A stretch of DNA of 64,000 bases from Natrarchaeobaculum aegyptiacum (GTDB lineage: Archaea > Halobacteriota > Halobacteria > Halobacteriales > Natrialbaceae): contig NZ_CP019893.1 of the NCBI RefSeq assembly GCF_002156705.1, forward strand, positions 62,001 through 126,000, written 5' to 3'. The translations under genes were made by a program, and so were the position numbers. Below the pieces are notes generated by a model. That model saw nothing but the letters and a program-made list of their open reading frames with translations, was not told where the DNA came from and ran no database searches. This document shows, piece by piece, positions 1-64,000 of this stretch (its first letter is position 1; each line of letters opens with the position of its first letter).

Positions 1-69
1 GCGTACTCGATCGGCTTCGCGTTCGTCGTCTGGCTCGTGTTCGTCTACTGGCTGATGGTCCCACTGTAA
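1..69 (+). CDS. C-terminal end of a membrane protein, probably TctB-like transporter subunit (partial)
   Basis: An open frame enters from the left edge and ends at TAA (67-69). The 22 visible residues are a hydrophobic helix rich in Phe, Val, Trp and Tyr. The stop overlaps the ATG of the TctA-family permease by one base (TAATG), so the two are translationally coupled. In tripartite tricarboxylate transporters the small four-helix TctB subunit normally precedes TctA, so TctB is the likely identity. That rests on context alone, because too little sequence is visible for a family assignment. Confidence 0.6.
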   Translation, partial: AYSIGFAFVVWLVFVYWLMVPL

Positions 70-1568
70 TGGAGATTGGAATGCTACTCGCACCCGCGCT
101 CTTCGACGGTGCACTCGGCATCCTCGCGAGTCCGACCATCCTGTTCGCGATCGTCCTCGGGACGGCTGTCGGGATCGTCTTCGGCTCGATTCCCGGGTTC
201 TCCGCGACGATGACGATCGTCCTGTTCACGCCGGTTACGATTCCTTTCGAGCCGACGACGGCGCTGATCTTCCTGGTGTCGGCCTACGGCGGCGCAGTCT
301 ACGGCGGATCGATCCCGGCGATCCTCATCAACACACCGGGCGCACCGGGGTCGATCGTCACGTGCTGGGACGGCTACGAACTCACCAGACAGGGCCGGTC
401 GGTGTACGCCCTCGCAGTGTCGGCGATCGTCTCCGGCTTCGCCGGCCTGATCGCGGCCGTCTTCCTGCTGGTGTTCGCGCCGCCGATATCCTCGTTCGCA
501 CTCAACTTCGGACCCCCGGAGATGTTCCTGCTCTCGGTGTTCGCGCTGACGATCATCCCGGCTGCGAAGGGGTCGTCGCTCTCGAAGGCACTCCTCGCCG
601 GCGCGTTCGGCCTCCTGATCGGCACGATCGGAAACGATCCCCAGCTCTCCCAGTCGCGGGCGACGTTCGACCAGACGGCGCTGCTCGAGGGCGTCGACTT
701 CGTGGTCGTCCTCATCGGGCTGTTCGTCCTCGCGGAAGTCTTCCGGCTGGCCTACCGGGGCAGCGTCGTCGCCAGTCAGGAGAACGTCCGGGGTGGGGCC
801 TCGGAGGTGTACGAGGCGGCACGGACCGTCGCCTCGAAGCCCGTCGCGTTCGTCCGCGGGACGCTGATCGGGACGTTCATCGGTTCGCTTCCGGGTGCAG
901 GTGCCGACGTCGCGAACTTCGTCTCCTACAACGAGGCCAAACGCTGGGCGGACGACGAACTGGCCGATCGGTTCGGCTCGGGCGCTATCGAGGGGGTCAT
1001 CGCGGCCGACTCGAGCAACAACGCCACACAGGGTGGCGCACTGATTCCAACGCTCACGCTCGGAATCCCGGGGAGCGGGGCGACGGCTGCGTTGCTCGGT
1101 GCGGTAGCCCTCCACGGCCTGAACCCCGGGCCGGGACTGTTCGACGCGTCCGGCGACGTCGTCTACGCGATGATCCTCTCGCTGTTCGTCGGCAACCTGC
1201 TGATCCTGCTGTACGGCATCTCGGGATCGCAGTACTTCGGCAAGCTCGCGTACATTCCGATCCGGTACATCATCCCGGCGGTCGCGGTGCTTGCGATCGT
1301 CGGCGGCTTCGCGGTGCGAAACGCTCCGGTCGACCTCTACATCGTGCTCATCTTCGGACTGGTCGGGGTCCTGTTCGTCGCCTACGAGTACCCGCTCGTC
1401 AGCCTCGTGCTGGGAGTGATTCTCGGTGACATCGCCGAGTCCGGGTTCGTCACCGGTTGGCTGCTGACCGGCGAGAGCGTCACCGCCTTCCTGTTCAACA
1501 GCACCATCGCCGTGGGCCTCCTGGTCCTGATCGTGCTCTCGCTCGTCGCGACGGTGTTACAAAACTGA
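69..1568 (+). CDS. Tripartite tricarboxylate transporter, TctA-family large permease
   Basis: This 499-residue polytopic membrane protein has the TctA hallmarks: an N-terminal GSIPGFSATMT segment, a YGGSIPAILINTPGAP motif near residue 80, and the second-half DSSNNATQGGALIPTLTLG motif followed by IPGSGATAALLGA. TctA is the large membrane subunit (usually about 500 residues, 10-12 helices) of secondary transporters that take up citrate or other carboxylates with a periplasmic binding protein, TctC. No TctC lies in the window; it may be upstream. The ATG overlaps the stop of the preceding, probably TctB, gene. The substrate cannot be read from sequence. The 3' end overlaps the convergent gene that follows by 12 bp. 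Confidence 0.93.
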   Translation: MEIGMLLAPALFDGALGILASPTILFAIVLGTAVGIVFGSIPGFSATMTIVLFTPVTIPFEPTTALIFLVSAYGGAVYGGSIPAILINTPGAPGSIVTCWDGYELTRQGRSVYALAVSAIVSGFAGLIAAVFLLVFAPPISSFALNFGPPEMFLLSVFALTIIPAAKGSSLSKALLAGAFGLLIGTIGNDPQLSQSRATFDQTALLEGVDFVVVLIGLFVLAEVFRLAYRGSVVASQENVRGGASEVYEAARTVASKPVAFVRGTLIGTFIGSLPGAGADVANFVSYNEAKRWADDELADRFGSGAIEGVIAADSSNNATQGGALIPTLTLGIPGSGATAALLGAVALHGLNPGPGLFDASGDVVYAMILSLFVGNLLILLYGISGSQYFGKLAYIPIRYIIPAVAVLAIVGGFAVRNAPVDLYIVLIFGLVGVLFVAYEYPLVSLVLGVILGDIAESGFVTGWLLTGESVTAFLFNSTIAVGLLVLIVLSLVATVLQN

Positions 1569-2021
1569 GTAGTCCTGCTGGTTCGAGCCGGAATCGTTGC
1601 CCACGGTCGCCTCGGCGTCGATCGCGGCGATCGTTTCGGACAGCACCTGCTCACCGAATTCTGTGGGCTCGTCTTGGTCTCCCGCGTCGGCGACCTCGTA
1701 GAACTGTACGCGCGAACGGTTCCAGGAACCGTGGTCGATCTCTTCGGCCGCGATGACCCCCTCACACTCGGGAAGCTCGAGTCGCTCGATCGTCTCCGCG
1801 CCGGCCTCGATGGCAAAGCGGAGGCTGCCACCGTCGACACCCTCGTCGACCGAGCTCGGGAGGTGCAGCGGCCGGCGGATCGACGCGCGAATCGTCGACT
1901 CGTCGGCAGTGGTTTCGGGGCCGGACAGCTTGAGGACCACCTCGTCGCCGGCGGTTCGCTCGAGTAACTGTGCTGCGATTTCGTCTGGCGTCTGTGTCGG
2001 TTCGTCGGGTGTGGTCGTCAT
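1557..2021 (-). CDS. Conserved haloarchaeal hypothetical protein (154 aa)
   Basis: This acidic soluble protein has no signal peptide or membrane helix. It begins with a Thr/Pro-rich stretch (MTTTPDEPTQTPDE) and has typical haloarchaeal composition and high third-position GC, which supports real coding. I do not recognise a domain. It converges on the TctA permease with a 12-bp 3' overlap and lies 40 bp downstream of the PAPS-reductase-family gene on the same strand, so it may share that transcript. Confidence 0.7.
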   Translation of the reverse strand: MTTTPDEPTQTPDEIAAQLLERTAGDEVVLKLSGPETTADESTIRASIRRPLHLPSSVDEGVDGGSLRFAIEAGAETIERLELPECEGVIAAEEIDHGSWNRSRVQFYEVADAGDQDEPTEFGEQVLSETIAAIDAEATVGNDSGSNQQDYSVL

Positions 2022-2061
2022 CGTCTGGGATCTATCGTCGATCGCTGTGGGTTTCGTCGTC

Positions 2062-2778
2062 TCAATCGGAGGCTTCGTCCACGCCGTCGCCGACGCGGCG
2101 AATGCTATCGTAGGCGAAGAGGGCGTCCCCGTCGAGGGTACACTGCTTGCAGCCGAGGCACTCGAAGCCCTCCTCGTACAGTTCGTTGTACGGGATGTCC
2201 CGGCGCTCGTGGTACTCCCAGACGTCCTCGGTCGTCCAGTGGACGATCGGGTTCACCCGAACGACGTGTTCTTTCTGCTCGAAGTACTCGAGGTTCTTTC
2301 GCCACTCGTAGCTCTCCTCACCGTCGCCGAGTCCCTCGTCCATCCGGTAGCCGGTGATCCAGCCGTCGTGTCCCTCGATCATCCGCTCCATCGGCTTCGA
2401 CTTCAGTGTCGTACAGCAGAGGTCGGGCTTGCGCTGGTTCACTCGCGGGCCGTGCTCGGAGACGAGTTCCTCGTAACTCGAGTCCGGACGGTAGGTCTCG
2501 AACTCGAGGCCGTACTCCTCCTCGAGTCGGTCTTTCGTCTCCCAGGTGGCTTCGAAGTGGTTCCCGTGGTCGAGAAACGAGAGCGTCGTCTGGGCGGCGA
2601 CGTCGTCTGCCGCCCGGTCGATGAGGTCGAGGACGACGTTCGAGTCCTTCCCGAAGCTACAGGTGAAGGTGGGGGAGTCGAATCGCGTCCACGTTTCCTC
2701 GAGCACCTCGAGGGATGTGTCGATCTTTTCGTCGAGCGTCGCATCGTCGATGTCGTCGATGTCGAGTTCTACTGACAT
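2062..2778 (-). CDS. Phosphoadenosine phosphosulfate reductase family protein (PP-loop)
   Basis: This 238-residue protein has an N-terminal PP-loop (TCSFGKDSNVVLDLI) and a CysH-like core ending in a Cys pair (GFECLGCKQCT). Family members use the PP-loop to bind APS, PAPS or a related adenylated substrate. The classical CysH catalytic motif ECGLH is not evident, so sulfate reduction is not assured, and a role in sulfur transfer or another adenylyl-dependent reaction is possible. The ATG at 2778 (MSVELDIDD) was chosen over a longer in-frame extension to 2874 because the extra 32 residues are Pro/Arg/His-rich and unlike haloarchaeal coding sequence. Confidence 0.85.
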   Translation of the reverse strand: MSVELDIDDIDDATLDEKIDTSLEVLEETWTRFDSPTFTCSFGKDSNVVLDLIDRAADDVAAQTTLSFLDHGNHFEATWETKDRLEEEYGLEFETYRPDSSYEELVSEHGPRVNQRKPDLCCTTLKSKPMERMIEGHDGWITGYRMDEGLGDGEESYEWRKNLEYFEQKEHVVRVNPIVHWTTEDVWEYHERRDIPYNELYEEGFECLGCKQCTLDGDALFAYDSIRRVGDGVDEASD

Positions 2779-3124
2779 AGTGTCGGGTTGCGTGTCGGGG
2801 TGACCGACTACGCGCGGGACGTGGTCGGGTACTCGAGGTAATCGGTGAGATGGGGTTGGCCGTTGTGCCTGCACATCCGGGGAGGTGCCAGAACGAGCGT
2901 CGTCGGGTCCGGTATGCCCACCGTTCGGCCTCGACGGCGACGGTGACTCGTCAATCGGGGGCCGAAGACGACCGGTTCGAGCGTGACTCGAGGTCGATCG
3001 GGGACGAAAAACCGGGAGCGTTGCTCACTCGAGAACGTGGCAACGTCGCTCGCTCGAGACCGTCTGCATCGAGTCGAGATAGAGCAGAGGTCAACGATCG
3101 AACGGCGGAGGATCGGATTCGTGG
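2779..3124. other. Intergenic region, no gene seen
   Basis: This 346-bp gap separates the PAPS-reductase-family gene from purM, both on the minus strand. Open frames in it are Arg/Ser-rich shadows without haloarchaeal codon bias. It probably holds the upstream gene's promoter and the 3' end of the purM transcript. I see no RNA gene or clear repeat. Confidence 0.5.
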
Positions 3125-4111
3125 TCAGGAGAGTGAGAGACCGCGGATCTCGACCGACTGGCCGTCCTCGACGCGGCCGATAATCTGGCCGTCGGTGTCG
3201 GCGACGAGGTCCTCGGCGGCGTCCTCGGGAAGCGCGACGACGAACCCGGTGCCCATGTTGAACGTCCGGTGCATCTCCTCGTCGGTGACGTTCCCCTCGG
3301 TCTGGACGAACTCGAAGATCGGCTGGGCGGGCAGTGGGTCGTCGACCACGTACTTGCGATCGCCCATCCGGAGGAGGTTGGTCCACCCGCCGCCGGTGAC
3401 GTGGGCGGCTGCTCTCACGCCGTGATCGCGCATCGGCTCGAGCAGGGCCGTGTAGATCCGGGTCGGTCGGAGCAGTTCCTCACCGATCGTTCGCGACTCG
3501 TCGTGGGGGAACAGGTCGGTGTACTCGTGGTCGCGCGTGACCGCCTCGCGGGCGAGCGTGAGGCCGTTCGAGTGGATACCGTTCGAGGGGAACCCGACGA
3601 GCACGTCGCCGACTTCGGCTTCGCCCTCGAGGATCTCGTCTTTCTTTGCGAGGCCGGCACACGTGCCCGCGAGGTCGAACCCGGAGACGACGTCGGGCAT
3701 GACGGCCGTCTCGCCCCCCAGCAAGGTCATTCCGGACTCCTCGAGGCCCACCGCGAGCCCTTCTCCGATCTCGTTCGTGAGGTCGTCGTCGGGTTCGTCG
3801 ATCGCGAGGTAGTCGACGAAGGCGACTGGTTCGACGCCGGCGGCGACGAGGTCGTTGACGTTCATCGCGATGCAGTCGATGCCGATCGTCGAGAAGTCCT
3901 CGATCGCTTCGGCGACGAGGAGTTTCGTCCCGACGCCGTCGGTCGCCAGCGCGAGGTAGCGGTCGCCGATGTCGAGTAAGCCGGCGTACTCGGTCGTCAG
4001 GCCGCTGCCGAAGGCCTCGAGCAGCGCGGCGGTGGCGTCCTCGCTGGCCTCGATGTCGACGCCGGTGTCGGCGTAGGTGAGCCGGTCGACGTCGTCTCCG
4101 TTCTCGGTCAT
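3125..4111 (-). CDS. purM: Phosphoribosylformylglycinamidine cyclo-ligase (AIR synthetase)
   Basis: PurM catalyses the ATP-dependent ring closure of FGAM to AIR in de novo purine synthesis. The 328-residue protein matches the family in length and motifs: N-terminal LTYADTGVDIEAS, the ATP-site segment LALATDGVGTKL, CIAMNVNDLVAAGVEP, ETAVMPDVV, GFPSNGIHSNGLTLAR and HVTGGGWTNLLRM. The ATG at 4111 (MTENGDD) is preferred; an in-frame extension to 4138 adds only nine non-conserved residues. The gene stands alone, with no other pur gene nearby. Confidence 0.95.
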   Translation of the reverse strand: MTENGDDVDRLTYADTGVDIEASEDATAALLEAFGSGLTTEYAGLLDIGDRYLALATDGVGTKLLVAEAIEDFSTIGIDCIAMNVNDLVAAGVEPVAFVDYLAIDEPDDDLTNEIGEGLAVGLEESGMTLLGGETAVMPDVVSGFDLAGTCAGLAKKDEILEGEAEVGDVLVGFPSNGIHSNGLTLAREAVTRDHEYTDLFPHDESRTIGEELLRPTRIYTALLEPMRDHGVRAAAHVTGGGWTNLLRMGDRKYVVDDPLPAQPIFEFVQTEGNVTDEEMHRTFNMGTGFVVALPEDAAEDLVADTDGQIIGRVEDGQSVEIRGLSLS

Positions 4112-4210
4112 GTGCGTGAGACCGCGGGGGCCGAGCAAAAGGTCACCGGTCGAGAGCGAGCGAAACCGGGTCGGTTCCCGCGGGATACCGGAAGCCGACC
4201 GTAGGACGGA

Positions 4211-4837
4211 TCACCAGAAGCCGAAGACGAGAATGAATCCCACGAGCGAGAGGACGCTCGCGCCGAACGCGAGCGCGAACACCGGCGTGCTCCACTCGAG
4301 GACGGTCTTCCCGTCGAGGGGGCCGAAGGGGATCATGTTGAACGCCGCGAGGAAGAGGTTGATGAGGACGCCCATGTGGCCGATCAGGCCGAGGAAGCCG
4401 GGGAAGATCATCAGCGGGAAGAACAACACGGCTAACACGAGGTTGGTCACGGGCCCGGCGAGGGCGATGTGGCCGTTTTCCTCGACGGTGATCCGGCCCC
4501 GGTGGTAGACGGCTCCCGGCGCGGCAAAGAGGAAGCCGACGAGGGCGAACATGACCGCGAGAAAGAGCCACTGGTAGTCCGCCCGGAACTCCGCGAGCTG
4601 GCCGTACTCGATCGCGACGACCTTGTGGGCGAGTTCGTGGAGCAAGAAGGCGACGCCGACGGTGACGAGGCTCAGGCCGATCATCAGTAAAAAGACGCCG
4701 GCGTCCGCGCCGCGATGGATCGGCGCGAGCAACAGGGCAAAGGCGATGCTCAGGACGATCCACGCGACGACGAGGTCACGAAGTTCGGTCCGGCTGAAGG
4801 TCAACTCGGGGTCGTGACGACGCGTGCCGACACTCAC
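4211..4837 (-). CDS. Site-2-protease-like (M50 family) membrane metalloprotease
   Basis: This 208-residue membrane protein has about six hydrophobic segments. HELAH (residues 67-71) is the HExxH zinc/catalytic motif inside a helix, and NMIPFGPLDG (168-177) carries the third zinc ligand of M50 peptidases. M50 enzymes cleave substrates within the membrane; no PDZ or CBS domain is attached, so this is a minimal catalytic core. It starts at GTG 4837, which overlaps the TGA of the upstream TraB-like gene (GTGA), so translation is coupled and the two products probably act together. The substrate is unknown. Confidence 0.88.
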   Translation of the reverse strand: MSVGTRRHDPELTFSRTELRDLVVAWIVLSIAFALLLAPIHRGADAGVFLLMIGLSLVTVGVAFLLHELAHKVVAIEYGQLAEFRADYQWLFLAVMFALVGFLFAAPGAVYHRGRITVEENGHIALAGPVTNLVLAVLFFPLMIFPGFLGLIGHMGVLINLFLAAFNMIPFGPLDGKTVLEWSTPVFALAFGASVLSLVGFILVFGFW

Positions 4838-6609
4838 GTGAGGACACCCCAGATCAGCTCGAGGCTATTTCTGGCACCGGCGATCAGTTCGTCCATCAGC
4901 GCGTCGACCCCGCCGAACTCTGGGCCGGCGAGCCACGGCAATACGACGATCGGAAACAGCACCGTCGCGATCAGGCTTCCGATGTTGGTCAGCGCGACGA
5001 TCATGATCAGTCGGAACAGCGGAACGTCGAACATCTCCGCGAACGCCTCGTCGATGGGTCGCTCGGTGTCTCCAATGATCTCGTTCAGTCGACCGATGTC
5101 GCCGACGTTGACCGGACGGTGTCTGAGTTCGACGTAGCCGGTGAACCACCCCGGCGCGAGCATCGGGTTGATGCTCGTCAGCCAGGCGACCAGTCCGCCA
5201 ACGCCCGCACTCGTCCAGCGAGCGCCCGCAAGCCGTGCGAGCGAGAACGCGAAGATTCCGTTGAACAGGAACCACGCGACGAACAGCTGGAGCAAAAACG
5301 TGTTCTGAACGCCTGCCATCATCAACAGGAAGAAAAAGCCGAAAAAGCCGATCATGACGAGGTACCCAAAGAGCTTCAGCACCGAGAACCGGCGGCCCTT
5401 CGCCGTCGTCGAGATCGATTCCATCGACGGCAAGGCATCGGGATCTTCGAGGTAGCGCTCGATGCCGGCTTTGTGGCCCGCGCCGACGACGGCGAGCACG
5501 TCGTAGCCCTGCGTCCGAAGCTGGTGGAGGTTGTGTGCGATGTAGGCGTCGCGTTCGTCGATCAGGGCGTTGGCGCCGCGAGGGCTGAACTGCCGGAACT
5601 CCTCCATCATGGCTGCGACGACGTCGCCGTCGGTCATCTGCTCGATATCGATCTCCTCGACCTCCTCGACGTCGCCGCCGAGTTGCTCGAGGACGAGCCC
5701 GAGGGCGACCCCGACGAGGGTGCCGAGTCCGACGCCGGCCAGCAGTCCGACGCCGCCGCGGATGGTGTAGACGCCGGCACTCTCGAAGCGACCGGGTGAA
5801 ATGGGGCCGACGAACGTCTCCGTCGAGACGAGTGCGAGACAGGCGACGATCCCGAGTCCCATCCCGCCGAGTAACCGAAGCGAGAGCCCGCTTGCGAGGC
5901 CGCCGGTGTACCGCTCGGCCGACTCGAGAGAGGGCATCACGAGGAGGCCCGCGAACAGGCCAACGAACGCGCCCAGCCCGACGCTCCCGACGAGCTGGAG
6001 GGTCGAGGGGTCGGTGACGCCGAGGAGGGTGAGGTCGCCGTAGCCGAGGAGGGGTGCGAACAGAAGCGAGACGATCAGGCCGACGATGGTGCCGATCGCG
6101 ACGCCAGCGCCGATGCCGATCGTGCGCGGGTCGGTGACGCCGAGTGCGAGTCCGCCGACCATCTTCAGTTTCTCGATCAGCGAGAGTCTGCGCCAGAAGC
6201 GCTGGATCGTCACCTGGATGTCGCGGTCGACGAGGGCGACGCCGCTGCCGTTTCGCTCGGCGGCATCGATCGCCGCGCGCATGTCGGCGCCGGGTTCGAT
6301 GTCGAATCGGTCGCCGAGGCGAGACTGGACGTACGAGAGCATCCAGTAGGCCAGAAACTGGAAGACCGTGTTCCCAGAGAGGAGATCTTTCGCCTCGATG
6401 TCGTCGGGTGTCCCACCCTGCATCTGTCTGAAGCGGCCTTCGTCGAGTTCGACCGCGACGACGTCGGGTTGCTCCCGATCGACGGTTTCGTGAACCTCGT
6501 CGACGCTCGCCTGCGAGACGTGTGCCGTCCCGAGGACCTGAACGGAGCCTCGTTCGTCCGAGGACGGTGACGGTGGCTCCGGCACGTCGGCGCCGCCTGC
6601 ATCGCTCAT
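4834..6609 (-). CDS. TraB/PrgY-like membrane protein with a membrane block inside the TraB domain
   Basis: This 591-residue protein begins (residues 22-140) with the first half of a TraB domain: VQVLGTAHVSQASVDEV, VVAVELDEGRF and ALVDRDI. The second half, with DERDAYIAHNL (351-361) and VVGAGHKAGI (374-383), appears only after about 160 mostly hydrophobic residues (about 151-308). A further helical C-terminal membrane region follows. TraB-like proteins include enterococcal PrgY, which limits peptide pheromone, and metal-dependent Tiki-type proteases; archaeal roles are unknown. ATG 6609 was preferred over an extension to 6753 with Arg/His-rich residues. The stop overlaps the start of the M50 protease, suggesting a two-protein membrane proteolysis unit. 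Confidence 0.85.
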   Translation of the reverse strand: MSDAGGADVPEPPSPSSDERGSVQVLGTAHVSQASVDEVHETVDREQPDVVAVELDEGRFRQMQGGTPDDIEAKDLLSGNTVFQFLAYWMLSYVQSRLGDRFDIEPGADMRAAIDAAERNGSGVALVDRDIQVTIQRFWRRLSLIEKLKMVGGLALGVTDPRTIGIGAGVAIGTIVGLIVSLLFAPLLGYGDLTLLGVTDPSTLQLVGSVGLGAFVGLFAGLLVMPSLESAERYTGGLASGLSLRLLGGMGLGIVACLALVSTETFVGPISPGRFESAGVYTIRGGVGLLAGVGLGTLVGVALGLVLEQLGGDVEEVEEIDIEQMTDGDVVAAMMEEFRQFSPRGANALIDERDAYIAHNLHQLRTQGYDVLAVVGAGHKAGIERYLEDPDALPSMESISTTAKGRRFSVLKLFGYLVMIGFFGFFFLLMMAGVQNTFLLQLFVAWFLFNGIFAFSLARLAGARWTSAGVGGLVAWLTSINPMLAPGWFTGYVELRHRPVNVGDIGRLNEIIGDTERPIDEAFAEMFDVPLFRLIMIVALTNIGSLIATVLFPIVVLPWLAGPEFGGVDALMDELIAGARNSLELIWGVLT

Positions 6610-6778
6610 TACCGGGTCAACTCGGCGACGACTTTTACCAGTATCGAAGCTGCGGGTGTGTGTGCACGTACCGTGATCTGTCTGCTGATTCGAATCGGTG
6701 CGCCATAGAGTCCGTGGCTGGTCGACGAGATGCAAACGGTTCGCAACGATCAACTATCCGCTCGCGGAACTGCGAGCA

Positions 6779-7222
6779 ATGACCGACCTCATCGAGACGC
6801 TCGTCGAGAACCGCGAGATGGTCCAGCCGAATCACGCGAACATGCTCGGGACCGCCCACGGCGGCAACGTCATGAAGTGGATGGACGAGGTCGGCGCGAT
6901 GTCGGCGATGCGGTTTTCGGGAGAGACCTGCGTCACGGCACGGGTCGACCGGATGAACTTCGAGCGTCCGATCGCGGTCGGCGACACGGCCTACATCACC
7001 GCCTACGTCTACGATGCCGGCGACTCGAGCGTCAAGGTCCGGTTGATCACCGAACGCGAGGACCTTCGGACGCGCACCCGCGAACAGACCACGGAGTCGT
7101 ACTTCGTCTACGTCGCCATCGACGAGGACGATCGCCCGACGACGGTACCCGAGTTAACCGTCAGCACCGAGAAGGGTGAGCGATTACGGGAGGAAGCTCT
7201 CGAAGTCGAGTCGTCCACCTGA
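6779..7222 (+). CDS. Acyl-CoA thioesterase, hot-dog fold
   Basis: This 147-residue single hot-dog domain carries the ACOT/YciA-type signature HANMLGTAHGGNVMKWMDE (about residues 18-36), followed by a conserved VDRMNFERPIAVGD strand. Such enzymes hydrolyse acyl-CoA thioesters to free acid and CoA in the cytoplasm and are usually hexameric. ATG 6779 (MTDLIETLVENREM) matches the family start; the 27 upstream in-frame residues are Arg-rich and unlikely to be coding. It is divergent from the TraB-like gene (170 bp apart). Chain-length preference is not deducible. Confidence 0.9.
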   Translation: MTDLIETLVENREMVQPNHANMLGTAHGGNVMKWMDEVGAMSAMRFSGETCVTARVDRMNFERPIAVGDTAYITAYVYDAGDSSVKVRLITEREDLRTRTREQTTESYFVYVAIDEDDRPTTVPELTVSTEKGERLREEALEVESST

Positions 7223-7269
7223 GCCAGCAGTTTCGAGTCTGCAGTGTTGCCCCAGCAGTAGCCACCCCG

Positions 7270-8049
7270 TCACAGCAACGTCTCGACTTCGGCCAGTGAC
7301 TCGAGGACGTGATCCGGCTCGATGGGCGACGACGCGAGGGTCTCGCGGTCGGTGACGCCAGTGAGGACGACCGCGGTTTCCATCCCGGCCCGTTCGCCGA
7401 GGGCGACGTCGGTGTCGAGGCGGTCACCGACGACCAGCGTCCGGGCCGGGTCGGTCTCGAGTCGGCCGAGTGCGGCTTCCGCGGCGACGGTCGAAGGCTT
7501 TCCCAGGATGGCGTCGGGTTCGCGCCCGGCGACGGCCTCCATGGCGGCGAGGATCGCCCCCGAGCCGGGGATCAGTCCCTCGTCGGTCGGAATCGTCACG
7601 TCGGGATCGGTGCCGTAGAAGGGGGCGCCGTCGTCGAACGCTCGCAGGGACTCCCAGAGCGTTCCGTAGGAGAAGCCGGTCGTGAACGAACCGAGGACGA
7701 CGTCGGCTGACTCCGGATCGTCGGTGAGGGTGACACCGGCGTCTTCGAGGATCGCCTCGAGTCTGGAGCCGCCGACGAGAAACACTCGATCGGCCGCGTG
7801 GGTCGACGCGAGGTACTCTGCGGTGACGGTCGCGGAGGTGAGCACCGACGAGGGATCGACGACGATGCCGTGGGGCTCGAGTCGCTCGCCGTAGTGGTCG
7901 CTGCCGCGTGTCGGGTTGTTCGAAAACAGCAGTCGGTCACAGCCAGCGGCGTCGAGGGCTGTCAGACCGTCCGTCGCGCCGGGGATGAGTTCGTTGCCGC
8001 GGACGATCGTCCCGTCGACGTCGACGATCGCCGCCTCGTAGGTCGTCAT
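7270..8049 (-). CDS. HAD-superfamily sugar/nucleotide phosphatase (NagD-like, class IIA)
   Basis: This 259-residue HAD hydrolase has motif I DVDGTIVRG near the N terminus (nucleophile and acid Asp), the motif II region FSNNPTRGSDHY, a class-IIA cap including VLGSFTTGFSYGTL, motif III lysine in ILGKPS and motif IV VVGDRLDTDVALG. The length and cap place it with NagD/PGP-type phosphatases acting on small phosphorylated metabolites. The start was set at ATG 8049 (MTTYEAAIVD), because the longer frame to 8112 adds residues with no family match. The gene is 59 bp from the SHOCT gene on the same strand. Confidence 0.9.
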   Translation of the reverse strand: MTTYEAAIVDVDGTIVRGNELIPGATDGLTALDAAGCDRLLFSNNPTRGSDHYGERLEPHGIVVDPSSVLTSATVTAEYLASTHAADRVFLVGGSRLEAILEDAGVTLTDDPESADVVLGSFTTGFSYGTLWESLRAFDDGAPFYGTDPDVTIPTDEGLIPGSGAILAAMEAVAGREPDAILGKPSTVAAEAALGRLETDPARTLVVGDRLDTDVALGERAGMETAVVLTGVTDRETLASSPIEPDHVLESLAEVETLL

Positions 8050-8108
8050 TGGCCGTCCTTGGGCGTGAGTCGGGTTGAGTGTTCGGGAGCGTTCGAGAAG
8101 CGGCCGAC

Positions 8109-8507
8109 TCACCGCGAGCGCTCGAGTCCCAGATCGAGGTCGTCGGTCTCGATCCCGGCGTCGTCGGCCCGCTCGTTGGATTCGATCAACATCTCGAGTC
8201 GTTCCTCGAATTCCGACTCAGTAAGCTCGCCTGCGGCGTAGCGTTCTTGCAGCGTCGTCACGGGATCGACGGAATCGGTCTCCTCGTGTTCTGTGGCCGG
8301 CGCTTCACTGGCTCGTTCAGACGACTCACGGCCCATCAGGTACCACAGAAGAACGGTGCTGAGAACGAACAGGGCGGTCACGAGAACCGCGTAGACCGGC
8401 CCCGCAAGCAACAGGACCAGGATGATGACGACGTCCGCGAGGACGAACTTCAGGGCGAACAGCTCGACGGCGCTGTAACGCCGCCCGTCCCCGGAGTCAC
8501 TACCCAT
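8109..8507 (-). CDS. SHOCT-domain membrane protein
   Basis: This 132-residue protein has two adjacent hydrophobic helices (about residues 15-58), an acidic linker and a C-terminal SHOCT motif (TLQERYAAGELTESEFEERLEML, about 84-106). SHOCT is a short C-terminal oligomerisation module found on many unrelated proteins. The molecular role is unknown. It lies upstream of the HAD phosphatase on the same strand. Confidence 0.8.
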   Translation of the reverse strand: MGSDSGDGRRYSAVELFALKFVLADVVIILVLLLAGPVYAVLVTALFVLSTVLLWYLMGRESSERASEAPATEHEETDSVDPVTTLQERYAAGELTESEFEERLEMLIESNERADDAGIETDDLDLGLERSR

Positions 8508-8604
8508 ATCCCCTGTTCGTGGGTCGACACAATATAACCACTGACGCCTGCAGCAGCGGCCGCGGGGAGGAATTCTTATCCCGCAACCGGCCCATCACAC
8601 GCGT

Positions 8605-9075
8605 ATGGGACTCGAGGTCGAACCCCCGGCACCACCGGAACTCTCCTTCGTCGATCCGAACGAGTACGAGGACGCGACGGTCGCCGCCGACGACCCACAC
8701 GAGGTCGACTATCGGCGTGAGGAACTCCAGGACCTCCTCGAGGACGGGGCCTGGAACGAGGCGTTCGAGGAGTGGGTGGCGGAGACGGACCTCGAAGAGC
8801 GAGAGTACGAGATCACCCGGGACCTCGAACTCTTCGCAGAGTTCGACTTTTTCTGGGACGACTTCGCCGACCGCGTCGGCTATCACGCCCCGGGGATTCC
8901 CGAGGACTGGCAGGAACGGGAGTACCATCCCGACCTCGACACCTGGGGGACGGTCTCGGCGATCAACGCCGAGTTGACCGAGTTCGGTCAGCAAGTCTGT
9001 GTCATCCTCAAAGAGCGGTACATCGACTGGGAGGCATCTTACGAACCGCCAGAGGACCTGCCGGATTTCGATTGA
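8605..9075 (+). CDS. Conserved haloarchaeal hypothetical protein (156 aa)
   Basis: This is an acidic, soluble, Trp/Tyr-rich protein (repeated WN, FEEWV, FFWDDF and YIDWEASY segments) without signal peptide, cysteine cluster or membrane helix. Its codon use and composition are typical of haloarchaeal coding sequence. ATG 8605 lies 25-30 bp downstream of an AT-rich box (about 8572-8582), consistent with a leaderless transcript. I do not recognise the family. Confidence 0.75.
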   Translation: MGLEVEPPAPPELSFVDPNEYEDATVAADDPHEVDYRREELQDLLEDGAWNEAFEEWVAETDLEEREYEITRDLELFAEFDFFWDDFADRVGYHAPGIPEDWQEREYHPDLDTWGTVSAINAELTEFGQQVCVILKERYIDWEASYEPPEDLPDFD

Positions 9076-9081
9076 CCGTCG

Positions 9082-9222
9082 TCACTCCCGCGCGACGGCG
9101 ATGTTACGCGTTCGCCCGCCACAGTCCGGGCACTTCGGAAGCTGTTCGGCCGGTTCGCGATATCCACACCGGGTACATTCGTAGTACGATTGCGATGGCG
9201 TGTACGGATCGAATCGTAGCAT
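9082..9222 (-). CDS. Small rubrerythrin-like zinc-ribbon protein (46 aa)
   Basis: The product has two CxxC knuckles, CTRCGY and CPDCGG, separated by about 15 residues, which is a rubredoxin/zinc-ribbon arrangement typical of small haloarchaeal rubrerythrin-like-domain proteins. The start is placed at ATG 9222 (MLRFDPYTPSQ). A longer frame to 9297 exists, but its extra codons are AT-rich and include a TATA-like stretch about 28 bp upstream of 9222. It probably binds Zn or Fe; a redox or structural role is undetermined. Confidence 0.75.
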   Translation of the reverse strand: MLRFDPYTPSQSYYECTRCGYREPAEQLPKCPDCGGRTRNIAVARE

Positions 9223-9474
9223 GCCCGGTTCGGGCCGCTGGAACGAAGTAACTGTTTGGCTAATATGTGTAACCGGGTACTCCGTGAATATTCTCACACC
9301 AGATTACCCTATATTCTGAACGACCGTGTGATTTTCTCTCGCTGACCGTACCCGTAACGAGCGTCAGTGGAAAGAGGACGCGAGAACGGTGTCGATGGCG
9401 ACCGCCGGTGGCGATGCTCGAGCACGCCGGGCCCGGCGTGGCGAGACGAGAGAGCACGACCAGTGATCGAACAA

Positions 9475-9651
9475 CTAGCCGCTCCACTCGCCAGCGAGGT
9501 CACTCGCCAGGTTCGACCGCCAGTGGTCGAATTCGCTCTCACAGGTATCACTCTCTTCGAGGTGGTCGACGAACCCCGCACCGGGGGATGCCAGCTGGGA
9601 ACCACAGAACGGGCAGGTGATCGGGTCCGTCCAGGTTGCATTTACGGCCAT
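9475..9651 (-). CDS. Small zinc-finger-like protein (58 aa)
   Basis: Reading the minus strand from ATG 9651 to TAG 9475 gives a 58-residue protein: MAVNATWTDPITCPFCGSQL, then a region with DHLEESDTCESEFDHWR. C13/C16 with H30 and C37 are plausible zinc ligands. Codon bias is strongly haloarchaeal, and a TTTATAT box at about 9680-9686 sits about 30 bp upstream. It resembles small conserved haloarchaeal DUF proteins with a single CxxC...H...C motif. Function is unknown. Confidence 0.7.
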   Translation of the reverse strand: MAVNATWTDPITCPFCGSQLASPGAGFVDHLEESDTCESEFDHWRSNLASDLAGEWSG

Positions 9652-9679
9652 GACTACTCGGATCTTTCAGGGTCGTTCA

Positions 9680-9686
9680 TATAAAC
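9680..9686 (-). promoter_or_regulatory. TATA box for the 58-aa zinc-finger gene
   Basis: On the minus strand the sequence reads TTTATAT, centred about 32 bp upstream of ATG 9651. This is the usual haloarchaeal position relative to a transcript with a very short leader. Confidence 0.5.
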
Positions 9687-9828
9687 GCTTCCTGCATATA
9701 GTGAAAATAGTGGTGTGGGGTATAATGGCATTATATTACAATCGGCGAACGGTCTCACCAGCCGACAGTCGACGATCGACACACCGACGAAGGAAACGAG
9801 TCGCGAACGCGATCGAACAAAAGAGTGA

Positions 9829-11661
9829 CTACTCGAGGACGACGAGCGTGTCTCCCATGTCGACGCTCTGGTCTTCCTCGACGGCGACATCGGTGACGGT
9901 GCCACCCTGAGAGGCGACGATGTCGTTTTCCATCTTCATGGCCTCGAGGACCACCAGCACGTCTCCGGCGGCGACCTCGTCGCCTTCCTCGACCTCGATC
10001 GACAGGATCGTCCCCTGCATCTCGGCGTCGACTGTCTCGCCGTCGCCGGCAACCTCGGCGCTCCCGCCGCTGTCGCCACCGGCAGGCTGCGGTGGGCCGG
10101 CCTGCGTGGCGCCAGCGTCGACGTCGCCGACCGGGATCGCCGGTGCGCCGCGTTCCTCGAGTTCGACCTCGAAGCGCTTGCCGTTGACCTCGACGGTGAA
10201 CTCGCGTTCGACGACGTCCTCGTCGTCGCCTGCGCCGTCGCCGGTGTCGCCGCCCCACTGCTCCTGGGCTTCCTCGATACGGCTCTGATCCATCTCTTCG
10301 TCGAGGTACTTCGTCGTGTGCGTGCTCGCGACGAACTCCTCGTCGGTGAGCATCAGTCGGTGGAACGGAATGATCGTCGGGATGCCCTCGATCTCGTACT
10401 CGGTGAGAGCACGCATGGAGCGGTCGATACACTCCGCGCGGTCTTCACCCCAGACGATTAGCTTCGCGATCATCGAGTCGTAGTCGGTGACGAGTTCGTC
10501 ACCCTGTTTGAGCGCGTCGTCGAGGCGGACGCCGACCCCACCCGGTGGATCGTAGGTCTCGAGCGTGCCACCCGTCGCGGGGGCGAAGTCCTCGGCCGCG
10601 TTCTCGGCGTTGATCCGGAACTCGATGGCGTGACCGTCGAGTTCGACGTCGTCCTGTTCGAAGTCGATCTCCTCGCCCGCGGCGACCCTGATCTGGCGCT
10701 TGACGATGTCGATGCCGGTGATCTCTTCGGTGACGCAGTGTTCGACCTGGATACGCGTGTTGACCTCGAGGAAGTAGAAGTTGGTGTCGGGGCCGAGCGG
10801 GCCGTCGCGGTCGGGGTCCTCTTCGACGAGGAATTCGACGGTGCCGGCGTTGGTGTAGTCGGCGGCGGCGACGCCCTGTCGGGCGGCTTCGCCGATCTTC
10901 TCGCGGAGTTCGTCCGTCAACGCGGCGGACGGGCCTTCCTCGATGACCTTCTGGTGACGCCGCTGAAGCGAACAGTCTCGCTCGCCGAGGTGGCGCACGT
11001 TGCCGTGTTCGTCCGCGAGGATCTGAACCTCGATGTGTCGTGGCTGTTCGAGGTAGCGCTCGAGGTAGACCGAGTCGTTGTCGAAGTAGGCCTCACCCTC
11101 GCGCTGGGCGCTCTCGAGCTGGTCTTCGACCTCGCTTTCCTCCCAGACGACCTTCATCCCGCGGCCGCCGCCACCGCCTTCGGCCTTGATCGCGATCGGG
11201 TAGCCGTGTTCCTCACCGAAGGTTTTGACCTCCCCGGGATCGGTGACGGGGTCGGTAGTTCCGGGAACGATCGGCACGTCGGCCTCGTCCATGATCGTCC
11301 GGGCTTTCGTCTTCTCGCCGAGTGATTCCATCGCCTCGCTCGAGGGGCCGATCCAGGTGATCCCCTCGGCAGCTTCGACCTTGGCGGCGAACTCGGCGTT
11401 CTCCGCGAGGAAGCCGTACCCGGGGTGGATGGCGTCGGCGTCGGCTCGACGGGCGGCGTCGATGACAGCCTCGTGGTCGAGGTAGGAGTCGGCCGCCCGG
11501 GCGGGGCCGACGTTGTACGCCTCGTCGGCGTATCGGACGTGTCCGGAATCCTTGTCCGCGTCCGAATAGATTGCGACGGTCCCGACGTTCAACTCTTCAC
11601 ACGCCCGCATCACTCGAACGGCGATCTCTCCGCGGTTTGCCACCAGAACCTTCCTGAACAT
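9829..11661 (-). CDS. pccA: Acyl-CoA (propionyl-CoA) carboxylase, biotin carboxylase/BCCP subunit
   Basis: This 610-residue protein joins an ATP-grasp biotin carboxylase (about residues 1-450, with the Gly-rich loop [14 protein letters not shown] and [15 protein letters not shown]) to a C-terminal biotinyl domain with the motif EAMKMEN; the biotinylated lysine is K576. It carboxylates biotin with bicarbonate and ATP and hands CO2 to the PccB carboxyltransferase. The operon order pccB-pccX-pccA matches the characterised propionyl-CoA carboxylase of Haloferax mediterranei. Methylcrotonyl- or acetyl-CoA carboxylase activity remains possible. Confidence 0.93.
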
Positions 11662-11805
11662 TCCTGTGGAAAATGTCGACGGGACCCTACCTTACTTTTT
11701 CGCAACAGGCTGGCTGCGTCGATTTTGCCACGAATCGAAATCGGCAGGCAGTTGCCACGAACAGAACCAACCTGCGAGAAGAGACCGCGATCGAGTCCGC
11801 CCGGT

Positions 11806-12150
11806 TCAGAAGCGGTCCGTTCGCCCCGCAGCCGTCCACGGGTTAGTCGGTGCATCGCGGGGGACGCGAACGCGTCGCTGTTGCTGATCGCGGATCCGGC
11901 CACCGAAGGCCCACCGTCTGTCGTCCCACGTCTCCTCGCCGGAAGCCGCGGCCGCAGCAACGGCCAGCGCGTGATCGTGAAGGTGGGCACCGATTGCAGC
12001 GGTGATCGCCGCTGCTTCCTCGTCGGTCGCGTCCGCGGGCAGCGAGATCGAGACCGTCTCCAGTCCGGGGACGCTCGAGTCGACCGGCTCGTCGCGGGCC
12101 TCGCTCGGACCGTCGGCGTCGGCCACCTCTGCGTGATTCTGTGATGCCAT
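11806..12150 (-). CDS. pccX: Small third subunit of acyl-CoA carboxylase (PccX-like)
   Basis: This 114-residue protein sits 6 bp downstream of pccB and 144 bp upstream of pccA. It has the family pattern [20 protein letters not shown], a helical [18 protein letters not shown] segment, and the tail segment WAFGGRI. Such small proteins (called acc operon protein or PccX) are reported as required third subunits of haloarchaeal propionyl-CoA carboxylase and resemble actinobacterial epsilon subunits in role. No catalytic motif is expected. Confidence 0.85.
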
Positions 12151-12156
12151 CTCGGG

Positions 12157-13707
12157 TTACAGCGGAATGTTGCCGTGTTTCTTGTCCGGGTTCGATTCGC
12201 GCTTGGTCTCTAACATCTCGAGGTCGTCGATCAGCCGCGGACGGGTCTCGGTCGGATCGATGACGTCGTCCAGGAAGCCCTTGTCCGTGGCAGTGTACGG
12301 GTTGGCAAACTCCTCGCGGTACTCCTCGATGAGTTCGTCCCGCAGTTCGTCGGGATCGTCGGCTTCGGCGAGTTCCTTGCGATAGAGGATGTTGACTGCT
12401 CCCTGTGGGCCCATGACGGCGATTTCGGCGGTTGGCCAGGCGTAGTTGACGTCCGCGCCGAGGTTCTTCGAGGCCATGACGCAGTAGGCACCGCCGTAGG
12501 CCTTGCGGGTGATGACCGTCAGCAGGGGAACGGTCGCCTCCGCGTACGCGTAGAGGAGTTTTGCGCCGTGGCGGATGATGCCGCGGTGTTCCTGATCGGT
12601 CCCGGGCATGTAGCCGGGGACGTCCACGAAGGTGACGATCGGGATGTTGAAGGAGTCACAGAAGCGGACGAATCGCGACCCCTTCATCGAGGAGTCGACG
12701 GTAAGGGTGCCGGCGTTGACCCGGGGCTGGTTGGCGACGATGCCGACCGAACGGCCGTCGAGGCGGGCGAAGCCGACGACGAGTTCCTGGGCGTAGTTGT
12801 CGGCGACCTCGAAGAACGAGCCCTCGTCGACGACGCTGTCGATGACGTCGACCATGTCGTACGGTTTCTGCGGACTCGGTGGGACGATCGACTTGAGTTC
12901 CTCGTCGCGTCGGTCCGGGTCGTCCCACGAGGAGACGTTCGGCGGGTCCTCGACGTTGTTCTGCGGGAGGTACGAGAGAAGTCGCTTGATGTCGTCTAAG
13001 GCCTGCTCTTCTGACTCGCAGGCGAACTGGGCGACGCCCGTCTTGCCGGCGTGGGTCATCGCCCCGCCGAGTTCCTCGTGGGTGACCTCCTCACCGGTAA
13101 CGGTCTTGGTGACCCCTGGACCGGTGATGTACATGTGGCTCGTGTCTTTCACCATGAAGATGAAGTCGGTGATCGACGGCGAGTAGACTGCCCCACCGGC
13201 ACACGGGCCCATGATGCCCGAAATCTGGGGAACGACGCCACTCGCTTCCTGGTTTCGACGGAAGATCTCGGTGAATCCGGCGAGACTCTTGACACCTTCC
13301 TGGATGCGCGCACCCGCGGAGTCGTTGAGCCCGACGATGGGCGCACCGACTTCCATCGCCATGTCCATCACCTTGCAGACCTTCTCGGCGAAGACCTCAC
13401 CGAGCGAGCCGCCGAAGACAGTGAAGTCGTGAGCGAAGACGAACACCGTCCGCCCGTTGACCTCTCCGTAGCCCGTGACGACGCCGTCGCCCGGGATCTT
13501 CTTTTCTTCCATTCCGAACTGACTCGTCTGGTGGGTCCGAAGCTGGTCGAACTCCGTGAAGGTGCCGTCGTCGAGGAAGTAATCGATCCGCTCGCGTGCG
13601 GTCATCTTCCCCTTCTCGTGTTGCTTTTCGATCCGCTCTTCGCCACCACCGAGGCGTGCCTCTTCACGAAGGTCCTCGAGTTCGTCGATACGGTCCTCCA
13701 TCGTCAT
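12157..13707 (-). CDS. pccB: Acyl-CoA (propionyl-CoA) carboxylase, carboxyltransferase subunit
   Basis: This 516-residue crotonase-fold carboxyltransferase contains [67 protein letters not shown] and the second oxyanion region [17 protein letters not shown]. PccB moves the carboxyl group from biotin to propionyl-CoA or a related acyl-CoA. The start is ATG 13707 ([13 protein letters not shown]); an upstream in-frame stretch to 14151 lacks codon bias. It is the first gene of the pccBXA operon. Confidence 0.95.
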
Positions 13708-14205
13708 GCGGTGGACACCCCTGTCGGTTTCATATCGCCTGATGCGACGACCACCCGGAAAAGGATTCCGTAACTGTGTCACGATTAATAACCTATCTTG
13801 TGGCAACGATAGTGAGGGAAGCAAGGTTTTTATTCCAGCATCGTCCCTCGAGCAGGAACCGGGTGGCCGATGTCGTTCCTCGACTCGATTCGAGGAGCCA
13901 GCGGGAACGTTCTTCCGTATGCGTGTCGAATTTGACACGGTTCGTCTGCCGGTCGAAACCCCTCCGTCGAGGAACTCGAGGTGCGTGGATCCCGGCGCAC
14001 GTCCGGTCCGAACGCGTTCTGCATGCCGCCACTCTTCGTGACGGAGTCGGCGACTCGTCGTGACGCCGAGAGAGTAGACGATATCACAACAGATCAATTG
14101 AACGCCAATATTTCCTTCTGGCGACCGTAAACTGAACGCGATGGACGGCAAAAAGTGACACTCACGTCCAACAATGCTTTATAGGATCGAGTGCCATCGT
14201 TCGCC
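13708..14205. other. Divergent intergenic region between pccB and livK
   Basis: This 498-bp gene-free region carries the promoters of pccB (minus; TATTAATCG-type box near 13783-13790) and livK (plus; TTTATA at 14178-14183). A short inverted repeat, CTATCTTG-tgg-CAA-c-GATAG, lies at 13793-13812 just beyond the probable pccB TATA box. Open frames here lack haloarchaeal codon bias. Confidence 0.5.
14178..14183 (+). promoter_or_regulatory. TATA box of livK
   Basis: TTTATA is centred about 26 bp upstream of ATG 14206, which predicts a leaderless livK mRNA and supports 14206 over the upstream GTG at 14191. Confidence 0.6.
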
Positions 14206-15465
14206 ATGGTCCGGGAAATCAACCGACGAAGGGTGCTGAGTGGAATCGCAGCAGGCAGCGGGCTCGCGCTCGCTGGCTGTCTCGACGCGAACGGAAACGG
14301 TGCCGGTGCCGGCGCTGGAGACGACCCCGACGCCGACGAGGTCGACGCGATGGTCGGGACGCTGCTGCCGGTCACCGGTGACCTGAGCGACCTCGGTGCA
14401 CCGATCCGCGACGCTGCAATCCTGCCGGGAACCCAGCTCGAAGACGAAGGCGTTGCCTACGAGATCGACATCCGAGAGGAAGACACCGAGACCGACCCCG
14501 AAGCTGGTATCAGTGGCGCCGAGTCGCTGGTCAACGCTGGCTACCCGTCGATCACTGGTGCAGCGTCCTCGGCCGTGACGATCGCGGCTGCCCAGGACGT
14601 CTTCATCCCGAACGAGGTCGTCGCGATCTCGCCAGCCAGCACGTCGCCTGACATCACACCGATGGACGGCAACTACCTGTTCCGGACGTGCCCGACCGAC
14701 GCGCTGCAAGGTCCGGTGATGGGCGAGATCGTCGTCGAGGAAGAAGGTGCACAGACCGCCTCGACGTTCTACCTGAACAACGACTACGGACAGGGACTCA
14801 ACGACGCGTTCGTCGAGACGGTCGAGGATCTCGGCGGCGAAGTGCTCGAGCAGGTCGCCTTCGAACCGGAACAGCCGTCGTACTCCTCGGAACTCGAGTC
14901 GGCGCTGGCAGACGACCCCGACGTGCTGATGATCGTTGGCTACCCCGACAGCGGGGTCCAGATCTTCCGAGACTTCTACTCGGACTTCGACGACGGTACG
15001 CCGATCATCGTTCCGGACGGCCTCCAGGACGAGAACCTGCCGGCAAACGTCGACAATCCGATGGAGAACGTCTTCGGGACGGCTCCGGCAGCCGCTGGCC
15101 CCGGTGCCGATACGTTCACGGACATGTTCGAATCCGAGTACGGCAGCTCCCCGGGCGTGTTCACCGCACAGGCCTACGATGCGACGTCGATCCACATCCT
15201 CGCCCAGCTCCGCGCAGACGAGCTCTCCGGCCCCGCAGTGAGCGAACAGGTTCGCCAGGTCGCGAACCCCGGCGGCGAGGTCGTGACGCCCGACAACCTT
15301 GCCGACGGCCTCGATCTGGCTGCAGATGGCGAAGAGATCGAGTACCAGGGTGCCTCGGGCGAGGTCGTTTTCGACGACAACGGCGACCTCGAGGCGGCCA
15401 CCTACGACATCTTCGAGTACAGTATGGACGGCTTCGAAGTCACCGACCAGTACGAGTACAACTGA
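14206..15465 (+). CDS. livK: Branched-chain amino acid ABC transporter substrate-binding lipoprotein
   Basis: This 419-residue type I periplasmic-binding protein starts with a twin-arginine lipoprotein signal: RRRVLSG (residues 7-13), a hydrophobic stretch and the lipobox LAGC with lipidated C25. An acidic linker follows. The body has LivK/Leu-Ile-Val binding features: VGTLLPVTGDLSDLG, ITGAASSAVTIAAA, IVGYPDSGVQIFRDF and the C-terminal TAQAYDATSIHILAQ. It captures substrate outside the cell for LivHMGF. Unusually, it lies convergent to livHMGF rather than in the same operon, so it is regulated separately. Confidence 0.92.
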   Translation: MVREINRRRVLSGIAAGSGLALAGCLDANGNGAGAGAGDDPDADEVDAMVGTLLPVTGDLSDLGAPIRDAAILPGTQLEDEGVAYEIDIREEDTETDPEAGISGAESLVNAGYPSITGAASSAVTIAAAQDVFIPNEVVAISPASTSPDITPMDGNYLFRTCPTDALQGPVMGEIVVEEEGAQTASTFYLNNDYGQGLNDAFVETVEDLGGEVLEQVAFEPEQPSYSSELESALADDPDVLMIVGYPDSGVQIFRDFYSDFDDGTPIIVPDGLQDENLPANVDNPMENVFGTAPAAAGPGADTFTDMFESEYGSSPGVFTAQAYDATSIHILAQLRADELSGPAVSEQVRQVANPGGEVVTPDNLADGLDLAADGEEIEYQGASGEVVFDDNGDLEAATYDIFEYSMDGFEVTDQYEYN

Positions 15466-15490
15466 TCGCGGTCGTCCGGCTCGGTTTCGA

Positions 15491-15496
15491 TTTTTT
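15491..15496 (+). terminator. Oligo-T terminator after livK
   Basis: A run of six T (tttttt) on the + strand 25 bp after the livK stop fits the T-rich transcription terminators of archaea. Confidence 0.45.
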
Positions 15497-15639
15497 GCTC
15501 GGGGTCGATCCGTCCAGACGCATACGACGAGGCCAGTCGCGTCGGCACAGCCTCGAGACGGGAGAAACTGTGAGCTCGAGGGGGTCGTAAAACGAGAGAG
15601 AACGGATGGGGTCGCCAGCGGGATCGCCGGCTCGAGGCG

Positions 15640-16344
15640 TTATCCGCCGAGGAAGTCCTGCCTGACCTGTTCGTCGCCGAGTAAGGCGTCGCCGCTGTCT
15701 TCGTACCGGTTCCCGCCCTGCACGAGGACGTAGCCCCGGTCACAGCGCCGGAGCGCTTCCTTGGCGTTCTGTTCGACCAGCAGGATCGCCGTGCCGTCGT
15801 CGTTGATCCGGTCGATCCGGTCGAACATGTCGTCGACCAGGTCCGGCGCGAGCCCAGCGCTGGGTTCGTCGAGCATCAGGAGATCCGGTTCGAGCATGAG
15901 TGCCCGCCCCATCGCGACCATCTGCTGTTGACCGCCGCTCATGGTCCCTGCCTTCTGGTCCTGCCGTTCTTCGAGGATCGGGAATCGCTCGAAGATCCAC
16001 TCGAGGCGGTCCTCCGGCACCTCGTCGAGGATGTACGCGCCCATCTCGAGGTTCTCGAGGACCGTCAGTGTCGGAAATACGTTGTCGTTCTGAGGGACGA
16101 ATCCGATACCAGTCTCGATGATCTCTTCGGGGCGACGGCCGTGGATCGCCTCGTCGTGGAAGGTGACAGCGCCGCCCATGTACTCCGTCAGCCCGAAGAT
16201 GGACTTCATCACGGTCGACTTGCCGGCCCCGTTCGGGCCGACGATCGTGACGTATTCGCCCTCGTCGACGGTCATGTCGACCCCGTTCAGGATCTGTAAG
16301 TCGCCGTAGCCCGCGTCGAGTGAATCCACCTCGAGTAGCGCCAT
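15640..16344 (-). CDS. livF: Branched-chain amino acid ABC transporter ATPase
   Basis: This 234-residue ABC ATPase has Walker A GPNGAGKST, the LivF-type FVPQNDNVFPTLTVLENL Q-loop region, the signature MSGGQQQMVAMGRAL, Walker B LLMLDEPSAGLAP and the H-loop region replaced by LVEQN as is normal for this subfamily. It ends the livHMGF operon; its start overlaps the end of livG by one base. Confidence 0.95.
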   Translation of the reverse strand: MALLEVDSLDAGYGDLQILNGVDMTVDEGEYVTIVGPNGAGKSTVMKSIFGLTEYMGGAVTFHDEAIHGRRPEEIIETGIGFVPQNDNVFPTLTVLENLEMGAYILDEVPEDRLEWIFERFPILEERQDQKAGTMSGGQQQMVAMGRALMLEPDLLMLDEPSAGLAPDLVDDMFDRIDRINDDGTAILLVEQNAKEALRRCDRGYVLVQGGNRYEDSGDALLGDEQVRQDFLGG

Positions 16345-17201
16345 CAGACGTCACCTCCGAGGTAGGCCTCGATGACTTGCTCGTTCGACTTGATCTCGGC
16401 GGCCTCGCCTTCCGCGAGGACGCTACCCTGATGCATGACGACGACGTGTTCGCAGTGGTTCATGATGACGTCCATGTCGTGTTCGACCAGCAGGAACGTG
16501 TAGCCCTGATCCTGCAGTTCGTGTACGTGTTCGAGTAGCTTCTTCTCGAGTGACGGGTTGACGCCGGCCATCGGCTCGTCCAGCAGGAGCATCTCGGGGT
16601 CGGTCAGCAACGCCCGGGCGAACTCGAGCAGTTTGCGCTGGCCACCGGAGAGGTTGCCAGCTTCCTCCTCGGCGAGGTGGTCGATCTCGAAGAACTCGAG
16701 CATCTCCCAGGAGCGCTCGCGGAGTTCTTCTTCCTGCTCGACGACTCGCTGTCGGGAGACGGGCGCGACCGACCGCCACAGTGACTCCCCGAGCTGGTCT
16801 TTCGGTGCCAGCATCATGTTCTCGAGGACTGTCATCTCGGGGAGTTCGCGAGCGATCTGGAAGGTGCGCACGAGTCCCTCGTTCGCCACCCTGTGTGGGG
16901 CGTTGCCGGTGATGTCGGTCCCGTCGAAGACGATCGAGCCCTCGTCGGGCGTGTGGACACCGGTGATGCAGTTGAACGTCGTCGACTTGCCGGCCCCGTT
17001 CGGGCCGATGAGACCCGTGATCGAGCCACGCTCGACCTGAAAACTCGCCCCGTCGACGGCGGTGATCCCGCCGAACCGTTTGACGACGCCCTCGAGTTCG
17101 AGGATCGGGTCGTCGAGTCGTCGGCGGCTGTCGGCCCCAGTGGTGGTCACTTCGTTCGACGCAGCTGACTCTGTGCTGGTAGTTGCGTCGGCGTCACTCA
17201 T
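16344..17201 (-). CDS. livG: Branched-chain amino acid ABC transporter ATPase
   Basis: This 285-residue ABC ATPase has an acidic Ser/Thr-rich N-terminal extension, then Walker A GPNGAGKSTTFNCITG, the LivG-specific VRTFQIARELPEMTVLENMML segment, signature LSGGQRKLLEFARAL, Walker B MLLLDEPMAGVNP and LVEHDMD. The start at ATG 17201 (MSDADATT) overlaps the livM stop by 8 bp. It pairs with LivF to power import. Confidence 0.95.
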   Translation of the reverse strand: MSDADATTSTESAASNEVTTTGADSRRRLDDPILELEGVVKRFGGITAVDGASFQVERGSITGLIGPNGAGKSTTFNCITGVHTPDEGSIVFDGTDITGNAPHRVANEGLVRTFQIARELPEMTVLENMMLAPKDQLGESLWRSVAPVSRQRVVEQEEELRERSWEMLEFFEIDHLAEEEAGNLSGGQRKLLEFARALLTDPEMLLLDEPMAGVNPSLEKKLLEHVHELQDQGYTFLLVEHDMDVIMNHCEHVVVMHQGSVLAEGEAAEIKSNEQVIEAYLGGDV

Positions 17202-18522
17202 CGGTCTCACCTCCGTCGGTTGCGGTGGCGCCGTCCGTGGTAGCGGGCCGGCGCGAGAGGTCCGTCGCCGCGGCGATCTCGGTACGGTGACCGAGCAGCC
17301 CGTCCGGTTTCCAGAGCATCAGTAACACGAGGACGACGCCGACGAGGATGAACCGGATCTCGTCGAGCGAGCCAACCACGTAGCCGACCATCGGCATCAC
17401 GTCGCCCGAGCCGATCGCGACGAACGCGTCGTAAACCGTCGCCGGCGACCGGACGTCGGCGTTTGCACGAACGATCGCCCGGATAAACCGCGGCCCTTCG
17501 TAGAGGAAGGCAGCGAAAGCGAACCCGCCGATGACGCTGCCGGTATTCGATCCCGAGCCGCCGACGATGAGCGCGACGAAGACGTAGAACGTGACGATCG
17601 GCATGAAACTATCCGGAGAGACGAAACTCCGGCTCCCCATCCAGAGGATGCCCGCCAGTCCCATCAGGCTACAGCCGACCATGAACACGATGAGCTTCAC
17701 GCGGTCTGTGTTCTTGCCGAGCGATCGGGTCGCGAGTTCGTCCTCGCGGATCGCCTTCAGGACGCGCCCGAACGGCGAGTTTGCGATCCTGCTGAGGAAG
17801 ACGTAGAACGCGATCACGAACGCGATCAGGACCGCGGTGTAGAGAGCGTTCTCGACGATCGACGGCTGGATGCCGAGTATCTGGGCGGCCGCGAACAGCT
17901 GGCCGAACGCCCAGTCGAGAACGGGTAGCTGGAGGTCGAGGACCCACCCCACGACGCTGTCGACGGGAGTGTATCGGATGCCGCTACCGCCGCCGGTCCC
18001 GTACTCGGTACCACCGATCTCCACCGTCCGAAGCGACCCCGAGAGGAGCGCGAGCCGGATGATCTCGGCGAGTCCGAGCGTCACAATTGCGAAATAGTCC
18101 GCGCGTACGCGCAACGCGGGCAGGCCTGCAACGAGTCCGACGAGCGCTGCGGCAACCATTCCGCCGATGATGCCGACCCAGATCGGAAGGCCGAGCCCGG
18201 CGGGCGAGGCGTCGGGCGACGCCGTCAGGATCGCCATCGTGTAGACGCCGACCGCCATGAAGCCGGCCACACCGATGTTGAACAGACCGGTGTAGCCCCA
18301 GTGGAGGTTCAACGCGAGCGCGACGAGCGCGAAGACGGCACCGAAGAACGTGATCGACTGGAGCGTGCCGACGATCTCGTTCGTCGAGACGCCAGTGAGC
18401 ACGCCGAGGATCCCGAAGAAAACGTAGGTAGCGAGGACGAATCCGGCGATCAACAGCAGGTCGTTGGCCCACTGTGGGAGGCCGGTTTCCTCGAGTAACA
18501 CGTCGAGTCTCGAGTCGCTCAT
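17194..18522 (-). CDS. livM: Branched-chain amino acid ABC transporter permease
   Basis: This 442-residue polytopic permease has LivM features: ALNLHWGYTGLFNIGVAGFMAVG, ALRVRADYFAIVTLGLAEI and the cytoplasmic coupling loop GRVLKAIREDELATRSLGKN. The tail after the last helix is a charged Thr/Ala-rich extension. Its start overlaps the livH stop by 4 bp (ATGA), so the operon livHMGF is tightly coupled. Confidence 0.95.
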   Translation of the reverse strand: MSDSRLDVLLEETGLPQWANDLLLIAGFVLATYVFFGILGVLTGVSTNEIVGTLQSITFFGAVFALVALALNLHWGYTGLFNIGVAGFMAVGVYTMAILTASPDASPAGLGLPIWVGIIGGMVAAALVGLVAGLPALRVRADYFAIVTLGLAEIIRLALLSGSLRTVEIGGTEYGTGGGSGIRYTPVDSVVGWVLDLQLPVLDWAFGQLFAAAQILGIQPSIVENALYTAVLIAFVIAFYVFLSRIANSPFGRVLKAIREDELATRSLGKNTDRVKLIVFMVGCSLMGLAGILWMGSRSFVSPDSFMPIVTFYVFVALIVGGSGSNTGSVIGGFAFAAFLYEGPRFIRAIVRANADVRSPATVYDAFVAIGSGDVMPMVGYVVGSLDEIRFILVGVVLVLLMLWKPDGLLGHRTEIAAATDLSRRPATTDGATATDGGETDE

Positions 18523-19640
18523 GCGGTCTCCACCCCCCCGAACAGACCGTCAGGTTTGTAGATCAACACGAGGATCATCAGCGTGAAGGCTGCGATCTCG
18601 TTTAGGTCGGCAGGGATCCAGACCAGCGAGAGGTTGATCGTCATGCCGATGACGAGTGACCCGGCGAGGGCCCCGTAGATCGAACCGATCCCGCCGAGGA
18701 TGACCGCGGCGAAGATCAGCAAGAGGAGGAACCAGCCCAGATTGATCGTGATCTGCCCCCGGTCGAGGACGATCAGATAGCCCGCGACGCCCGCGAGGCC
18801 GGCACCGATGACCCACGTCGAGAAGATCACGCGCTCGGTCGGAATCCCGGTGATGAGCGCGAGGTCCTTGTTGTCGGACATCGCCCGCATCGACTTCCCG
18901 AGTTTGGTGTACTGCAACAGCAGGTGGACCGCGACGATCAGCGTCAATGCCGAGATGACGAGCGTCGCCTCGTGGAGGTTGATCGATCCGCTTGGGAGCA
19001 GGCCGATCACCGACAGGTGCTCGTCGGTCAGCGACGGCGACGACGCGACGACCCCGCGCGTGTCCGACGTATAGAAGAACGCGATCACGTACCGGAGCGC
19101 CAGTGCGACGCCAACGCTGGCGATGAGTAGCGTGATCCCGTCTGCATTGCGGAGGTTCCGGTAGACGAGCCTGTCGATCGCGAGGGCGACGAGGATCGTG
19201 ATGACCGCCGCCGTAACGAGTCCCAGCACGATCGCGACCGGCGACCCGAGGATGCTCATCCCGACTTCTCCAGGCTGTGCACCGCCGTCAGCCCGCAACA
19301 GGAGTCGACTGCTCAGTTCTGCGATACCGATCCCGCCGATGACGTAGGCGGCCGTCCACCCCGAGAACGCCCCCGTGGTTATCAGGTCCCCGTGCGAGAA
19401 GTTCGCGAACCGAAGGATGCTGTAGGTCATCGAGAGTCCGATCGCCGCGAGCCCGATGTACAGCGAGTCTACGAATCCGTTCCAGACGTATCGTCCCAGT
19501 CGTCCAAGCGTGAGGTCTCCTGTGAATAGTTGCCACACGAGATGGACCCCCAGAACGACGAGCCCGAGGATCAACACCCACCCGAGCACGTCCTGAGCCG
19601 AAACGTCGGCAAACCTTCCCCGTTCTGTGCCTGTACTCAT
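18519..19640 (-). CDS. livH: Branched-chain amino acid ABC transporter permease
   Basis: This 373-residue permease is the first gene of livHMGF. Family marks are GLAAIGLSMTYSILRFANFSHGD near residue 60, LAIDRLVYRNLRNADGITLLIAS, and the coupling loop GKSMRAMSDNKDLALITGI. A TATA-like box (TATTTCAAC on the minus strand, about 19668) is about 28 bp upstream of the ATG. Confidence 0.95.
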   Translation of the reverse strand: MSTGTERGRFADVSAQDVLGWVLILGLVVLGVHLVWQLFTGDLTLGRLGRYVWNGFVDSLYIGLAAIGLSMTYSILRFANFSHGDLITTGAFSGWTAAYVIGGIGIAELSSRLLLRADGGAQPGEVGMSILGSPVAIVLGLVTAAVITILVALAIDRLVYRNLRNADGITLLIASVGVALALRYVIAFFYTSDTRGVVASSPSLTDEHLSVIGLLPSGSINLHEATLVISALTLIVAVHLLLQYTKLGKSMRAMSDNKDLALITGIPTERVIFSTWVIGAGLAGVAGYLIVLDRGQITINLGWFLLLLIFAAVILGGIGSIYGALAGSLVIGMTINLSLVWIPADLNEIAAFTLMILVLIYKPDGLFGGVETA

Positions 19641-19864
19641 ACCTGCGAGTCTATCAGTCCGAGTTGAAATAGTTCACGACAGATCTGTTCATCAAATCAC
19701 AGACACTACTGTGACGGGGCGGTGAACGCGACTCACCGCGAAACTGCACGACGACTCGGCCACCATCGGACGAAAGTGGCGGAAGGTGGACACCCGCTCG
19801 CGCGGGACGGTTCCAGCCGGGACTCGAGTGTCGTGTTCCCTGCCAGAGTCTCGCTTCCGTATTA

Positions 19865-19872
19865 TTTATATA
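19865..19872 (+). promoter_or_regulatory. TATA box, ferredoxin/NrfD operon
   Basis: TTTATATA is the strongest AT-rich box in the intergenic region. It predicts transcription starting near 19895 and a long leader, unlike most genes in this window. Confidence 0.45.
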
Positions 19873-19966
19873 TGACCGATCATGTTCGATTCCATTCTCA
19901 CGCGGTGGAAATCGGCTCCGCAATTCATCGGGATCTAGTCGTGAGGGGGCAGTAGAGGAGCCACAA

Positions 19967-20023
19967 ATGAACGTATTCAAGTATGGATCGGTGTGTAACT
20001 ACTCGGTGACTGGATCACTATGA
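19967..20023 (+). CDS. Putative 18-codon leader ORF upstream of the ferredoxin gene
   Basis: ATG 19967 is preceded by GAGGAG (19955-19960, spacing 6) and encodes MNVFKYGSVCNYSVTGSL before TGA. It ends 3 bp before the GAGGTG site of the ferredoxin gene. The ribosome-binding site and position suggest a leader peptide or coupled upstream ORF, but 18 codons are too few for codon statistics. Confidence 0.35.
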   Translation: MNVFKYGSVCNYSVTGSL

Positions 20024-20026
20024 CAA

Positions 20027-20032
20027 GAGGTG
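20027..20032 (+). promoter_or_regulatory. Shine-Dalgarno site of the ferredoxin gene
   Basis: GAGGTG is complementary to the CACCTC at the 16S rRNA 3' end (46666-46671) and lies 10 nt before ATG 20043. It fixes this start and shows a leadered transcript. Confidence 0.65.
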
Positions 20033-20042
20033 TTGTGCGGAA

Positions 20043-21692
20043 ATGAGTGCGGACGACGAATCGTTCCATCCACTCGGGAGTGAGTGGGAAGGTCAGATGG
20101 AAGAGATGCTCGAGGACACCGAATACGACACGGACCTCGGGATGGAGATGGCCAAAGACGCGATGGCCGTCACCAAAGGCGACCTCTCCGAAGCCGAATT
20201 CCACGAGAAGTACCACGACGACGTGATGGCGGAGTTCGGCGAGGACGAGCGTCCGACCCAGGAGGCCTACGAGGAGGCCAAGGCCGTCGAAGAGGGAACG
20301 TTCTCCCGGATGCTCGAGAAGTTCGACGGCGACGGCGAAGAGGATCGCCGAAACGTCATGAAGAAGATGGGCGCTGGTGCAGCTTTCCTCGGGCTCGGCG
20401 CGTGGGCGACGGTCGACGAACCCGATGCGGACCCGGAACCGTCGATCGCGGCCGCCCAGGAAGAAGACGACGACGATGGTCTCCAGTGGGGGATGACCAT
20501 CGACCTCGAGCGCTGTGACGGCTGTCTCTCCTGTGTCACCGCGTGTGCCGACGAGAACCAGCTCGACTCGGGCGTCAACTGGATGTACGTTCTCGAGTTC
20601 GACGATCCGGACAACGAGGAAGGAACTGAATCCTCGCTCGCCCGTGCGGCCGGTCCGGCCGCGAACCGTCTCGTTCGCCCGTGCCAGCACTGTACGGATG
20701 CCCCCTGTGAGAAGGTCTGTCCGACGACGGCCCGTCACACCCGTGATTACGACGGCCTCGTCCTGACCGACTACGACGTCTGTATCGGCTGCCGCTACTG
20801 TCAGGTCGCCTGCCCGTACGGCGTCAACTACTTCCAGTGGGACGAGCCGTCGGTCTCGACCGACGACATCGCCGACCACTACGAAGAGATGGGCATGGGC
20901 GACCACATGACCGACGACCGCGGGCGCTGGGTCGACAGCCGCGCACCGCGTGGGGTCATGAGCAAGTGTACGATGTGCCCGACCCGACAGGACGAGCACA
21001 TGGGCGCGGACTTCCGCGGCACGACCGCCTGTATGGACGCCTGCCCACCGGACGCCATCCAGTTCGGGAACGTCAACGACGACCTGAGCGACCCGACGAA
21101 GTACCGCCGCAACCCGAGCCGCGGTCGTACCCTCTCGGCGCTCAGCATGCCCAGCCCAGACACCCTCGAGGAAGACCTCGGAGACGCCGACGCCGACCTC
21201 GAGTCGGTGCTCGAGGCGACCGAGGAACTCGACGAGGAGACGCTCGCGCTCATGCTCGCCGTCGAGATGACCGGCGAACACATGGGCGAAGCGCCAGAGG
21301 ACGAACAGAGCATGATCGCCGAGTACGAGCAGGAAGTGCTCGATGCACTCGAGGTCCTCGAAGATCACGGCCTCGACCTCGAAGACGAGGAGTTCCTCGC
21401 CGAACTCGACCTCGACGGCGGCGAATCCGACGCTCAGATCGTCCTCGAGCGCTTCGCCGGGGCCCCGTCCTCGAGCTACCAGCTGCTCGAAGACATCGGC
21501 ACCAACCCCAACATCCAGTACCTCGGCAACGAGCCCGGTCCGCGTGCCGAACAGCGCGAGCCGACCGGTACGGGTGCAAGCTACGAGCAGATCTCCTACA
21601 CCACGGTCTCCGGTGAGGACATCGACCTCGCCGACAACCGCAAGGACGTTCTCGACGAGGGTACCGTCGGCTGGACGGGTGGTTCACTGTGA
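20043..21692 (+). CDS. Four-cluster 4Fe-4S ferredoxin subunit, PsrB/DmsB-like, with acidic extensions
   Basis: This 549-residue protein has sixteen Cys in four quartets: C158/161/164/168, C214/217/222/226, C247/250/253/257 and C309/312/330/334. That matches the electron-transfer subunits of polysulfide/DMSO reductase-type complexes. It is longer than PsrB (about 190-250 residues) because of an acidic N-terminal extension (1-100), a Tat-like DRRNVMKKMG plus hydrophobic stretch (101-122), and an acidic insert of about 110 residues (about 365-473) before the family C-terminal segment SYQLLEDIGTNPNIQYL. Its stop overlaps the next gene by 4 bp. No molybdopterin subunit is nearby. Confidence 0.88.
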   Translation: MSADDESFHPLGSEWEGQMEEMLEDTEYDTDLGMEMAKDAMAVTKGDLSEAEFHEKYHDDVMAEFGEDERPTQEAYEEAKAVEEGTFSRMLEKFDGDGEEDRRNVMKKMGAGAAFLGLGAWATVDEPDADPEPSIAAAQEEDDDDGLQWGMTIDLERCDGCLSCVTACADENQLDSGVNWMYVLEFDDPDNEEGTESSLARAAGPAANRLVRPCQHCTDAPCEKVCPTTARHTRDYDGLVLTDYDVCIGCRYCQVACPYGVNYFQWDEPSVSTDDIADHYEEMGMGDHMTDDRGRWVDSRAPRGVMSKCTMCPTRQDEHMGADFRGTTACMDACPPDAIQFGNVNDDLSDPTKYRRNPSRGRTLSALSMPSPDTLEEDLGDADADLESVLEATEELDEETLALMLAVEMTGEHMGEAPEDEQSMIAEYEQEVLDALEVLEDHGLDLEDEEFLAELDLDGGESDAQIVLERFAGAPSSSYQLLEDIGTNPNIQYLGNEPGPRAEQREPTGTGASYEQISYTTVSGEDIDLADNRKDVLDEGTVGWTGGSL

Positions 21693-23056
21693 GCACCAAG
21701 ACCCCCACCGAAGCCGACATCCTGCGACCGATTCAGAACACCTCGAAGAAGTACTTCCTGCTGTTCGGTGCCGCATCGCTTGCCTTTGCTATCTTCCTCG
21801 TGGGCTGGCTCTACCAGCTCCAGCAGGGGATGATCGTCACCGGTCTCTCCGACTGGGGATCCGGTGGCGGTGTCACGTGGGGACTGTACATCGGCGCGTT
21901 CATCTGGTGGGTCGGGATCGCCCACGGAGGGATCATCCTCTCTGCGGCAGTCCGCCTGCTCGGCATGGACCGTTACATGCCGGTTGCACGACTCGCAGAG
22001 ATGCTCACCCTCGCTGGCCTCTCGGCGGCTGGCTTCTACATCATCGTCCACATGGGCCGTCCCGACCGGATGGTCACCAGCATCGTTGGTCACTACTACA
22101 TCACGGTCAACAACTCGCCGCTCGTGTGGGACGTGACCGTCATCACGGCCTACTTCGTGTTGACGGCGACGTACCTCGGGCTGACGCTCCGGTACGACAT
22201 CACCCGACTGCGTGACCAGTTGCCGGACATGTTCGAGCCGGTTTACAAGATGATGACGATCGGCTACTCCGAGAAAGAAGACGAGGTCATCGAGCGGATG
22301 GTCTGGTGGGTCGCCCTCGCGATCATCATCATGGCTCCGCTCCTCCTCCACGGCGGTGTGATCCCGTGGCTGTTCGCCCTGCTGCCGACCTACCCGAGCT
22401 GGTTCGGCGGCATCCAGGGGCCGCAGTTCCTCACGATCGCGCTGACCTCCGCAATTTCCGGCGTGATCATCGTCTCCTACGCGTTCCGACGCGCGTACGA
22501 CTGGGACCACATCATCACCGACGACATCTTCCGTGGCCTGTTGCTGTGGCTGGGCTTTTTCTGCCTGCTGTTCCTCTGGCTGCAGCTCCAGCAGCTCACC
22601 ACGGGTAACTTCTTCCCGCCGGTCGACGCCCAGCCGTCCTCGGCGTCGAAGCTCTCCCACCCGATGTACGTCGTCCCGATGTTGATGGTCTTCGGCGTAC
22701 TCGCGTTCATCTTCGCGACGGTCCTCCGGCCGTCGCTGTTCACGAAGGCCCGCGCCATCGGCGCTGGTGTCCTCGTGCTGATCGCGACCCTCGTCGAGAA
22801 GACCTACTTCGTTCTCTCGGGCCTGTGGTACCCAACGTTCAGCATCTACGAGGCCACCCCCGGAGACTACTTCCCAAGCTGGATCGAGCTCTCCTCGATC
22901 CTGGGAACTATCGGCATGGTGACGCTGTTCTTCCTCGTGCTCGCCAAACTCGTGCCCGTGGTCGAACTCCACGCGATCGAACACCTGCGTGGCGACCACG
23001 GCCACGGTCACGACGAGCCAACTGACAGCGCAAGCGAGCAGGAGGTGAAAGCATGA
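21689..23056 (+). CDS. NrfD/PsrC-family integral membrane subunit
   Basis: This 455-residue polytopic protein of the NrfD/PsrC family has about ten helices. It begins at GTG 21689, overlapping the ferredoxin stop, and ends with a His/Asp-rich cytoplasmic tail (RGDHGHGHDEPTD). NrfD subunits bind quinone and exchange electrons with a partner ferredoxin, with or without proton movement. The 8-10-helix core includes WGLYIGAFIWWVGIAHGGI and LWYPTFSIYEATPGDY. It overlaps the following small membrane gene by 4 bp (ATGA). Confidence 0.9.
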   Translation: MSTKTPTEADILRPIQNTSKKYFLLFGAASLAFAIFLVGWLYQLQQGMIVTGLSDWGSGGGVTWGLYIGAFIWWVGIAHGGIILSAAVRLLGMDRYMPVARLAEMLTLAGLSAAGFYIIVHMGRPDRMVTSIVGHYYITVNNSPLVWDVTVITAYFVLTATYLGLTLRYDITRLRDQLPDMFEPVYKMMTIGYSEKEDEVIERMVWWVALAIIIMAPLLLHGGVIPWLFALLPTYPSWFGGIQGPQFLTIALTSAISGVIIVSYAFRRAYDWDHIITDDIFRGLLLWLGFFCLLFLWLQLQQLTTGNFFPPVDAQPSSASKLSHPMYVVPMLMVFGVLAFIFATVLRPSLFTKARAIGAGVLVLIATLVEKTYFVLSGLWYPTFSIYEATPGDYFPSWIELSSILGTIGMVTLFFLVLAKLVPVVELHAIEHLRGDHGHGHDEPTDSASEQEVKA

Positions 23057-23358
23057 GCCTGAGCGCAGCCGCACTCGAGTCCGTGCTCTACGCCGGCGTC
23101 GGCGGCACCGAAGGCCTGACCGGCTTCCCGAACATCGGGACCTACCTCATCTTCGGGGTTATCCTGGTGCCGGTGTACACGATGATCGTCGCCTGGTTCG
23201 TCGGCGAACCACGAGACACCAAGACGGCCGTCATGGGCGTCGTCTACCTCGTCGGGATCACTCTCGGCATGTGGGTGCCGATGTTCTTCCTGACCGTCAT
23301 CATCGGCATCGTCTTCTTCGGCGGCGCGCCGGAGCCGATCAGTTCACCCGGTCCGTAA
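23053..23358 (+). CDS. Small membrane protein, copy 1 of a tandem pair (101 aa)
   Basis: Three hydrophobic segments make up most of this 101-residue protein (LIFGVILVPVYTMIVAWFVG, VMGVVYLVGITLGMWVPMFF, TVIIGIVFFGG). It overlaps the NrfD gene by 4 bp, so it is translated with it and is probably a subunit of the same complex. It is about 70 percent identical by eye to the next gene over the core. No known family is recognised. Confidence 0.75.
   Translation: MSLSAAALESVLYAGVGGTEGLTGFPNIGTYLIFGVILVPVYTMIVAWFVGEPRDTKTAVMGVVYLVGITLGMWVPMFFLTVIIGIVFFGGAPEPISSPGP
23300..23340 (+). repeat. 41-bp direct repeat, copy 1
   Basis: This segment is identical to 23791-23831 and encodes the conserved C terminus of the paired small membrane proteins. 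Perfect identity including third codon positions suggests recent duplication or gene conversion. Confidence 0.8.
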
Positions 23359-23546
23359 CCCGGCCCACTGATCGACTCCAGCAACCGTACCCGAGCTACC
23401 GTTGGGACCTCGTCCGAACGCACGTGGTCCGCACTCCGTTCGTTCACCGATCCGATTTTCCGTCCGCTCTCGAGTGAGTCTCTCCTATAGCGTGCCTGCG
23501 TTCCCACGCACCAGCACCACCCCGGTACGAGGTGGAGTCGGCCAGC

Positions 23547-23852
23547 ATGAGCCTCACAGCGGATCTCGCGATGGTTCTTTACCATGGCTACGAGGGGACG
23601 GCGGGCCAGACTGGCTTCCCGAACACGGGGACGTGGTTGATCTTCGGCGTCGTCCTCGTACCGATCTACGTGATGGTCATCGCCTGGTTCACCGGCACGC
23701 CTCGAGACACCAGGACCGGGCTGATCGGCGTCACCTATCTCGTCGGACTGGTGACGTCGATGTGGGCGAGTATGTTCGTATTGACCGTCCTCATCGGCAT
23801 CGTCTTCTTCGGCGGCGCGCCGGAGCCGATCGGCCCGACGGGACCGACCTGA
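23547..23852 (+). CDS. Small membrane protein, copy 2 of a tandem pair (101 aa)
   Basis: This paralogue of the preceding gene shares GFPN.GT.LIFGV.LVP.Y, the loop PRDT and the C-terminal GIVFFGGAPEPI. The 3' ends share a perfect 41-bp repeat (23300-23340 and 23791-23831). The start MSLTADLAM at 23547 aligns with MSLSAAALE of copy 1; a start at 23532 is also open. About 190 bp separates it from copy 1, so it may have its own promoter. Confidence 0.75.
   Translation: MSLTADLAMVLYHGYEGTAGQTGFPNTGTWLIFGVVLVPIYVMVIAWFTGTPRDTRTGLIGVTYLVGLVTSMWASMFVLTVLIGIVFFGGAPEPIGPTGPT
23791..23831 (+). repeat. 41-bp direct repeat, copy 2
   Basis: This is the second copy of the repeat at 23300-23340, in the same reading frame within the paralogous gene. 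Confidence 0.8.
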
Positions 23853-23927
23853 CGACCTCCCGCACGACGTACGAACCATCACACGTATCCCGTTCGCCGA
23901 CCAACTGATAGCCTAACGTAGACCTCT

Positions 23928-25019
23928 ATGAGTATCACCGAGCACGAACTCAAGATTAGACTCGAGGAGATCGAGGACCCCGACATCGGCGAGGACATCG
24001 TCACCCTCGGGCTGGTCAACGACGTCGTCATCGAAGACGAGACCGCCCGGATCTCGCTGGCGTTCAACGCGCCGTACGCGCCCTCGGAGATGGAGATCGG
24101 TGGCAAGATCCGCGAACTGTGCGACGAAGTCGGCCTCGAGGCGGACCTGCGAGCACACGTCGGCGAGGAACACGGCTTCGACGATACCGTCTTGCCCCGC
24201 GTCCGCAACGTGATCGCGGTCGCCTCCGGCAAGGGTGGGGTCGGCAAGACCACCGTCGCCGCGAACCTTGCGGCGGGTCTCGAGAAGCGCGGTGCGATGG
24301 TCGGTATCCTCGATGCCGACATCCACGGACCGAACGTCCCCCGCATCTTGCCAGTCGAGGGCGAACCGGGCGTGATGCCCAACGAGGACATCGTCCCGCC
24401 GCGCTCGGACGGCGTTCGGGTCATCAGCATGGGCTTCATGATGGAAGACGAAGACGACCCGGCGATCCTCCGTGGCCCGATGGTCAACAAGTTCATGCTG
24501 AAATTCCTCGAGGGCGTCGAGTGGGGCCGACTGGACTACCTCGTCGTCGACCTGCCGCCGGGGACGGGTGACGCGACGCTGAACCTCCTGCAGTCGATGC
24601 CGGTCACGGGTGCCGTCGTCGTCACGACGCCACAGGAGATGGCGCTCGACGATACCCGGAAAGGCGTCCAGATGTTCCAGAAACACGACACGCCCGTCCT
24701 CGGTGTCGTCGAGAACATGAGTTCGTTCGTCTGCCCGAGCTGTGGCGACGAACACGGTCTGTTCGGCACCGAAGGTGCAGACGGCATCGTCGACAACTAC
24801 GACGTCCCGCTGCTGGGTCGCATCCCGATCCACCCCGACTTCGGAGCCGACGGCACCTCTGGGCCGATCGTCAAAGACGACGACAGCCCCGTCCAGGAGC
24901 ACGTCTCCGACCTCGTCGCAGAGATTTCTAACAGCGTCGGCGAGGCCAACCGCCGGACGGTCGCCGAGAACACCTCCGACGAACCGTTCGACACTCTCCC
25001 GACCGAAACCGAGGACTGA
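23928..25019 (+). CDS. Mrp/NBP35-family iron-sulfur carrier ATPase
   Basis: This 363-residue protein has an N-terminal MIP18/DUF59-like domain (about 1-85) and a P-loop ATPase with the deviant Walker A GKGGVGKTT (101-109), DADIHGPNVPR, DLPPGTGDATL and the Cys pair CPSC. Mrp/ApbC proteins carry and transfer Fe-S clusters. It lies 75 bp after the second small membrane gene, next to the four-cluster ferredoxin, where a role in loading clusters is plausible, although Mrp proteins also act globally. Confidence 0.93.
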   Translation: MSITEHELKIRLEEIEDPDIGEDIVTLGLVNDVVIEDETARISLAFNAPYAPSEMEIGGKIRELCDEVGLEADLRAHVGEEHGFDDTVLPRVRNVIAVASGKGGVGKTTVAANLAAGLEKRGAMVGILDADIHGPNVPRILPVEGEPGVMPNEDIVPPRSDGVRVISMGFMMEDEDDPAILRGPMVNKFMLKFLEGVEWGRLDYLVVDLPPGTGDATLNLLQSMPVTGAVVVTTPQEMALDDTRKGVQMFQKHDTPVLGVVENMSSFVCPSCGDEHGLFGTEGADGIVDNYDVPLLGRIPIHPDFGADGTSGPIVKDDDSPVQEHVSDLVAEISNSVGEANRRTVAENTSDEPFDTLPTETED

Positions 25020-25107
25020 GGCCCGGGCAGTTTTCTGCGGTATCGAACTCGTCCAGCCGACGTCACCGGCAGGTGGCTTTAGGTCCCTCCACGGTCGAGT
25101 TCCCGGT

Positions 25108-25443
25108 ATGGCACTCGACGAATACGCAGCCGCAATCGCCGACCTCGAGCCCGATGCGGGCGACCTCGAGTCGACGGAACTGGTCGTCACCGACGACGTC
25201 CTCGTGAAGGCGTTCGCACTCGGGCCGGGGGCGGAACTCGAGGCGCACGAACACGGTGACAGCACGAACGTCTTCCACGTTCTCGAGGGGACGGTGACGG
25301 TCATCAGGGATGACGAGACCGAGGACGTCGAGGCACCGGGTGTGATCCGGCACGACCGCGGCGTGGCTCACGGTGCACGAAACGAGACCGACGAGCCGGT
25401 CGTCTTCACGGCGTCACTGTCCCCCATGCCGGGGTCGGGGTAA
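25108..25443 (+). CDS. Cupin-domain protein
   Basis: This 111-residue single cupin has two motifs: AHEHGDSTNVFHVLEGTVTV (metal ligands His, His, Glu-type positions) and a second with RHDRGVAHGARNET. ATG 25108 (MALDEYAAAI) is preceded by a CTTTAGG-type AT-rich box about 30 bp upstream, near 25078. It is probably a small metal-binding enzyme or ligand-binding protein; the substrate is unknown. Confidence 0.82.
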   Translation: MALDEYAAAIADLEPDAGDLESTELVVTDDVLVKAFALGPGAELEAHEHGDSTNVFHVLEGTVTVIRDDETEDVEAPGVIRHDRGVAHGARNETDEPVVFTASLSPMPGSG

Positions 25444-25706
25444 GTTCGCCTCGCTCGATAGCCCGGGACGTACCGTCGTCCGTGAACTGGTTCTCCCGCC
25501 GCTCTGTAGCGCGATCCTACCGCGTTCGAGCGGCGGCGACGTCCCGATTTCCGGAGTGTGCGGTCGTCGAGCGCGCGTTCTGGTTGTAGGCCCGAGTTCC
25601 GGCCGACCGGAACTCCAGGCTCGTCCGTGATCGCGTGGCACCCGGAGTGCAAATGGTGCGGTTAACAAAGCGACCGGAGTCGCGTACCCTCGAGTCGGGA
25701 AACCAC

Positions 25707-26885
25707 ATGGAGGGTGCTGACGAACCGGACGTCGACGATGCTGGCTCGCGTGGTGGCGTCGATGGCGATAGCGGTGCTGGTGCCGGGACCGACAGCGATG
25801 CCGACGCCGGTGCCGGTCCCGGCGCTGCTCCCGGCCCAGATTCGGGTGACGGACCCGGCTCGGGTCCGGCGGCAACGGGCGGTGTTGATTCCGGACCTGC
25901 TGGCCCACACACGCTCTGGACGGTCCTCACCATCGCGCTCGTCTTGCTCGCCTTCGGCGCGACCGTCGCGCTCGTCGCCCCCGAGTTCCTCGCGACACAG
26001 GATACCCAGTCACAGGACACAAACGAGGCTCTCGAGGTCGACGACGACGCCCTCGAGTCGGCCGCGGATGGGGTCGCCGATGACGACGGCGACGACGTGG
26101 CAGAGAACGGTCTCGAGACGGCGACGGTCGCCGACGACGACGGCGACGATGGAACCGAGAGTGACGACGCGGAATCGGCTGCCGATAGCGACGATGCAGC
26201 CGACGCCGAGGAGGACGACGGAGACGACGTTGACGACTCCGACGGCGAAGACGACGACAGCGGGTTCTTCGACACCCTGTTCGGGGACGATTCGGACGAC
26301 GAAGCCGAGGCGGACGAAGATGATTCCGACGGGGACGAGGCCGACGACGAGGCTGATGAGCAACAGGACACCGTCGACGAAGACGGTGACGGCGGTCCGT
26401 TCGATGACATCTTCAGTGACGATTCGGGCGACGAGTCGGAGAACGAATCAGCAGACGAGGGCCCCGGTGACGGCCCGCCAGACGAGCCCGGTGACGGCCC
26501 GCCAGACGAGCCCGGTGACGGCCCGCCGGGTGACGAGCCACAGGGCGACGGCCCGCCAGACGAGCCCGGTGATGGTCCGCCAGGTGACGAGCCACAGGGC
26601 GACGGCCCCGATGGTGAGGGACCGCCCGGGCAAGACCCGGGTGACCAACCGGGTGCCGACGGTGAACCCGACGACGAAGACGGCGCTGCCGAGACGGGTC
26701 CGGTCGAGGACGACGCCGAGGAGGCTGACCCGGTCGACGACTCCGGCGGCGAGCCTGCCGGTCCCGGTGACGACTCCGACGGCGGGCTCTTCGACGATGG
26801 CCCCGACGACGACGGCGTCGCAGACGACCCTGCGGAGGACGTGATCGACGGCATCGACGAGGTCCTCGAGGACGCACTCGGCTGA
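25707..26885 (+). CDS. Very acidic, repeat-rich single-span membrane protein
   Basis: This 392-residue protein has a disordered Gly/Asp/Ala/Pro N terminus (1-67), one hydrophobic helix (about 69-91, TLWTVLTIALVLLAFGATVA) and a C-terminal region of about 300 residues that is mostly Asp, Glu, Gly and Pro. It contains recurrent FFDTLFGDDS, PFDDIFSDDS and GLFDDGPDDD patches and an exact PPDEPGDG repeat block. It ends with a short helix (DVIDGIDEVLEDALG). I do not recognise it. It may be an anchored surface or cytoplasmic low-complexity protein. The start is uncertain, with in-frame ATGs at 25635 and 25653. Confidence 0.65.
   Translation: MEGADEPDVDDAGSRGGVDGDSGAGAGTDSDADAGAGPGAAPGPDSGDGPGSGPAATGGVDSGPAGPHTLWTVLTIALVLLAFGATVALVAPEFLATQDTQSQDTNEALEVDDDALESAADGVADDDGDDVAENGLETATVADDDGDDGTESDDAESAADSDDAADAEEDDGDDVDDSDGEDDDSGFFDTLFGDDSDDEAEADEDDSDGDEADDEADEQQDTVDEDGDGGPFDDIFSDDSGDESENESADEGPGDGPPDEPGDGPPDEPGDGPPGDEPQGDGPPDEPGDGPPGDEPQGDGPDGEGPPGQDPGDQPGADGEPDDEDGAAETGPVEDDAEEADPVDDSGGEPAGPGDDSDGGLFDDGPDDDGVADDPAEDVIDGIDEVLEDALG
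26466..26625 (+). repeat. Tandem 24-bp repeats inside the acidic protein gene
   Basis: A 24-bp unit encoding GDGPPDEP-type residues is perfect at 26466-26489 and 26490-26513. It is followed by a longer alternation with a PPGDEPQGDG unit that is also near-perfectly repeated up to about 26615. Such repeats are prone to copy-number change. Confidence 0.75.
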
Positions 26886-27011
26886 GGGACGCGCCACGCG
26901 AGACGCTTCTCCGGGCGATCCCGTCTGTCCGGCTGTTGCTCGAGTGTGGTCCTGAGCCCGCTCGAGGTGCGGACGAAGGGTTCGACGGGTTCGTATCGAA
27001 GATATTTCAAT

Positions 27012-27023
27012 AGATATAAATCT
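27012..27023 (+). promoter_or_regulatory. AT-rich promoter-like box before the hairpin array
   Basis: tagatataaatc is an isolated AT-rich stretch after the acidic-protein gene. A TATA box here would start a + strand transcript near 27045, just before three tandem hairpins. Confidence 0.4.
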
Positions 27024-27040
27024 CTACTTGGTGAATAAGA

Positions 27041-27140
27041 GCCCGGAAGTCAGCTCCGAGCCGACGCGGGGACGTGCGCCGAAACGTCCCAGGTGTAAGG
27101 GCACCTGAGACTGGCTTCCATAGCGACCTATGCAAGCCAT
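27041..27140 (+). ncRNA. Candidate structured RNA: three tandem hairpins
   Basis: Three adjacent inverted repeats are visible: GGGACGT/ACGTCCC (27069-27075 with 27084-27090, 8-nt loop), CAGGTG/CACCTG (27090-27095 with 27102-27107, 6-nt loop) and GGCTT-c-CATAG/CTATG-c-AAGCC (27113-27123 with 27128-27138, CGAC loop). A weaker CGGA/TCCG pair precedes them near 27045. It could be a small RNA, a structured leader of the small gene downstream, or a mobile-element relic. No known RNA family is recognised. Confidence 0.4.
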
Positions 27141-27356
27141 GTTCCAGTTCCTGCTTCCGAAATATAAACGTCTCGCACGACGAGCGTATCGCTTCCTGAT
27201 CGACACGGTCCTCGACGTCGGCGGGCGACCAGCCCGGCCGCTGTTTCGGGGATACGCTGCCGTTCGAGAGCCACCAGCAGTCGGTGACCCCGAGCGCCTG
27301 CGACCTCGCCAGCGCGGAGATGGCCGGCGACCACACGGCCACCGGAGGCGACGACG
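27130..27356 (+). pseudogene. Coding-like sequence that changes frame (possible broken gene)
   Basis: From ATG 27130 the frame reads MQAMFQFLLPKYKRL and RFLIDTVLDVGG, then turns Arg-rich. From about 27214 a second frame (one base later) has almost all codons ending in G or C and acidic haloarchaeal composition (CFGDTLPFESHQQSV, DLASAEMAGDHTATGGDDD) but no start codon and no stop before about 27517. At 27357 a third frame takes over. Two frameshifts in one decayed gene, or sequencing errors, would explain this. An antisense ORF (27007-27342) shares the GC bias but is Trp/Ser-rich and less convincing. Confidence 0.35.
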
Positions 27357-27533
27357 ATGAGCGGTGGCTGTTTCTGGGCCGACGACCCGTTCGCGCTCCC
27401 CGAAGACGACCCGGACGCTACCCCATGTCCAACCTGTGGGACGCCGATCGAGGCTCTCGGGACCGCAGACCCGGACCAGCACGTCGCAGTCCCCTGTGGC
27501 TGTCCGGTTCCGGGTGACGTCCTCGAGGGGTAG
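27357..27533 (+). CDS. Small Cys-rich protein (58 aa), zinc-ribbon-like
   Basis: The product begins MSGGCFWADDPFALPEDDPD and contains CPTCG (about residues 25-29) and CGC (about 48-50), consistent with a zinc ribbon. Codon bias is good. It could be an independent small gene (ATG overlapping a TGA in the preceding frame) or the 3' end of the frameshifted sequence just upstream. Confidence 0.5.
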   Translation: MSGGCFWADDPFALPEDDPDATPCPTCGTPIEALGTADPDQHVAVPCGCPVPGDVLEG

Positions 27534-27715
27534 TCTCGACCCCGCTACCCAGAAACGACCGACACGGTGTCTCGTTTCGATGATGGGGTCGGGGTGACGT
27601 CTTCATTCCACCGACAGGAAAACGCTTCCGCCACTTGTTCCACGTCCGACGTCGTCAGGCCAGACCGTCACTCGAGGCCGATGTGGTTTTCACGGCAGGT
27701 CACCGAGTAACGGGT

Positions 27716-28396
27716 GTGTTTACGACCGTCGGAACCCTCCTCGCGGGGGCGGTTTTCGGACTCGCACTCGCGGCTCCACCGGGGCCGATGAACGCCATCA
27801 TCGCCGAGGAGAGCGTCCTCCGGGGGTGGCCCGCGGGCTTCAGGGCCGGCCTCGGGGCGATGGCTGCGGACGTCCTCTTCTTCGTGGGGACGCTCGCTGG
27901 CGTCGTCACCCTCGTCGATCGCTACCCGCCGGTGCGGCCGGCGCTGTACCTCGCGGGCGGCCTCCTGATGCTGTACTTCGCCGTTGGGGCGGTCCAGGAA
28001 GTACGGGCGGCCGCGTCGTTCACCGACGGCGGCACCACCACGGGGTCGGGCTTCCGGAAGACCTTCGCGCTCTCGCTGACCAATCCCTACCAGATCGGAT
28101 TCTGGGTCACTGCTGGTGTGGGCCTGCTCGAGGCCGGTCGCCTCGACGTGTTCTCGTATCTCCCGGCGGTCGGTGAGGCGCTGGCAGGGACGCTCGTCGT
28201 CCAGACCGGGTCGCCGACGCTGTTGCTCGGCTTCTTCGCCGGGATCGCGATCTGGATCGTTACCTATCCGGCCGCACTGGTCGCCGCAGGGAGGCGCGTC
28301 GACGCCATGGCACCCGTCGTCGCCGCCCTGAGCGCGCTCGTGCTGGTCGGCTTCGGCCTGCTCTTCCTCGGGATGGGACTCGTCGCGGTGGCGTGA
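27716..28396 (+). CDS. LysE/RhtB-family exporter
   Basis: This membrane protein of 226 residues has six hydrophobic segments and the family N-terminal pattern GLALAAPPGPMNAII, followed by GFRAGLGAMAADVLFF and the mid-protein SLTNPYQIGFW motif. LysE-type proteins export amino acids or other small solutes. GTG 27716 (VFTTVGTLL) was chosen to begin at the first helix; the frame is open to 27635 with non-conserved residues. Confidence 0.85.
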   Translation: MFTTVGTLLAGAVFGLALAAPPGPMNAIIAEESVLRGWPAGFRAGLGAMAADVLFFVGTLAGVVTLVDRYPPVRPALYLAGGLLMLYFAVGAVQEVRAAASFTDGGTTTGSGFRKTFALSLTNPYQIGFWVTAGVGLLEAGRLDVFSYLPAVGEALAGTLVVQTGSPTLLLGFFAGIAIWIVTYPAALVAAGRRVDAMAPVVAALSALVLVGFGLLFLGMGLVAVA

Positions 28397-28463
28397 GTCG
28401 CCGTCGGAGTTCCCCCCTCGAGTCAGGATTCTCGACGCCCGAGCCCCCGCTCTCGGCCACACC

Positions 28464-29420
28464 TCACCGGAACTGTGGGATGATCTCCTCCTCGTAGAGT
28501 TCGATCGCGCGGTCTTCCTCGGGTCCGATCTGGTGGAAGTAGACGTGGTCGTAGCCGGCGTCGATCGCAGTCTCGATGCTGTCGACGTGGACCTGTGGAT
28601 CGGGCTCGGTGATCGTCGCGGCGTCGGCGACGTCTTCGCGTTCGACCATCGACGCGGCCTGTGCGAAGTGGGCAGGCGTCGGGAGTTCCTGGGCGAGTTC
28701 GCCCGGCAACGAGCCGTTCGGCCAGACTTCGAGAACGGTGTCGATGGCCTCGTCCTCGCTGTCGGCGTGACAGCCGTGCAGTTGCGTGTATCGCGGCCCC
28801 TCGCCACCGGCGTCCTCGAAGGCGTCGACCACCTCATCTTTCGGCCCGGACGACCAGAGCCCGTCTGCGTTCTCGGCGACCCAGTCGGCGGTCTGGGGAC
28901 CGAACGCGCTCGCGATGGTCGTCGGCTGCTCTTCGGGAACCGTGTACAGCCGGGCGTTCTCGACCGTGTAGTGTTCGCCGCGGTGACTCGTCGTCTCGCC
29001 GGTCCAGAGGTCGCGCATGACTCCCATCGCCTCGTCCAGCATCTCGAGGCGGACGTCGTGTTCCGGCCAGCGCTCGCCCGTGACGTGTTCGTTCAGGTTC
29101 TCGCCGGTGCCGACGCCGAAGGTGAAGCGGTCGCCGAACAGTTCGTCGACGGTCGCGACCGCGTGGGCGACGTTCACCGGGTGAATGCGGATCGTCGGAC
29201 ACGTCACTCCGACGCCGACGTCGATCTCGTCGGTCGCCTCGGCGATCGCCCCGAGGGTCGACCAGACGAACGGCGACTCGCCCTGTGCGGAGATCCACGG
29301 GTGAAAGTGATCGGAGATCGAGAGGAAGTCGAAGCCCGCCGCCTCCGCCCGGCTGGCGATGTTGACGAGGTCGCCTGGTGGATGCTCTTCGCTCGAGAGG
29401 GTATAGCCGAGTTCGACCAT
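28464..29420 (-). CDS. F420-dependent LLM-class oxidoreductase
   Basis: This 318-residue TIM-barrel protein is of the luciferase-like monooxygenase class, with MVELGYTLSSEEH, FLSISDHFHPWISAQGESPFVW, GVGVTCPTIRIHP, FTFGVGTGENLNEH and the C-terminal AGYDHVYFHQIGPE. This subfamily (F420-dependent glucose-6-phosphate dehydrogenase-like) uses coenzyme F420, which haloarchaea make. The natural substrate is not assignable. ATG 29420 is preferred over 29435. Confidence 0.9.
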   Translation of the reverse strand: MVELGYTLSSEEHPPGDLVNIASRAEAAGFDFLSISDHFHPWISAQGESPFVWSTLGAIAEATDEIDVGVGVTCPTIRIHPVNVAHAVATVDELFGDRFTFGVGTGENLNEHVTGERWPEHDVRLEMLDEAMGVMRDLWTGETTSHRGEHYTVENARLYTVPEEQPTTIASAFGPQTADWVAENADGLWSSGPKDEVVDAFEDAGGEGPRYTQLHGCHADSEDEAIDTVLEVWPNGSLPGELAQELPTPAHFAQAASMVEREDVADAATITEPDPQVHVDSIETAIDAGYDHVYFHQIGPEEDRAIELYEEEIIPQFR

Positions 29421-29516
29421 GCAGGAATCCTCCACGGTCCGTGGGGAACCGGTTTGGCCTGCACCGGCAACACGGCCGCCGCGGGGCGGTGCGATCGTTC
29501 CGACCCGGAATCGCCG

Positions 29517-30593
29517 TCAGTCGGTCACCTCGAGCATCGAGACGCGCCAGCGATCGGCCTCGGTCAGGTCCGGGAACGGGGGCTCCGGCTCGAGCGGGCG
29601 GACGGCCATGAACGTTGGCGTCGTGAACCGTGAGAGCAGGGTGAGTCGCGAGCTGACGAAGCCGAAGCGCCGACGCACGCGTGCCGGGAGCGTTCCGTCG
29701 GTGACGGTGAGGACGCTCTCGTCGGCGGCGTCTGCGACGACCGCGGCGAGCAGGTCGTCGAACGCGTCGTGGTCGACGCCTATCGGGAGCGCATCGAAGA
29801 GGTGGACCGTTCCGTCGCCGTGGTCGCGGGTGACGACGGCCGCGACGGGGTCGTCGTCCTCGCGAGCGAGATAGACGGTGTGCTCGCAGTCGGGTGCGTC
29901 ACAGAGCCAGCGGTAGTACGCAGCCTCGCGACGGGCGTGCAACCGGTCGGGGACGTGCGATTCGTACAGCGACTCGAGGACGTCGACGGGCGCTGTGGGA
30001 TAGCGCTCGATCGGGTGCGATCCGCTCCCACCGACGACCCGGTCGGCCGCCTTGCGAGCAACCTCGAGTCCGACGGAGAGAAGCCGGTCGAACCCTCCCG
30101 ATTTCGGACTCGAGCCGAGGGCGTCTGGACGGTGGATCCGGTAGGACGTCGAGACGATGCCGACGGCCGACCAGCCGAGCTTTTGCTGGGCGCCGAGGGA
30201 GGCCTCGTTCGGGAAGTTCAGGAAGAAGGCGGGATCGCCGTCGCTGTAGCGGTCGATTGCGTGTTCGGTAATCCGTGTGTACAGCCCCTGCCGGCGGTGG
30301 TCGGAGTGGACGACGGCGTCGACCGGCTTGCGCGCGAGGACGGTCCGCTCCCCGCGGCGAATCCGACAGGGAACGTACCCCTGCACGGCGACGATCTCGC
30401 CGTCGCGTTCGGCGAGCGTGATCGGGACCGGTGAGTCGACGGGATCCTCGCGGTACTTCCAGTCGAACCACGCCGCACGCGGCCGGTCGCCCCACTGGGT
30501 CGCGAGCAGGTCGAGGATGCCCTCGCGGTCACCGGGCTCGAACGATCTGACGACGTACGGCTCCGCCGACTCGGAGCGAGACTCGAGTGCCAT
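29517..30593 (-). CDS. GNAT-family N-acetyltransferase (two-domain)
   Basis: This 358-residue protein has an N-terminal GNAT fold with VRSFEPGDREGILDLL, VQGYVPCRIR and the acetyl-CoA-binding stretch VVHSDHRRQGLYTRI (Q/RxxGxG/A-type motif), then FLNFPNEASLGAQQKLGW. The second half, with HLFDALPIGVDHDAFDDLL, resembles the degenerate GNAT-like domain of polysaccharide-associated acyltransferases. Acceptor unknown. It is in the same orientation as the upstream amidase gene but about 100 bp away. Confidence 0.82.
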   Translation of the reverse strand: MALESRSESAEPYVVRSFEPGDREGILDLLATQWGDRPRAAWFDWKYREDPVDSPVPITLAERDGEIVAVQGYVPCRIRRGERTVLARKPVDAVVHSDHRRQGLYTRITEHAIDRYSDGDPAFFLNFPNEASLGAQQKLGWSAVGIVSTSYRIHRPDALGSSPKSGGFDRLLSVGLEVARKAADRVVGGSGSHPIERYPTAPVDVLESLYESHVPDRLHARREAAYYRWLCDAPDCEHTVYLAREDDDPVAAVVTRDHGDGTVHLFDALPIGVDHDAFDDLLAAVVADAADESVLTVTDGTLPARVRRRFGFVSSRLTLLSRFTTPTFMAVRPLEPEPPFPDLTEADRWRVSMLEVTD

Positions 30594-30689
30594 TTTTCGG
30601 TGACGCGACGACGACGGTCTTCGTTATGGGGCCGGCGGCCGGTCCTAGGCCGAGGTTTCGACGAGAAACGGTCGACCGCAGGTCGACGA

Positions 30690-31736
30690 TCAGTCGTCCG
30701 CCGCGTCCGGCACCTCCGCTGGCGTCGTCAGCCCCTCGAGCGGCACCGACTCCGTACCGGTGGTTTCGCGAGTGATGGACTCCATCTGGGCTTTCGCCGC
30801 TTCAGGGTCGGTCACCCAGTCCTCGTAGAAGTCGAACGGACAGGCGGCCTCGCCGTCGCCCAGTCCGGCGTCTTCGGTCGAGGTGTATCCCCGGTGGAGG
30901 AGTTTGTAGAGGTGATTCTGGCTCTGCCAGTTTTCCCGTGCGTCCCTGATTGCGGAGACGGAGAGTTCGGCGTACTGCCAGACGTCAGGTTCGGCTCCAC
31001 AGGACCCGAGGACGCGCCCGTCGAAGCCGACGAGGTTCGAGTTGCCGAAAAAGGAGTAGACCTCGTCCTGACCGGCCATGTTTGCGACGGCGACGTAGGA
31101 GGTGTTCGCCCACGCGGCGTGGCGAGCGACGAGTTCCTGTTGCTCGGCGGCGGGGTACATGTAGCCCTGACAGCGGACGATCAACTCTGCACCCTTGTAG
31201 GCGCAGTCACGCCAGATCTCCGGGTAGTTGCCGTCGTCGCAGATTATCAGGCTGATCTTCAGGCCCTTCGGTCCCTCGGTGACGTACGTCTGGTCGCCGG
31301 CGGTCCAGCCCTCGACCGGGCACCACGGGATAATCTTGCGATAGACCTGCCGGATCTCGCCGTCGTCGTCGATGAGGATGAGGGTGTTGTACGGGTTCCG
31401 GTCCGGGTGCTCAACGTGTTTCTCACCGGTCAGCGAGAAGACGCCCCAGACGCCGTGTTCGCGACAGGCCTCCGAGAAAATCTCGGTCTCCGGACCCGGA
31501 ATCTCCGTCGCGAGGTCCATCATCTGGTCTTCGTCGTAGTTGATCCCCTGCGTGCTGTACTCCGGGAAGATCACCAAGTCGACCCCCGGTGCCCCCGCTT
31601 TGATCCCCGCAATCTTATCTGCCAGATTGTGACACTGCTCGAGTACCTCGGCTTTAGTCTCCGGGCTCGGCGCATCGGTCTGGTGAACGGCCACGCCGAC
31701 GGTGTCAGCCGACGACGAGATGTCTCCGTGTCTCAT
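30690..31736 (-). CDS. amiE: Aliphatic amidase (nitrilase superfamily)
   Basis: This 348-residue enzyme matches Pseudomonas AmiE in length and residue numbering: start MRHGDISSS, catalytic triad E59 (FPEYSTQG), K134 (YRKIIPW) and C166 ([12 protein letters not shown]), plus E142 (PVEGW). AmiE hydrolyses short-chain amides such as acetamide and propionamide to acid and ammonia. The [12 protein letters not shown] segment favours AmiE over formamidase AmiF. ATG 31736 coincides with the family start; the 58 upstream in-frame residues are not conserved. Confidence 0.92.
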
Positions 31737-32070
31737 TGTGCGATCGTGACGTGGCGAATACGACTCAAAAGTGTTCTTCTTATACAATAGTCGTCCATCT
31801 AGGAAACATCTACGGCCCAATGGTGCTAGATCATTACTCGATTGTTTTCTCATTCGTAGATATCTATGACGTGGTCGTCGCAACATTCGGACACGGTTGT
31901 AGATCACCACTGTTCGAGTGAGACGTTGCTACGTGCAGGCCGAACGACGATTGCCGCCCGACCGCTACCTGGCTCGTCGTTCTGTCCGACCGTCCACTCG
32001 AGTCCCGTCCACCGGGCCATCGAGCGCGGGAATCGAACCGCTTACCCGCGCCCGGTCGATACCGGGTCGT
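31737..32070. other. Divergent intergenic region, amiE / ABC exporter
   Basis: This 334-bp region is unusually AT-rich between 31780 and 31880, including the box TTGTATAAG on the minus strand near 31780, which may serve amiE. I see no gene with proper codon bias; the + frame upstream of 32071 is Arg/Pro/Ser-rich. Confidence 0.45.
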
Positions 32071-33150
32071 ATGGAAGCCGAAGCCGTAGTCGAGGCCCGG
32101 GGACTCGAGAAAGCGTACGGCGAGACGGTGGCGCTGTCGGGGGCGTCGCTATCGGTCGAGCGCGGGGAGGTCTTCGGCCTGATCGGTCCGAACGGGGCCG
32201 GGAAGACGACGCTGGTCCGCGCACTGACGGGAACGACAGATCCCGACGCGGGCACGGCGTCGATCCTCGGCGAGTCGCCGACCGCGGTCGAACGGGACCG
32301 ACTCGGCGTACTCCCACAGGACTTCTCGCCGCCGGATCGACTCACCGCACGCGAACTGCTCGAGTACTACGCCGGACTGTACGACGACCCGCGTGACCCG
32401 GCCGACGTGCTCGCCGACGTCGGCGTCGTCGATTCGGCCGATACGTGGTACGAGAACCTCTCGGGCGGCCAGCAGCGCCGGGTCTGTGTCGGCTCGACGC
32501 TGGTCAACGACCCCGACGTGCTCTTTCTCGACGAGCCGACGACCGGCATCGACCCGGCGGGCCGACGAACCGTCTGGCGACTGATCGAGGACCTCGCCGC
32601 CGCCGGAACGACCGTCCTCCTGACCACCCACGACATGGCCGAGGCCGAACGACTGGCCGATCGCGTCGGCCTGCTCGCAGACGGCGCGCTCGTCGCCAGC
32701 GGTACCCCCGGCGCGCTCGTCGCCGAGTACGGCGGCGCGAGCCGGCTGACGATCGAGACCGACGCTCCCCTCGAGGCGCTCGCCGATCTCGAGTTCCCGG
32801 TCGAGGCCGTCGAACTCGGTCGTCGACAGCGGTCGGTGGCAGACGCGTCCGACACCCAGGACTCCGAAGGCGGCGCGAGCGATGGATCGACCGATCGCGG
32901 TGCCACCGGGAAGTCGACGGCATCGCCGGAGGCCTCCGGGACGGGTGCGATCGTGGTCCGTGGCGTTACGCCCGGCGAGATCGCCACCGTCGTCGACTTC
33001 CTCGAGGCAGAGGGAATCGAGTATACGGGGCTGTCCTGGAGTGAGCCGGACCTCGAGGACGTCTATCTGTCGCTTGCCGACGAGACCGAGCGTGATCGCA
33101 CGCGACAGGTCGGCGAACCCGATACCGCGCAGGCAGGTGAGACGGCGTGA
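32071..33150 (+). CDS. ABC-2 type exporter ATP-binding protein
   Basis: This 359-residue ABC ATPase has Walker A GPNGAGKTTLVRALTG, Q-loop LGVLPQDFSPP, signature LSGGQQRRVCVGSTL, Walker B VLFLDEPTTGIDPAGRR and H-loop LLTTHDMAEAERLADR. After the core there is a Ser/Thr/Asp-rich linker (about 255-285) and the C-terminal accessory domain typical of drug/daunorubicin-type exporters, ending in DLEDVYLSLAD. ATG 32071 (MEAEAVVEARG) is the natural family start. It is coupled to the permease by a GTGA overlap. Confidence 0.93.
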   Translation: MEAEAVVEARGLEKAYGETVALSGASLSVERGEVFGLIGPNGAGKTTLVRALTGTTDPDAGTASILGESPTAVERDRLGVLPQDFSPPDRLTARELLEYYAGLYDDPRDPADVLADVGVVDSADTWYENLSGGQQRRVCVGSTLVNDPDVLFLDEPTTGIDPAGRRTVWRLIEDLAAAGTTVLLTTHDMAEAERLADRVGLLADGALVASGTPGALVAEYGGASRLTIETDAPLEALADLEFPVEAVELGRRQRSVADASDTQDSEGGASDGSTDRGATGKSTASPEASGTGAIVVRGVTPGEIATVVDFLEAEGIEYTGLSWSEPDLEDVYLSLADETERDRTRQVGEPDTAQAGETA

Positions 33151-33920
33151 GCCGCGTCGGACGCGTGCAGGCGGAGGTCGGCGCTGGCTGGCGATCGTTC
33201 GTCCGGCGCCGGACGGCCGTCTTCTTCACGTTCTTCTTCCCGGCGATCCTGATCGTGATCTTCGGCGCGCTCGTGCGGACCGATCCGGGAGAAGGCGGCC
33301 TGTTCGCCGAATCGGCGGCCTGGTACGTCCCGGGCTATCTCGCGACCGTCGTGCTCTTTACGCCGTTTTCGCGGATGGGCAGCGAGGTGGCCCGCCACCG
33401 CGAAGGCAACCGATTCGAGAAACTCGCGACGACGCCGGTCTCGCGCGGGGAGTGGCTGGCCGCCCAGACGATCGTCAACGCCGCCATCATCGGGCTGGCC
33501 TGCGTGTTGATCCTCGCGCTCGTCGTCGCGCTCACAGGTGCCGAGATCATCTACTCGCCGTGGCTCGTTCCCTACGTGCTGATCGGCGTCATCTGTTTCT
33601 GCGGCATCGGCTCCCTGCTCGGCAGTTACACCGACTCACGGGACGGCGCCGTCGCCGCCAGCAACGCCATCGCCTTGCCGCTTCTGTTCCTCTCGGAGAC
33701 GTTCATCGCCCTCGACCAGCTGCCCGACTGGTTCGATCCGCTGGTGAACCTCTCGCCGCTGACGTACTTCTCTCGAGGGGTTCGGGCAGCGACCTATCCA
33801 GAGGCGAGCGTGCCCGCCGTCGCTGGCGTCGATCCGATCGTCGCCAATCTGGCGATCCTGTCGGTGCTCGCGGTCGCCACGTTCGCCTTCGGCGCGTGGT
33901 CGATTCCCCAGACCGACTGA
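33147..33920 (+). CDS. ABC-2 type exporter permease
   Basis: This 257-residue ABC-2 permease has six hydrophobic helices. FFTFFFPAILIVIFGALV is the first helix, and the sequence LSPLTYFSRGVRAATYP near the end is the family motif. It starts with GTG 33147 overlapping the TGA of the ATPase gene. Together they form a homodimeric-type exporter of unknown substrate. Confidence 0.9.
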   Translation: MSRVGRVQAEVGAGWRSFVRRRTAVFFTFFFPAILIVIFGALVRTDPGEGGLFAESAAWYVPGYLATVVLFTPFSRMGSEVARHREGNRFEKLATTPVSRGEWLAAQTIVNAAIIGLACVLILALVVALTGAEIIYSPWLVPYVLIGVICFCGIGSLLGSYTDSRDGAVAASNAIALPLLFLSETFIALDQLPDWFDPLVNLSPLTYFSRGVRAATYPEASVPAVAGVDPIVANLAILSVLAVATFAFGAWSIPQTD

Positions 33921-33954
33921 TCGACCGACTCGAGCCCCTTTCTGTCACTCTCAG

Positions 33955-36588
33955 TCACTCTTCTTCGGCGTCGACGGCCGGCAGCGTCAGGTAGAACGTC
34001 GACCCCTCGCCCGGCTCTGACTCGACCCGAATCTCGCCACCGTGACGTTCGACGATTCGCTCACAGAGTGCGAGGCCGATTCCGCTGCCGGGGTGTTCTT
34101 CGACGCCGTGGAGCCGTTCGAAGAGTCCGAAGATCTGCTCTGCATCGCCGGGATCGATCCCGATGCCGTCGTCCTCGACCGCGAGTTCCCACTGTCGGCC
34201 CTTGCGGTCGGCGGTGACCTCGATCTGGGGTGGATCCGCTCCCGCGTACTCGATCCCGTTCGCGAGGAGGTTCTGGAACACCTGTCGCAACTGATTGCCG
34301 TCACCGAGGACCGTCGGGAGCGGCTCGACCACGACGTCTGCGTCTCGCTCCTCGATGCAGACCTCGAGGTCGCGGCGGACGTCCGCGAGCACCTCATCGA
34401 GGTCGACCGGTTCGAACGGCGCTCCGCGGGACTCGACCCGAGAGAACTCGAGGAGGCCGTCGATCATCGCCCGCATCCGGTCGGCCCCGTCGACGGCGTA
34501 GGCGAGGAACTCTCGCCCCTCCTCGTCGAGGTCGTCCTCGTACCGCTGTTCCAGCAGCGTGAGGTAACTCGAGATCATCCGGAGTGGCTCCTGCAGGTCG
34601 TGAGAGGCTGCATGGGCAAACTGCTCTAAGCGTTCGTTCGACTCCTCGAGTCGCTGTTCGTACTCCCGGCGGTCGGTGACGTCCTGAGCCATGAGCATCC
34701 CGGCGAACACCTCACCGTCTGCGTTGCGAACGGGAATCGTGTGGACGAGCAGATCACGGTCGTCGTGGGTCAGTTCGAACGAATGCGACTCGCCATCGAG
34801 GACCGCCTCGAAGATCGACTCGAGTGTTCGGCGCTCGTTTTCCACGTCGTCGCCGACCTCAACGGTCGGATTGGCGACCTGTCCGTTTGCCACCCGCTCG
34901 ACGGTCGCCCCGCCGGCAGACTCGCCGGGGGCGATCGTACAGTCGTCGATGTACTGTCCGCCGGCGAGGGTGTACTCCAGTTCCTCGTCGAAGAGTGCGA
35001 CGACGCCGTTCGGGAAGTGATCGACCAGCGTCCGGTAGCGCTGTTCGCTCTCCTCGAGTTTCCGCTGTCTCCGTTTGCGCTCGGTTACGTCCCTGACCAC
35101 GCCGATCCGTCGTTTCTCGCCACTCACGTCGTCGACGTGTTTCGTGACCGTCGCCTCGACGACCAGTGACTCTCCGTCGGCCGTCTCGACCTCGGCCTCG
35201 AGTTTGCCCCCACCCTCTTCGGCGAGCGAGCGAGCCCGCTCGACGACGTCGTCGTCGACGATCTCGGAGGCGTGTCTCCCCACCAGTTCCTCCCGGGAGA
35301 ACCCGGTCAATTCGACGTACGCCTCGTTGACCATCCTGAAGTAGCCGTCGTCGTCGACGGTGTAGATACCGTCTTCGACCGTCTCGACGATCGTCTCGTA
35401 TCGCCCGAGCGTTCGATCGCGTTCCTTGCGCTCGGTGACGTCCCGGAAGTACACCGACAGCCCCGTCTCGGAGGGATACACCGACACCTCGAGCCAGGCC
35501 TCGGCGACCGGCGAGTATTCCTCGAACGTCACCGATTCCTGTGTCTCCATCGCCCGGCGATACTCTCGTTCGAACCGCGAGTCGACCGCGCTCGGAAACG
35601 CCTCCCAGACCGACTCACCGTGGACGTCTTCCCTGTCGACGCCGAGTAACTCCGCGGCCCGCTGATTGACGTAGGTGAACCGCCAGTCGGTATCGAGTGC
35701 GTGAAACGCGTCGGTTACCCGGTCGAGCGTCTCCTCGAGTTCGATCTCCAGATGCTTGTGGTCGGTGACGTCCTGCAGGGCATAGACCGCGCCGTCCAAC
35801 TCTCCCTCGTCGTCGAACAGCGGTCGACAGTGCATCGAGAGCCACACGCGCGTTCCGTCCGGCCGCTCGAGGCCGAGCACGTCGTCGTAGACCGGTTTCC
35901 CCGTCTCCTCGACGGTCGTGAACGGAAGGTCGTCGGTCGACAGCGAGTCACCCGATTCGTCGACGAGATCCCAGCGCTCGTCGCCGTGGACGTACGTTCG
36001 AAGCTCCTCGAGGGACTCTCCCAGCAACGTCTGTGCTCGCTCGTTGGCGTACTTCAGGGCACCGTCTGCGTCGACGAGCGTGATCCCGATCGGACTCGCA
36101 TCGAGAATCTCGTCTCGCCGCCGTTGCTCGACCGTTCGCGCCCGGCTCGACCGGTCGCGTTCGACCGCGCCGGCGACGACGGTGGCAACGTTGCGAAGAA
36201 ACGTTCGTTCGTCCCGGTCGAAGCGACGACCGGATCGGCCGTAGGTCTCGAGAGCACCCAGCGCGTTGCCGACGCTTCCGAGCGGGACCGCGATGCCACC
36301 GCCCCCGTCGAGCGTCGCGTCCGGTTCCGTCCTGGTTCGGTTTCGCTCGCCTGCGCCCGCCCCGGCGACCGCCAGCACACGTCCGGAACCGCCCGGTTCG
36401 AAGCACGTGATGACACAGGACGACGTCCCCAGCGTCGCGACGACGGCCTCCGCAGCGTCGTCACAGAGTGACTCGAGCGGTGCGCCCTCGAACGATCGAT
36501 CGCCAAGCTCGGCGACGACCTGCTGGGGCGAGTCGCCGTCGAACACGTCTGTCGCGGCGGTGCGGTTCGCCGGGGCGGGCGGAGCCAT
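33955..36588 (-). CDS. GAF/multi-PAS sensor histidine kinase (soluble)
   Basis: This 877-residue kinase has no membrane helix. A GAF-like domain (about 25-150) precedes four PAS domains (about 155-280, 285-395, 395-510, 515-640), several ending in the DVTERK-type motif. HisKA follows with phospho-acceptor H663 (FAHAASHDLQEPL), then HATPase_c with the N box QVFQNLLANGIEYA and G boxes EDDGIGIDPG and GSGIGLALC. No response regulator is adjacent, as is common in haloarchaea. Signals are presumably cytoplasmic (redox, light or small molecules). Confidence 0.92.
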   Translation of the reverse strand: MAPPAPANRTAATDVFDGDSPQQVVAELGDRSFEGAPLESLCDDAAEAVVATLGTSSCVITCFEPGGSGRVLAVAGAGAGERNRTRTEPDATLDGGGGIAVPLGSVGNALGALETYGRSGRRFDRDERTFLRNVATVVAGAVERDRSSRARTVEQRRRDEILDASPIGITLVDADGALKYANERAQTLLGESLEELRTYVHGDERWDLVDESGDSLSTDDLPFTTVEETGKPVYDDVLGLERPDGTRVWLSMHCRPLFDDEGELDGAVYALQDVTDHKHLEIELEETLDRVTDAFHALDTDWRFTYVNQRAAELLGVDREDVHGESVWEAFPSAVDSRFEREYRRAMETQESVTFEEYSPVAEAWLEVSVYPSETGLSVYFRDVTERKERDRTLGRYETIVETVEDGIYTVDDDGYFRMVNEAYVELTGFSREELVGRHASEIVDDDVVERARSLAEEGGGKLEAEVETADGESLVVEATVTKHVDDVSGEKRRIGVVRDVTERKRRQRKLEESEQRYRTLVDHFPNGVVALFDEELEYTLAGGQYIDDCTIAPGESAGGATVERVANGQVANPTVEVGDDVENERRTLESIFEAVLDGESHSFELTHDDRDLLVHTIPVRNADGEVFAGMLMAQDVTDRREYEQRLEESNERLEQFAHAASHDLQEPLRMISSYLTLLEQRYEDDLDEEGREFLAYAVDGADRMRAMIDGLLEFSRVESRGAPFEPVDLDEVLADVRRDLEVCIEERDADVVVEPLPTVLGDGNQLRQVFQNLLANGIEYAGADPPQIEVTADRKGRQWELAVEDDGIGIDPGDAEQIFGLFERLHGVEEHPGSGIGLALCERIVERHGGEIRVESEPGEGSTFYLTLPAVDAEEE

Positions 36589-36630
36589 TTCGATGCTGTA
36601 GACGAAGCCGGCCGTAAAACCTTTCGCCGA

Positions 36631-37695
36631 TCAGTGTTCGATCGTCGGCGGTTCGTCCCGGCCGATGTGAATTTCGTGGGCTTCGACGTCTTCGAGTGCG
36701 GCCACGCGCCCACCGACGGAGACCGTCTCGCCGTCGTCGGTCTCGACGGTCAGCGACGCGACCTCCTCGCTGACCTCGAAGGAGACGTCGAGGACGCGCC
36801 CGCGGACGATCCGGGTACCGCCGACCTCGACGTCACGACCCTCGATCGTCGCGAAGAACTCTCCGCCCTCGTCTATCAGGTCCTTCACGCATCGGCGGAT
36901 GGAGGCGTACTTCCGCGGGAACGGCCTGCTCGCACCGTTCTCGCCGAGGGTTCGCTCGGCCGTCGTCCACAGGACCGTGCCGAAGAACCCGGACACGAGG
37001 AAGCCGAGTGCCGACCGGTTGAAGATCACGCCGTAGCGATCCTGATCGTCGCGCAGTGCGTCCTGCGTGGCGTACACCGAGTAGTTCCCGTCGGCGACGG
37101 CGACGACCGGCGTCGTGATCCCGCGCCGGGCGCGCGCGGAGGTCGCCACCTCGAGGTAGTCGAACTCCTCGGGGTCCGGTGCCTCCGAGGCTGGCGTCAC
37201 GATCAGGTCGACGCTGACGCCGTCGTCGACGGCCGCGGCGAGTTCGTCCTCGAAACGGACCAGGAGGTCGGGCGTCAGTGACAACGAGAGTTCGAACGCG
37301 GCGTCCTCGATGACCTCCTCGAGGTAGCGGAGGATCGTCGACCGGGACTTCACGAGCGAGACGGCCTCGGTCTCCCGGGCCGGTGCCGTGTAACGAACCT
37401 CGAGTTCGTCGATCATCTGTTCGAGTGAGGACTGGACGTCGTCGAACGCTTCGGCAGGGTCGATCGCGACGACTTTCATCGGGCGGGATTCGCGGAGTTC
37501 GACCAGCCCGCGGTCGCTCAGGCTGCGGACGGTGTCGTAAACCCGGGGTTGGGGGATATCCGTCCGGTCTGCGATCTCGCTCGCCGTCAACTGGCCCTGT
37601 TCTAAGACCGTGAGGTAGGCGTCGATCTCGTACTCGCCGAGGTTGAACCGATCGCCCACCCGCTCGACGGTCGAGCGCAGTTCGTCTGGTGCCAT
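36631..37695 (-). CDS. TrmB-family transcriptional regulator
   Basis: This 354-residue protein has an N-terminal winged HTH (about 15-80; [32 protein letters not shown]) followed by a coiled segment, a PLD-like TrmB effector domain (about 110-260) and a C-terminal beta domain. Halobacterium TrmB is of the same size and controls sugar metabolism and gluconeogenesis through sugar binding; other haloarchaeal paralogues exist, so orthology is not certain. It is encoded next to the multi-PAS kinase on the same strand. Confidence 0.88.
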
Positions 37696-37898
37696 GGCTC
37701 ACCTCACGGTCTCGACGAATAAATGATTTATTATGGCTCGAGTTGCACCCGTTTTCGAAATCGGGTAGTTATCTCCCTGGCGAGAAGTGACGGTTCTCGA
37801 CGGGGCTGCTGGGCGTCGGCGAGACGGTTCGTTCCCCGCCGGGTGAGGTGACTCGAGCGGTCAGAACCCTTAACCACCACCCCCGTGAGTCTACCCGC

Positions 37899-38933
37899 AT
37901 GGCCGGCCTCCCGCTCGTGACCACCGAGGACCCCACTGGAAACGGGGAAGAAGAGGCCATGGAATGGCTCCCCGGCGGGCTGCCGGAGCCCACCGAATTC
38001 GGGATCGCGTTCGTCGTCCTCGTCATCGGCTGGTTCCTCTCGAAACTCGTCGTCAGACTCGCCGGCCGGACCGTCGCCCGACGAATCGAGCGACCGAGCG
38101 TGACGCGATCTGCCCTGCGAGGAATTCGGGCGACGGTCCTGGTGATTACGCTCGCGGTCGTCGCTGCCATCCTCGGCTTCAGCGGAACGAGCATCCTCCT
38201 GTCGGTGACCGTCATCTCCGCGGTCGTCGCCGTCGTGCTCGCACCCCTCGTCGGAAGTTTCATCAACGGCCTGTTCGTCCTGGCCGACCAGCCCTACGAG
38301 ATCGGCGACATGATCGAGATCGTCGACGAAGGCCACCGCGGATTCGTCGAGGACATCACGATCCGCTACACCAAGATCTTCACCCTCGAGAACACCTTCA
38401 TCGTCATCCCGAACTCGGAAATCCAGCAACGCGACGTCGTCAACTACTCCGCCGAAGACGAGCGAACACGCCTCTCGATCACCTTCGAGATCACTTACGA
38501 GAGCGACCTCGAAGCGGCCCGCCGCGGAGCTGCACGTGCCGCCCGGCAGGTAGACAACGTGATCACCGGCGGTCCGGAGATCCGCATCGGCAGCGCCCGG
38601 TACCCCGCCTCACCGACCTGCACGGTCGCCGAGTACGCCGACGACGGAATCGTCCTCGAGCTGTACGTCTGGCTCCAGCATCCCTACAACCAGACGCGAG
38701 ACCTCTCTGCCGTCCGAACCGCCGTCCGCGAGCGGTTCCAGTCCCTCGACGTCGAATTCGCTTACCCCCACCGCCACCACGTTTTCGACGAGACCAGCGG
38801 CGTTCCGGCGCTCACCGGCGACGGCGGCGAGTTCGTCGATGCCCCTGCCGACGCCGCCTCACCGTCCGGGTCCGATTCCGACCTGAGCCGGAACCCAGAC
38901 GCAGACGCAGAATCGAATCCCGACTCGACCTGA
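37899..38933 (+). CDS. MscS-family mechanosensitive channel
   Basis: This 344-residue protein has three N-terminal helices (the third, ISAVVAVVLAPLVGSFINGL, is the Ala/Gly-rich pore helix), then the MscS beta domain (FVLADQPYEIGDMIEIVDEGHRGFVEDITIRYT; PNSEIQQRDVVNYS) and an alpha/beta C-terminal domain ending in an acidic tail. It releases solutes on osmotic downshock. ATG 37899 lies about 30 bp after CTTAACC (37868-37874), favouring this start over 37848. Confidence 0.93.
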   Translation: MAGLPLVTTEDPTGNGEEEAMEWLPGGLPEPTEFGIAFVVLVIGWFLSKLVVRLAGRTVARRIERPSVTRSALRGIRATVLVITLAVVAAILGFSGTSILLSVTVISAVVAVVLAPLVGSFINGLFVLADQPYEIGDMIEIVDEGHRGFVEDITIRYTKIFTLENTFIVIPNSEIQQRDVVNYSAEDERTRLSITFEITYESDLEAARRGAARAARQVDNVITGGPEIRIGSARYPASPTCTVAEYADDGIVLELYVWLQHPYNQTRDLSAVRTAVRERFQSLDVEFAYPHRHHVFDETSGVPALTGDGGEFVDAPADAASPSGSDSDLSRNPDADAESNPDST

Positions 38934-38967
38934 GACGGGCTCCCATCGACGGGGCACAGCCGTTGCG

Positions 38968-38974
38968 TTTTATA
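38968..38974 (+). promoter_or_regulatory. TATA box of the UspA gene at 39007
   Basis: TTTTATA lies about 35 bp upstream of ATG 39007 in a short intergenic gap after the MscS gene, giving a short-leader transcript. Confidence 0.5.
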
Positions 38975-39006
38975 CGGTCTCCGCCCGAACTCGAGACGAC
39001 TCCCAG

Positions 39007-39438
39007 ATGTACGACGACATCCTCGTTCCCACGGACGGAAGCGACACCGTACCCGAAACGCTCGAGCATGCACTCCCGATCGCCGAGGACAACGACGCGA
39101 CGATCCACGCACTCTACGTCGTCGACAGTCGGATCACCACGGCCGCAAAAGACGTCACCGACCTCGAGACGTCGCTCACCGACGAAGGCGAAGCCGCCGT
39201 CGAGGCCGTCGAGCAGCGAGCCACAGACGCCGGCGTCGACACCGAAACGGACGTCAGAAACGGCACACCGGCAAAGACCATCCTCGAGTACGCAGACGAG
39301 CAGGGAATCGACCTGATCGTCATCGGAACCCGGGGGAAGAGCCCGCGCGAGAAGGTCACCTCGCTCGGAAGCGTCTCCGAGCGCGTCGTCGACAGCGCGT
39401 CGGTGCCGGTGTTCGTCGTCCGCGACGCCGGAACCTGA
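39007..39438 (+). CDS. Universal stress protein (UspA domain)
   Basis: This 143-residue UspA domain begins with MYDDILVPTDGSDTVPETLEHA and ends with the ATP-binding signature VIGTRGKSPREKVTSLGSVSERV (G-x2-G-x9-G(S/T)-type). It is predicted to bind ATP or a nucleotide in the cytoplasm. Two further UspA proteins occur in the window (39471 and 55920). Confidence 0.93.
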   Translation: MYDDILVPTDGSDTVPETLEHALPIAEDNDATIHALYVVDSRITTAAKDVTDLETSLTDEGEAAVEAVEQRATDAGVDTETDVRNGTPAKTILEYADEQGIDLIVIGTRGKSPREKVTSLGSVSERVVDSASVPVFVVRDAGT

Positions 39439-39470
39439 ACGGTCCCGACCTCGTGGCGCGGAGACACCGA

Positions 39471-39881
39471 TCAGGCCGGCTTGCTCTCGACGGTGATCAC
39501 TTCACACTCGAGGTGATCCCGGAGATATCGGTCGATGTCCGGGTTATCCGTGAATCGCCGGAACAGCCGGCGGACCCTGCTCGCCTCTTTGTTTCCGATC
39601 ACCACCGCGTCGGCTTCCTCCGCGGCGACTTCCTCTAGGATGCTCTCTTCGACGAGAAAGCCAGATCGGACGACGTACCGGGCGTTCTCGAGGGTTCCAA
39701 ACGACCGTTCGACGGCCTGTTTGAGGTCGATCCGGGTCACCTTCTTGCCCCGCTGGTAGAGATTGACGTGGAGAATCGTCAACGTCGCGTCACGCTCGCG
39801 GGCGATCTGGATCGCCTGCTCGAGCGTTCGCCGAGAGTGTCTCGTTAGTGGATATCGAACGGGGACCACGACCAGCGCCAT
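39471..39881 (-). CDS. Universal stress protein (divergent UspA domain)
   Basis: This 136-residue UspA-like domain starts MALVVVPVRYPLTRHSRRTLE and has DAVVIGNKEASRVRRLFRRF where the nucleotide-binding loop lies. It is degenerate relative to G-x2-G-x9-G, so ATP binding is doubtful. It is unusually basic for a haloarchaeal protein. Start ATG 39881 is preferred to 39959, because the extra N terminus is non-conserved. It converges with the UspA gene at 39007. Confidence 0.82.
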   Translation of the reverse strand: MALVVVPVRYPLTRHSRRTLEQAIQIARERDATLTILHVNLYQRGKKVTRIDLKQAVERSFGTLENARYVVRSGFLVEESILEEVAAEEADAVVIGNKEASRVRRLFRRFTDNPDIDRYLRDHLECEVITVESKPA

Positions 39882-40061
39882 TATCCTCTCGAACGATACC
39901 CGCCCGGGTAAAGGTTTCAGTCGGGGCTGGTCGTGAGTAAGCAACCCATACGCGCACACGGCGCGCCGTTATAGCCGCCGGGCGCTCGCGGGCGACCGTC
40001 GTCCAGTCCTCGACGATCCGGGACAGACAGTCATTTACTCTGCGCGACGGTACGTCCCCCC

Positions 40062-40301
40062 ATGCGATCGATCTCGACTACGGACGGAACGGAGATCTAC
40101 GTCTCCTCGGCCGACGGCGTCAGAGGCTCGGATGGACCGTTCCTCGTCGCCTACGAGTCACCCGCCGCCGACCGACGCTACGGCTGGTTCTGTACGAACT
40201 GCGAGAGCGTCGACAACGCGATGGACGCGATGGGCCGCATCAAGTGCAACAACTGCGGGAATTTCCGAAAACCGACCGAGTGGGACGCAGCCCACGAGTG
40301 A
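40062..40301 (+). CDS. Haloarchaeal zinc-ribbon-like protein (DUF5816-type), 79 aa
   Basis: The product has CTNC and CNNC Cys pairs (WFCTNCESVDNA, IKCNNCGNFRKP) about 20 residues apart and the preceding segment GPFLVAYESPAADRRYGW. This matches my recollection of DUF5816-type conserved haloarchaeal proteins. It probably binds Zn; function is unknown. Confidence 0.75.
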   Translation: MRSISTTDGTEIYVSSADGVRGSDGPFLVAYESPAADRRYGWFCTNCESVDNAMDAMGRIKCNNCGNFRKPTEWDAAHE

Positions 40302-40480
40302 GCCAGTTCCTCGAGTCAACTACCGACGCTTCGACCCGGATTTGGTATCTAGTGGCACCGTCCTGTAACGCGCCATTACTCCACCGGAGACCGGGAGGCG
40401 GGCGACCAATTGTTCAGAATCTCTCCAGACTAGTTGATCCTTCGTCCTATTTGCCGCCAGATAGTCGGTCGAGTGGCAAC

Positions 40481-40490
40481 CTTTATGATG
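40481..40490 (+). promoter_or_regulatory. TATA-like box of the DUF7116-type gene
   Basis: ctttatgatg lies about 30 bp upstream of ATG 40515, consistent with a leaderless mRNA starting at the MGPVNMRL codons. Confidence 0.45.
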
Positions 40491-40514
40491 TCCCGGTGTG
40501 TATAGACGTATCGA

Positions 40515-40844
40515 ATGGGTCCTGTTAACATGCGACTGGTCGAGCAGGCTCGGTCGATATTCGCAGACCTGGGATACACCGTCGAAGGAACCGGCCCGGC
40601 ATTCCGCGCAGAACGTGCCTGGAAGGTCGTCCACGTAAATACTGTCCTCGAGAACGAGACGCTGCCACCGGCGAGCGCCGGCAGTGGACAGTTCCACTGC
40701 TTCGTCGCTCACCCCGACGACGCAGACGACCTCGAGGCCCGACTCGAACGGCAAAACCCGGGATACGAGTGGGCGATCATCGTCGTCGACGGTGAAGACT
40801 ATCAGGTCGAACGGGCCCCGCCAGGACCGCGCGTCTCGGCGTAA
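40515..40844 (+). CDS. Conserved haloarchaeal protein (DUF7116-like), 109 aa
   Basis: This acidic cytoplasmic protein begins LVEQARSIFADLGYTVEGTG, has a central FHCFVAHPDDADDLEARL segment and ends YEWAIIVVDGEDYQVERAPPG. The layout resembles a family of small conserved haloarchaeal proteins of unknown function. An alternative start at the second Met (40530) is possible. Confidence 0.72.
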   Translation: MGPVNMRLVEQARSIFADLGYTVEGTGPAFRAERAWKVVHVNTVLENETLPPASAGSGQFHCFVAHPDDADDLEARLERQNPGYEWAIIVVDGEDYQVERAPPGPRVSA

Positions 40845-40888
40845 GTCCGAACTACCGTTTTCGACGCCAGAAAAACAGCAAACGAGCG

Positions 40889-42097
40889 TCAGCGCTCTTC
40901 GAGCGCCCGCCGCGTCGCCGTCACGCCAGCACCGGGGTCGACGTCCGCACCCATCGACTCGAGGACGTCACCCAGCGCCGTCACCACGTAGATTACGTTC
41001 TCCGGGCGTGCCGAGTGGCCCATACAGCCGATGCGGAAGATTTCGCCGGCCAGATCCCCGAGGCCGCCGGCGACCTCGAGGTCGTAGCGCTCGAGGAGTT
41101 CGCCACAGACCTCACCGTCGTCGATTCCCTCGGGAACACGGACGGCGTTCAGGCTGGGCAGCCAGTACTCGTCGGGGGCGTTCATCTCGAGGCCCATCGC
41201 CTCGACGCCCGCCTTCAGGCCACCGGCCAGTCGTTCGTGACGAGCCCACCGCTGCTCGATCCCCTCCTCGGCGACGAGACGTAGCGCCTCGCGGATCGCG
41301 TAGACGTTCGTGATCGGTGCCGTGTGGTGATAGGAGCGTTCGTCACCCCAGTAGCCCTCGAGCAACGAGAGGTCGAGGTACCACGAGCGTGGGTCTTCCT
41401 CACGCGAGAGGACCTTCTCCATCGCCTCGTCGGAGAGCGTGAGCGGGCTGGCACCCGGCGGGCAGGAGAGACACTTCTGGGGACCCGAGTAGGCGACGTC
41501 GATCCCCCACTCGTCGACGCGCAGTTCCACCCCCCCGAGGGAGGTGACGGTATCGGCGATCACGAGCGCGTCGTGGTCGTGAGCCGCCGCAGTGAGGTCG
41601 GCGACGTCGGGCTGGAGCACGCCCGTGCTCGTCTCGGCGTGGACGAAGCCGAAGACGTCTGGGTCGTGGTCGGCCAGCGCATCGGCGACGTCGTCGGGCT
41701 CGAGGGGTTCGCCCCACGGAGCCTCGACCTCGACGACCTCGCCACCGGCGCGCCGGGCCATCGAGGCCATCCGGCCGCCGAAGTAGCCGTTGGTCGGGAC
41801 GAGCATCGTGTCGCCGGGTTCGACGACGTTGCCGATCGCCGCCTCCATCGCAGCGGAACCGGTTCCCGAGACCGGGATCGTCCACTGGTTGTCGGTCCGG
41901 AACGTGTACCGAAGGAGTTCCTGAACCTCGTCCATGATCTCGACGAACGAGGGATCGAGGTGGCCCACGAGCGGCGTACTCATCGCCCGTAACACGCGTG
42001 GGTGAACGTCGCTCGGGCCCGGTCCCATCAGCGTCCTGTTCGGCGGCGTCAGTTCGTCGATCTCCGAAACGTCGATCGCGTCGTCGGCACCTGCCAT
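40889..42097 (-). CDS. Class V aminotransferase (alanine-glyoxylate / serine-pyruvate type)
   Basis: This 402-residue PLP enzyme of fold type I, class V starts with the family segment [17 protein letters not shown]. It has [30 protein letters not shown], and the PLP-lysine motif [13 protein letters not shown], then [13 protein letters not shown] at the C terminus. It transfers amino groups between alanine or serine and glyoxylate or pyruvate; the exact pair is uncertain. Confidence 0.92.
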
Positions 42098-42261
42098 ACC
42101 CCATAGGTGGTATCGGATCCCTCAAAAGCGTTCACGAACACCGCTCAGCGACGCCGGCTCACGTCGAGCCGATCGGTTCGCGCACGGTCGGTTCAAAATC
42201 AGTGTCAGTTACTATCACTAGGCATATATTGAAGGGCGTCGCCGTGGTAGTTCGGCGGGCA

Positions 42262-42462
42262 ATGGTCTTCAAGAAGATCACCCTGATCGGCACCAGCACC
42301 GAAAGCTTCGACGACGCCGCAGACGACGCCATCGACCGGGCCGAAGCGACCCTCGAGAACGTCTACTGGATCGAAGTCGACGAACTCGGCGTCGAAATCG
42401 CGAGCGCCGAGAACCGCGAGTATCAGGCCGAAGTCACCGTGGCGTTCGAACTCGAGGACTGA
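42262..42462 (+). CDS. Dodecin (flavin-binding protein)
   Basis: This 66-residue protein aligns with Halobacterium dodecin: [20 protein letters not shown], then [14 protein letters not shown] with the aromatic residue that stacks on riboflavin. Dodecins form 12-mers that store or buffer riboflavin and lumichrome. Start ATG 42262 matches the family N terminus. It converges with the IscA-like gene (4 bp between stops). Confidence 0.95.
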
Positions 42463-42466
42463 TCGA

Positions 42467-42838
42467 TCAGGTCCGGAACGACTCGCCACAGCCACACTCG
42501 CTGACCACGTTCGGATTTTCCACGTGGAAGCCCTGTGACTGCAGGCCGGACTCGAAGTCGAGGATGCTCCCCTCGATGTACTTCAGGCTCGCGGGGTCGA
42601 CGAAGACGCGTAGCCCGTGGTGGTTGTATATCGTGTCGTCTTCGTCAGGACTGTCGTCGAACCGCATCCCGTAGGAGAGGCCGGCACAGCCACCTTGCTG
42701 GACGAACAGTCGCAGTCCAGCCTCGTCGTCGTCCATCCCCTCGCTCTCGAGCAACGAAAGTGCCTGCTCGGCCGCCGCCTCGGTTACCTCGATCTCGGGA
42801 CGGGTCGCCGCCCCGCCGTCTGCGCTGTCCGTGCTCAT
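42467..42838 (-). CDS. HesB/IscA-family iron-sulfur assembly protein
   Basis: This 123-residue A-type carrier has three conserved Cys (GGCAGLSYGM and ECGCGESF) and the FESGLQSQGFHVENP segment. Such proteins bind and deliver Fe-S clusters. An N-terminal extension of about 15 residues is Ala/Asp-rich. It sits between dodecin and hisD; no other suf/isc genes are nearby. Confidence 0.92.
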   Translation of the reverse strand: MSTDSADGGAATRPEIEVTEAAAEQALSLLESEGMDDDEAGLRLFVQQGGCAGLSYGMRFDDSPDEDDTIYNHHGLRVFVDPASLKYIEGSILDFESGLQSQGFHVENPNVVSECGCGESFRT

Positions 42839-42891
42839 ACCCCATCGTACCGGCGCGACGATGTTAACTGTGACGCCAGCCGACGGATAGG

Positions 42892-44196
42892 CTAGTCGCT
42901 CGTGGTTTCGTTCTCGTCTTCCTCGAGTCTCACCCTGACGCTCTCGGCGTGGGCCTCGAGTCCCTCGGCCTCTGCGAGCGTCGTGATCGTCTCGCCGATC
43001 TCGGCCAGTCCGTCCCTCGAGAGCCGCTGGACCGTCGTCGACCGGAGGAACGTCTCGACGGAGAGCCCACCTGTCACTTTCGCACCGCCGTTCGTCGGCA
43101 GAACGTGGTTCGTCCCGCTCGCGTAGTCGCCCGCCGCCACGGGCGTGTGCGGGCCGAGGAAGACGCTCCCTGCACTGTCGATACGCTCTACGATCGCCTC
43201 GTCGTCGTCGGCGACGATCGTGAGGTGCTCGGGGGCGTACTCCTCGGTAAAGAGGATCGCCTCGCTCATCGACCGGGCCAGCAGGACGCCGCTTGCGTCG
43301 TTCGCGACGGCCTCCCGAATCACGTCTTCGCGCTCGCGTGCGCCCGCCTGCTCGTCGACGGCAGCCGCGACTGCCTCCGCAGTCGCTTCGTCGTTCGTAA
43401 TCGCAACGACCGGCGCGTTCGGGTCGTGTTCGGCCTGTGCGACCAGGTCAGCAGCGACGACGTCGGGATCTGCCGTCTCGTCTGCGATCACCACGATCTC
43501 GCTCGGGCCCGCGAGGAAGTCGATCTCGACGTCACCGCGCACCTCGGCTTTCGCCGCGGTCACCCACCTGTTCCCCGGCCCGACGATCTTCTGGACCCGG
43601 GTGACCGTCTCCGTCCCGTAGGCCAGCGCACCGATGGCCTGCGCACCGCCGACGCTGTAGACCGCGTCCGCGCCCGCGAGGTGAATCGCCGCGAGCGTCA
43701 CAGGGTTTACCTCCTCGGCAGGTGGCGTCACGACCGAGACGTGGTCGACGCCCGCGACCGTCGCCGGAACGACCGTCATAATCGCACTCGAGGGATAGGC
43801 TGCCGTCCCACCGGGAACGTACGCGCCGACGCGATCGAGCGGTCGGAACCGTCGCCCCAGCTCTCGACCGTCGTCGAACTCACGGCGCCAGTCCTCGGGC
43901 AACTGGGCCTCGTGGAACTCCCTGACGTTCGCGATCGCCATCTCGATGGCTTCCAGGAGCTCGTCGTCAATCTCGTCGACCGCGCGCTCGCACGCGTCCG
44001 TGATCTCGAGGTTCCCGACCGTGACCCCGTCGAACTCCTCGGTAAACTCCCTGACTGCGACGTCACCTTCCTCACGAACCCGGTCGACGATCTCACGAAC
44101 GTCGTCACGGATCGCCTCGATGCCCGCGTTGCGATCGAACAGCGCCGCGCGCTCGTCGGGACCGAGGTCGGCGACCGCCCGCACGTCGATACTCAT
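42892..44196 (-). CDS. hisD: Histidinol dehydrogenase
   Basis: This 434-residue enzyme catalyses the last two oxidations in histidine synthesis with NAD and Zn. Motifs include GAYVPGGTAAYPSSAIMTVVPA, VYSVGGAQAIGALAYGT, KIVGPGNRWVTAAK, LAGPSEIVVIAD and FLGPHTPVAAGDYASGTNHVLPT. ATG 44196 (MSIDVRAVADL) fits the family; the 63 preceding in-frame residues are antisense-like. It is not in a his operon. Confidence 0.95.
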   Translation of the reverse strand: MSIDVRAVADLGPDERAALFDRNAGIEAIRDDVREIVDRVREEGDVAVREFTEEFDGVTVGNLEITDACERAVDEIDDELLEAIEMAIANVREFHEAQLPEDWRREFDDGRELGRRFRPLDRVGAYVPGGTAAYPSSAIMTVVPATVAGVDHVSVVTPPAEEVNPVTLAAIHLAGADAVYSVGGAQAIGALAYGTETVTRVQKIVGPGNRWVTAAKAEVRGDVEIDFLAGPSEIVVIADETADPDVVAADLVAQAEHDPNAPVVAITNDEATAEAVAAAVDEQAGAREREDVIREAVANDASGVLLARSMSEAILFTEEYAPEHLTIVADDDEAIVERIDSAGSVFLGPHTPVAAGDYASGTNHVLPTNGGAKVTGGLSVETFLRSTTVQRLSRDGLAEIGETITTLAEAEGLEAHAESVRVRLEEDENETTSD

Positions 44197-44233
44197 GTCT
44201 CTGGGTTTGCGTGGCGCTCGAAAAACGGTTTCC

Positions 44234-44455
44234 CTACGCGTCCGGGTTCTCGATCGTCCAGATCCCGACCACGTCGAGCGTCGCGCGCACGAAGAGATAC
44301 ACCAGGACGGCAAAGCCCAGCAGAATGATCGGTGCCTGGAGCATCTCGGCGACGGGACGACCGACCAGTAGCTGTCCGAACCCACGCACGAAGAAACTCG
44401 CGACGACGAGTCCGAGTCCGATCACCGCGAGCTTGACGAATCCCGAACGGTCCAT
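44234..44455 (-). CDS. Small two-helix membrane protein (73 aa)
   Basis: This 73-residue protein contains two hydrophobic helices (KLAVIGLGLVVASFFVRGF and PIILLGFAVLVYLFVRATL) with a short loop. It lies 37 bp upstream of hisD on the same strand, so it may be cotranscribed. Conserved haloarchaeal membrane protein; no function known. Confidence 0.65.
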   Translation of the reverse strand: MDRSGFVKLAVIGLGLVVASFFVRGFGQLLVGRPVAEMLQAPIILLGFAVLVYLFVRATLDVVGIWTIENPDA

Positions 44456-44621
44456 ACGCCTCCTACGGACGCCACCGCAAAATCCTGTCGGGTCTCCCCG
44501 CTGGTCGGGACCACGACCGACGCGTTACCGACGACGAGCACCGTGGGCGTGACGACCTCCCATGAGAACTCTCCCCTCGAGAGGACCCAACGTAGCCCAG
44601 ACCGACCTCGAGACGACGGCC

Positions 44622-44628
44622 TTATGTA
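44622..44628 (+). promoter_or_regulatory. rRNA promoter-like box P1
   Basis: TTATGTA preceded by CGACGGCC. It is followed by GGGACTCTGAT, resembling the sequence after P3 and the spacer promoter. Transcription would start near 44648. Confidence 0.55.
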
Positions 44629-44807
44629 TGGACCCGGGACTCTGATAGAATGCAAACGACGTGGCCCACCCGGGCCGCGTCCTCCGGCCTCACCGGCACG
44701 GAGGTGGAAACGGTATTCGACGCTCGAGGATGCCGATCGACGGCGTGCTCGAAAAACGGATCGAACTGTGTTCGTCGCCACCAGTTGGCGACGTGAAGTA
44801 CGACGCC

Positions 44808-44815
44808 CTTATATA
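44808..44815 (+). promoter_or_regulatory. rRNA promoter-like box P2
   Basis: CTTATATA preceded by GAAGTACGACGCC, the closest match to the classical halobacterial rRNA promoter. Start expected near 44836. Confidence 0.65.
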
Positions 44816-44891
44816 CTCGGGGCGCGTACTGAGTAATACGCAGAAATCGGCTGCCGGATGCGGTTTCCGGGGCCGAACCCGATCCGTAGCC

Positions 44892-44900
44892 CTTAAGTGT
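44892..44900 (+). promoter_or_regulatory. rRNA promoter-like box P3
   Basis: CTTAAGTGT within GATCCGTAGCCCTTAAGTGT. A near-identical copy (GATCCGTGCCCTTAAGTGT) lies in the tRNA-Ala/23S spacer at 46928-46946. Confidence 0.6.
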
Positions 44901-44991
44901 ATCAGGGCACTCGGATACGGTTACACGACGCGTGATGGCGAGGCCTTCTGGGCCTCGTCGTCGGGCCGATCGCGAGTCCGAAGACGAAGGG

Positions 44992-45000
44992 GTTATGTAC
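44992..45000 (+). promoter_or_regulatory. rRNA promoter-like box P4
   Basis: GTTATGTAC, flanked by GGGG and CCCC, is preceded by a GTCCGAAGACGAAG block like the other boxes. Start expected near 45020, 5' of the 16S processing stem. Confidence 0.5.
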
Positions 45001-45076
45001 CCCGGACGGACTACGATCAGGTCCGAAGGAAATGAGGATCCTACCCCTGCGGTCTTCCGTACAGATGGGATCTGAT

Positions 45077-45136
45077 GTTAGCCTTGGTAGTTCGGTGACG
45101 CCCGATCGGTCGACGGTTGGTGTCATCGAACGTGGA
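45077..45136 (+). other. 16S processing stem, 5' strand (bulge-helix-bulge)
   Basis: 45077-45093 pairs perfectly (17 bp) with 46777-46793. GGTG (45094-45097) pairs with CACC (46770-46773), bulges ACG (45098-45100) and TTT (46774-46776) flank it, and 45101-45109 pairs with 46761-46769. A further 11-bp match joins 45126-45136 with 46735-46745. This is the canonical archaeal BHB substrate of the splicing endonuclease that frees pre-16S RNA. Confidence 0.85.
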
Positions 45137-45199
45137 CCTTTGTGTGAGTGCATTGCATTCACCGCCAAACTAGACCTCCCCGCAGTAGCGGGGAAGAGC

Positions 45200-46672
<1,473 letters not shown>

Positions 46673-46683
46673 ACAGACCGGGA

Positions 46684-46700
46684 TCAGGGCGACGCCCTGA
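46684..46700 (+). other. Hairpin immediately after 16S rRNA
   Basis: TCAGGGC-gac-GCCCTGA forms a 7-bp stem with a 3-nt loop 11 nt after the 16S 3' end, inside the BHB-processed precursor. Confidence 0.5.
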
Positions 46701-46734
46701 CCCACCTAAAGTCGTGGCCTGACGGGCCGCGCAC

Positions 46735-46793
46735 TCCACGTTCGATCGACCCACCGTTGGCCGATCGGGCACCTTTGAACTACCAAGGCTAAC
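46735..46793 (+). other. 16S processing stem, 3' strand (bulge-helix-bulge)
   Basis: This is the partner of 45077-45136; it contains CACC-TTT-GAAC, in which TTT is the 3-nt bulge cut by the tRNA/rRNA splicing endonuclease. It lies between the 16S gene and tRNA-Ala. Confidence 0.85.
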
Positions 46794-46835
46794 GCAAGCT
46801 CCCTCGCCCGACCGATGGTGGTCGGGGCGAGGGAT

Positions 46836-46907
46836 GGGCCCATAGCTCAGTGGGAGAGTGCCTCCTTTGCAAGGAGGATGCCCTGGGTTCGAATCCCAGT
46901 GGGTCCA
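46836..46907 (+). tRNA. tRNA-Ala (anticodon TGC)
   Basis: The 72-nt cloverleaf has acceptor GGGCCCA/TGGGTCC with discriminator A, D arm TAGCTCAGTGGGAGAG, anticodon stem CCTCC/GGAGG around TTTGCAA (anticodon TGC) and T arm CTGGG-TTCGAAT-CCCAG. CCA is not encoded. The position between 16S and 23S is the usual archaeal location. Confidence 0.97.
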
Positions 46908-46936
46908 TGTCTCGGAGCGAATCGAGATCCGTGCCC

Positions 46937-46945
46937 TTAAGTGTG
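46937..46945 (+). promoter_or_regulatory. Promoter-like box in the tRNA-Ala/23S spacer
   Basis: CTTAAGTGT sits in a block nearly identical to the upstream P3 region, including the following CAGGGGACTCTGAT. It could start extra 23S/5S transcripts near 46970. Confidence 0.5.
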
Positions 46946-47059
46946 GCAGGGGACTCTGATTCAATCCGAACGCAAACCGATGCACCACCTCGCGCAAGCG
47001 GAGGTGGGAAGGGTTGATGCAGCCCCGTTTGTCAGCGGGGGTGCGGATGAGACCGTGTG

Positions 47060-47099
47060 TACGTGTAGTCCAGGCGTCCACTGGACCCGTTCCCGGGTC
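47060..47099 (+). other. 23S processing stem, 5' strand (bulge-helix-bulge)
   Basis: 47060-47073 pairs perfectly with 50096-50109. GCGT (47074-47077) pairs with ACGC (50089-50092), with bulges CCA (47078-47080) and AAA (50093-50095). 47081-47099 pairs with 50070-50088 with one mismatch. This is a canonical BHB motif releasing pre-23S RNA. Confidence 0.88.
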
Positions 47100-47134
47100 A
47101 CAATCGTTGCATCTGCAACGTCGATCCGATGAAC

Positions 47135-50046
<2,912 letters not shown>

Positions 50047-50069
50047 CATACTACAACGCATCTGGATCG

Positions 50070-50109
50070 GACCCGAGAACGGGTCCAGACGCAAACTGGA
50101 CTACACGTA
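50070..50109 (+). other. 23S processing stem, 3' strand (bulge-helix-bulge)
   Basis: This is the partner strand of 47060-47099. Cleavage in the AAA bulge (50093-50095) would free the 23S 3' end and leave the 5S part of the transcript. Confidence 0.88.
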
Positions 50110-50151
50110 GACGCGGTTTCTGAGTACGCAGCATGTCGTACCACCGGACGA

Positions 50152-50190
50152 CCGATACTGGTATCATCACGGTTCGAATCCGTGAATCGG
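50152..50190 (+). other. tRNA-like element (t-element) before 5S rRNA
   Basis: An acceptor-like stem CCGAT (50152-50156)/ATCGG (50186-50190) encloses a T-arm-like hairpin CACGG-TTCGAAT-CCGTG (50168-50184). A similar mini-tRNA structure upstream of 5S rRNA in Haloferax volcanii is reported to direct tRNase Z cleavage at the 5S 5' end. Confidence 0.75.
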
Positions 50191-50192
50191 CG

Positions 50193-50314
50193 TTACGGCG
50201 GCCAGAGCGGCGGGGTACCTCCCGTACCCGTTCCGAACACGGAAGATAAGCCCGCCTGCGTATCGGCAACTACTGGAGTGGGAGACCCTCTGGGAACGTC
50301 GATTCGCCGCCGAC
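50193..50314 (+). rRNA. 5S ribosomal RNA
   Basis: The 122-nt haloarchaeal-type 5S has GGCGGCCAGAGCGG at the start, CCCGTACCCGTTCCGAACACGG, GATAAGCCCGCCTGCG and a closing CGCCGCCG that pairs with GGCGGC at the 5' end. It immediately follows the tRNA-like element. Ends are approximate. Confidence 0.95.
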
Positions 50315-50333
50315 TCCTCATACTTCATTCACA

Positions 50334-50361
50334 GGCCCACACAGCACACGCTGTGTGGGCC
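50334..50361 (+). terminator. Hairpin terminator of the rRNA operon
   Basis: A perfect 12-bp stem GGCCCACACAGC/GCTGTGTGGGCC with an ACAC loop is followed by ATTTTC. It lies 20 bp after 5S rRNA and resembles a bacterial intrinsic terminator. No tRNA-Cys follows 5S, unlike many haloarchaeal rRNA operons. Confidence 0.75.
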
Positions 50362-50449
50362 ATTTTCAGTTCGGATAGCGAGCGATAGCGTCGCGGATCC
50401 CGTTCGAAACCGACCACGCTCGATCGTCGTTCGATCGGCAATTAGTATA

Positions 50450-50463
50450 CCAAATTATTTTGG
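50450..50463. promoter_or_regulatory. Inverted repeat upstream of the HTH gene
   Basis: CCAAA-TTAT-TTTGG is a 5-4-5 palindrome just upstream of the CTTAACC box (50471) of the small HTH gene. It may be an operator, possibly autoregulatory. Confidence 0.35.
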
Positions 50464-50499
50464 AGTGACCCTTAACCGCCCGAGTAAGAACGTCTACCC

Positions 50500-50865
50500 A
50501 TGCAAACCGTCGGGGCCGACTGGCTGGACGCGATGTACGACGTACTGTCCGACTCCCGTCGCCGAGACGTCCTGTACGAACTCGAGTCGGTCGGGGAAGT
50601 GGACGTCGACGGGCTTACAGAAGCGGTCCACAGGCGGGAGCGAGCGCGGGTGGAGACGTCCGCCGTTGATCCGAACTCGATCCGGCTCTCGTTGTGTCAC
50701 AACCATCTGCCGCTACTGGCTGAACGAGGGATAATCGAGTACGAGCCAGCGATCGACCGCGTGGCACAGGGAGATCGGTTCGACGAGGTCGAGCCAACGG
50801 TAACGAAAGCCAGACAGTGTGAGGATCGATCGACCGAGGCGTCGATGGACGGCTGGGAGTGCTAA
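50500..50865 (+). CDS. Small winged-HTH protein (DUF7344-type)
   Basis: This 121-residue protein has the haloarchaeal DUF7344-like layout: WLDAMYDVLSDSRRRDVLYEL, DVDGLTEAVH and IRLSLCHNHLPLLAERGIIEYE, which is a winged helix-turn-helix. These act as putative transcription regulators in haloarchaea. A TATA-like CTTAACC is about 28 bp upstream. A related gene lies at 56380. Confidence 0.82.
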   Translation: MQTVGADWLDAMYDVLSDSRRRDVLYELESVGEVDVDGLTEAVHRRERARVETSAVDPNSIRLSLCHNHLPLLAERGIIEYEPAIDRVAQGDRFDEVEPTVTKARQCEDRSTEASMDGWEC

Positions 50866-51159
50866 TTTTACCGCGTCTCCACGACGCCTCGAGTGCCGGC
50901 AGATGGTTCTCGAGTGTTCGAAATGTCACCCGGAACACTAACGTCCAGCGTCATTCCGTGGCGGCGTGCCGCGTCGGCTGGCTAACCCTCGTGCCGGGTG
51001 GAGAGCGATCGTGGGTGCTCTCGGCCCTGTCGCGTGCCCGGGTTCGCCGCACTGTCATCGCACCCGGATGGGTGTACTCGGGCGGGGACTAAAGGCACGC
51101 ATCGGTTCTAGGGGAGGACGTCGTATAACGGTTTCACTCGCGTGGCGCCCGTCCACGGC
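50866..51159. other. Intergenic region, no gene seen
   Basis: This 294-bp region lies between the convergent HTH gene and the transducer gene. No frame with haloarchaeal codon bias and no clear RNA fold were found. Confidence 0.45.
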
Positions 51160-53034
51160 TTACGTGTCGTCGGTTTCGAAACTCGAGATCTCGGTGCGGA
51201 TTCGTTCGGCGATCTCGAGCTGGTCGTCGACGAGCGAGGCGGTGTCTTCGGCTGCTGTGAGGGCAGCGGTCGCGTGCTCGGCGTACTCTTCGGCCATGGT
51301 GGCCATCTCGTCGACGCTCTCGACCTGGTCGTCGTTTGCGGCAGCGATTTCGTCGATGCCGGTGGCCGCTTCGTCGACGATGGTGGCGATCTCTTCGAGC
51401 GACTCGAGGGCGTCGTCGATGTCGCCGCTGGCGCTCGAGACGGTGTGGCTGGTTTCGCGAGCGGCGTCGACGGTGCGGTCGCTCTGGGTCTGTGCCTGTT
51501 CGATCCGGTTGGTGATCTGTTTGGCCTGGGCTTTCGTTTCTGTGGCCAGCGACTGGACTTCGTCGGCGACGACGGCGAACCCGTCGCCTGCCTCACCGGC
51601 GTGGGCGGCTTCGATGTTGGCGTTGAGTGCGAGCAGGTTGGTCTGGTCGGCGATCTGGCTGATGACGTCGACGATCTCGTCGATCTCGTCCATCCGCTCG
51701 TGCAGCTGAGTTGCCGTCTCGAGGAGGTCGTCGACGGTTTCGACGACGTCGTCGACGGCGGCTTTCGCCTCGGTGCTGGCTTCGAGTCCTGCGTCGGCCG
51801 TCCGTTGAGACTCTTCGGCGGCCGTAGAGACGTCTCTGGCGCTGGCGGCGACTTCCTCCATAGTGGCACCGAAGTCGTGGAGTTCGGCGCGCATCTCGTC
51901 TGCCATCGCGACCTGTTCGGTAGCCCGGGACTCGAGGTCGGCCATGGTCTCGGCGATTTCGCGGGCGGTCGATTCCTGCGTGGTGGCGAGCGAGCCGATT
52001 TCGTCTGTGACGCGGGCTCTGGTTTCGGCGAGTGTGCGTTCTTTTTCACGGAGTTCGGTGACGTCGCGGATGACGGAGACGGCGCCCATGAGATCGCCGT
52101 GTTCGTCGTACATCGGTGCGTTCGAGAGGACGACGTCGACGAGTTCGTCCCGGTGGGTGAGAACCTTGACGTCGAAGTCGCGGATGGGGGATTCGGTCTC
52201 GAGGACGCGTTCGATGATGGTGTCTGTCGTGTCGTGGGTTTCGTCGGTCCGGAACAGTTCCCAGAGTTCCATCCCTTTCGCCTGCGATTCGGGGACGCCG
52301 GTGAGGTCTGCCATGGCCTCGTTGTAGACCACGATGTCCTCGTCGTCGTCGATGACGATGACGGGATCGATCATTTCGTCTAGAGCGTTGATCCAGACGG
52401 ATTCCGACTCGCTCTGGTTGTACGTGTCCATCGCGACCTGGAGGTCGAGGTTCGTCAGTCGGAGGACGGCGAGGGCGTCCGCGAGGGTTTCGTCTGCGCG
52501 GCGCTCGACGAGGTCGTGGGCTTCCTCGTCGAGGGCTCCTTCGAGGTCGGAAACGAACTGGTCGAACAGTGCCGACAGGAGGTGTTCGTGATAGCGGACG
52601 TAGGTACCGATGTACTGTTTGGCGGGCATGTCGAGCAGGCTGTGGAGTTTGCCGATCACTGCCCGCTGGCGGACGTAGTCCATGCCGTAGCCCGGATTCG
52701 CGTCGTCGTCGTAGGCGTATTCCCCCAGACTGCGCAGGTATTCTGCCTGCGAGGCCTCGAGTGCCTCGAGCGATCGATCGGAGCGTTCGAGGACGGCTCT
52801 GGAGTCGTCGAACGACTGGAGGTGCTCGTAGAAGTCGGCGGCCACCTCGTCGGCGATCGAGTCGAACAGCGGCGTCAGGTTGGCCAGTCGTCGTTCGTCG
52901 CACTCGTCGAGTCCGATGAACGACTTGCGCCACTCGAGTTCATCCTCGTCGAGACCGATCTCCGCGACCAGTTCCCGTTCGTCCACCTCGCTTCTACGCC
53001 CCACCCTCGACTGGGCTGCACCACGTGAGTCCAT
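51160..53034 (-). CDS. Globin-coupled PAS methyl-accepting transducer (HemAT-like)
   Basis: This 624-residue soluble protein has no membrane helix. Residues about 20-195 match the HemAT globin sensor of Halobacterium ([39 protein letters not shown] with proximal His131, [13 protein letters not shown]). Residues 210-330 form a PAS domain ([19 protein letters not shown]), and 335-624 the MCP signalling domain with tip motif [26 protein letters not shown]. Oxygen-sensing aerotaxis is the likely role; no che genes are nearby. Confidence 0.88.
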
Positions 53035-53207
53035 ACCACGTATATCTCATTAATCGTGACTCTTAGCCGTTCGGGCAGGTTCCACCCCGTGGGAAGTGGG
53101 CGTCGAAGAATTGATGACGACCGCTCGCTCGGATCATTGTACGCGTTCGGTTGGAAGTGTGAGGCGTTCGAATCGGATCTGTGACTCGAGTGGCAGTTTA
53201 CTCAGAA

Positions 53208-54599
53208 TCAGTAGATGTACTTGTCCTCGGGGAACTGGACGTACCGCCCGTCGCGGTATTTGAACTTCCGTTTCTTGTATGCGCCGAGGATCTTCATCGC
53301 GTCGATGCCCGCGGAGTAACGGTTCGAAACGAGCACGTTGTCGTTGGTGTCGCCTTGCATGTCGGTGACGACGTCGAAGGCCCAGTCCCAGTCGTCGGGC
53401 GTGTAGTCTTCGACGATGTCTGCGAAGGCGACGTTGCGCAGAATCTCGTCGCCGATGGCGTCTTTCCAGAGATCGTTGTAGTGCTCGAGTGAGTCAGTTG
53501 CGGCGAGGCGGCCGGCGATCTTGCCCGAGCGAACGGCGACGTGGTAGCCGCCCTCGTGGAACGCGGAGGTCGTGCCCATCGCACCGCCGGCGACGGCGAT
53601 GTTCGCGCCGACGGGCGAGTCGATCGGCCGGGTCGAGGAGATGGGGTAGGTCTCGGTCCCCTTCGACTTGCCGCGGTCTTCGACGACCGGGATCTCCTCG
53701 TCGATATCGTACTCGTCGCCGTACTCGAGTTCGAGCAGGCGGCGGATGTACTCGGAGCCAGAGGGGAGTCGATCGTCTTCTGGTCGGAGGAGTTTGTACG
53801 CACCGGGGTTGTCGACGTCGGCGAGGTCCATCCCGATGGGCATCGTGAGGCCAACACGGGCGACCGTGCCGTCGTTGGGGAAGACCCACGGGTAGGCGGT
53901 CTCCCCGGGGATGTAGCCCCACCAGAATTTGAGGGTGTCTTCGAACTCCTCGAAGAGTTCCTCGGGGAACTCGCGGTACTCCTGGTAGGCGATGTGGTTT
54001 GCCTCCGGCGGGGAGAGGTAGTCGGAGATCGACCTGCCCGGCGGGGTGAACTGGTCGAGGGCGTCGAGGGTGATCCGGCGCTGGGGGCCGTCGGCGAGGA
54101 TCACGTACTGGGCCTCGAGCTGGTCACCGTCGGCGAGCGTGAGGGTGTGGGTCGGTCCTGCCGGCCCTTCGGCACGGAGGTCGGTCTCGAGGTCGGTGAC
54201 GCTGGTGCCGATCCGGAGGTCGGCGCCGGCGTCTTCGGCGCGCTCGTGGAGCCAGTCGTCCATACGTGCCCGGTGGAAGGTGTAGCCGAACTTGTCGTAG
54301 CTGGCTCCCATCCCGGTCGTCGTCAGTTCGACGGCCGTGCTGGGGCCGATAAACTCCGTCCCCCCGAGTTCGCGGTGGATAACGTCGTCGGGGATCTCCC
54401 GGTAGTCGAAGTCCATGATGTCGATCCAGTAGTCGAGCATGCCGGCGGCGTCCGTCGAGTCCGGACCGAGGGCCTCACGGTCCTCCCGGGGGACGCCCTG
54501 CTCGAACAGCACCGTCTCGGCGCCGTGGGCGGCAGCCCGTTCTGCCGCGGCGGCACCGGCGGCCCCTCCGCCGACGATCGCGACGTCAACGCGTTTCAT
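53208..54599 (-). CDS. Geranylgeranyl reductase family flavoprotein
   Basis: This 463-residue flavoprotein has the N-terminal Rossmann motif VDVAIVGGGAAGAAAAERAA and the second FAD motif VAGGAMGTTSAFHEGG. It resembles archaeal geranylgeranyl or digeranylgeranylglycerophospholipid reductases, which saturate isoprenoid chains of archaeal lipids or quinones. ATG 54599 (MKRVDVAIVG) is the natural start. Substrate specificity is not determinable. Confidence 0.85.
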   Translation of the reverse strand: MKRVDVAIVGGGAAGAAAAERAAAHGAETVLFEQGVPREDREALGPDSTDAAGMLDYWIDIMDFDYREIPDDVIHRELGGTEFIGPSTAVELTTTGMGASYDKFGYTFHRARMDDWLHERAEDAGADLRIGTSVTDLETDLRAEGPAGPTHTLTLADGDQLEAQYVILADGPQRRITLDALDQFTPPGRSISDYLSPPEANHIAYQEYREFPEELFEEFEDTLKFWWGYIPGETAYPWVFPNDGTVARVGLTMPIGMDLADVDNPGAYKLLRPEDDRLPSGSEYIRRLLELEYGDEYDIDEEIPVVEDRGKSKGTETYPISSTRPIDSPVGANIAVAGGAMGTTSAFHEGGYHVAVRSGKIAGRLAATDSLEHYNDLWKDAIGDEILRNVAFADIVEDYTPDDWDWAFDVVTDMQGDTNDNVLVSNRYSAGIDAMKILGAYKKRKFKYRDGRYVQFPEDKYIY

Positions 54600-54719
54600 A
54601 CTGGGTTTGGTCTCAGTGACTCGTAATAAACTACCTGCATTTCTGATCCGTCGCCGGGCGTGACGGTCCGAGATCACATTTGACGAACGTTTTTGATCGT
54701 TTCCTGCGTGGATTCGGTC

Positions 54720-55745
54720 GTGACGGGGAGCGACGCAGAACACGTCGACCGCGAGACAGATGGTGGTACAGACACAGCCGGCGAGCCCCACGTGCTCGTC
54801 CTCAGGCGGGGAACCCACGGGATTCCCGTCGAACAGTACGCAGACGCGATCCGCGACCGATTACCGGGCGGGACGGTCGACCTGGCGCGAACGCCCACCG
54901 AAGAGCGCGAGGCGATCCGGGACGCGCGGTTCGTCACCGGGATGACTCTCGACGAGTCGCTGCTCGAGGCCGCAGAGAATCTCGAGGTGTTCGCGTGTGC
55001 CTACGCCGGGACGGGCCACCTGCCGCTCGAGGCACTCGAAGAGCGGGGCGTCCGGGTGACGAACGCCTCCGGCGTCCACGGGCCGAACATCGGCGAGCAC
55101 GTGCTGGGGGCGATCCTCCACTTTACCCGACGGTTCCACGTGGGCGCACGCCGGCAGCGTCGTCGCGAGTGGCGTCACTATCAGGCCCACGAACTCCACG
55201 GCTCGACGGTCACGATCGTCGGCCTCGGCGCGATCGGACGGGCGGTCGCCGACAGACTCGAGCCGTTCGACGTCGAGACGATCGGTGTGCGGTATACTCC
55301 CGAGAAGGGTGGGCCGACCGACGAGGTGGTCGGGTTCGGCGACGAGCCGTTCCACGGCGCGCTCGCACGGACGGATTATCTGGTGCTCGCCTGTCCGCTG
55401 ACGGAGACGACCCGGGGGCTGATCGGTCGTGACGCCCTGACGACGATCGACCCCGGGGCGGTCCTTGTGAACGTCGCGCGCGGGCCGGTCGTCGACACGG
55501 ACGCGCTCGTCGAGGCGATCCGTTCACACCAGCTCCGGGGTGCCTCGCTGGACGTGACCGACCCCGAACCGCTCCCGGAGGACCACCCCCTGTGGAACTT
55601 CGGCAACGTCCAGATCACCCCCCACAACGCGGGCCATACCCCGAAGTACTACGATCGGCTCGCGGACGTCGTCGCCGAGAACGCCGAGCGACACGCCACA
55701 GGGGGTGGCGAAGCGTCCCTCGAGAACCAGGTGCTACCACGCTGA
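54720..55745 (+). CDS. D-isomer-specific 2-hydroxyacid dehydrogenase
   Basis: The enzyme of 341 residues (from GTG 54720) has the NAD-binding signature VTIVGLGAIGRAVADRL, ARTDYLVLACPLTETTRG, LVNVARGPVVDTDAL and the catalytic ITPHNAGHTP (His). It oxidises or reduces D-2-hydroxyacids (such as glyoxylate, hydroxypyruvate) with NAD(P). Start uncertain: TTG 54693 or GTG 54708 are also in frame, and a TTTTTGAT box near 54690 favours 54720. Confidence 0.9.
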   Translation: MTGSDAEHVDRETDGGTDTAGEPHVLVLRRGTHGIPVEQYADAIRDRLPGGTVDLARTPTEEREAIRDARFVTGMTLDESLLEAAENLEVFACAYAGTGHLPLEALEERGVRVTNASGVHGPNIGEHVLGAILHFTRRFHVGARRQRRREWRHYQAHELHGSTVTIVGLGAIGRAVADRLEPFDVETIGVRYTPEKGGPTDEVVGFGDEPFHGALARTDYLVLACPLTETTRGLIGRDALTTIDPGAVLVNVARGPVVDTDALVEAIRSHQLRGASLDVTDPEPLPEDHPLWNFGNVQITPHNAGHTPKYYDRLADVVAENAERHATGGGEASLENQVLPR

Positions 55746-55919
55746 GACACGACCCGGCGACGGTCGGCTGTCGCGCGCGGACTCGCAGCAACCGATCCCG
55801 GCCGGCGCTCGAGAGTGGTTTTTTGACAGTCGCCGCCGATGTTCACCTATGAACCGATCGACAGCGTTCCTGAGGAGTCGAAGGCTGGGACCGAGCGCGC
55901 AGCAGGCGGGGGTGAGCCG

Positions 55920-56351
55920 ATGACGCTCACGTTCGACGGAACCGTCGTCGTCCCGGCTGCAGATCCCGACGATGGCGAGCGAACGGCGACGGCGCTCGCG
56001 GCTCACCTCGGGGAGTCGAGCACCGTCATACTCGTGAACGTGATCGAGAAAGGCGGCGGGTCGATCGACAAGGCACCGATGGAACGTCGCAAGGAGTACG
56101 CCGACGAGATATTCGAGCGAGCGCGCGAACCGCTCGTCGACGCACCGGGAACCGTCGAGACGGCGACACTGTTCGGCACCGACGTCGTCGGAACGATCTT
56201 CGAGGCAGCAGACGACCGCGATGCGGACGCGGTGGTCTTTACGGCACGAAAGAGCAACCGACTGGCAGAGTTACTGACCGGCGACGTCGCTCGCAAGATG
56301 GTAAAGCGAGCGGCCATCCCGGTCGTCGCGTTGCCACTCGAGCAAAACTGA
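55920..56351 (+). CDS. Universal stress protein (UspA domain)
   Basis: This 143-residue UspA domain starts MTLTFDGTVVVPAADPDDGE and has VVFTARKSNRLAELLTGDVARKMV, a variant of the nucleotide loop. The start at ATG 55920 follows a GGGGGTGA Shine-Dalgarno-like stretch (55909-55916). An upstream ATG at 55839 in the same frame adds a non-conserved 27-residue leader. Confidence 0.85.
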   Translation: MTLTFDGTVVVPAADPDDGERTATALAAHLGESSTVILVNVIEKGGGSIDKAPMERRKEYADEIFERAREPLVDAPGTVETATLFGTDVVGTIFEAADDRDADAVVFTARKSNRLAELLTGDVARKMVKRAAIPVVALPLEQN

Positions 56352-56379
56352 GCGCGGACGCCGTGACGACCAATAGAGA

Positions 56380-56760
56380 TCAGTCGAGCCGGTAGTCGGG
56401 TGCGTCCTCGAGGTAGGAGAGTCCGTCAGCGCGGATCGAGACGACCTTTTCGTACGGATCGTAGTCGATGACCGACGCGTCGTCGAGGCGTGGCAGGTGA
56501 CTGTGTCGGAGCCCGATGTGGATGCGCCGGCGCGTGCCGACGAGTGCGTCGCCCCACTCGGCGACGGTCGATCGTTCGGCGCCCGAGAGGGACGACGCGA
56601 GGTGGTCGGCGAGTGTTTCGACCGGGACCCGACCGCGGGATTCGAGGTACTCGAGGACGAGTCGGTCGCGGTCGCTGAGGGTTGCAGTCGTCGAGTCAGC
56701 GTCCGTCGTCGACGAGCCGGGTGGTCGCAGCGTTTCCGGATCGCCAGTGACTGGAAGCAT
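56380..56760 (-). CDS. Small winged-HTH protein (DUF7344-type)
   Basis: This 126-residue protein has DRDRLVLEYLESRGRVPVETLADHLA, then RIHIGLRHSHLPRLDDASVIDYDP as a wing. It is a paralogue of the gene at 50500, with a longer Ser/Thr-rich N terminus. Its target is unknown; it converges on the UspA gene. Confidence 0.82.
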   Translation of the reverse strand: MLPVTGDPETLRPPGSSTTDADSTTATLSDRDRLVLEYLESRGRVPVETLADHLASSLSGAERSTVAEWGDALVGTRRRIHIGLRHSHLPRLDDASVIDYDPYEKVVSIRADGLSYLEDAPDYRLD

Positions 56761-57210
56761 TACCCCTGCTTGGGACTGGACGCAATAGTAGCCACCGCCA
56801 ACGTACAGTGGTATTCTGGAGTGGTCGGCTGTCGGATCTCACGATTTCGATGCCAGCAGTCGCTATTGGTGGCGATTCTAGATCCGATCTGCAGGCGAGA
56901 ACGTCGCGACTCGAGGAGTGTTTCGTCGGATTGAGACTCGAGTGCGGTGGCGAGTCCGAATCGGCTCGAGAACTGGCCGTGACGAACGACCTGCGAGCAC
57001 CCCGACGGCAGGCTCGAGAATCGGACTCCAGTGAGGCCGGGACTCGACTGGCAGACGGGATCCCACGAGCCGTCGCTACGTGACCGTGGGTAGGTGTTCG
57101 TGAGGGAAAGTCACGGAACAGCCGACCTGGTGGCGGTCCAGGCCTGAACTGCGGGGCCGCATCCGTCGCCGCAGGCCAGTTCCACCCTGCAGTCGACGCC
57201 CGGAACGGTA
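56761..57210. other. Intergenic region, no gene seen
   Basis: This 450-bp stretch between the HTH gene and the 3' end of asd has only frames rich in Arg, Ser and Glu with poor third-position bias. It contains many CTCGAG-type hexamers, common in this genome's intergenic DNA. I see no RNA gene or repeat. Confidence 0.45.
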
Positions 57211-58245
57211 CTAGAGGTAGCCGTTCTCGAGGAGCAGTTCGCCGTTGAGGACGCTCGCGCCGGCAGCGCCGCGCATCGTGTTGTGAGCGAGACAGTTGTA
57301 CTGGAGGCCGAAGGTGGACTCGCGGAAGCCGCCTGCGGAGATGGCCATGCCGCCGCCGAGGGTGCGGTCGAGCCGGGGCTGTGGTCGGTCAGGCTCCTCG
57401 AAGACGTGGATGAGCTGATCTGGCGAGGAGCGCAGGTCGAGCGACGGGTACGCTTCCATCGCGTCTGCGGCGTCTTCGGGGGTCAGTTCTTCCTGGGCTT
57501 CGACCCAGACGTTCTCGAGATGGCCATCGAGCGTTGAGATGCGGTTACAGGAGGCGGCGACCTCGACGCTGTCGTGGCTGAGTTCTGCACCGTCGAACTC
57601 CCCGAGCAGCTTGCGGGACTCGGTCTCGAGTTTCTCCTCTTCGCTGCCGATGTAGGGGATGGCGTTGTCGATGATCTCCATCGAGGTGACGCCGTCGTAG
57701 CCAGCGCCCGAGACCGCCTGCAGGGTCGAGACGTGAACCCGTTCGAGGCCGAACTCCTCGAGTGCGGCGAGCGTCGGGACGAAGGTGATCGTCGAGCAGT
57801 TGGGGTTCTTGACCATCGCGCCGTCCCAGCCGCGCTCGTCGCGCTGGACCTCGAGCAACTCGAGGTGGTCGGCGTTGACTTCCGGGATGATGAGCGGGAC
57901 GTCCTCGGCCATGCGGGCGTTCGAGGAGTTCGAGGACATGACGTAGCCGGCCTCACAGAACGCGGGCTCGACCTCGGCGCCGATAGACGAGGGGAGCGAC
58001 GAGAACAGGAGGTCGACGTCGTCCGGGACCTCGTCGGGGTCGGTTGCGGTGACGGTCATCTCGGCGACGTCCTCGGGAATGGGACTGTCGACGCGCCACT
58101 TGGCTGCCTGTCGGTACTGTTTGCCTGCACTCGAGGCGCTCGCGGTGAGGGCTGCGATCTCGAACTCCGGGTGGGGGTCGAGAAGTTGAATCAGTCGCTG
58201 TCCGACCGCACCAGTCGCGCCGAGTACGCCAACTCGTACTGCCAT
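57211..58245 (-). CDS. asd: Aspartate-semialdehyde dehydrogenase
   Basis: This 344-residue enzyme has the NADP-binding GVLGATGAVGQRLIQLL, SSLPSSIGAEVEP, SNSSNARMAEDVPLIIPEVN and the catalytic-Cys motif MVKNPNCSTITFVPTL, then ASCNRISTLDGHLENVWVE. It makes aspartate-semialdehyde, the branch point to Thr, Met and lysine/DAP in the aspartate pathway. No other pathway genes adjoin. Confidence 0.95.
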   Translation of the reverse strand: MAVRVGVLGATGAVGQRLIQLLDPHPEFEIAALTASASSAGKQYRQAAKWRVDSPIPEDVAEMTVTATDPDEVPDDVDLLFSSLPSSIGAEVEPAFCEAGYVMSSNSSNARMAEDVPLIIPEVNADHLELLEVQRDERGWDGAMVKNPNCSTITFVPTLAALEEFGLERVHVSTLQAVSGAGYDGVTSMEIIDNAIPYIGSEEEKLETESRKLLGEFDGAELSHDSVEVAASCNRISTLDGHLENVWVEAQEELTPEDAADAMEAYPSLDLRSSPDQLIHVFEEPDRPQPRLDRTLGGGMAISAGGFRESTFGLQYNCLAHNTMRGAAGASVLNGELLLENGYL

Positions 58246-58365
58246 TTTCCCGCACTCGGTGATGGGTCCGCAAAACCGTTTGGATTTGGAGTGCAGCGGT
58301 GTCGGGATCGACTGCGCATCGCCGGTCGACGGTGATAGAAGGGATTAAGAAACCAGGGTGATACA

Positions 58366-58701
58366 GTGACAGACAATGTACGCACACCGAAACGTGACGA
58401 GAGCCGAACCGCAGTCGGGTCCAGCGAACGGGCGGTGGTTCGCGTGACCACTTCGGAGACGACGTCCGACGGCCTCTCCCTGTTCGATTCGCCGTTCAAC
58501 ATCGCCTCGACGATCGTCGGCGTCATCGCGCTCGTGGCCGCCCCCGTCTTCCTCTGGACGGGCTACCAGGATTCGACGCTGCCGGTCGTCGGAACCGAAC
58601 TGAACATCCTGAACGGGTCGATCGGATTCATGCTCCTCGCGCTGGTTGCCGTCACCGCGTTCGTCATGGCGGCGTTCATGGAATCCGGCTTCGGTCGCTA
58701 G
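58366..58701 (+). CDS. Two-helix membrane protein (111 aa)
   Basis: This 111-residue protein has an N-terminal charged Thr/Ser-rich region, then helix IASTIVGVIALVAAPVFLW and helix FMLLALVAVTAFVMAAFM. GTG 58366 lies about 25 bp after GGATTAAG (near 58341), a TATA-like box, in the divergent gap to asd. An internal start at GTG 58444 is possible. Function unknown. Confidence 0.6.
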   Translation: MTDNVRTPKRDESRTAVGSSERAVVRVTTSETTSDGLSLFDSPFNIASTIVGVIALVAAPVFLWTGYQDSTLPVVGTELNILNGSIGFMLLALVAVTAFVMAAFMESGFGR

Positions 58702-58901
58702 GTCGGATCTCCGCTCGTCTTCTCCCGTCTTCGACCGATCCACACTGGTGAGCCACCGCCCGAGCCCCGGCCCCGGTCGAGAGCTGTCACTGGCCAGCGA
58801 CTGTGCGCGACGGGACTGACGATAGCTGGCGACCGCCCTGTGACCCCGACGACAGGGACAGCTACCGCTCGAGTGCGGGTGAGATCGAGGACAAAACTGC
58901 C

Positions 58902-59096
58902 TTACGCGGTCGCCGCCTGCGAACTCTTCTTTCGGGTGACGTAGCCGGCGATGCGGTTGCGAACGCCTTTCGATTCGACGTTCGTGAGCTTTGCGACGCT
59001 CTCTTTGTTCTGTTCGAAGTCGGTCGTGAACGCGTCCGGGTACCGTTCGAGCAGGAGGTTCCCGGTCTTTTTGACGTAGGCCGGTTTGATTGCCAT
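58902..59096 (-). CDS. rps17e: 30S ribosomal protein S17e
   Basis: This 64-residue protein carries the S17e core: [20 protein letters not shown], then [16 protein letters not shown], with the archaeal short C terminus. It is a small-subunit ribosomal protein specific to archaea and eukaryotes, encoded here as a single gene outside ribosomal-protein operons. Confidence 0.95.
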
Positions 59097-59438
59097 ATCG
59101 GAGAGTCCGTCCAGAGGCTCTTAGGTACTACGATACGGGGCGCTCTGGCAGCCACTGCGCGTGAGTCCATCAGGGATCACACGATAGCGGCGTGATTTCC
59201 GTTCGCGCCGGTCGCTCTGGACCGTAAAATAGCGACAGGTGTCGCGAGCGCACGGGCAGGTGTTCGGAAACGGTGGTCCATCGAGAAGCGTCGCTCGAGG
59301 AGCCGGCGACGGTGTCACGGCACACTGTCTCGAGCGGAGATCGAGCCGGGCAGAAACCCAGCGTGTGCCGTGAGATCACGGCGCTCGGGCGTGGTCGGGA
59401 CCGGGGCGCTTTTGATCGGTCGCCGTGAAGGAAGAGAC
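59097..59438. other. Divergent intergenic region rps17e / PHP gene
   Basis: This 342-bp gap contains the promoters of rps17e and of the PHP gene (TTTTGATCGG near 59410). The PHP ORF is open back to 59370, but that part lacks the family sequence. No other gene or RNA is seen. Confidence 0.45.
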
Positions 59439-60125
59439 GTGCTGTCGGTCGAACTCCACGTGCACTCGGCGCTGTCCTACGACGGTCGTGACCCCGTCGA
59501 GCTCATCTTAGAGCAGGCCCAGGGGGTCGGCCTCGACGCCATCGCGATCACCGATCACGACGAGATCGACGCCAGTCTCGAGGCTGTCGAACTGGCCCCG
59601 GAGTACGGCCTCGTCGCGATTCCTGCGATGGAAATCTCGAGCAAGGCGGGGCACGTCCTCGGGTTCGGACTCGAGGAGGCGGTCCCGCCCGGCCTCTCTT
59701 ACGAGACGACGATCGAGGAGATACACGCACAGGACGGACTGGCGGTTATTCCCCATCCGTTCCAGGAGTCCCGACACGGCGTGATGGCCCGCATTTCGCG
59801 GGCCCAGCTCACGAAGGCCGACGCGATCGAGGTGTACAACTCCCGGTTGCTCACCGGCCGTGCGAATCGCCAGGCCAGGCGGTTCGCCGAGTCCCACGGT
59901 ATGCCAATGACGTCCGGCAGCGACGCCCACATCAGCGAGATGGTCGGACAGGCGGTCACCCGCGTCGACGCCGAGGAACAATCGGTCGACGCGATTCTCG
60001 AGGCGATCCGTGCCGGACGTACCTCGGTCGAGGGGAAGCGAACGCCGTGGCACATCAGTTTTCGACAGGCTGCCGGCGGCGTCTCCCGGCGGGTACGAAG
60101 CGGGATCGTGGGGTTGTTCGAATGA
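59439..60125 (+). CDS. PHP-domain metal-dependent phosphoesterase
   Basis: This 228-residue PHP domain has VELHVHSALSYDGRDP (HxH), AITDHDEIDAS, PAMEISSK, VIPHPFQESRHG and TSGSDAHISEM, the histidine/aspartate metal ligands of the PHP fold. It is likely a phosphatase or phosphodiesterase on small molecules. GTG 59439 (VLSVELHVHS) is preferred over 59370. Its stop overlaps the next gene's ATG (ATGA), so the two are coupled. Confidence 0.85.
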   Translation: MLSVELHVHSALSYDGRDPVELILEQAQGVGLDAIAITDHDEIDASLEAVELAPEYGLVAIPAMEISSKAGHVLGFGLEEAVPPGLSYETTIEEIHAQDGLAVIPHPFQESRHGVMARISRAQLTKADAIEVYNSRLLTGRANRQARRFAESHGMPMTSGSDAHISEMVGQAVTRVDAEEQSVDAILEAIRAGRTSVEGKRTPWHISFRQAAGGVSRRVRSGIVGLFE

Positions 60126-61306
60126 CCGCTGGGCTCCGCGGCAGCGACAGCGATCGCGTCCAGCGAGCCATCGCCGACGACGAGCCGTTCCCGGGCGGAA
60201 CCGGCTTTGCGGGCGAACTCGAGGGCCGACTCGTCCGCGACGTGCTCGGGCGCGTCCCGCTGTACGTCGACCGCACCGGTCCCGTCACCGCTACCGATGG
60301 CTGGGCGTTCAGTCCGACCGCGCTCGAGGATCCGGTGGCCGTTCCCGCCGGAACCGTGACGCCGGTCGAGGACCTCGACGCCGCGGCGCTCGAGGCTACA
60401 GCGGTCGACCCGGACACCCTCGAGCCCGACGCAGTCTCGTCGTCCCCGTTCTATCGCCACTGGACACTCCCCGATCCAGCTCCCGTCGAGCCGGACGTCG
60501 CACTCGAGGCGCTGGAGGAGGCGATCTGTGACTCGGTTGCGTGCGTCCGAGAGAGCGATCGGGAGGTCGCCGTCGCCTTCTCCGGCGGTGTGGATTCGGC
60601 ACTGGTCGCCGAGTTACTGGACGCACCGCTGTACGTCGTCGGATTCGACGGCTGCCACGACGTCGAGGCCGCCCGCGAGGCCGCGGCGGTGATGGGACGG
60701 GAAGCCGACCTGACCGTCGTCGACCTCGAGCCGGCTGACATCGAGCGCGCGGTCCCCGGCCTCGCCCGCGCGATTGGGCGAACGAACGCGATGGACGTCC
60801 AGATCGCGCTCCCGCTGTTTCTGGCGGCCGAGCGCGTTGGCGCCGACGGGTTCGACGCGCTGGCGGTCGGCCAGGGGGCCGACGAACTGTTCGGCGGCTA
60901 CGAGAAGGTCGTCCACCTCGATCACCGCGTCGAGGCCGAGACGACCCGGGAGGCGGTCAGAGAGCAGATCCGGAGCCTCGCCGAGCAGCTTCCCCGTGAC
61001 GTCCTCGCCGTCGAGGCGGCGGGCGTCGACCCGGTCGCGCCGTTGCTCGACGACCGCGTGGTCCGGGCTGCATTCAGACTCCCCGACACCTTGCTCGCCG
61101 ACGAGGAGATCCGGAAACGCGGGCTCCGGACGGTCGCCAGCCGGCACCTCCCCGAGTCGGTCGCGACGAGAGACAAGAAGGCCGTCCAGTACGGTAGCCT
61201 CGTCGCGCGCGAACTCGACCGGCTCGCCCGCCAGAACGGCTACAAGCGCCGGATGGACGACCACGTCTCGACGTACGTCAGGTCGCTACTCGAGCCCGGA
61301 CGCTGA
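60122..61306 (+). CDS. Asparagine-synthetase-like PP-loop ATPase with truncated glutaminase region
   Basis: This 394-residue protein has a C-terminal AsnB-type synthetase domain (about 122-394) with PP-loop AFSGGVDSA (152-160), DALAVGQGADELFGGYEKVV and TRDKKAVQYGS. The first about 110 residues look like the second half of an AsnB glutaminase domain (RDVLGRVPLYVDRTG) but lack the N-terminal catalytic Cys2. It probably adenylates a carboxylate or amide substrate using ammonia or another donor. ATG 60122 overlaps the PHP stop. Confidence 0.85.
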   Translation: MTAGLRGSDSDRVQRAIADDEPFPGGTGFAGELEGRLVRDVLGRVPLYVDRTGPVTATDGWAFSPTALEDPVAVPAGTVTPVEDLDAAALEATAVDPDTLEPDAVSSSPFYRHWTLPDPAPVEPDVALEALEEAICDSVACVRESDREVAVAFSGGVDSALVAELLDAPLYVVGFDGCHDVEAAREAAAVMGREADLTVVDLEPADIERAVPGLARAIGRTNAMDVQIALPLFLAAERVGADGFDALAVGQGADELFGGYEKVVHLDHRVEAETTREAVREQIRSLAEQLPRDVLAVEAAGVDPVAPLLDDRVVRAAFRLPDTLLADEEIRKRGLRTVASRHLPESVATRDKKAVQYGSLVARELDRLARQNGYKRRMDDHVSTYVRSLLEPGR

Positions 61307-61372
61307 GCGTCGGCCCAGTCGATTCTGCGGGGAACCCAAACGCCTACCGGCTCGAGGCACGACGCCTCTGCT

Positions 61373-63199
61373 ATGGCCTACGACATCGAACGCTACCTCA
61401 ACGTCCGGAGCGCCTACGGCGCGTCGTTCGGCCCCGACGGCGAACGGCTCTCGTTCCTGATGGACACCACCGGGACGCCGCAGGTCTGGACGCTCGAGGG
61501 GTCCCGGGAATGGCCCGAACAGCGAACCTTCTACGAGGAGCGGGTGACCTTCGCCTCGTGGTCGCCCGAGCGTCCCGAGTTGATCTTCGGGATGGACGAG
61601 GGCGGCAACGAGCGCGCCCAGTTGTTCCGTCTCGACGCCGAATCGGGCGAGATTACGAATCTGACCCGAAAGCCCGATGCCAAGCACCGCTGGGGCGGCT
61701 GGAGCCACGACGGCGAGCGGTTCGCCTTCGCTTCCAATCGGCGGGACGAGGCCGTCTTCGACCTCTACGTTCAGGGCCGCGAGGAGACCGGCGATGCGGC
61801 CGAACTCGTCTACGAGGGCGACGGCTGGCTCTCGCTCGCCGGCTGGAGTCCCGACGACTCCCGGCTGCTGGTTTCGCAGGCCTACTCCAACTTCGATCAG
61901 GACCTGTACGTGCTCGACATCGAGGCCGACGAGCCAGCGCTCGAGCACCTCACCCCCCACGAGGGCGACGTCCGCTATCAGAGCGCGTGTTGGGCACCCG
62001 GCGGCGAGGGGATCTATCTGGTCACCGACGAGGGCGACGCCGATACGCTCTATCTCGCCTATCTCGACCTCGAGCGCGGCGAGCTCGAGACGGTCGCCGA
62101 CGGGAACGGGTGGAACGTCGACGGCATCGCGCTGGACGACGAGACGGGGCGGTTCGTCTACTCGCGCAACGTCGAGGGCTACACCGACCTGACCGTCGGC
62201 GAACTGGACCCGGAAGAGCCGACAGCGTTCGAGACGTTCCCCGGGCCCGAGTTGCCGGGCGGCGTCGCCGGCGGCGTCAGTTTCGGTCCCGACGCCGAGC
62301 GGTTCGCGCTGTCGACGACGGGCGATACGGTCAACACGAACGTCTTCGTGGTCGACGTCGAGACCGGCGAGGCCGAACAGTGGACCGACGCACCCACGGC
62401 CGGCATCCCGCGGGCGACGTTCGACGAGTCCGAACTCGTCCACGTCGAGAGCTTCGACGGACTGGACGTGCCGGGCTTTCTGACGTTGCCCGACGGGTCC
62501 GACGACTCGAGCGACGACGGGGTCCCCGTCATCGTCGACATCCACGGCGGCCCCGAGAGCCAGCGTCGGCCCTCGTTCTCGTCGGTCAAACAGTACTTCC
62601 TCGATCGCGGCTACGCATACTTCGAGCCGAACGTCCGCGGCTCTGCGGGCTACGGTGCCGATTACGCCGCACTCGACGACGTCGAGAAGCGGATGGATTC
62701 GGTCGCCGATATCAGGGCCTGCGTCGAGTGGCTGCAGGATCATCCCGCGATCGATCCCGACCGGGTCGCCGCCAAGGGTGGCTCTTACGGCGGGTTCATG
62801 GTCCTCGCGGCGCTGACGGAGTACCCCGACCTCTGGGCGGCCGGCGTCGACGTCGTCGGCATCGCCAACTTCGTCACCTTCCTCGAGAACACCGGCGACT
62901 GGCGACGTGAGCTTCGAGAGGCCGAGTACGGAAGTCTCGATGAAGACCGGGAGTTCCTCGAGGAAATTTCGCCGACGAACAACATCGAGTCCATCGAGGC
63001 ACCCCTGTTCGTCCTCCACGGGGAGAACGATCCACGAGTTCCCGTCGGGGAGGCCGAACAGATCGCCGAGAAGGCCGAGTCCCAGGGTGTCCCCGTCCGT
63101 ACCCTCATTTTCGACGACGAGGGTCACGGCTTCTCGAAACTCGAGAACCGGATCGAGGCCTACTCGGACATTGCGGACTTCCTCGACGAGCACGTCTGA
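61373..63199 (+). CDS. S9-family peptidase (prolyl-oligopeptidase / acylaminoacyl-peptidase type)
   Basis: This 608-residue serine peptidase has an N-terminal beta-propeller (about 1-350; repeated WSPERPELIFGMDEG, WSHDGERFAFASN, WSPDDSRLLVSQ blades) and a C-terminal alpha/beta-hydrolase domain with nucleophile S471 (KGGSYGGFMVLA), acid in HGENDPRVP and His in DDEGHGFSK. It cleaves short peptides in the cytoplasm. Other catalytic surroundings, such as DIHGGPESQRRP (oxyanion), are intact. Confidence 0.93.
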   Translation: MAYDIERYLNVRSAYGASFGPDGERLSFLMDTTGTPQVWTLEGSREWPEQRTFYEERVTFASWSPERPELIFGMDEGGNERAQLFRLDAESGEITNLTRKPDAKHRWGGWSHDGERFAFASNRRDEAVFDLYVQGREETGDAAELVYEGDGWLSLAGWSPDDSRLLVSQAYSNFDQDLYVLDIEADEPALEHLTPHEGDVRYQSACWAPGGEGIYLVTDEGDADTLYLAYLDLERGELETVADGNGWNVDGIALDDETGRFVYSRNVEGYTDLTVGELDPEEPTAFETFPGPELPGGVAGGVSFGPDAERFALSTTGDTVNTNVFVVDVETGEAEQWTDAPTAGIPRATFDESELVHVESFDGLDVPGFLTLPDGSDDSSDDGVPVIVDIHGGPESQRRPSFSSVKQYFLDRGYAYFEPNVRGSAGYGADYAALDDVEKRMDSVADIRACVEWLQDHPAIDPDRVAAKGGSYGGFMVLAALTEYPDLWAAGVDVVGIANFVTFLENTGDWRRELREAEYGSLDEDREFLEEISPTNNIESIEAPLFVLHGENDPRVPVGEAEQIAEKAESQGVPVRTLIFDDEGHGFSKLENRIEAYSDIADFLDEHV

Positions 63200-63352
63200 T
63201 ACGGTCTGCTGTACCTCATTTCCGGAGCAACCGCGACCCGTCCTGCGGTCTCCAGTACATCGTCACAGCAAACCGTATGAGTGCTGGAGATGGACGTGTC
63301 GAGAACGTTCGCCGAACACCACACCTATTCTTGCGACCCCCGAAGACCGCGT

Positions 63353-64000
63353 ATGGTTACGGGGGCGATCATCGCAGGCGGGCGCTCGACCCGATTCGGT
63401 GAGGCGGACAAGGCCGTCGCACCGCTGGCTGGCACGCCGATGATTCGACGCGTTGCGAACCGACTCGCCGGCACGGCCGCGTCGGTCGATCCCGGCGGGG
63501 ACGCAGCCAGCGACGGCGATCCGGTCGTCGACAACCTGCTGGTCAACTGCCGGGCAGACCAGCGCGCGGCGATCGAGGCGGCGATGGGGAGGTACCCGCT
63601 CGAGGTGCGCTACGTCGAAGACGACGAGCCGGATCTCGGGCCGATGGCCGGTATCCGACACGCCTGTCGGGGGGCCCCGGACGACCTCGTCGCCGTCGTC
63701 GCCTGTGACATGCCGTTCGTCGATCCGAGCCTGCTCGAGTACCTGTGTGAACGAGCCGCCGACGCGGAGGCGGCGGTCCCCCAGTTGAACGACGAGTGGT
63801 TCCAGACGACCCAGGCCGTCTACCGCGCCGAGCCGATGGCCGACGCCTGCGACCGCGCGCTCGCTCGAGGGGACCGACGAATCATCGAGCCGCTGTTCGA
63901 CCTCGAATACGTCGTCGTCGACCACGACGCCCTCGAGTCGGTGACGAGCGAGCGAACGTTCGAGAACGTCAACACCCGCGAGGAACTGGACCGGGCAGCA
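63353..64000 (+). CDS. mobA: Molybdenum cofactor guanylyltransferase (partial, 3' end cut)
   Basis: From ATG 63353 an open frame of 216 codons runs off the window end. It starts MVTGAIIAGGRSTRFGEADK, the nucleotidyltransferase (MobA/GlmU) signature, then RYVEDDEPDLGPMAGIRHAC and VVACDMPFVDPSLLEYL. MobA attaches GMP to molybdopterin to make the MGD cofactor of DMSO-reductase-type enzymes. Such enzymes are not seen in this window. Confidence 0.93.
   Translation, partial: MVTGAIIAGGRSTRFGEADKAVAPLAGTPMIRRVANRLAGTAASVDPGGDAASDGDPVVDNLLVNCRADQRAAIEAAMGRYPLEVRYVEDDEPDLGPMAGIRHACRGAPDDLVAVVACDMPFVDPSLLEYLCERAADAEAAVPQLNDEWFQTTQAVYRAEPMADACDRALARGDRRIIEPLFDLEYVVVDHDALESVTSERTFENVNTREELDRAA

Follow-up and report, generated by a model that had tools for sequence, protein, structure and literature searches.

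What is the function of three closely spaced inverted repeats that lie between a TATA-like box and a small gene on a haloarchaeal chromosome? They occur in a window of 64,000 nucleotides (G000:C1:62001-126000), part of a 3.93-Mb chromosome, and a preliminary description had proposed a new structured RNA at this place: a free small RNA, a leader of the downstream small gene, or a relic of a MITE-like element.

A predicted folded leader ahead of two small genes

The TATA-like box and all three inverted repeats are present where they had been placed. GGGACGT/ACGTCCC pairs at 7/7 positions (27069-27090) and CAGGTG/CACCTG at 6/6 (27090-27107), and the third repeat (27112-27139) is 92% complementary, with an internal loop between its stems. 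The three hairpins of the preliminary description are real, but its account was incomplete: it overlooked an outer helix (P1) that encloses the first two hairpins (P2 and P3), an apparent switch between alternative helices, and the start codon contained in the third hairpin (P4). The features of the window copy are as follows.

27015-27020, plus strand: TATA box TATAAA, promoter of the leader; 30 nt from its start to the start of P1
27045-27053, plus strand: P1 5′ strand GGAAGTCAG, near the expected RNA 5′ end; partner at 27111-27119
27070-27089, plus strand: P2 hairpin GGACGT/ACGTCC; loop ending in GAA, then A
27090-27107, plus strand: P3 hairpin CAGGTG/CACCTG; AGAC directly after its 3′ side
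27111-27119, plus strand: shared middle strand CTGGCTTCC, the P1 3′ strand; 27112-27117 doubles as the P4 5′ strand
27112-27139, plus strand: P4 hairpin TGGCTT/AAGCCA with inner stem ATAG/CTAT; includes the A of the ORF1 start codon
27139-27360, plus strand: ORF1, basic protein of 73 aa beginning MFQFLLPKYKRLARR
27158-27175, plus strand: P5, CGAAAT-ATAAAC-GTCTCG, within ORF1; one mismatch in the window copy
27357-27533, plus strand: ORF2, acidic zinc-ribbon-like protein of 58 aa (CPTCG...PCGC); start ATG and ORF1 stop share the overlap ATGA

Immediately before the leader, an ORF at 25635-26885 encodes a highly acidic protein that contains extended stretches of Asp/Glu as well as GDGPPDEP-like repeats. 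Further upstream, two adjacent ORFs of about 100 aa (23053-23358 and 23532-23852) encode similar hydrophobic sequences ending in GGAPEPI, an apparent tandem duplication. An ORF for a LysE-type transporter (27635-28396) follows the element, and one of the same kind (APPGPMNAIIAEESV...) follows the copies in loci L070 and L088; the LysE-adjacent site may be an old locus common to all three. The window also holds a complete rRNA operon at 45200-50315 (16S, tRNA-Ala(TGC), 23S and 5S).

Searches of Rfam 15 recovered only rRNA and tRNA from the window, with no match to the element at thresholds, and a single tRNA from 20 distant loci carrying the leader. When E values up to 10 were allowed for the element region, the best hit was mir-455, at 17.3 bits against a threshold of 70. 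The earlier statement that no known RNA family is recognizable, and that this is a candidate new structured RNA, thus agrees with the gathering-threshold results for the window and the 20 loci. No description of the leader was found among the open-access papers searched.

Conservation and covariation of the leader

The preliminary description held that such a density of stems is unlikely to be accidental. Folded as a single sequence, the element stands out only moderately (z = -2.3 for 27020-27145, z = -2.8 for 27036-27140), and a count of 72-nt stretches with three disjoint perfect 6-bp hairpins picked out two places elsewhere in the window but passed over 27012-27140, because its third hairpin has an internal loop. 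The density argument is therefore weak by itself. The step beyond chance is conservation: four strong copies in the genome itself, 54 aligned copies, and double-sided changes far in excess of shuffles.

The four strong matches in the genome are the window copy and three others at 73-82% identity. A 541-base query found matches in 42 of 61 genomes, many of them short and elsewhere in the query. Alignment A3 contains 54 copies recovered by regular expression from the window and 60 fetched stretches, the loci having been chosen by resemblance to the window sequence and the expression built on P3, the P1 3′ strand and GCCATG. RNAalifold yields P1, P2 and P3 from this alignment. Covariation was scored on a structure of 33 pairs comprising P1 with an extension, a trial pseudoknot, P2, P3 and P5. 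Double-sided changes occur in 14 of the 33 pairs (7.1 in shuffles) and in 52 cells (16.6 in shuffles), values that 0/500 shuffles reached in either case, and 90.6% of the cells in the structure are paired, compared with 24-43% when the partner is slid by 1-3 columns.

The clearest covariation support is for P2, with double-sided change in 4/5 pairs across the 54 copies, and for P3, in which 99.7% of cells are paired and 3/6 pairs change on both sides, each from a single sequence. P1 is paired in 98.1% of cells. The trial pseudoknot would join the P2 loop to bases preceding P2; it is paired in 65% of cells, with some double change in all four pairs. Compensatory changes in relatives, whose absence the preliminary description would have taken as evidence against a structured RNA, are thus present.

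Promoter geometry is conserved as well. The distance from the start of the TATA box to the first base of P1 is 30 nt in 44 of the 52 copies measured (two more lack a TATA box by the rule used), and from this spacing transcription probably starts at P1 or a few nucleotides upstream. The TATA region itself (27009-27026, and in other copies such as L043) is often an imperfect palindrome-like sequence, a possible repressor operator.

Downstream of the start codon, P5 is paired in 91.7% of cells in A3, and one of its pairs is double-changed in 9/54 copies, being A-U in 37 copies and G-C in nine. These changes alter the encoded residues, and the constraint therefore acts on the nucleic acid. Among the 60 counted named copies with the heptamer AAACGTC, the distance to it from the ATG is 27 nt in 59. 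Such constraint could also reflect a convergent minus-strand promoter. Its TTTAT box would lie in P5, some 27 nt away from the start-codon complement, and its antisense RNA would control ORF1 by a logic like that of CopA/CopT. In A3, ATAAAC indeed hardly varies at any codon position, and it stands at a fixed distance from the ATG. However, the box, kept in most own-family copies, is absent from most distant copies examined and reads CAAAAAGG in L083, L084 and L086, so the antisense explanation loses weight; moreover, one P5 pair is of the G-U type in 16/54 copies, a pairing that is tolerated in an RNA hairpin but not in a DNA palindrome. We regard antisense control as quite improbable.

Predicted translational coupling of ORF1 and ORF2

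The proposal that the element is a leader of the downstream small gene fits what is seen in its copies, where it is tied to a small ORF with its start codon inside the third hairpin. The conserved start of ORF1 is 27139 and not the in-frame ATG at 27130. A downstream ORF of the CxxC...PCGC type is present in 32/54 copies of A3, and in 30 of these 32 its start overlaps or falls a few bases before the ORF1 stop (25 at -1, four at -5, one at -8). A wider regular-expression set comprised 157 unique copies, 142 of them evaluable after 15 were dropped for having no start or less than 700 nt downstream. A coupled ORF follows in 101/142, encoding an acidic protein with two Cys pairs in 92 and another acidic protein in nine; in the other 41/142, no coupled ORF2 was found under the criteria used. 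Two of the nine were tested and are weakly HalOD1-like, below the Pfam cut-off. Among the 92 copies with the two-Cys-pair ORF, ORF1 varies from 28 to 116 aa and the junction is kept, for which reason we take ORF1 to be translated. A free small RNA, one of the options first considered, would leave this coupling unexplained.

C-P-x-C and P-C-G-C are invariant in 30 ORF2 sequences. Zinc-ribbon matches to Pfam/NCBIfam are weak and below cut-off, and a profile search of the PDB gave short zinc-finger matches only (best E 2.2e-5 over 21 positions). In Halovivax asiaticus, seven loci (L179, L187, L194, L196, L200, L230 and L234) encode closely similar ORF1 proteins of 46-50 aa, and in this species ORF1 may be conserved as a small protein in its own right, judging from these sequences. 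A reverse-strand reading frame through the leader was considered and rejected, as frames and lengths differ between copies.

A strand shared by two exclusive helices

TGGCTT in the P1 3′ strand also pairs with AAGCCA at 27134-27139, the last base of which is the A of the ORF1 start codon. P1 and P4 are mutually exclusive through this common strand, 27112-27117. Within the own family (A3), the P4 core has no double-sided change and P1 is double-sided in one cell only; with the arms nearly invariant there, the test of a switch depends on comparison between subtypes and families.

Across subtypes the three strands differ jointly, being GGAAGCC/GGCTTCC with AAGCC-ATG in one subtype, AGACCGGTG/CACCGGTCT with AAGACC-ATG in a second, and TGGGAAC/GTTCCCA with AACCC-ATG in a third. 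For 20 representatives hand-picked to cover the subtypes, the best P1 partner has no mismatch in 16 and one mismatch in four, and P4 has one or two mismatches over 6-7 nt in 15. The mean pairing of the start arm is 5.95/7 within its own copy, against 5.22 with arms swapped between copies and 4.54 with shuffled upstream sequence, and it is at least 6 in 15/20 representatives compared with 6.9% of shuffles. An inner P4 stem of at least 4 bp is found in 34/54 copies and 15.8% of shuffles.

Double-change tests were made on A3, on 20 leaders of genomes G311 and G385 (A7), and on 20 leaders of genes for SWIM proteins; for the Halorussus subtype the regular expression kept one copy only. P1 changes on both sides in 5/12 pairs of A7, although double changes over the A7 structure set that includes P4 do not exceed shuffles (297/500 as high). 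In the SWIM leaders, all change in P1 is one-sided (8/13 pairs), with no double-sided change and no excess over shuffles.

When either fold was enforced on the 54 copies, the energy difference between P1 and P4 averaged -2.0 kcal/mol (SD 3.3). The two folds lie within 5 kcal/mol in 39/54 copies, and P4 is favoured in 13, including the window copy; the RNAfold calculation takes no account of tertiary contacts or of the salt in haloarchaeal cells. Near-equal modelled energies are needed for a two-state switch and are not proof of one. They would also suit direct sensing of salt, temperature or magnesium by the two folds with no specific ligand, as in an RNA thermometer or osmosensor, and salt had a strong influence on how an engineered riboswitch switched in Haloferax volcanii, according to the available sections of PMC8241225. 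A simple sensor, however, needs no conserved P2 loop or P3 sequence, whereas these are conserved over 54 copies and let one model recognize copies in other families. Direct sensing is thus, in our estimate, unlikely.

The helices, the shared strand, the coupling of the ORFs and the spread of the element can be read directly from sequence. Three of these features taken together, namely the strand common to P1 and P4, where the start codon lies and the coupling of the ORFs, indicate control of translation initiation. Our main reading is that the leader is a cis-acting translational start-codon switch, whatever its signal, to which we assign a probability of roughly 0.7 from these sequence comparisons. 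In the putative ON fold, P1 would close the P2-P3 domain and leave the ORF1 start codon free. In the putative OFF fold, the P1 3′ strand would instead pair with the bases ending in the A of the AUG, forming P4 and blocking initiation. Ribosomes translating ORF1 would be carried into ORF2 through the ATGA overlap, and the output of the switch would be a small basic protein together with a zinc-ribbon protein. The competing explanations of the signal share the same anatomy, and the likelihood given to each is accordingly compatible with this statement.

Distribution and downstream genes

At E <= 0.001, the covariance model R1 has matches in 160 of the 392 relatives searched; 86 of these were assigned by eye to the own family and 74 to others; copy numbers from this search are lower bounds, because only seven candidates were scored per genome. 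Among 21 genomes hand-picked from the R1 results, 18 have matches at E <= 0.01, and the richest carry 19, 19, 18, 17, 14 and 8 copies. In a 246-genome sample of the phylum, 12 genomes have matches, all within the same order, and no match was found outside that order. The exact own-family pattern occurs in 113 named stretches, four of them without a start by the rule used, and the named genomes are, as we take their genus names to indicate, nearly all Natrialbaceae, the exception being Haloparvum sedimenti.

The genes next to the leader vary between copies. Distant copies stand before tyrosine integrases (L144, L146, L157 and L335), PadR regulators (L137, L140, L304 and L311) and SWIM proteins, and the same switch may operate ahead of these genes. 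The SWIM copies of Haladaptatus lack ORF1, and the SWIM start codon directly follows the start arm; 21 plasmid records together contain 83 places with sequence of this kind. Copies are present on plasmids of Natrinema, Halomontanus, Halopiger and Halorussus, where the records examined do not annotate them. One viral contig (L159) has a copy with the leader anatomy, and a phage search with L159 gave short unrelated matches only. The other five of six viral-contig pattern matches are without leader context and look like chance.

Several genomes carry the leader in distinctive arrangements. A 219-kb, plasmid-sized contig (G233:C7; L298-L304 and L307-L309) holds over a dozen copies, as if many operons of one replicon used a common switch. 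In G045, which has eight leader matches, a unit of about 1350 bp (L145, L155 and L294-L297) combines the leader and ORF1 with a coiled-coil protein of 296 aa; identity between L145 and L155 is 89%, and the unit is possibly a mobile cassette. In G311 and G385 (L278-L293 and L314-L317), the leader is followed by a small Cys-containing ORF and a coupled protein of 120-183 aa with CRPCQST/CRPCRST, one of which was tested and has no Pfam match.

Many dispersed copies, together with units of about 840-1350 bp that are present several times in G311 and G045, are what would be expected of a dispersed repeat, or of a mobile cassette, with hairpins that regulate nothing. The MITE-like relic considered at the outset nonetheless fits poorly, since promoter spacing, RNA and coupled ORFs are kept in most copies. 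Base pairs are maintained while copies diverge, as are the promoter spacing and the ORF overlap, and the LysE-like neighbour shared with L070 and L088 suggests old resident loci. We therefore consider a repeat of this kind highly improbable.

Possible signals of the proposed switch

The presence of a conserved core before unrelated genes suggests a small ligand, whose binding to the P1-P2-P3 domain would select P1. Two features expected of riboswitches are seen in the leader: a conserved folded domain with compensatory changes (in P2, P3 and, in A7, P1), and an expression platform exclusive with a helix of that domain, for which the shared strand, the joint subtype differences and the near-equal energies speak. 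We tentatively suggest, at clearly less than even odds, that the leader represents a previously undescribed haloarchaeal class of riboswitch, in which one aptamer domain responding to one common cellular signal would gate translation of small zinc-finger regulators, PadR regulators, SWIM proteins and integrases, by exposing or concealing their start codons, on chromosomes, megaplasmids and viruses, with up to about 19 copies per genome.

The signal could instead be a protein: the ORF1 or ORF2 products, or a host RNA-binding protein, might bind the P2/P3 domain or P5 in translational feedback. Small zinc ribbons are often nucleic-acid binders, as noted in the available text of PMC2253796, P5 is conserved inside the ORF1 coding region at rigid spacing, and ORF1 with a coupled ORF accompanies the RNA in 101/142 evaluable copies. 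Yet related leaders precede unrelated proteins (integrase, PadR and SWIM), and the RNA is kept in copies where no ORF2 was detected. Conversely, ORF2-family zinc-ribbon genes in G000 (L039, G000:C1:1540000-1555000, at about 6617 and 7375) have no R1 match in that stretch. We hold protein feedback to be rather doubtful.

A leader family present in 160/392 searched genomes, with a start-codon switch and coupled small ORFs, would add a common mode of RNA control, and would place integrases, plasmid genes and small zinc-finger regulators under a single signal. It would flag many small genes that are unannotated, and its natural sequence variants would be ready for use in a search for the ligand.

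Comparison with known systems

In the tap-repA region of plasmid R1, a structured leader, a short leader ORF and translational coupling are combined with an antisense RNA (CopA/CopT) as the signal. The leader described here shares the structured RNA, the short ORF and the coupling, whereas the antisense signal of that system is the weaker rival here.

The nearest published layout to ORF1-ORF2 is found in Halobacterium salinarum, where the available text of PMC3184054 and PMC2253796 describes Brz-Brb and bp4-OE2447F as pairs in which the ORF of a small acidic zinc-finger protein overlaps that of a small basic one. As in our locus, the basic ORF comes first in bp4-OE2447F: bp4 precedes OE2447F with a 7-bp overlap, and its transcript starts 134.5 bp upstream, leaving a long 5′ region (PMC3184054, in part). 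Overlap and charge in ORF1-ORF2 are as in those pairs. Unlike the published CPxCG motif, with its spacing of two to three residues, the second Cys pair of ORF2 is CxC (CGC) and not CxxC, and the available sections of the two papers make no mention of a structured leader or switch.

With translational riboswitches the leader has in common a conserved folded domain and a closing helix that competes with an initiation-hiding helix. It differs in that it has no Rfam match, masks the start codon itself, and places one design before many unrelated genes. According to the available sections of PMC8241225, the fluoride riboswitch of Thermococcus kodakarensis is the only experimentally determined natural riboswitch in archaea. 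The same sections describe the engineered theophylline riboswitch E of Haloferax volcanii, in which a hairpin masking the start codon and Shine-Dalgarno sequence works and is relieved by the aptamer; start-codon masking is therefore physically available to these cells. Riboswitch E, as far as it is described there, and the present leader share a start-codon-masking hairpin, but the former is engineered with a different aptamer and the natural leader has no obvious Shine-Dalgarno sequence right before the AUG. A translational RNA switch is thus a known kind of element, whereas the family itself, its use of the start codon in archaea, its coupling of leader and ORFs, and its many copies before different genes appear to be new.
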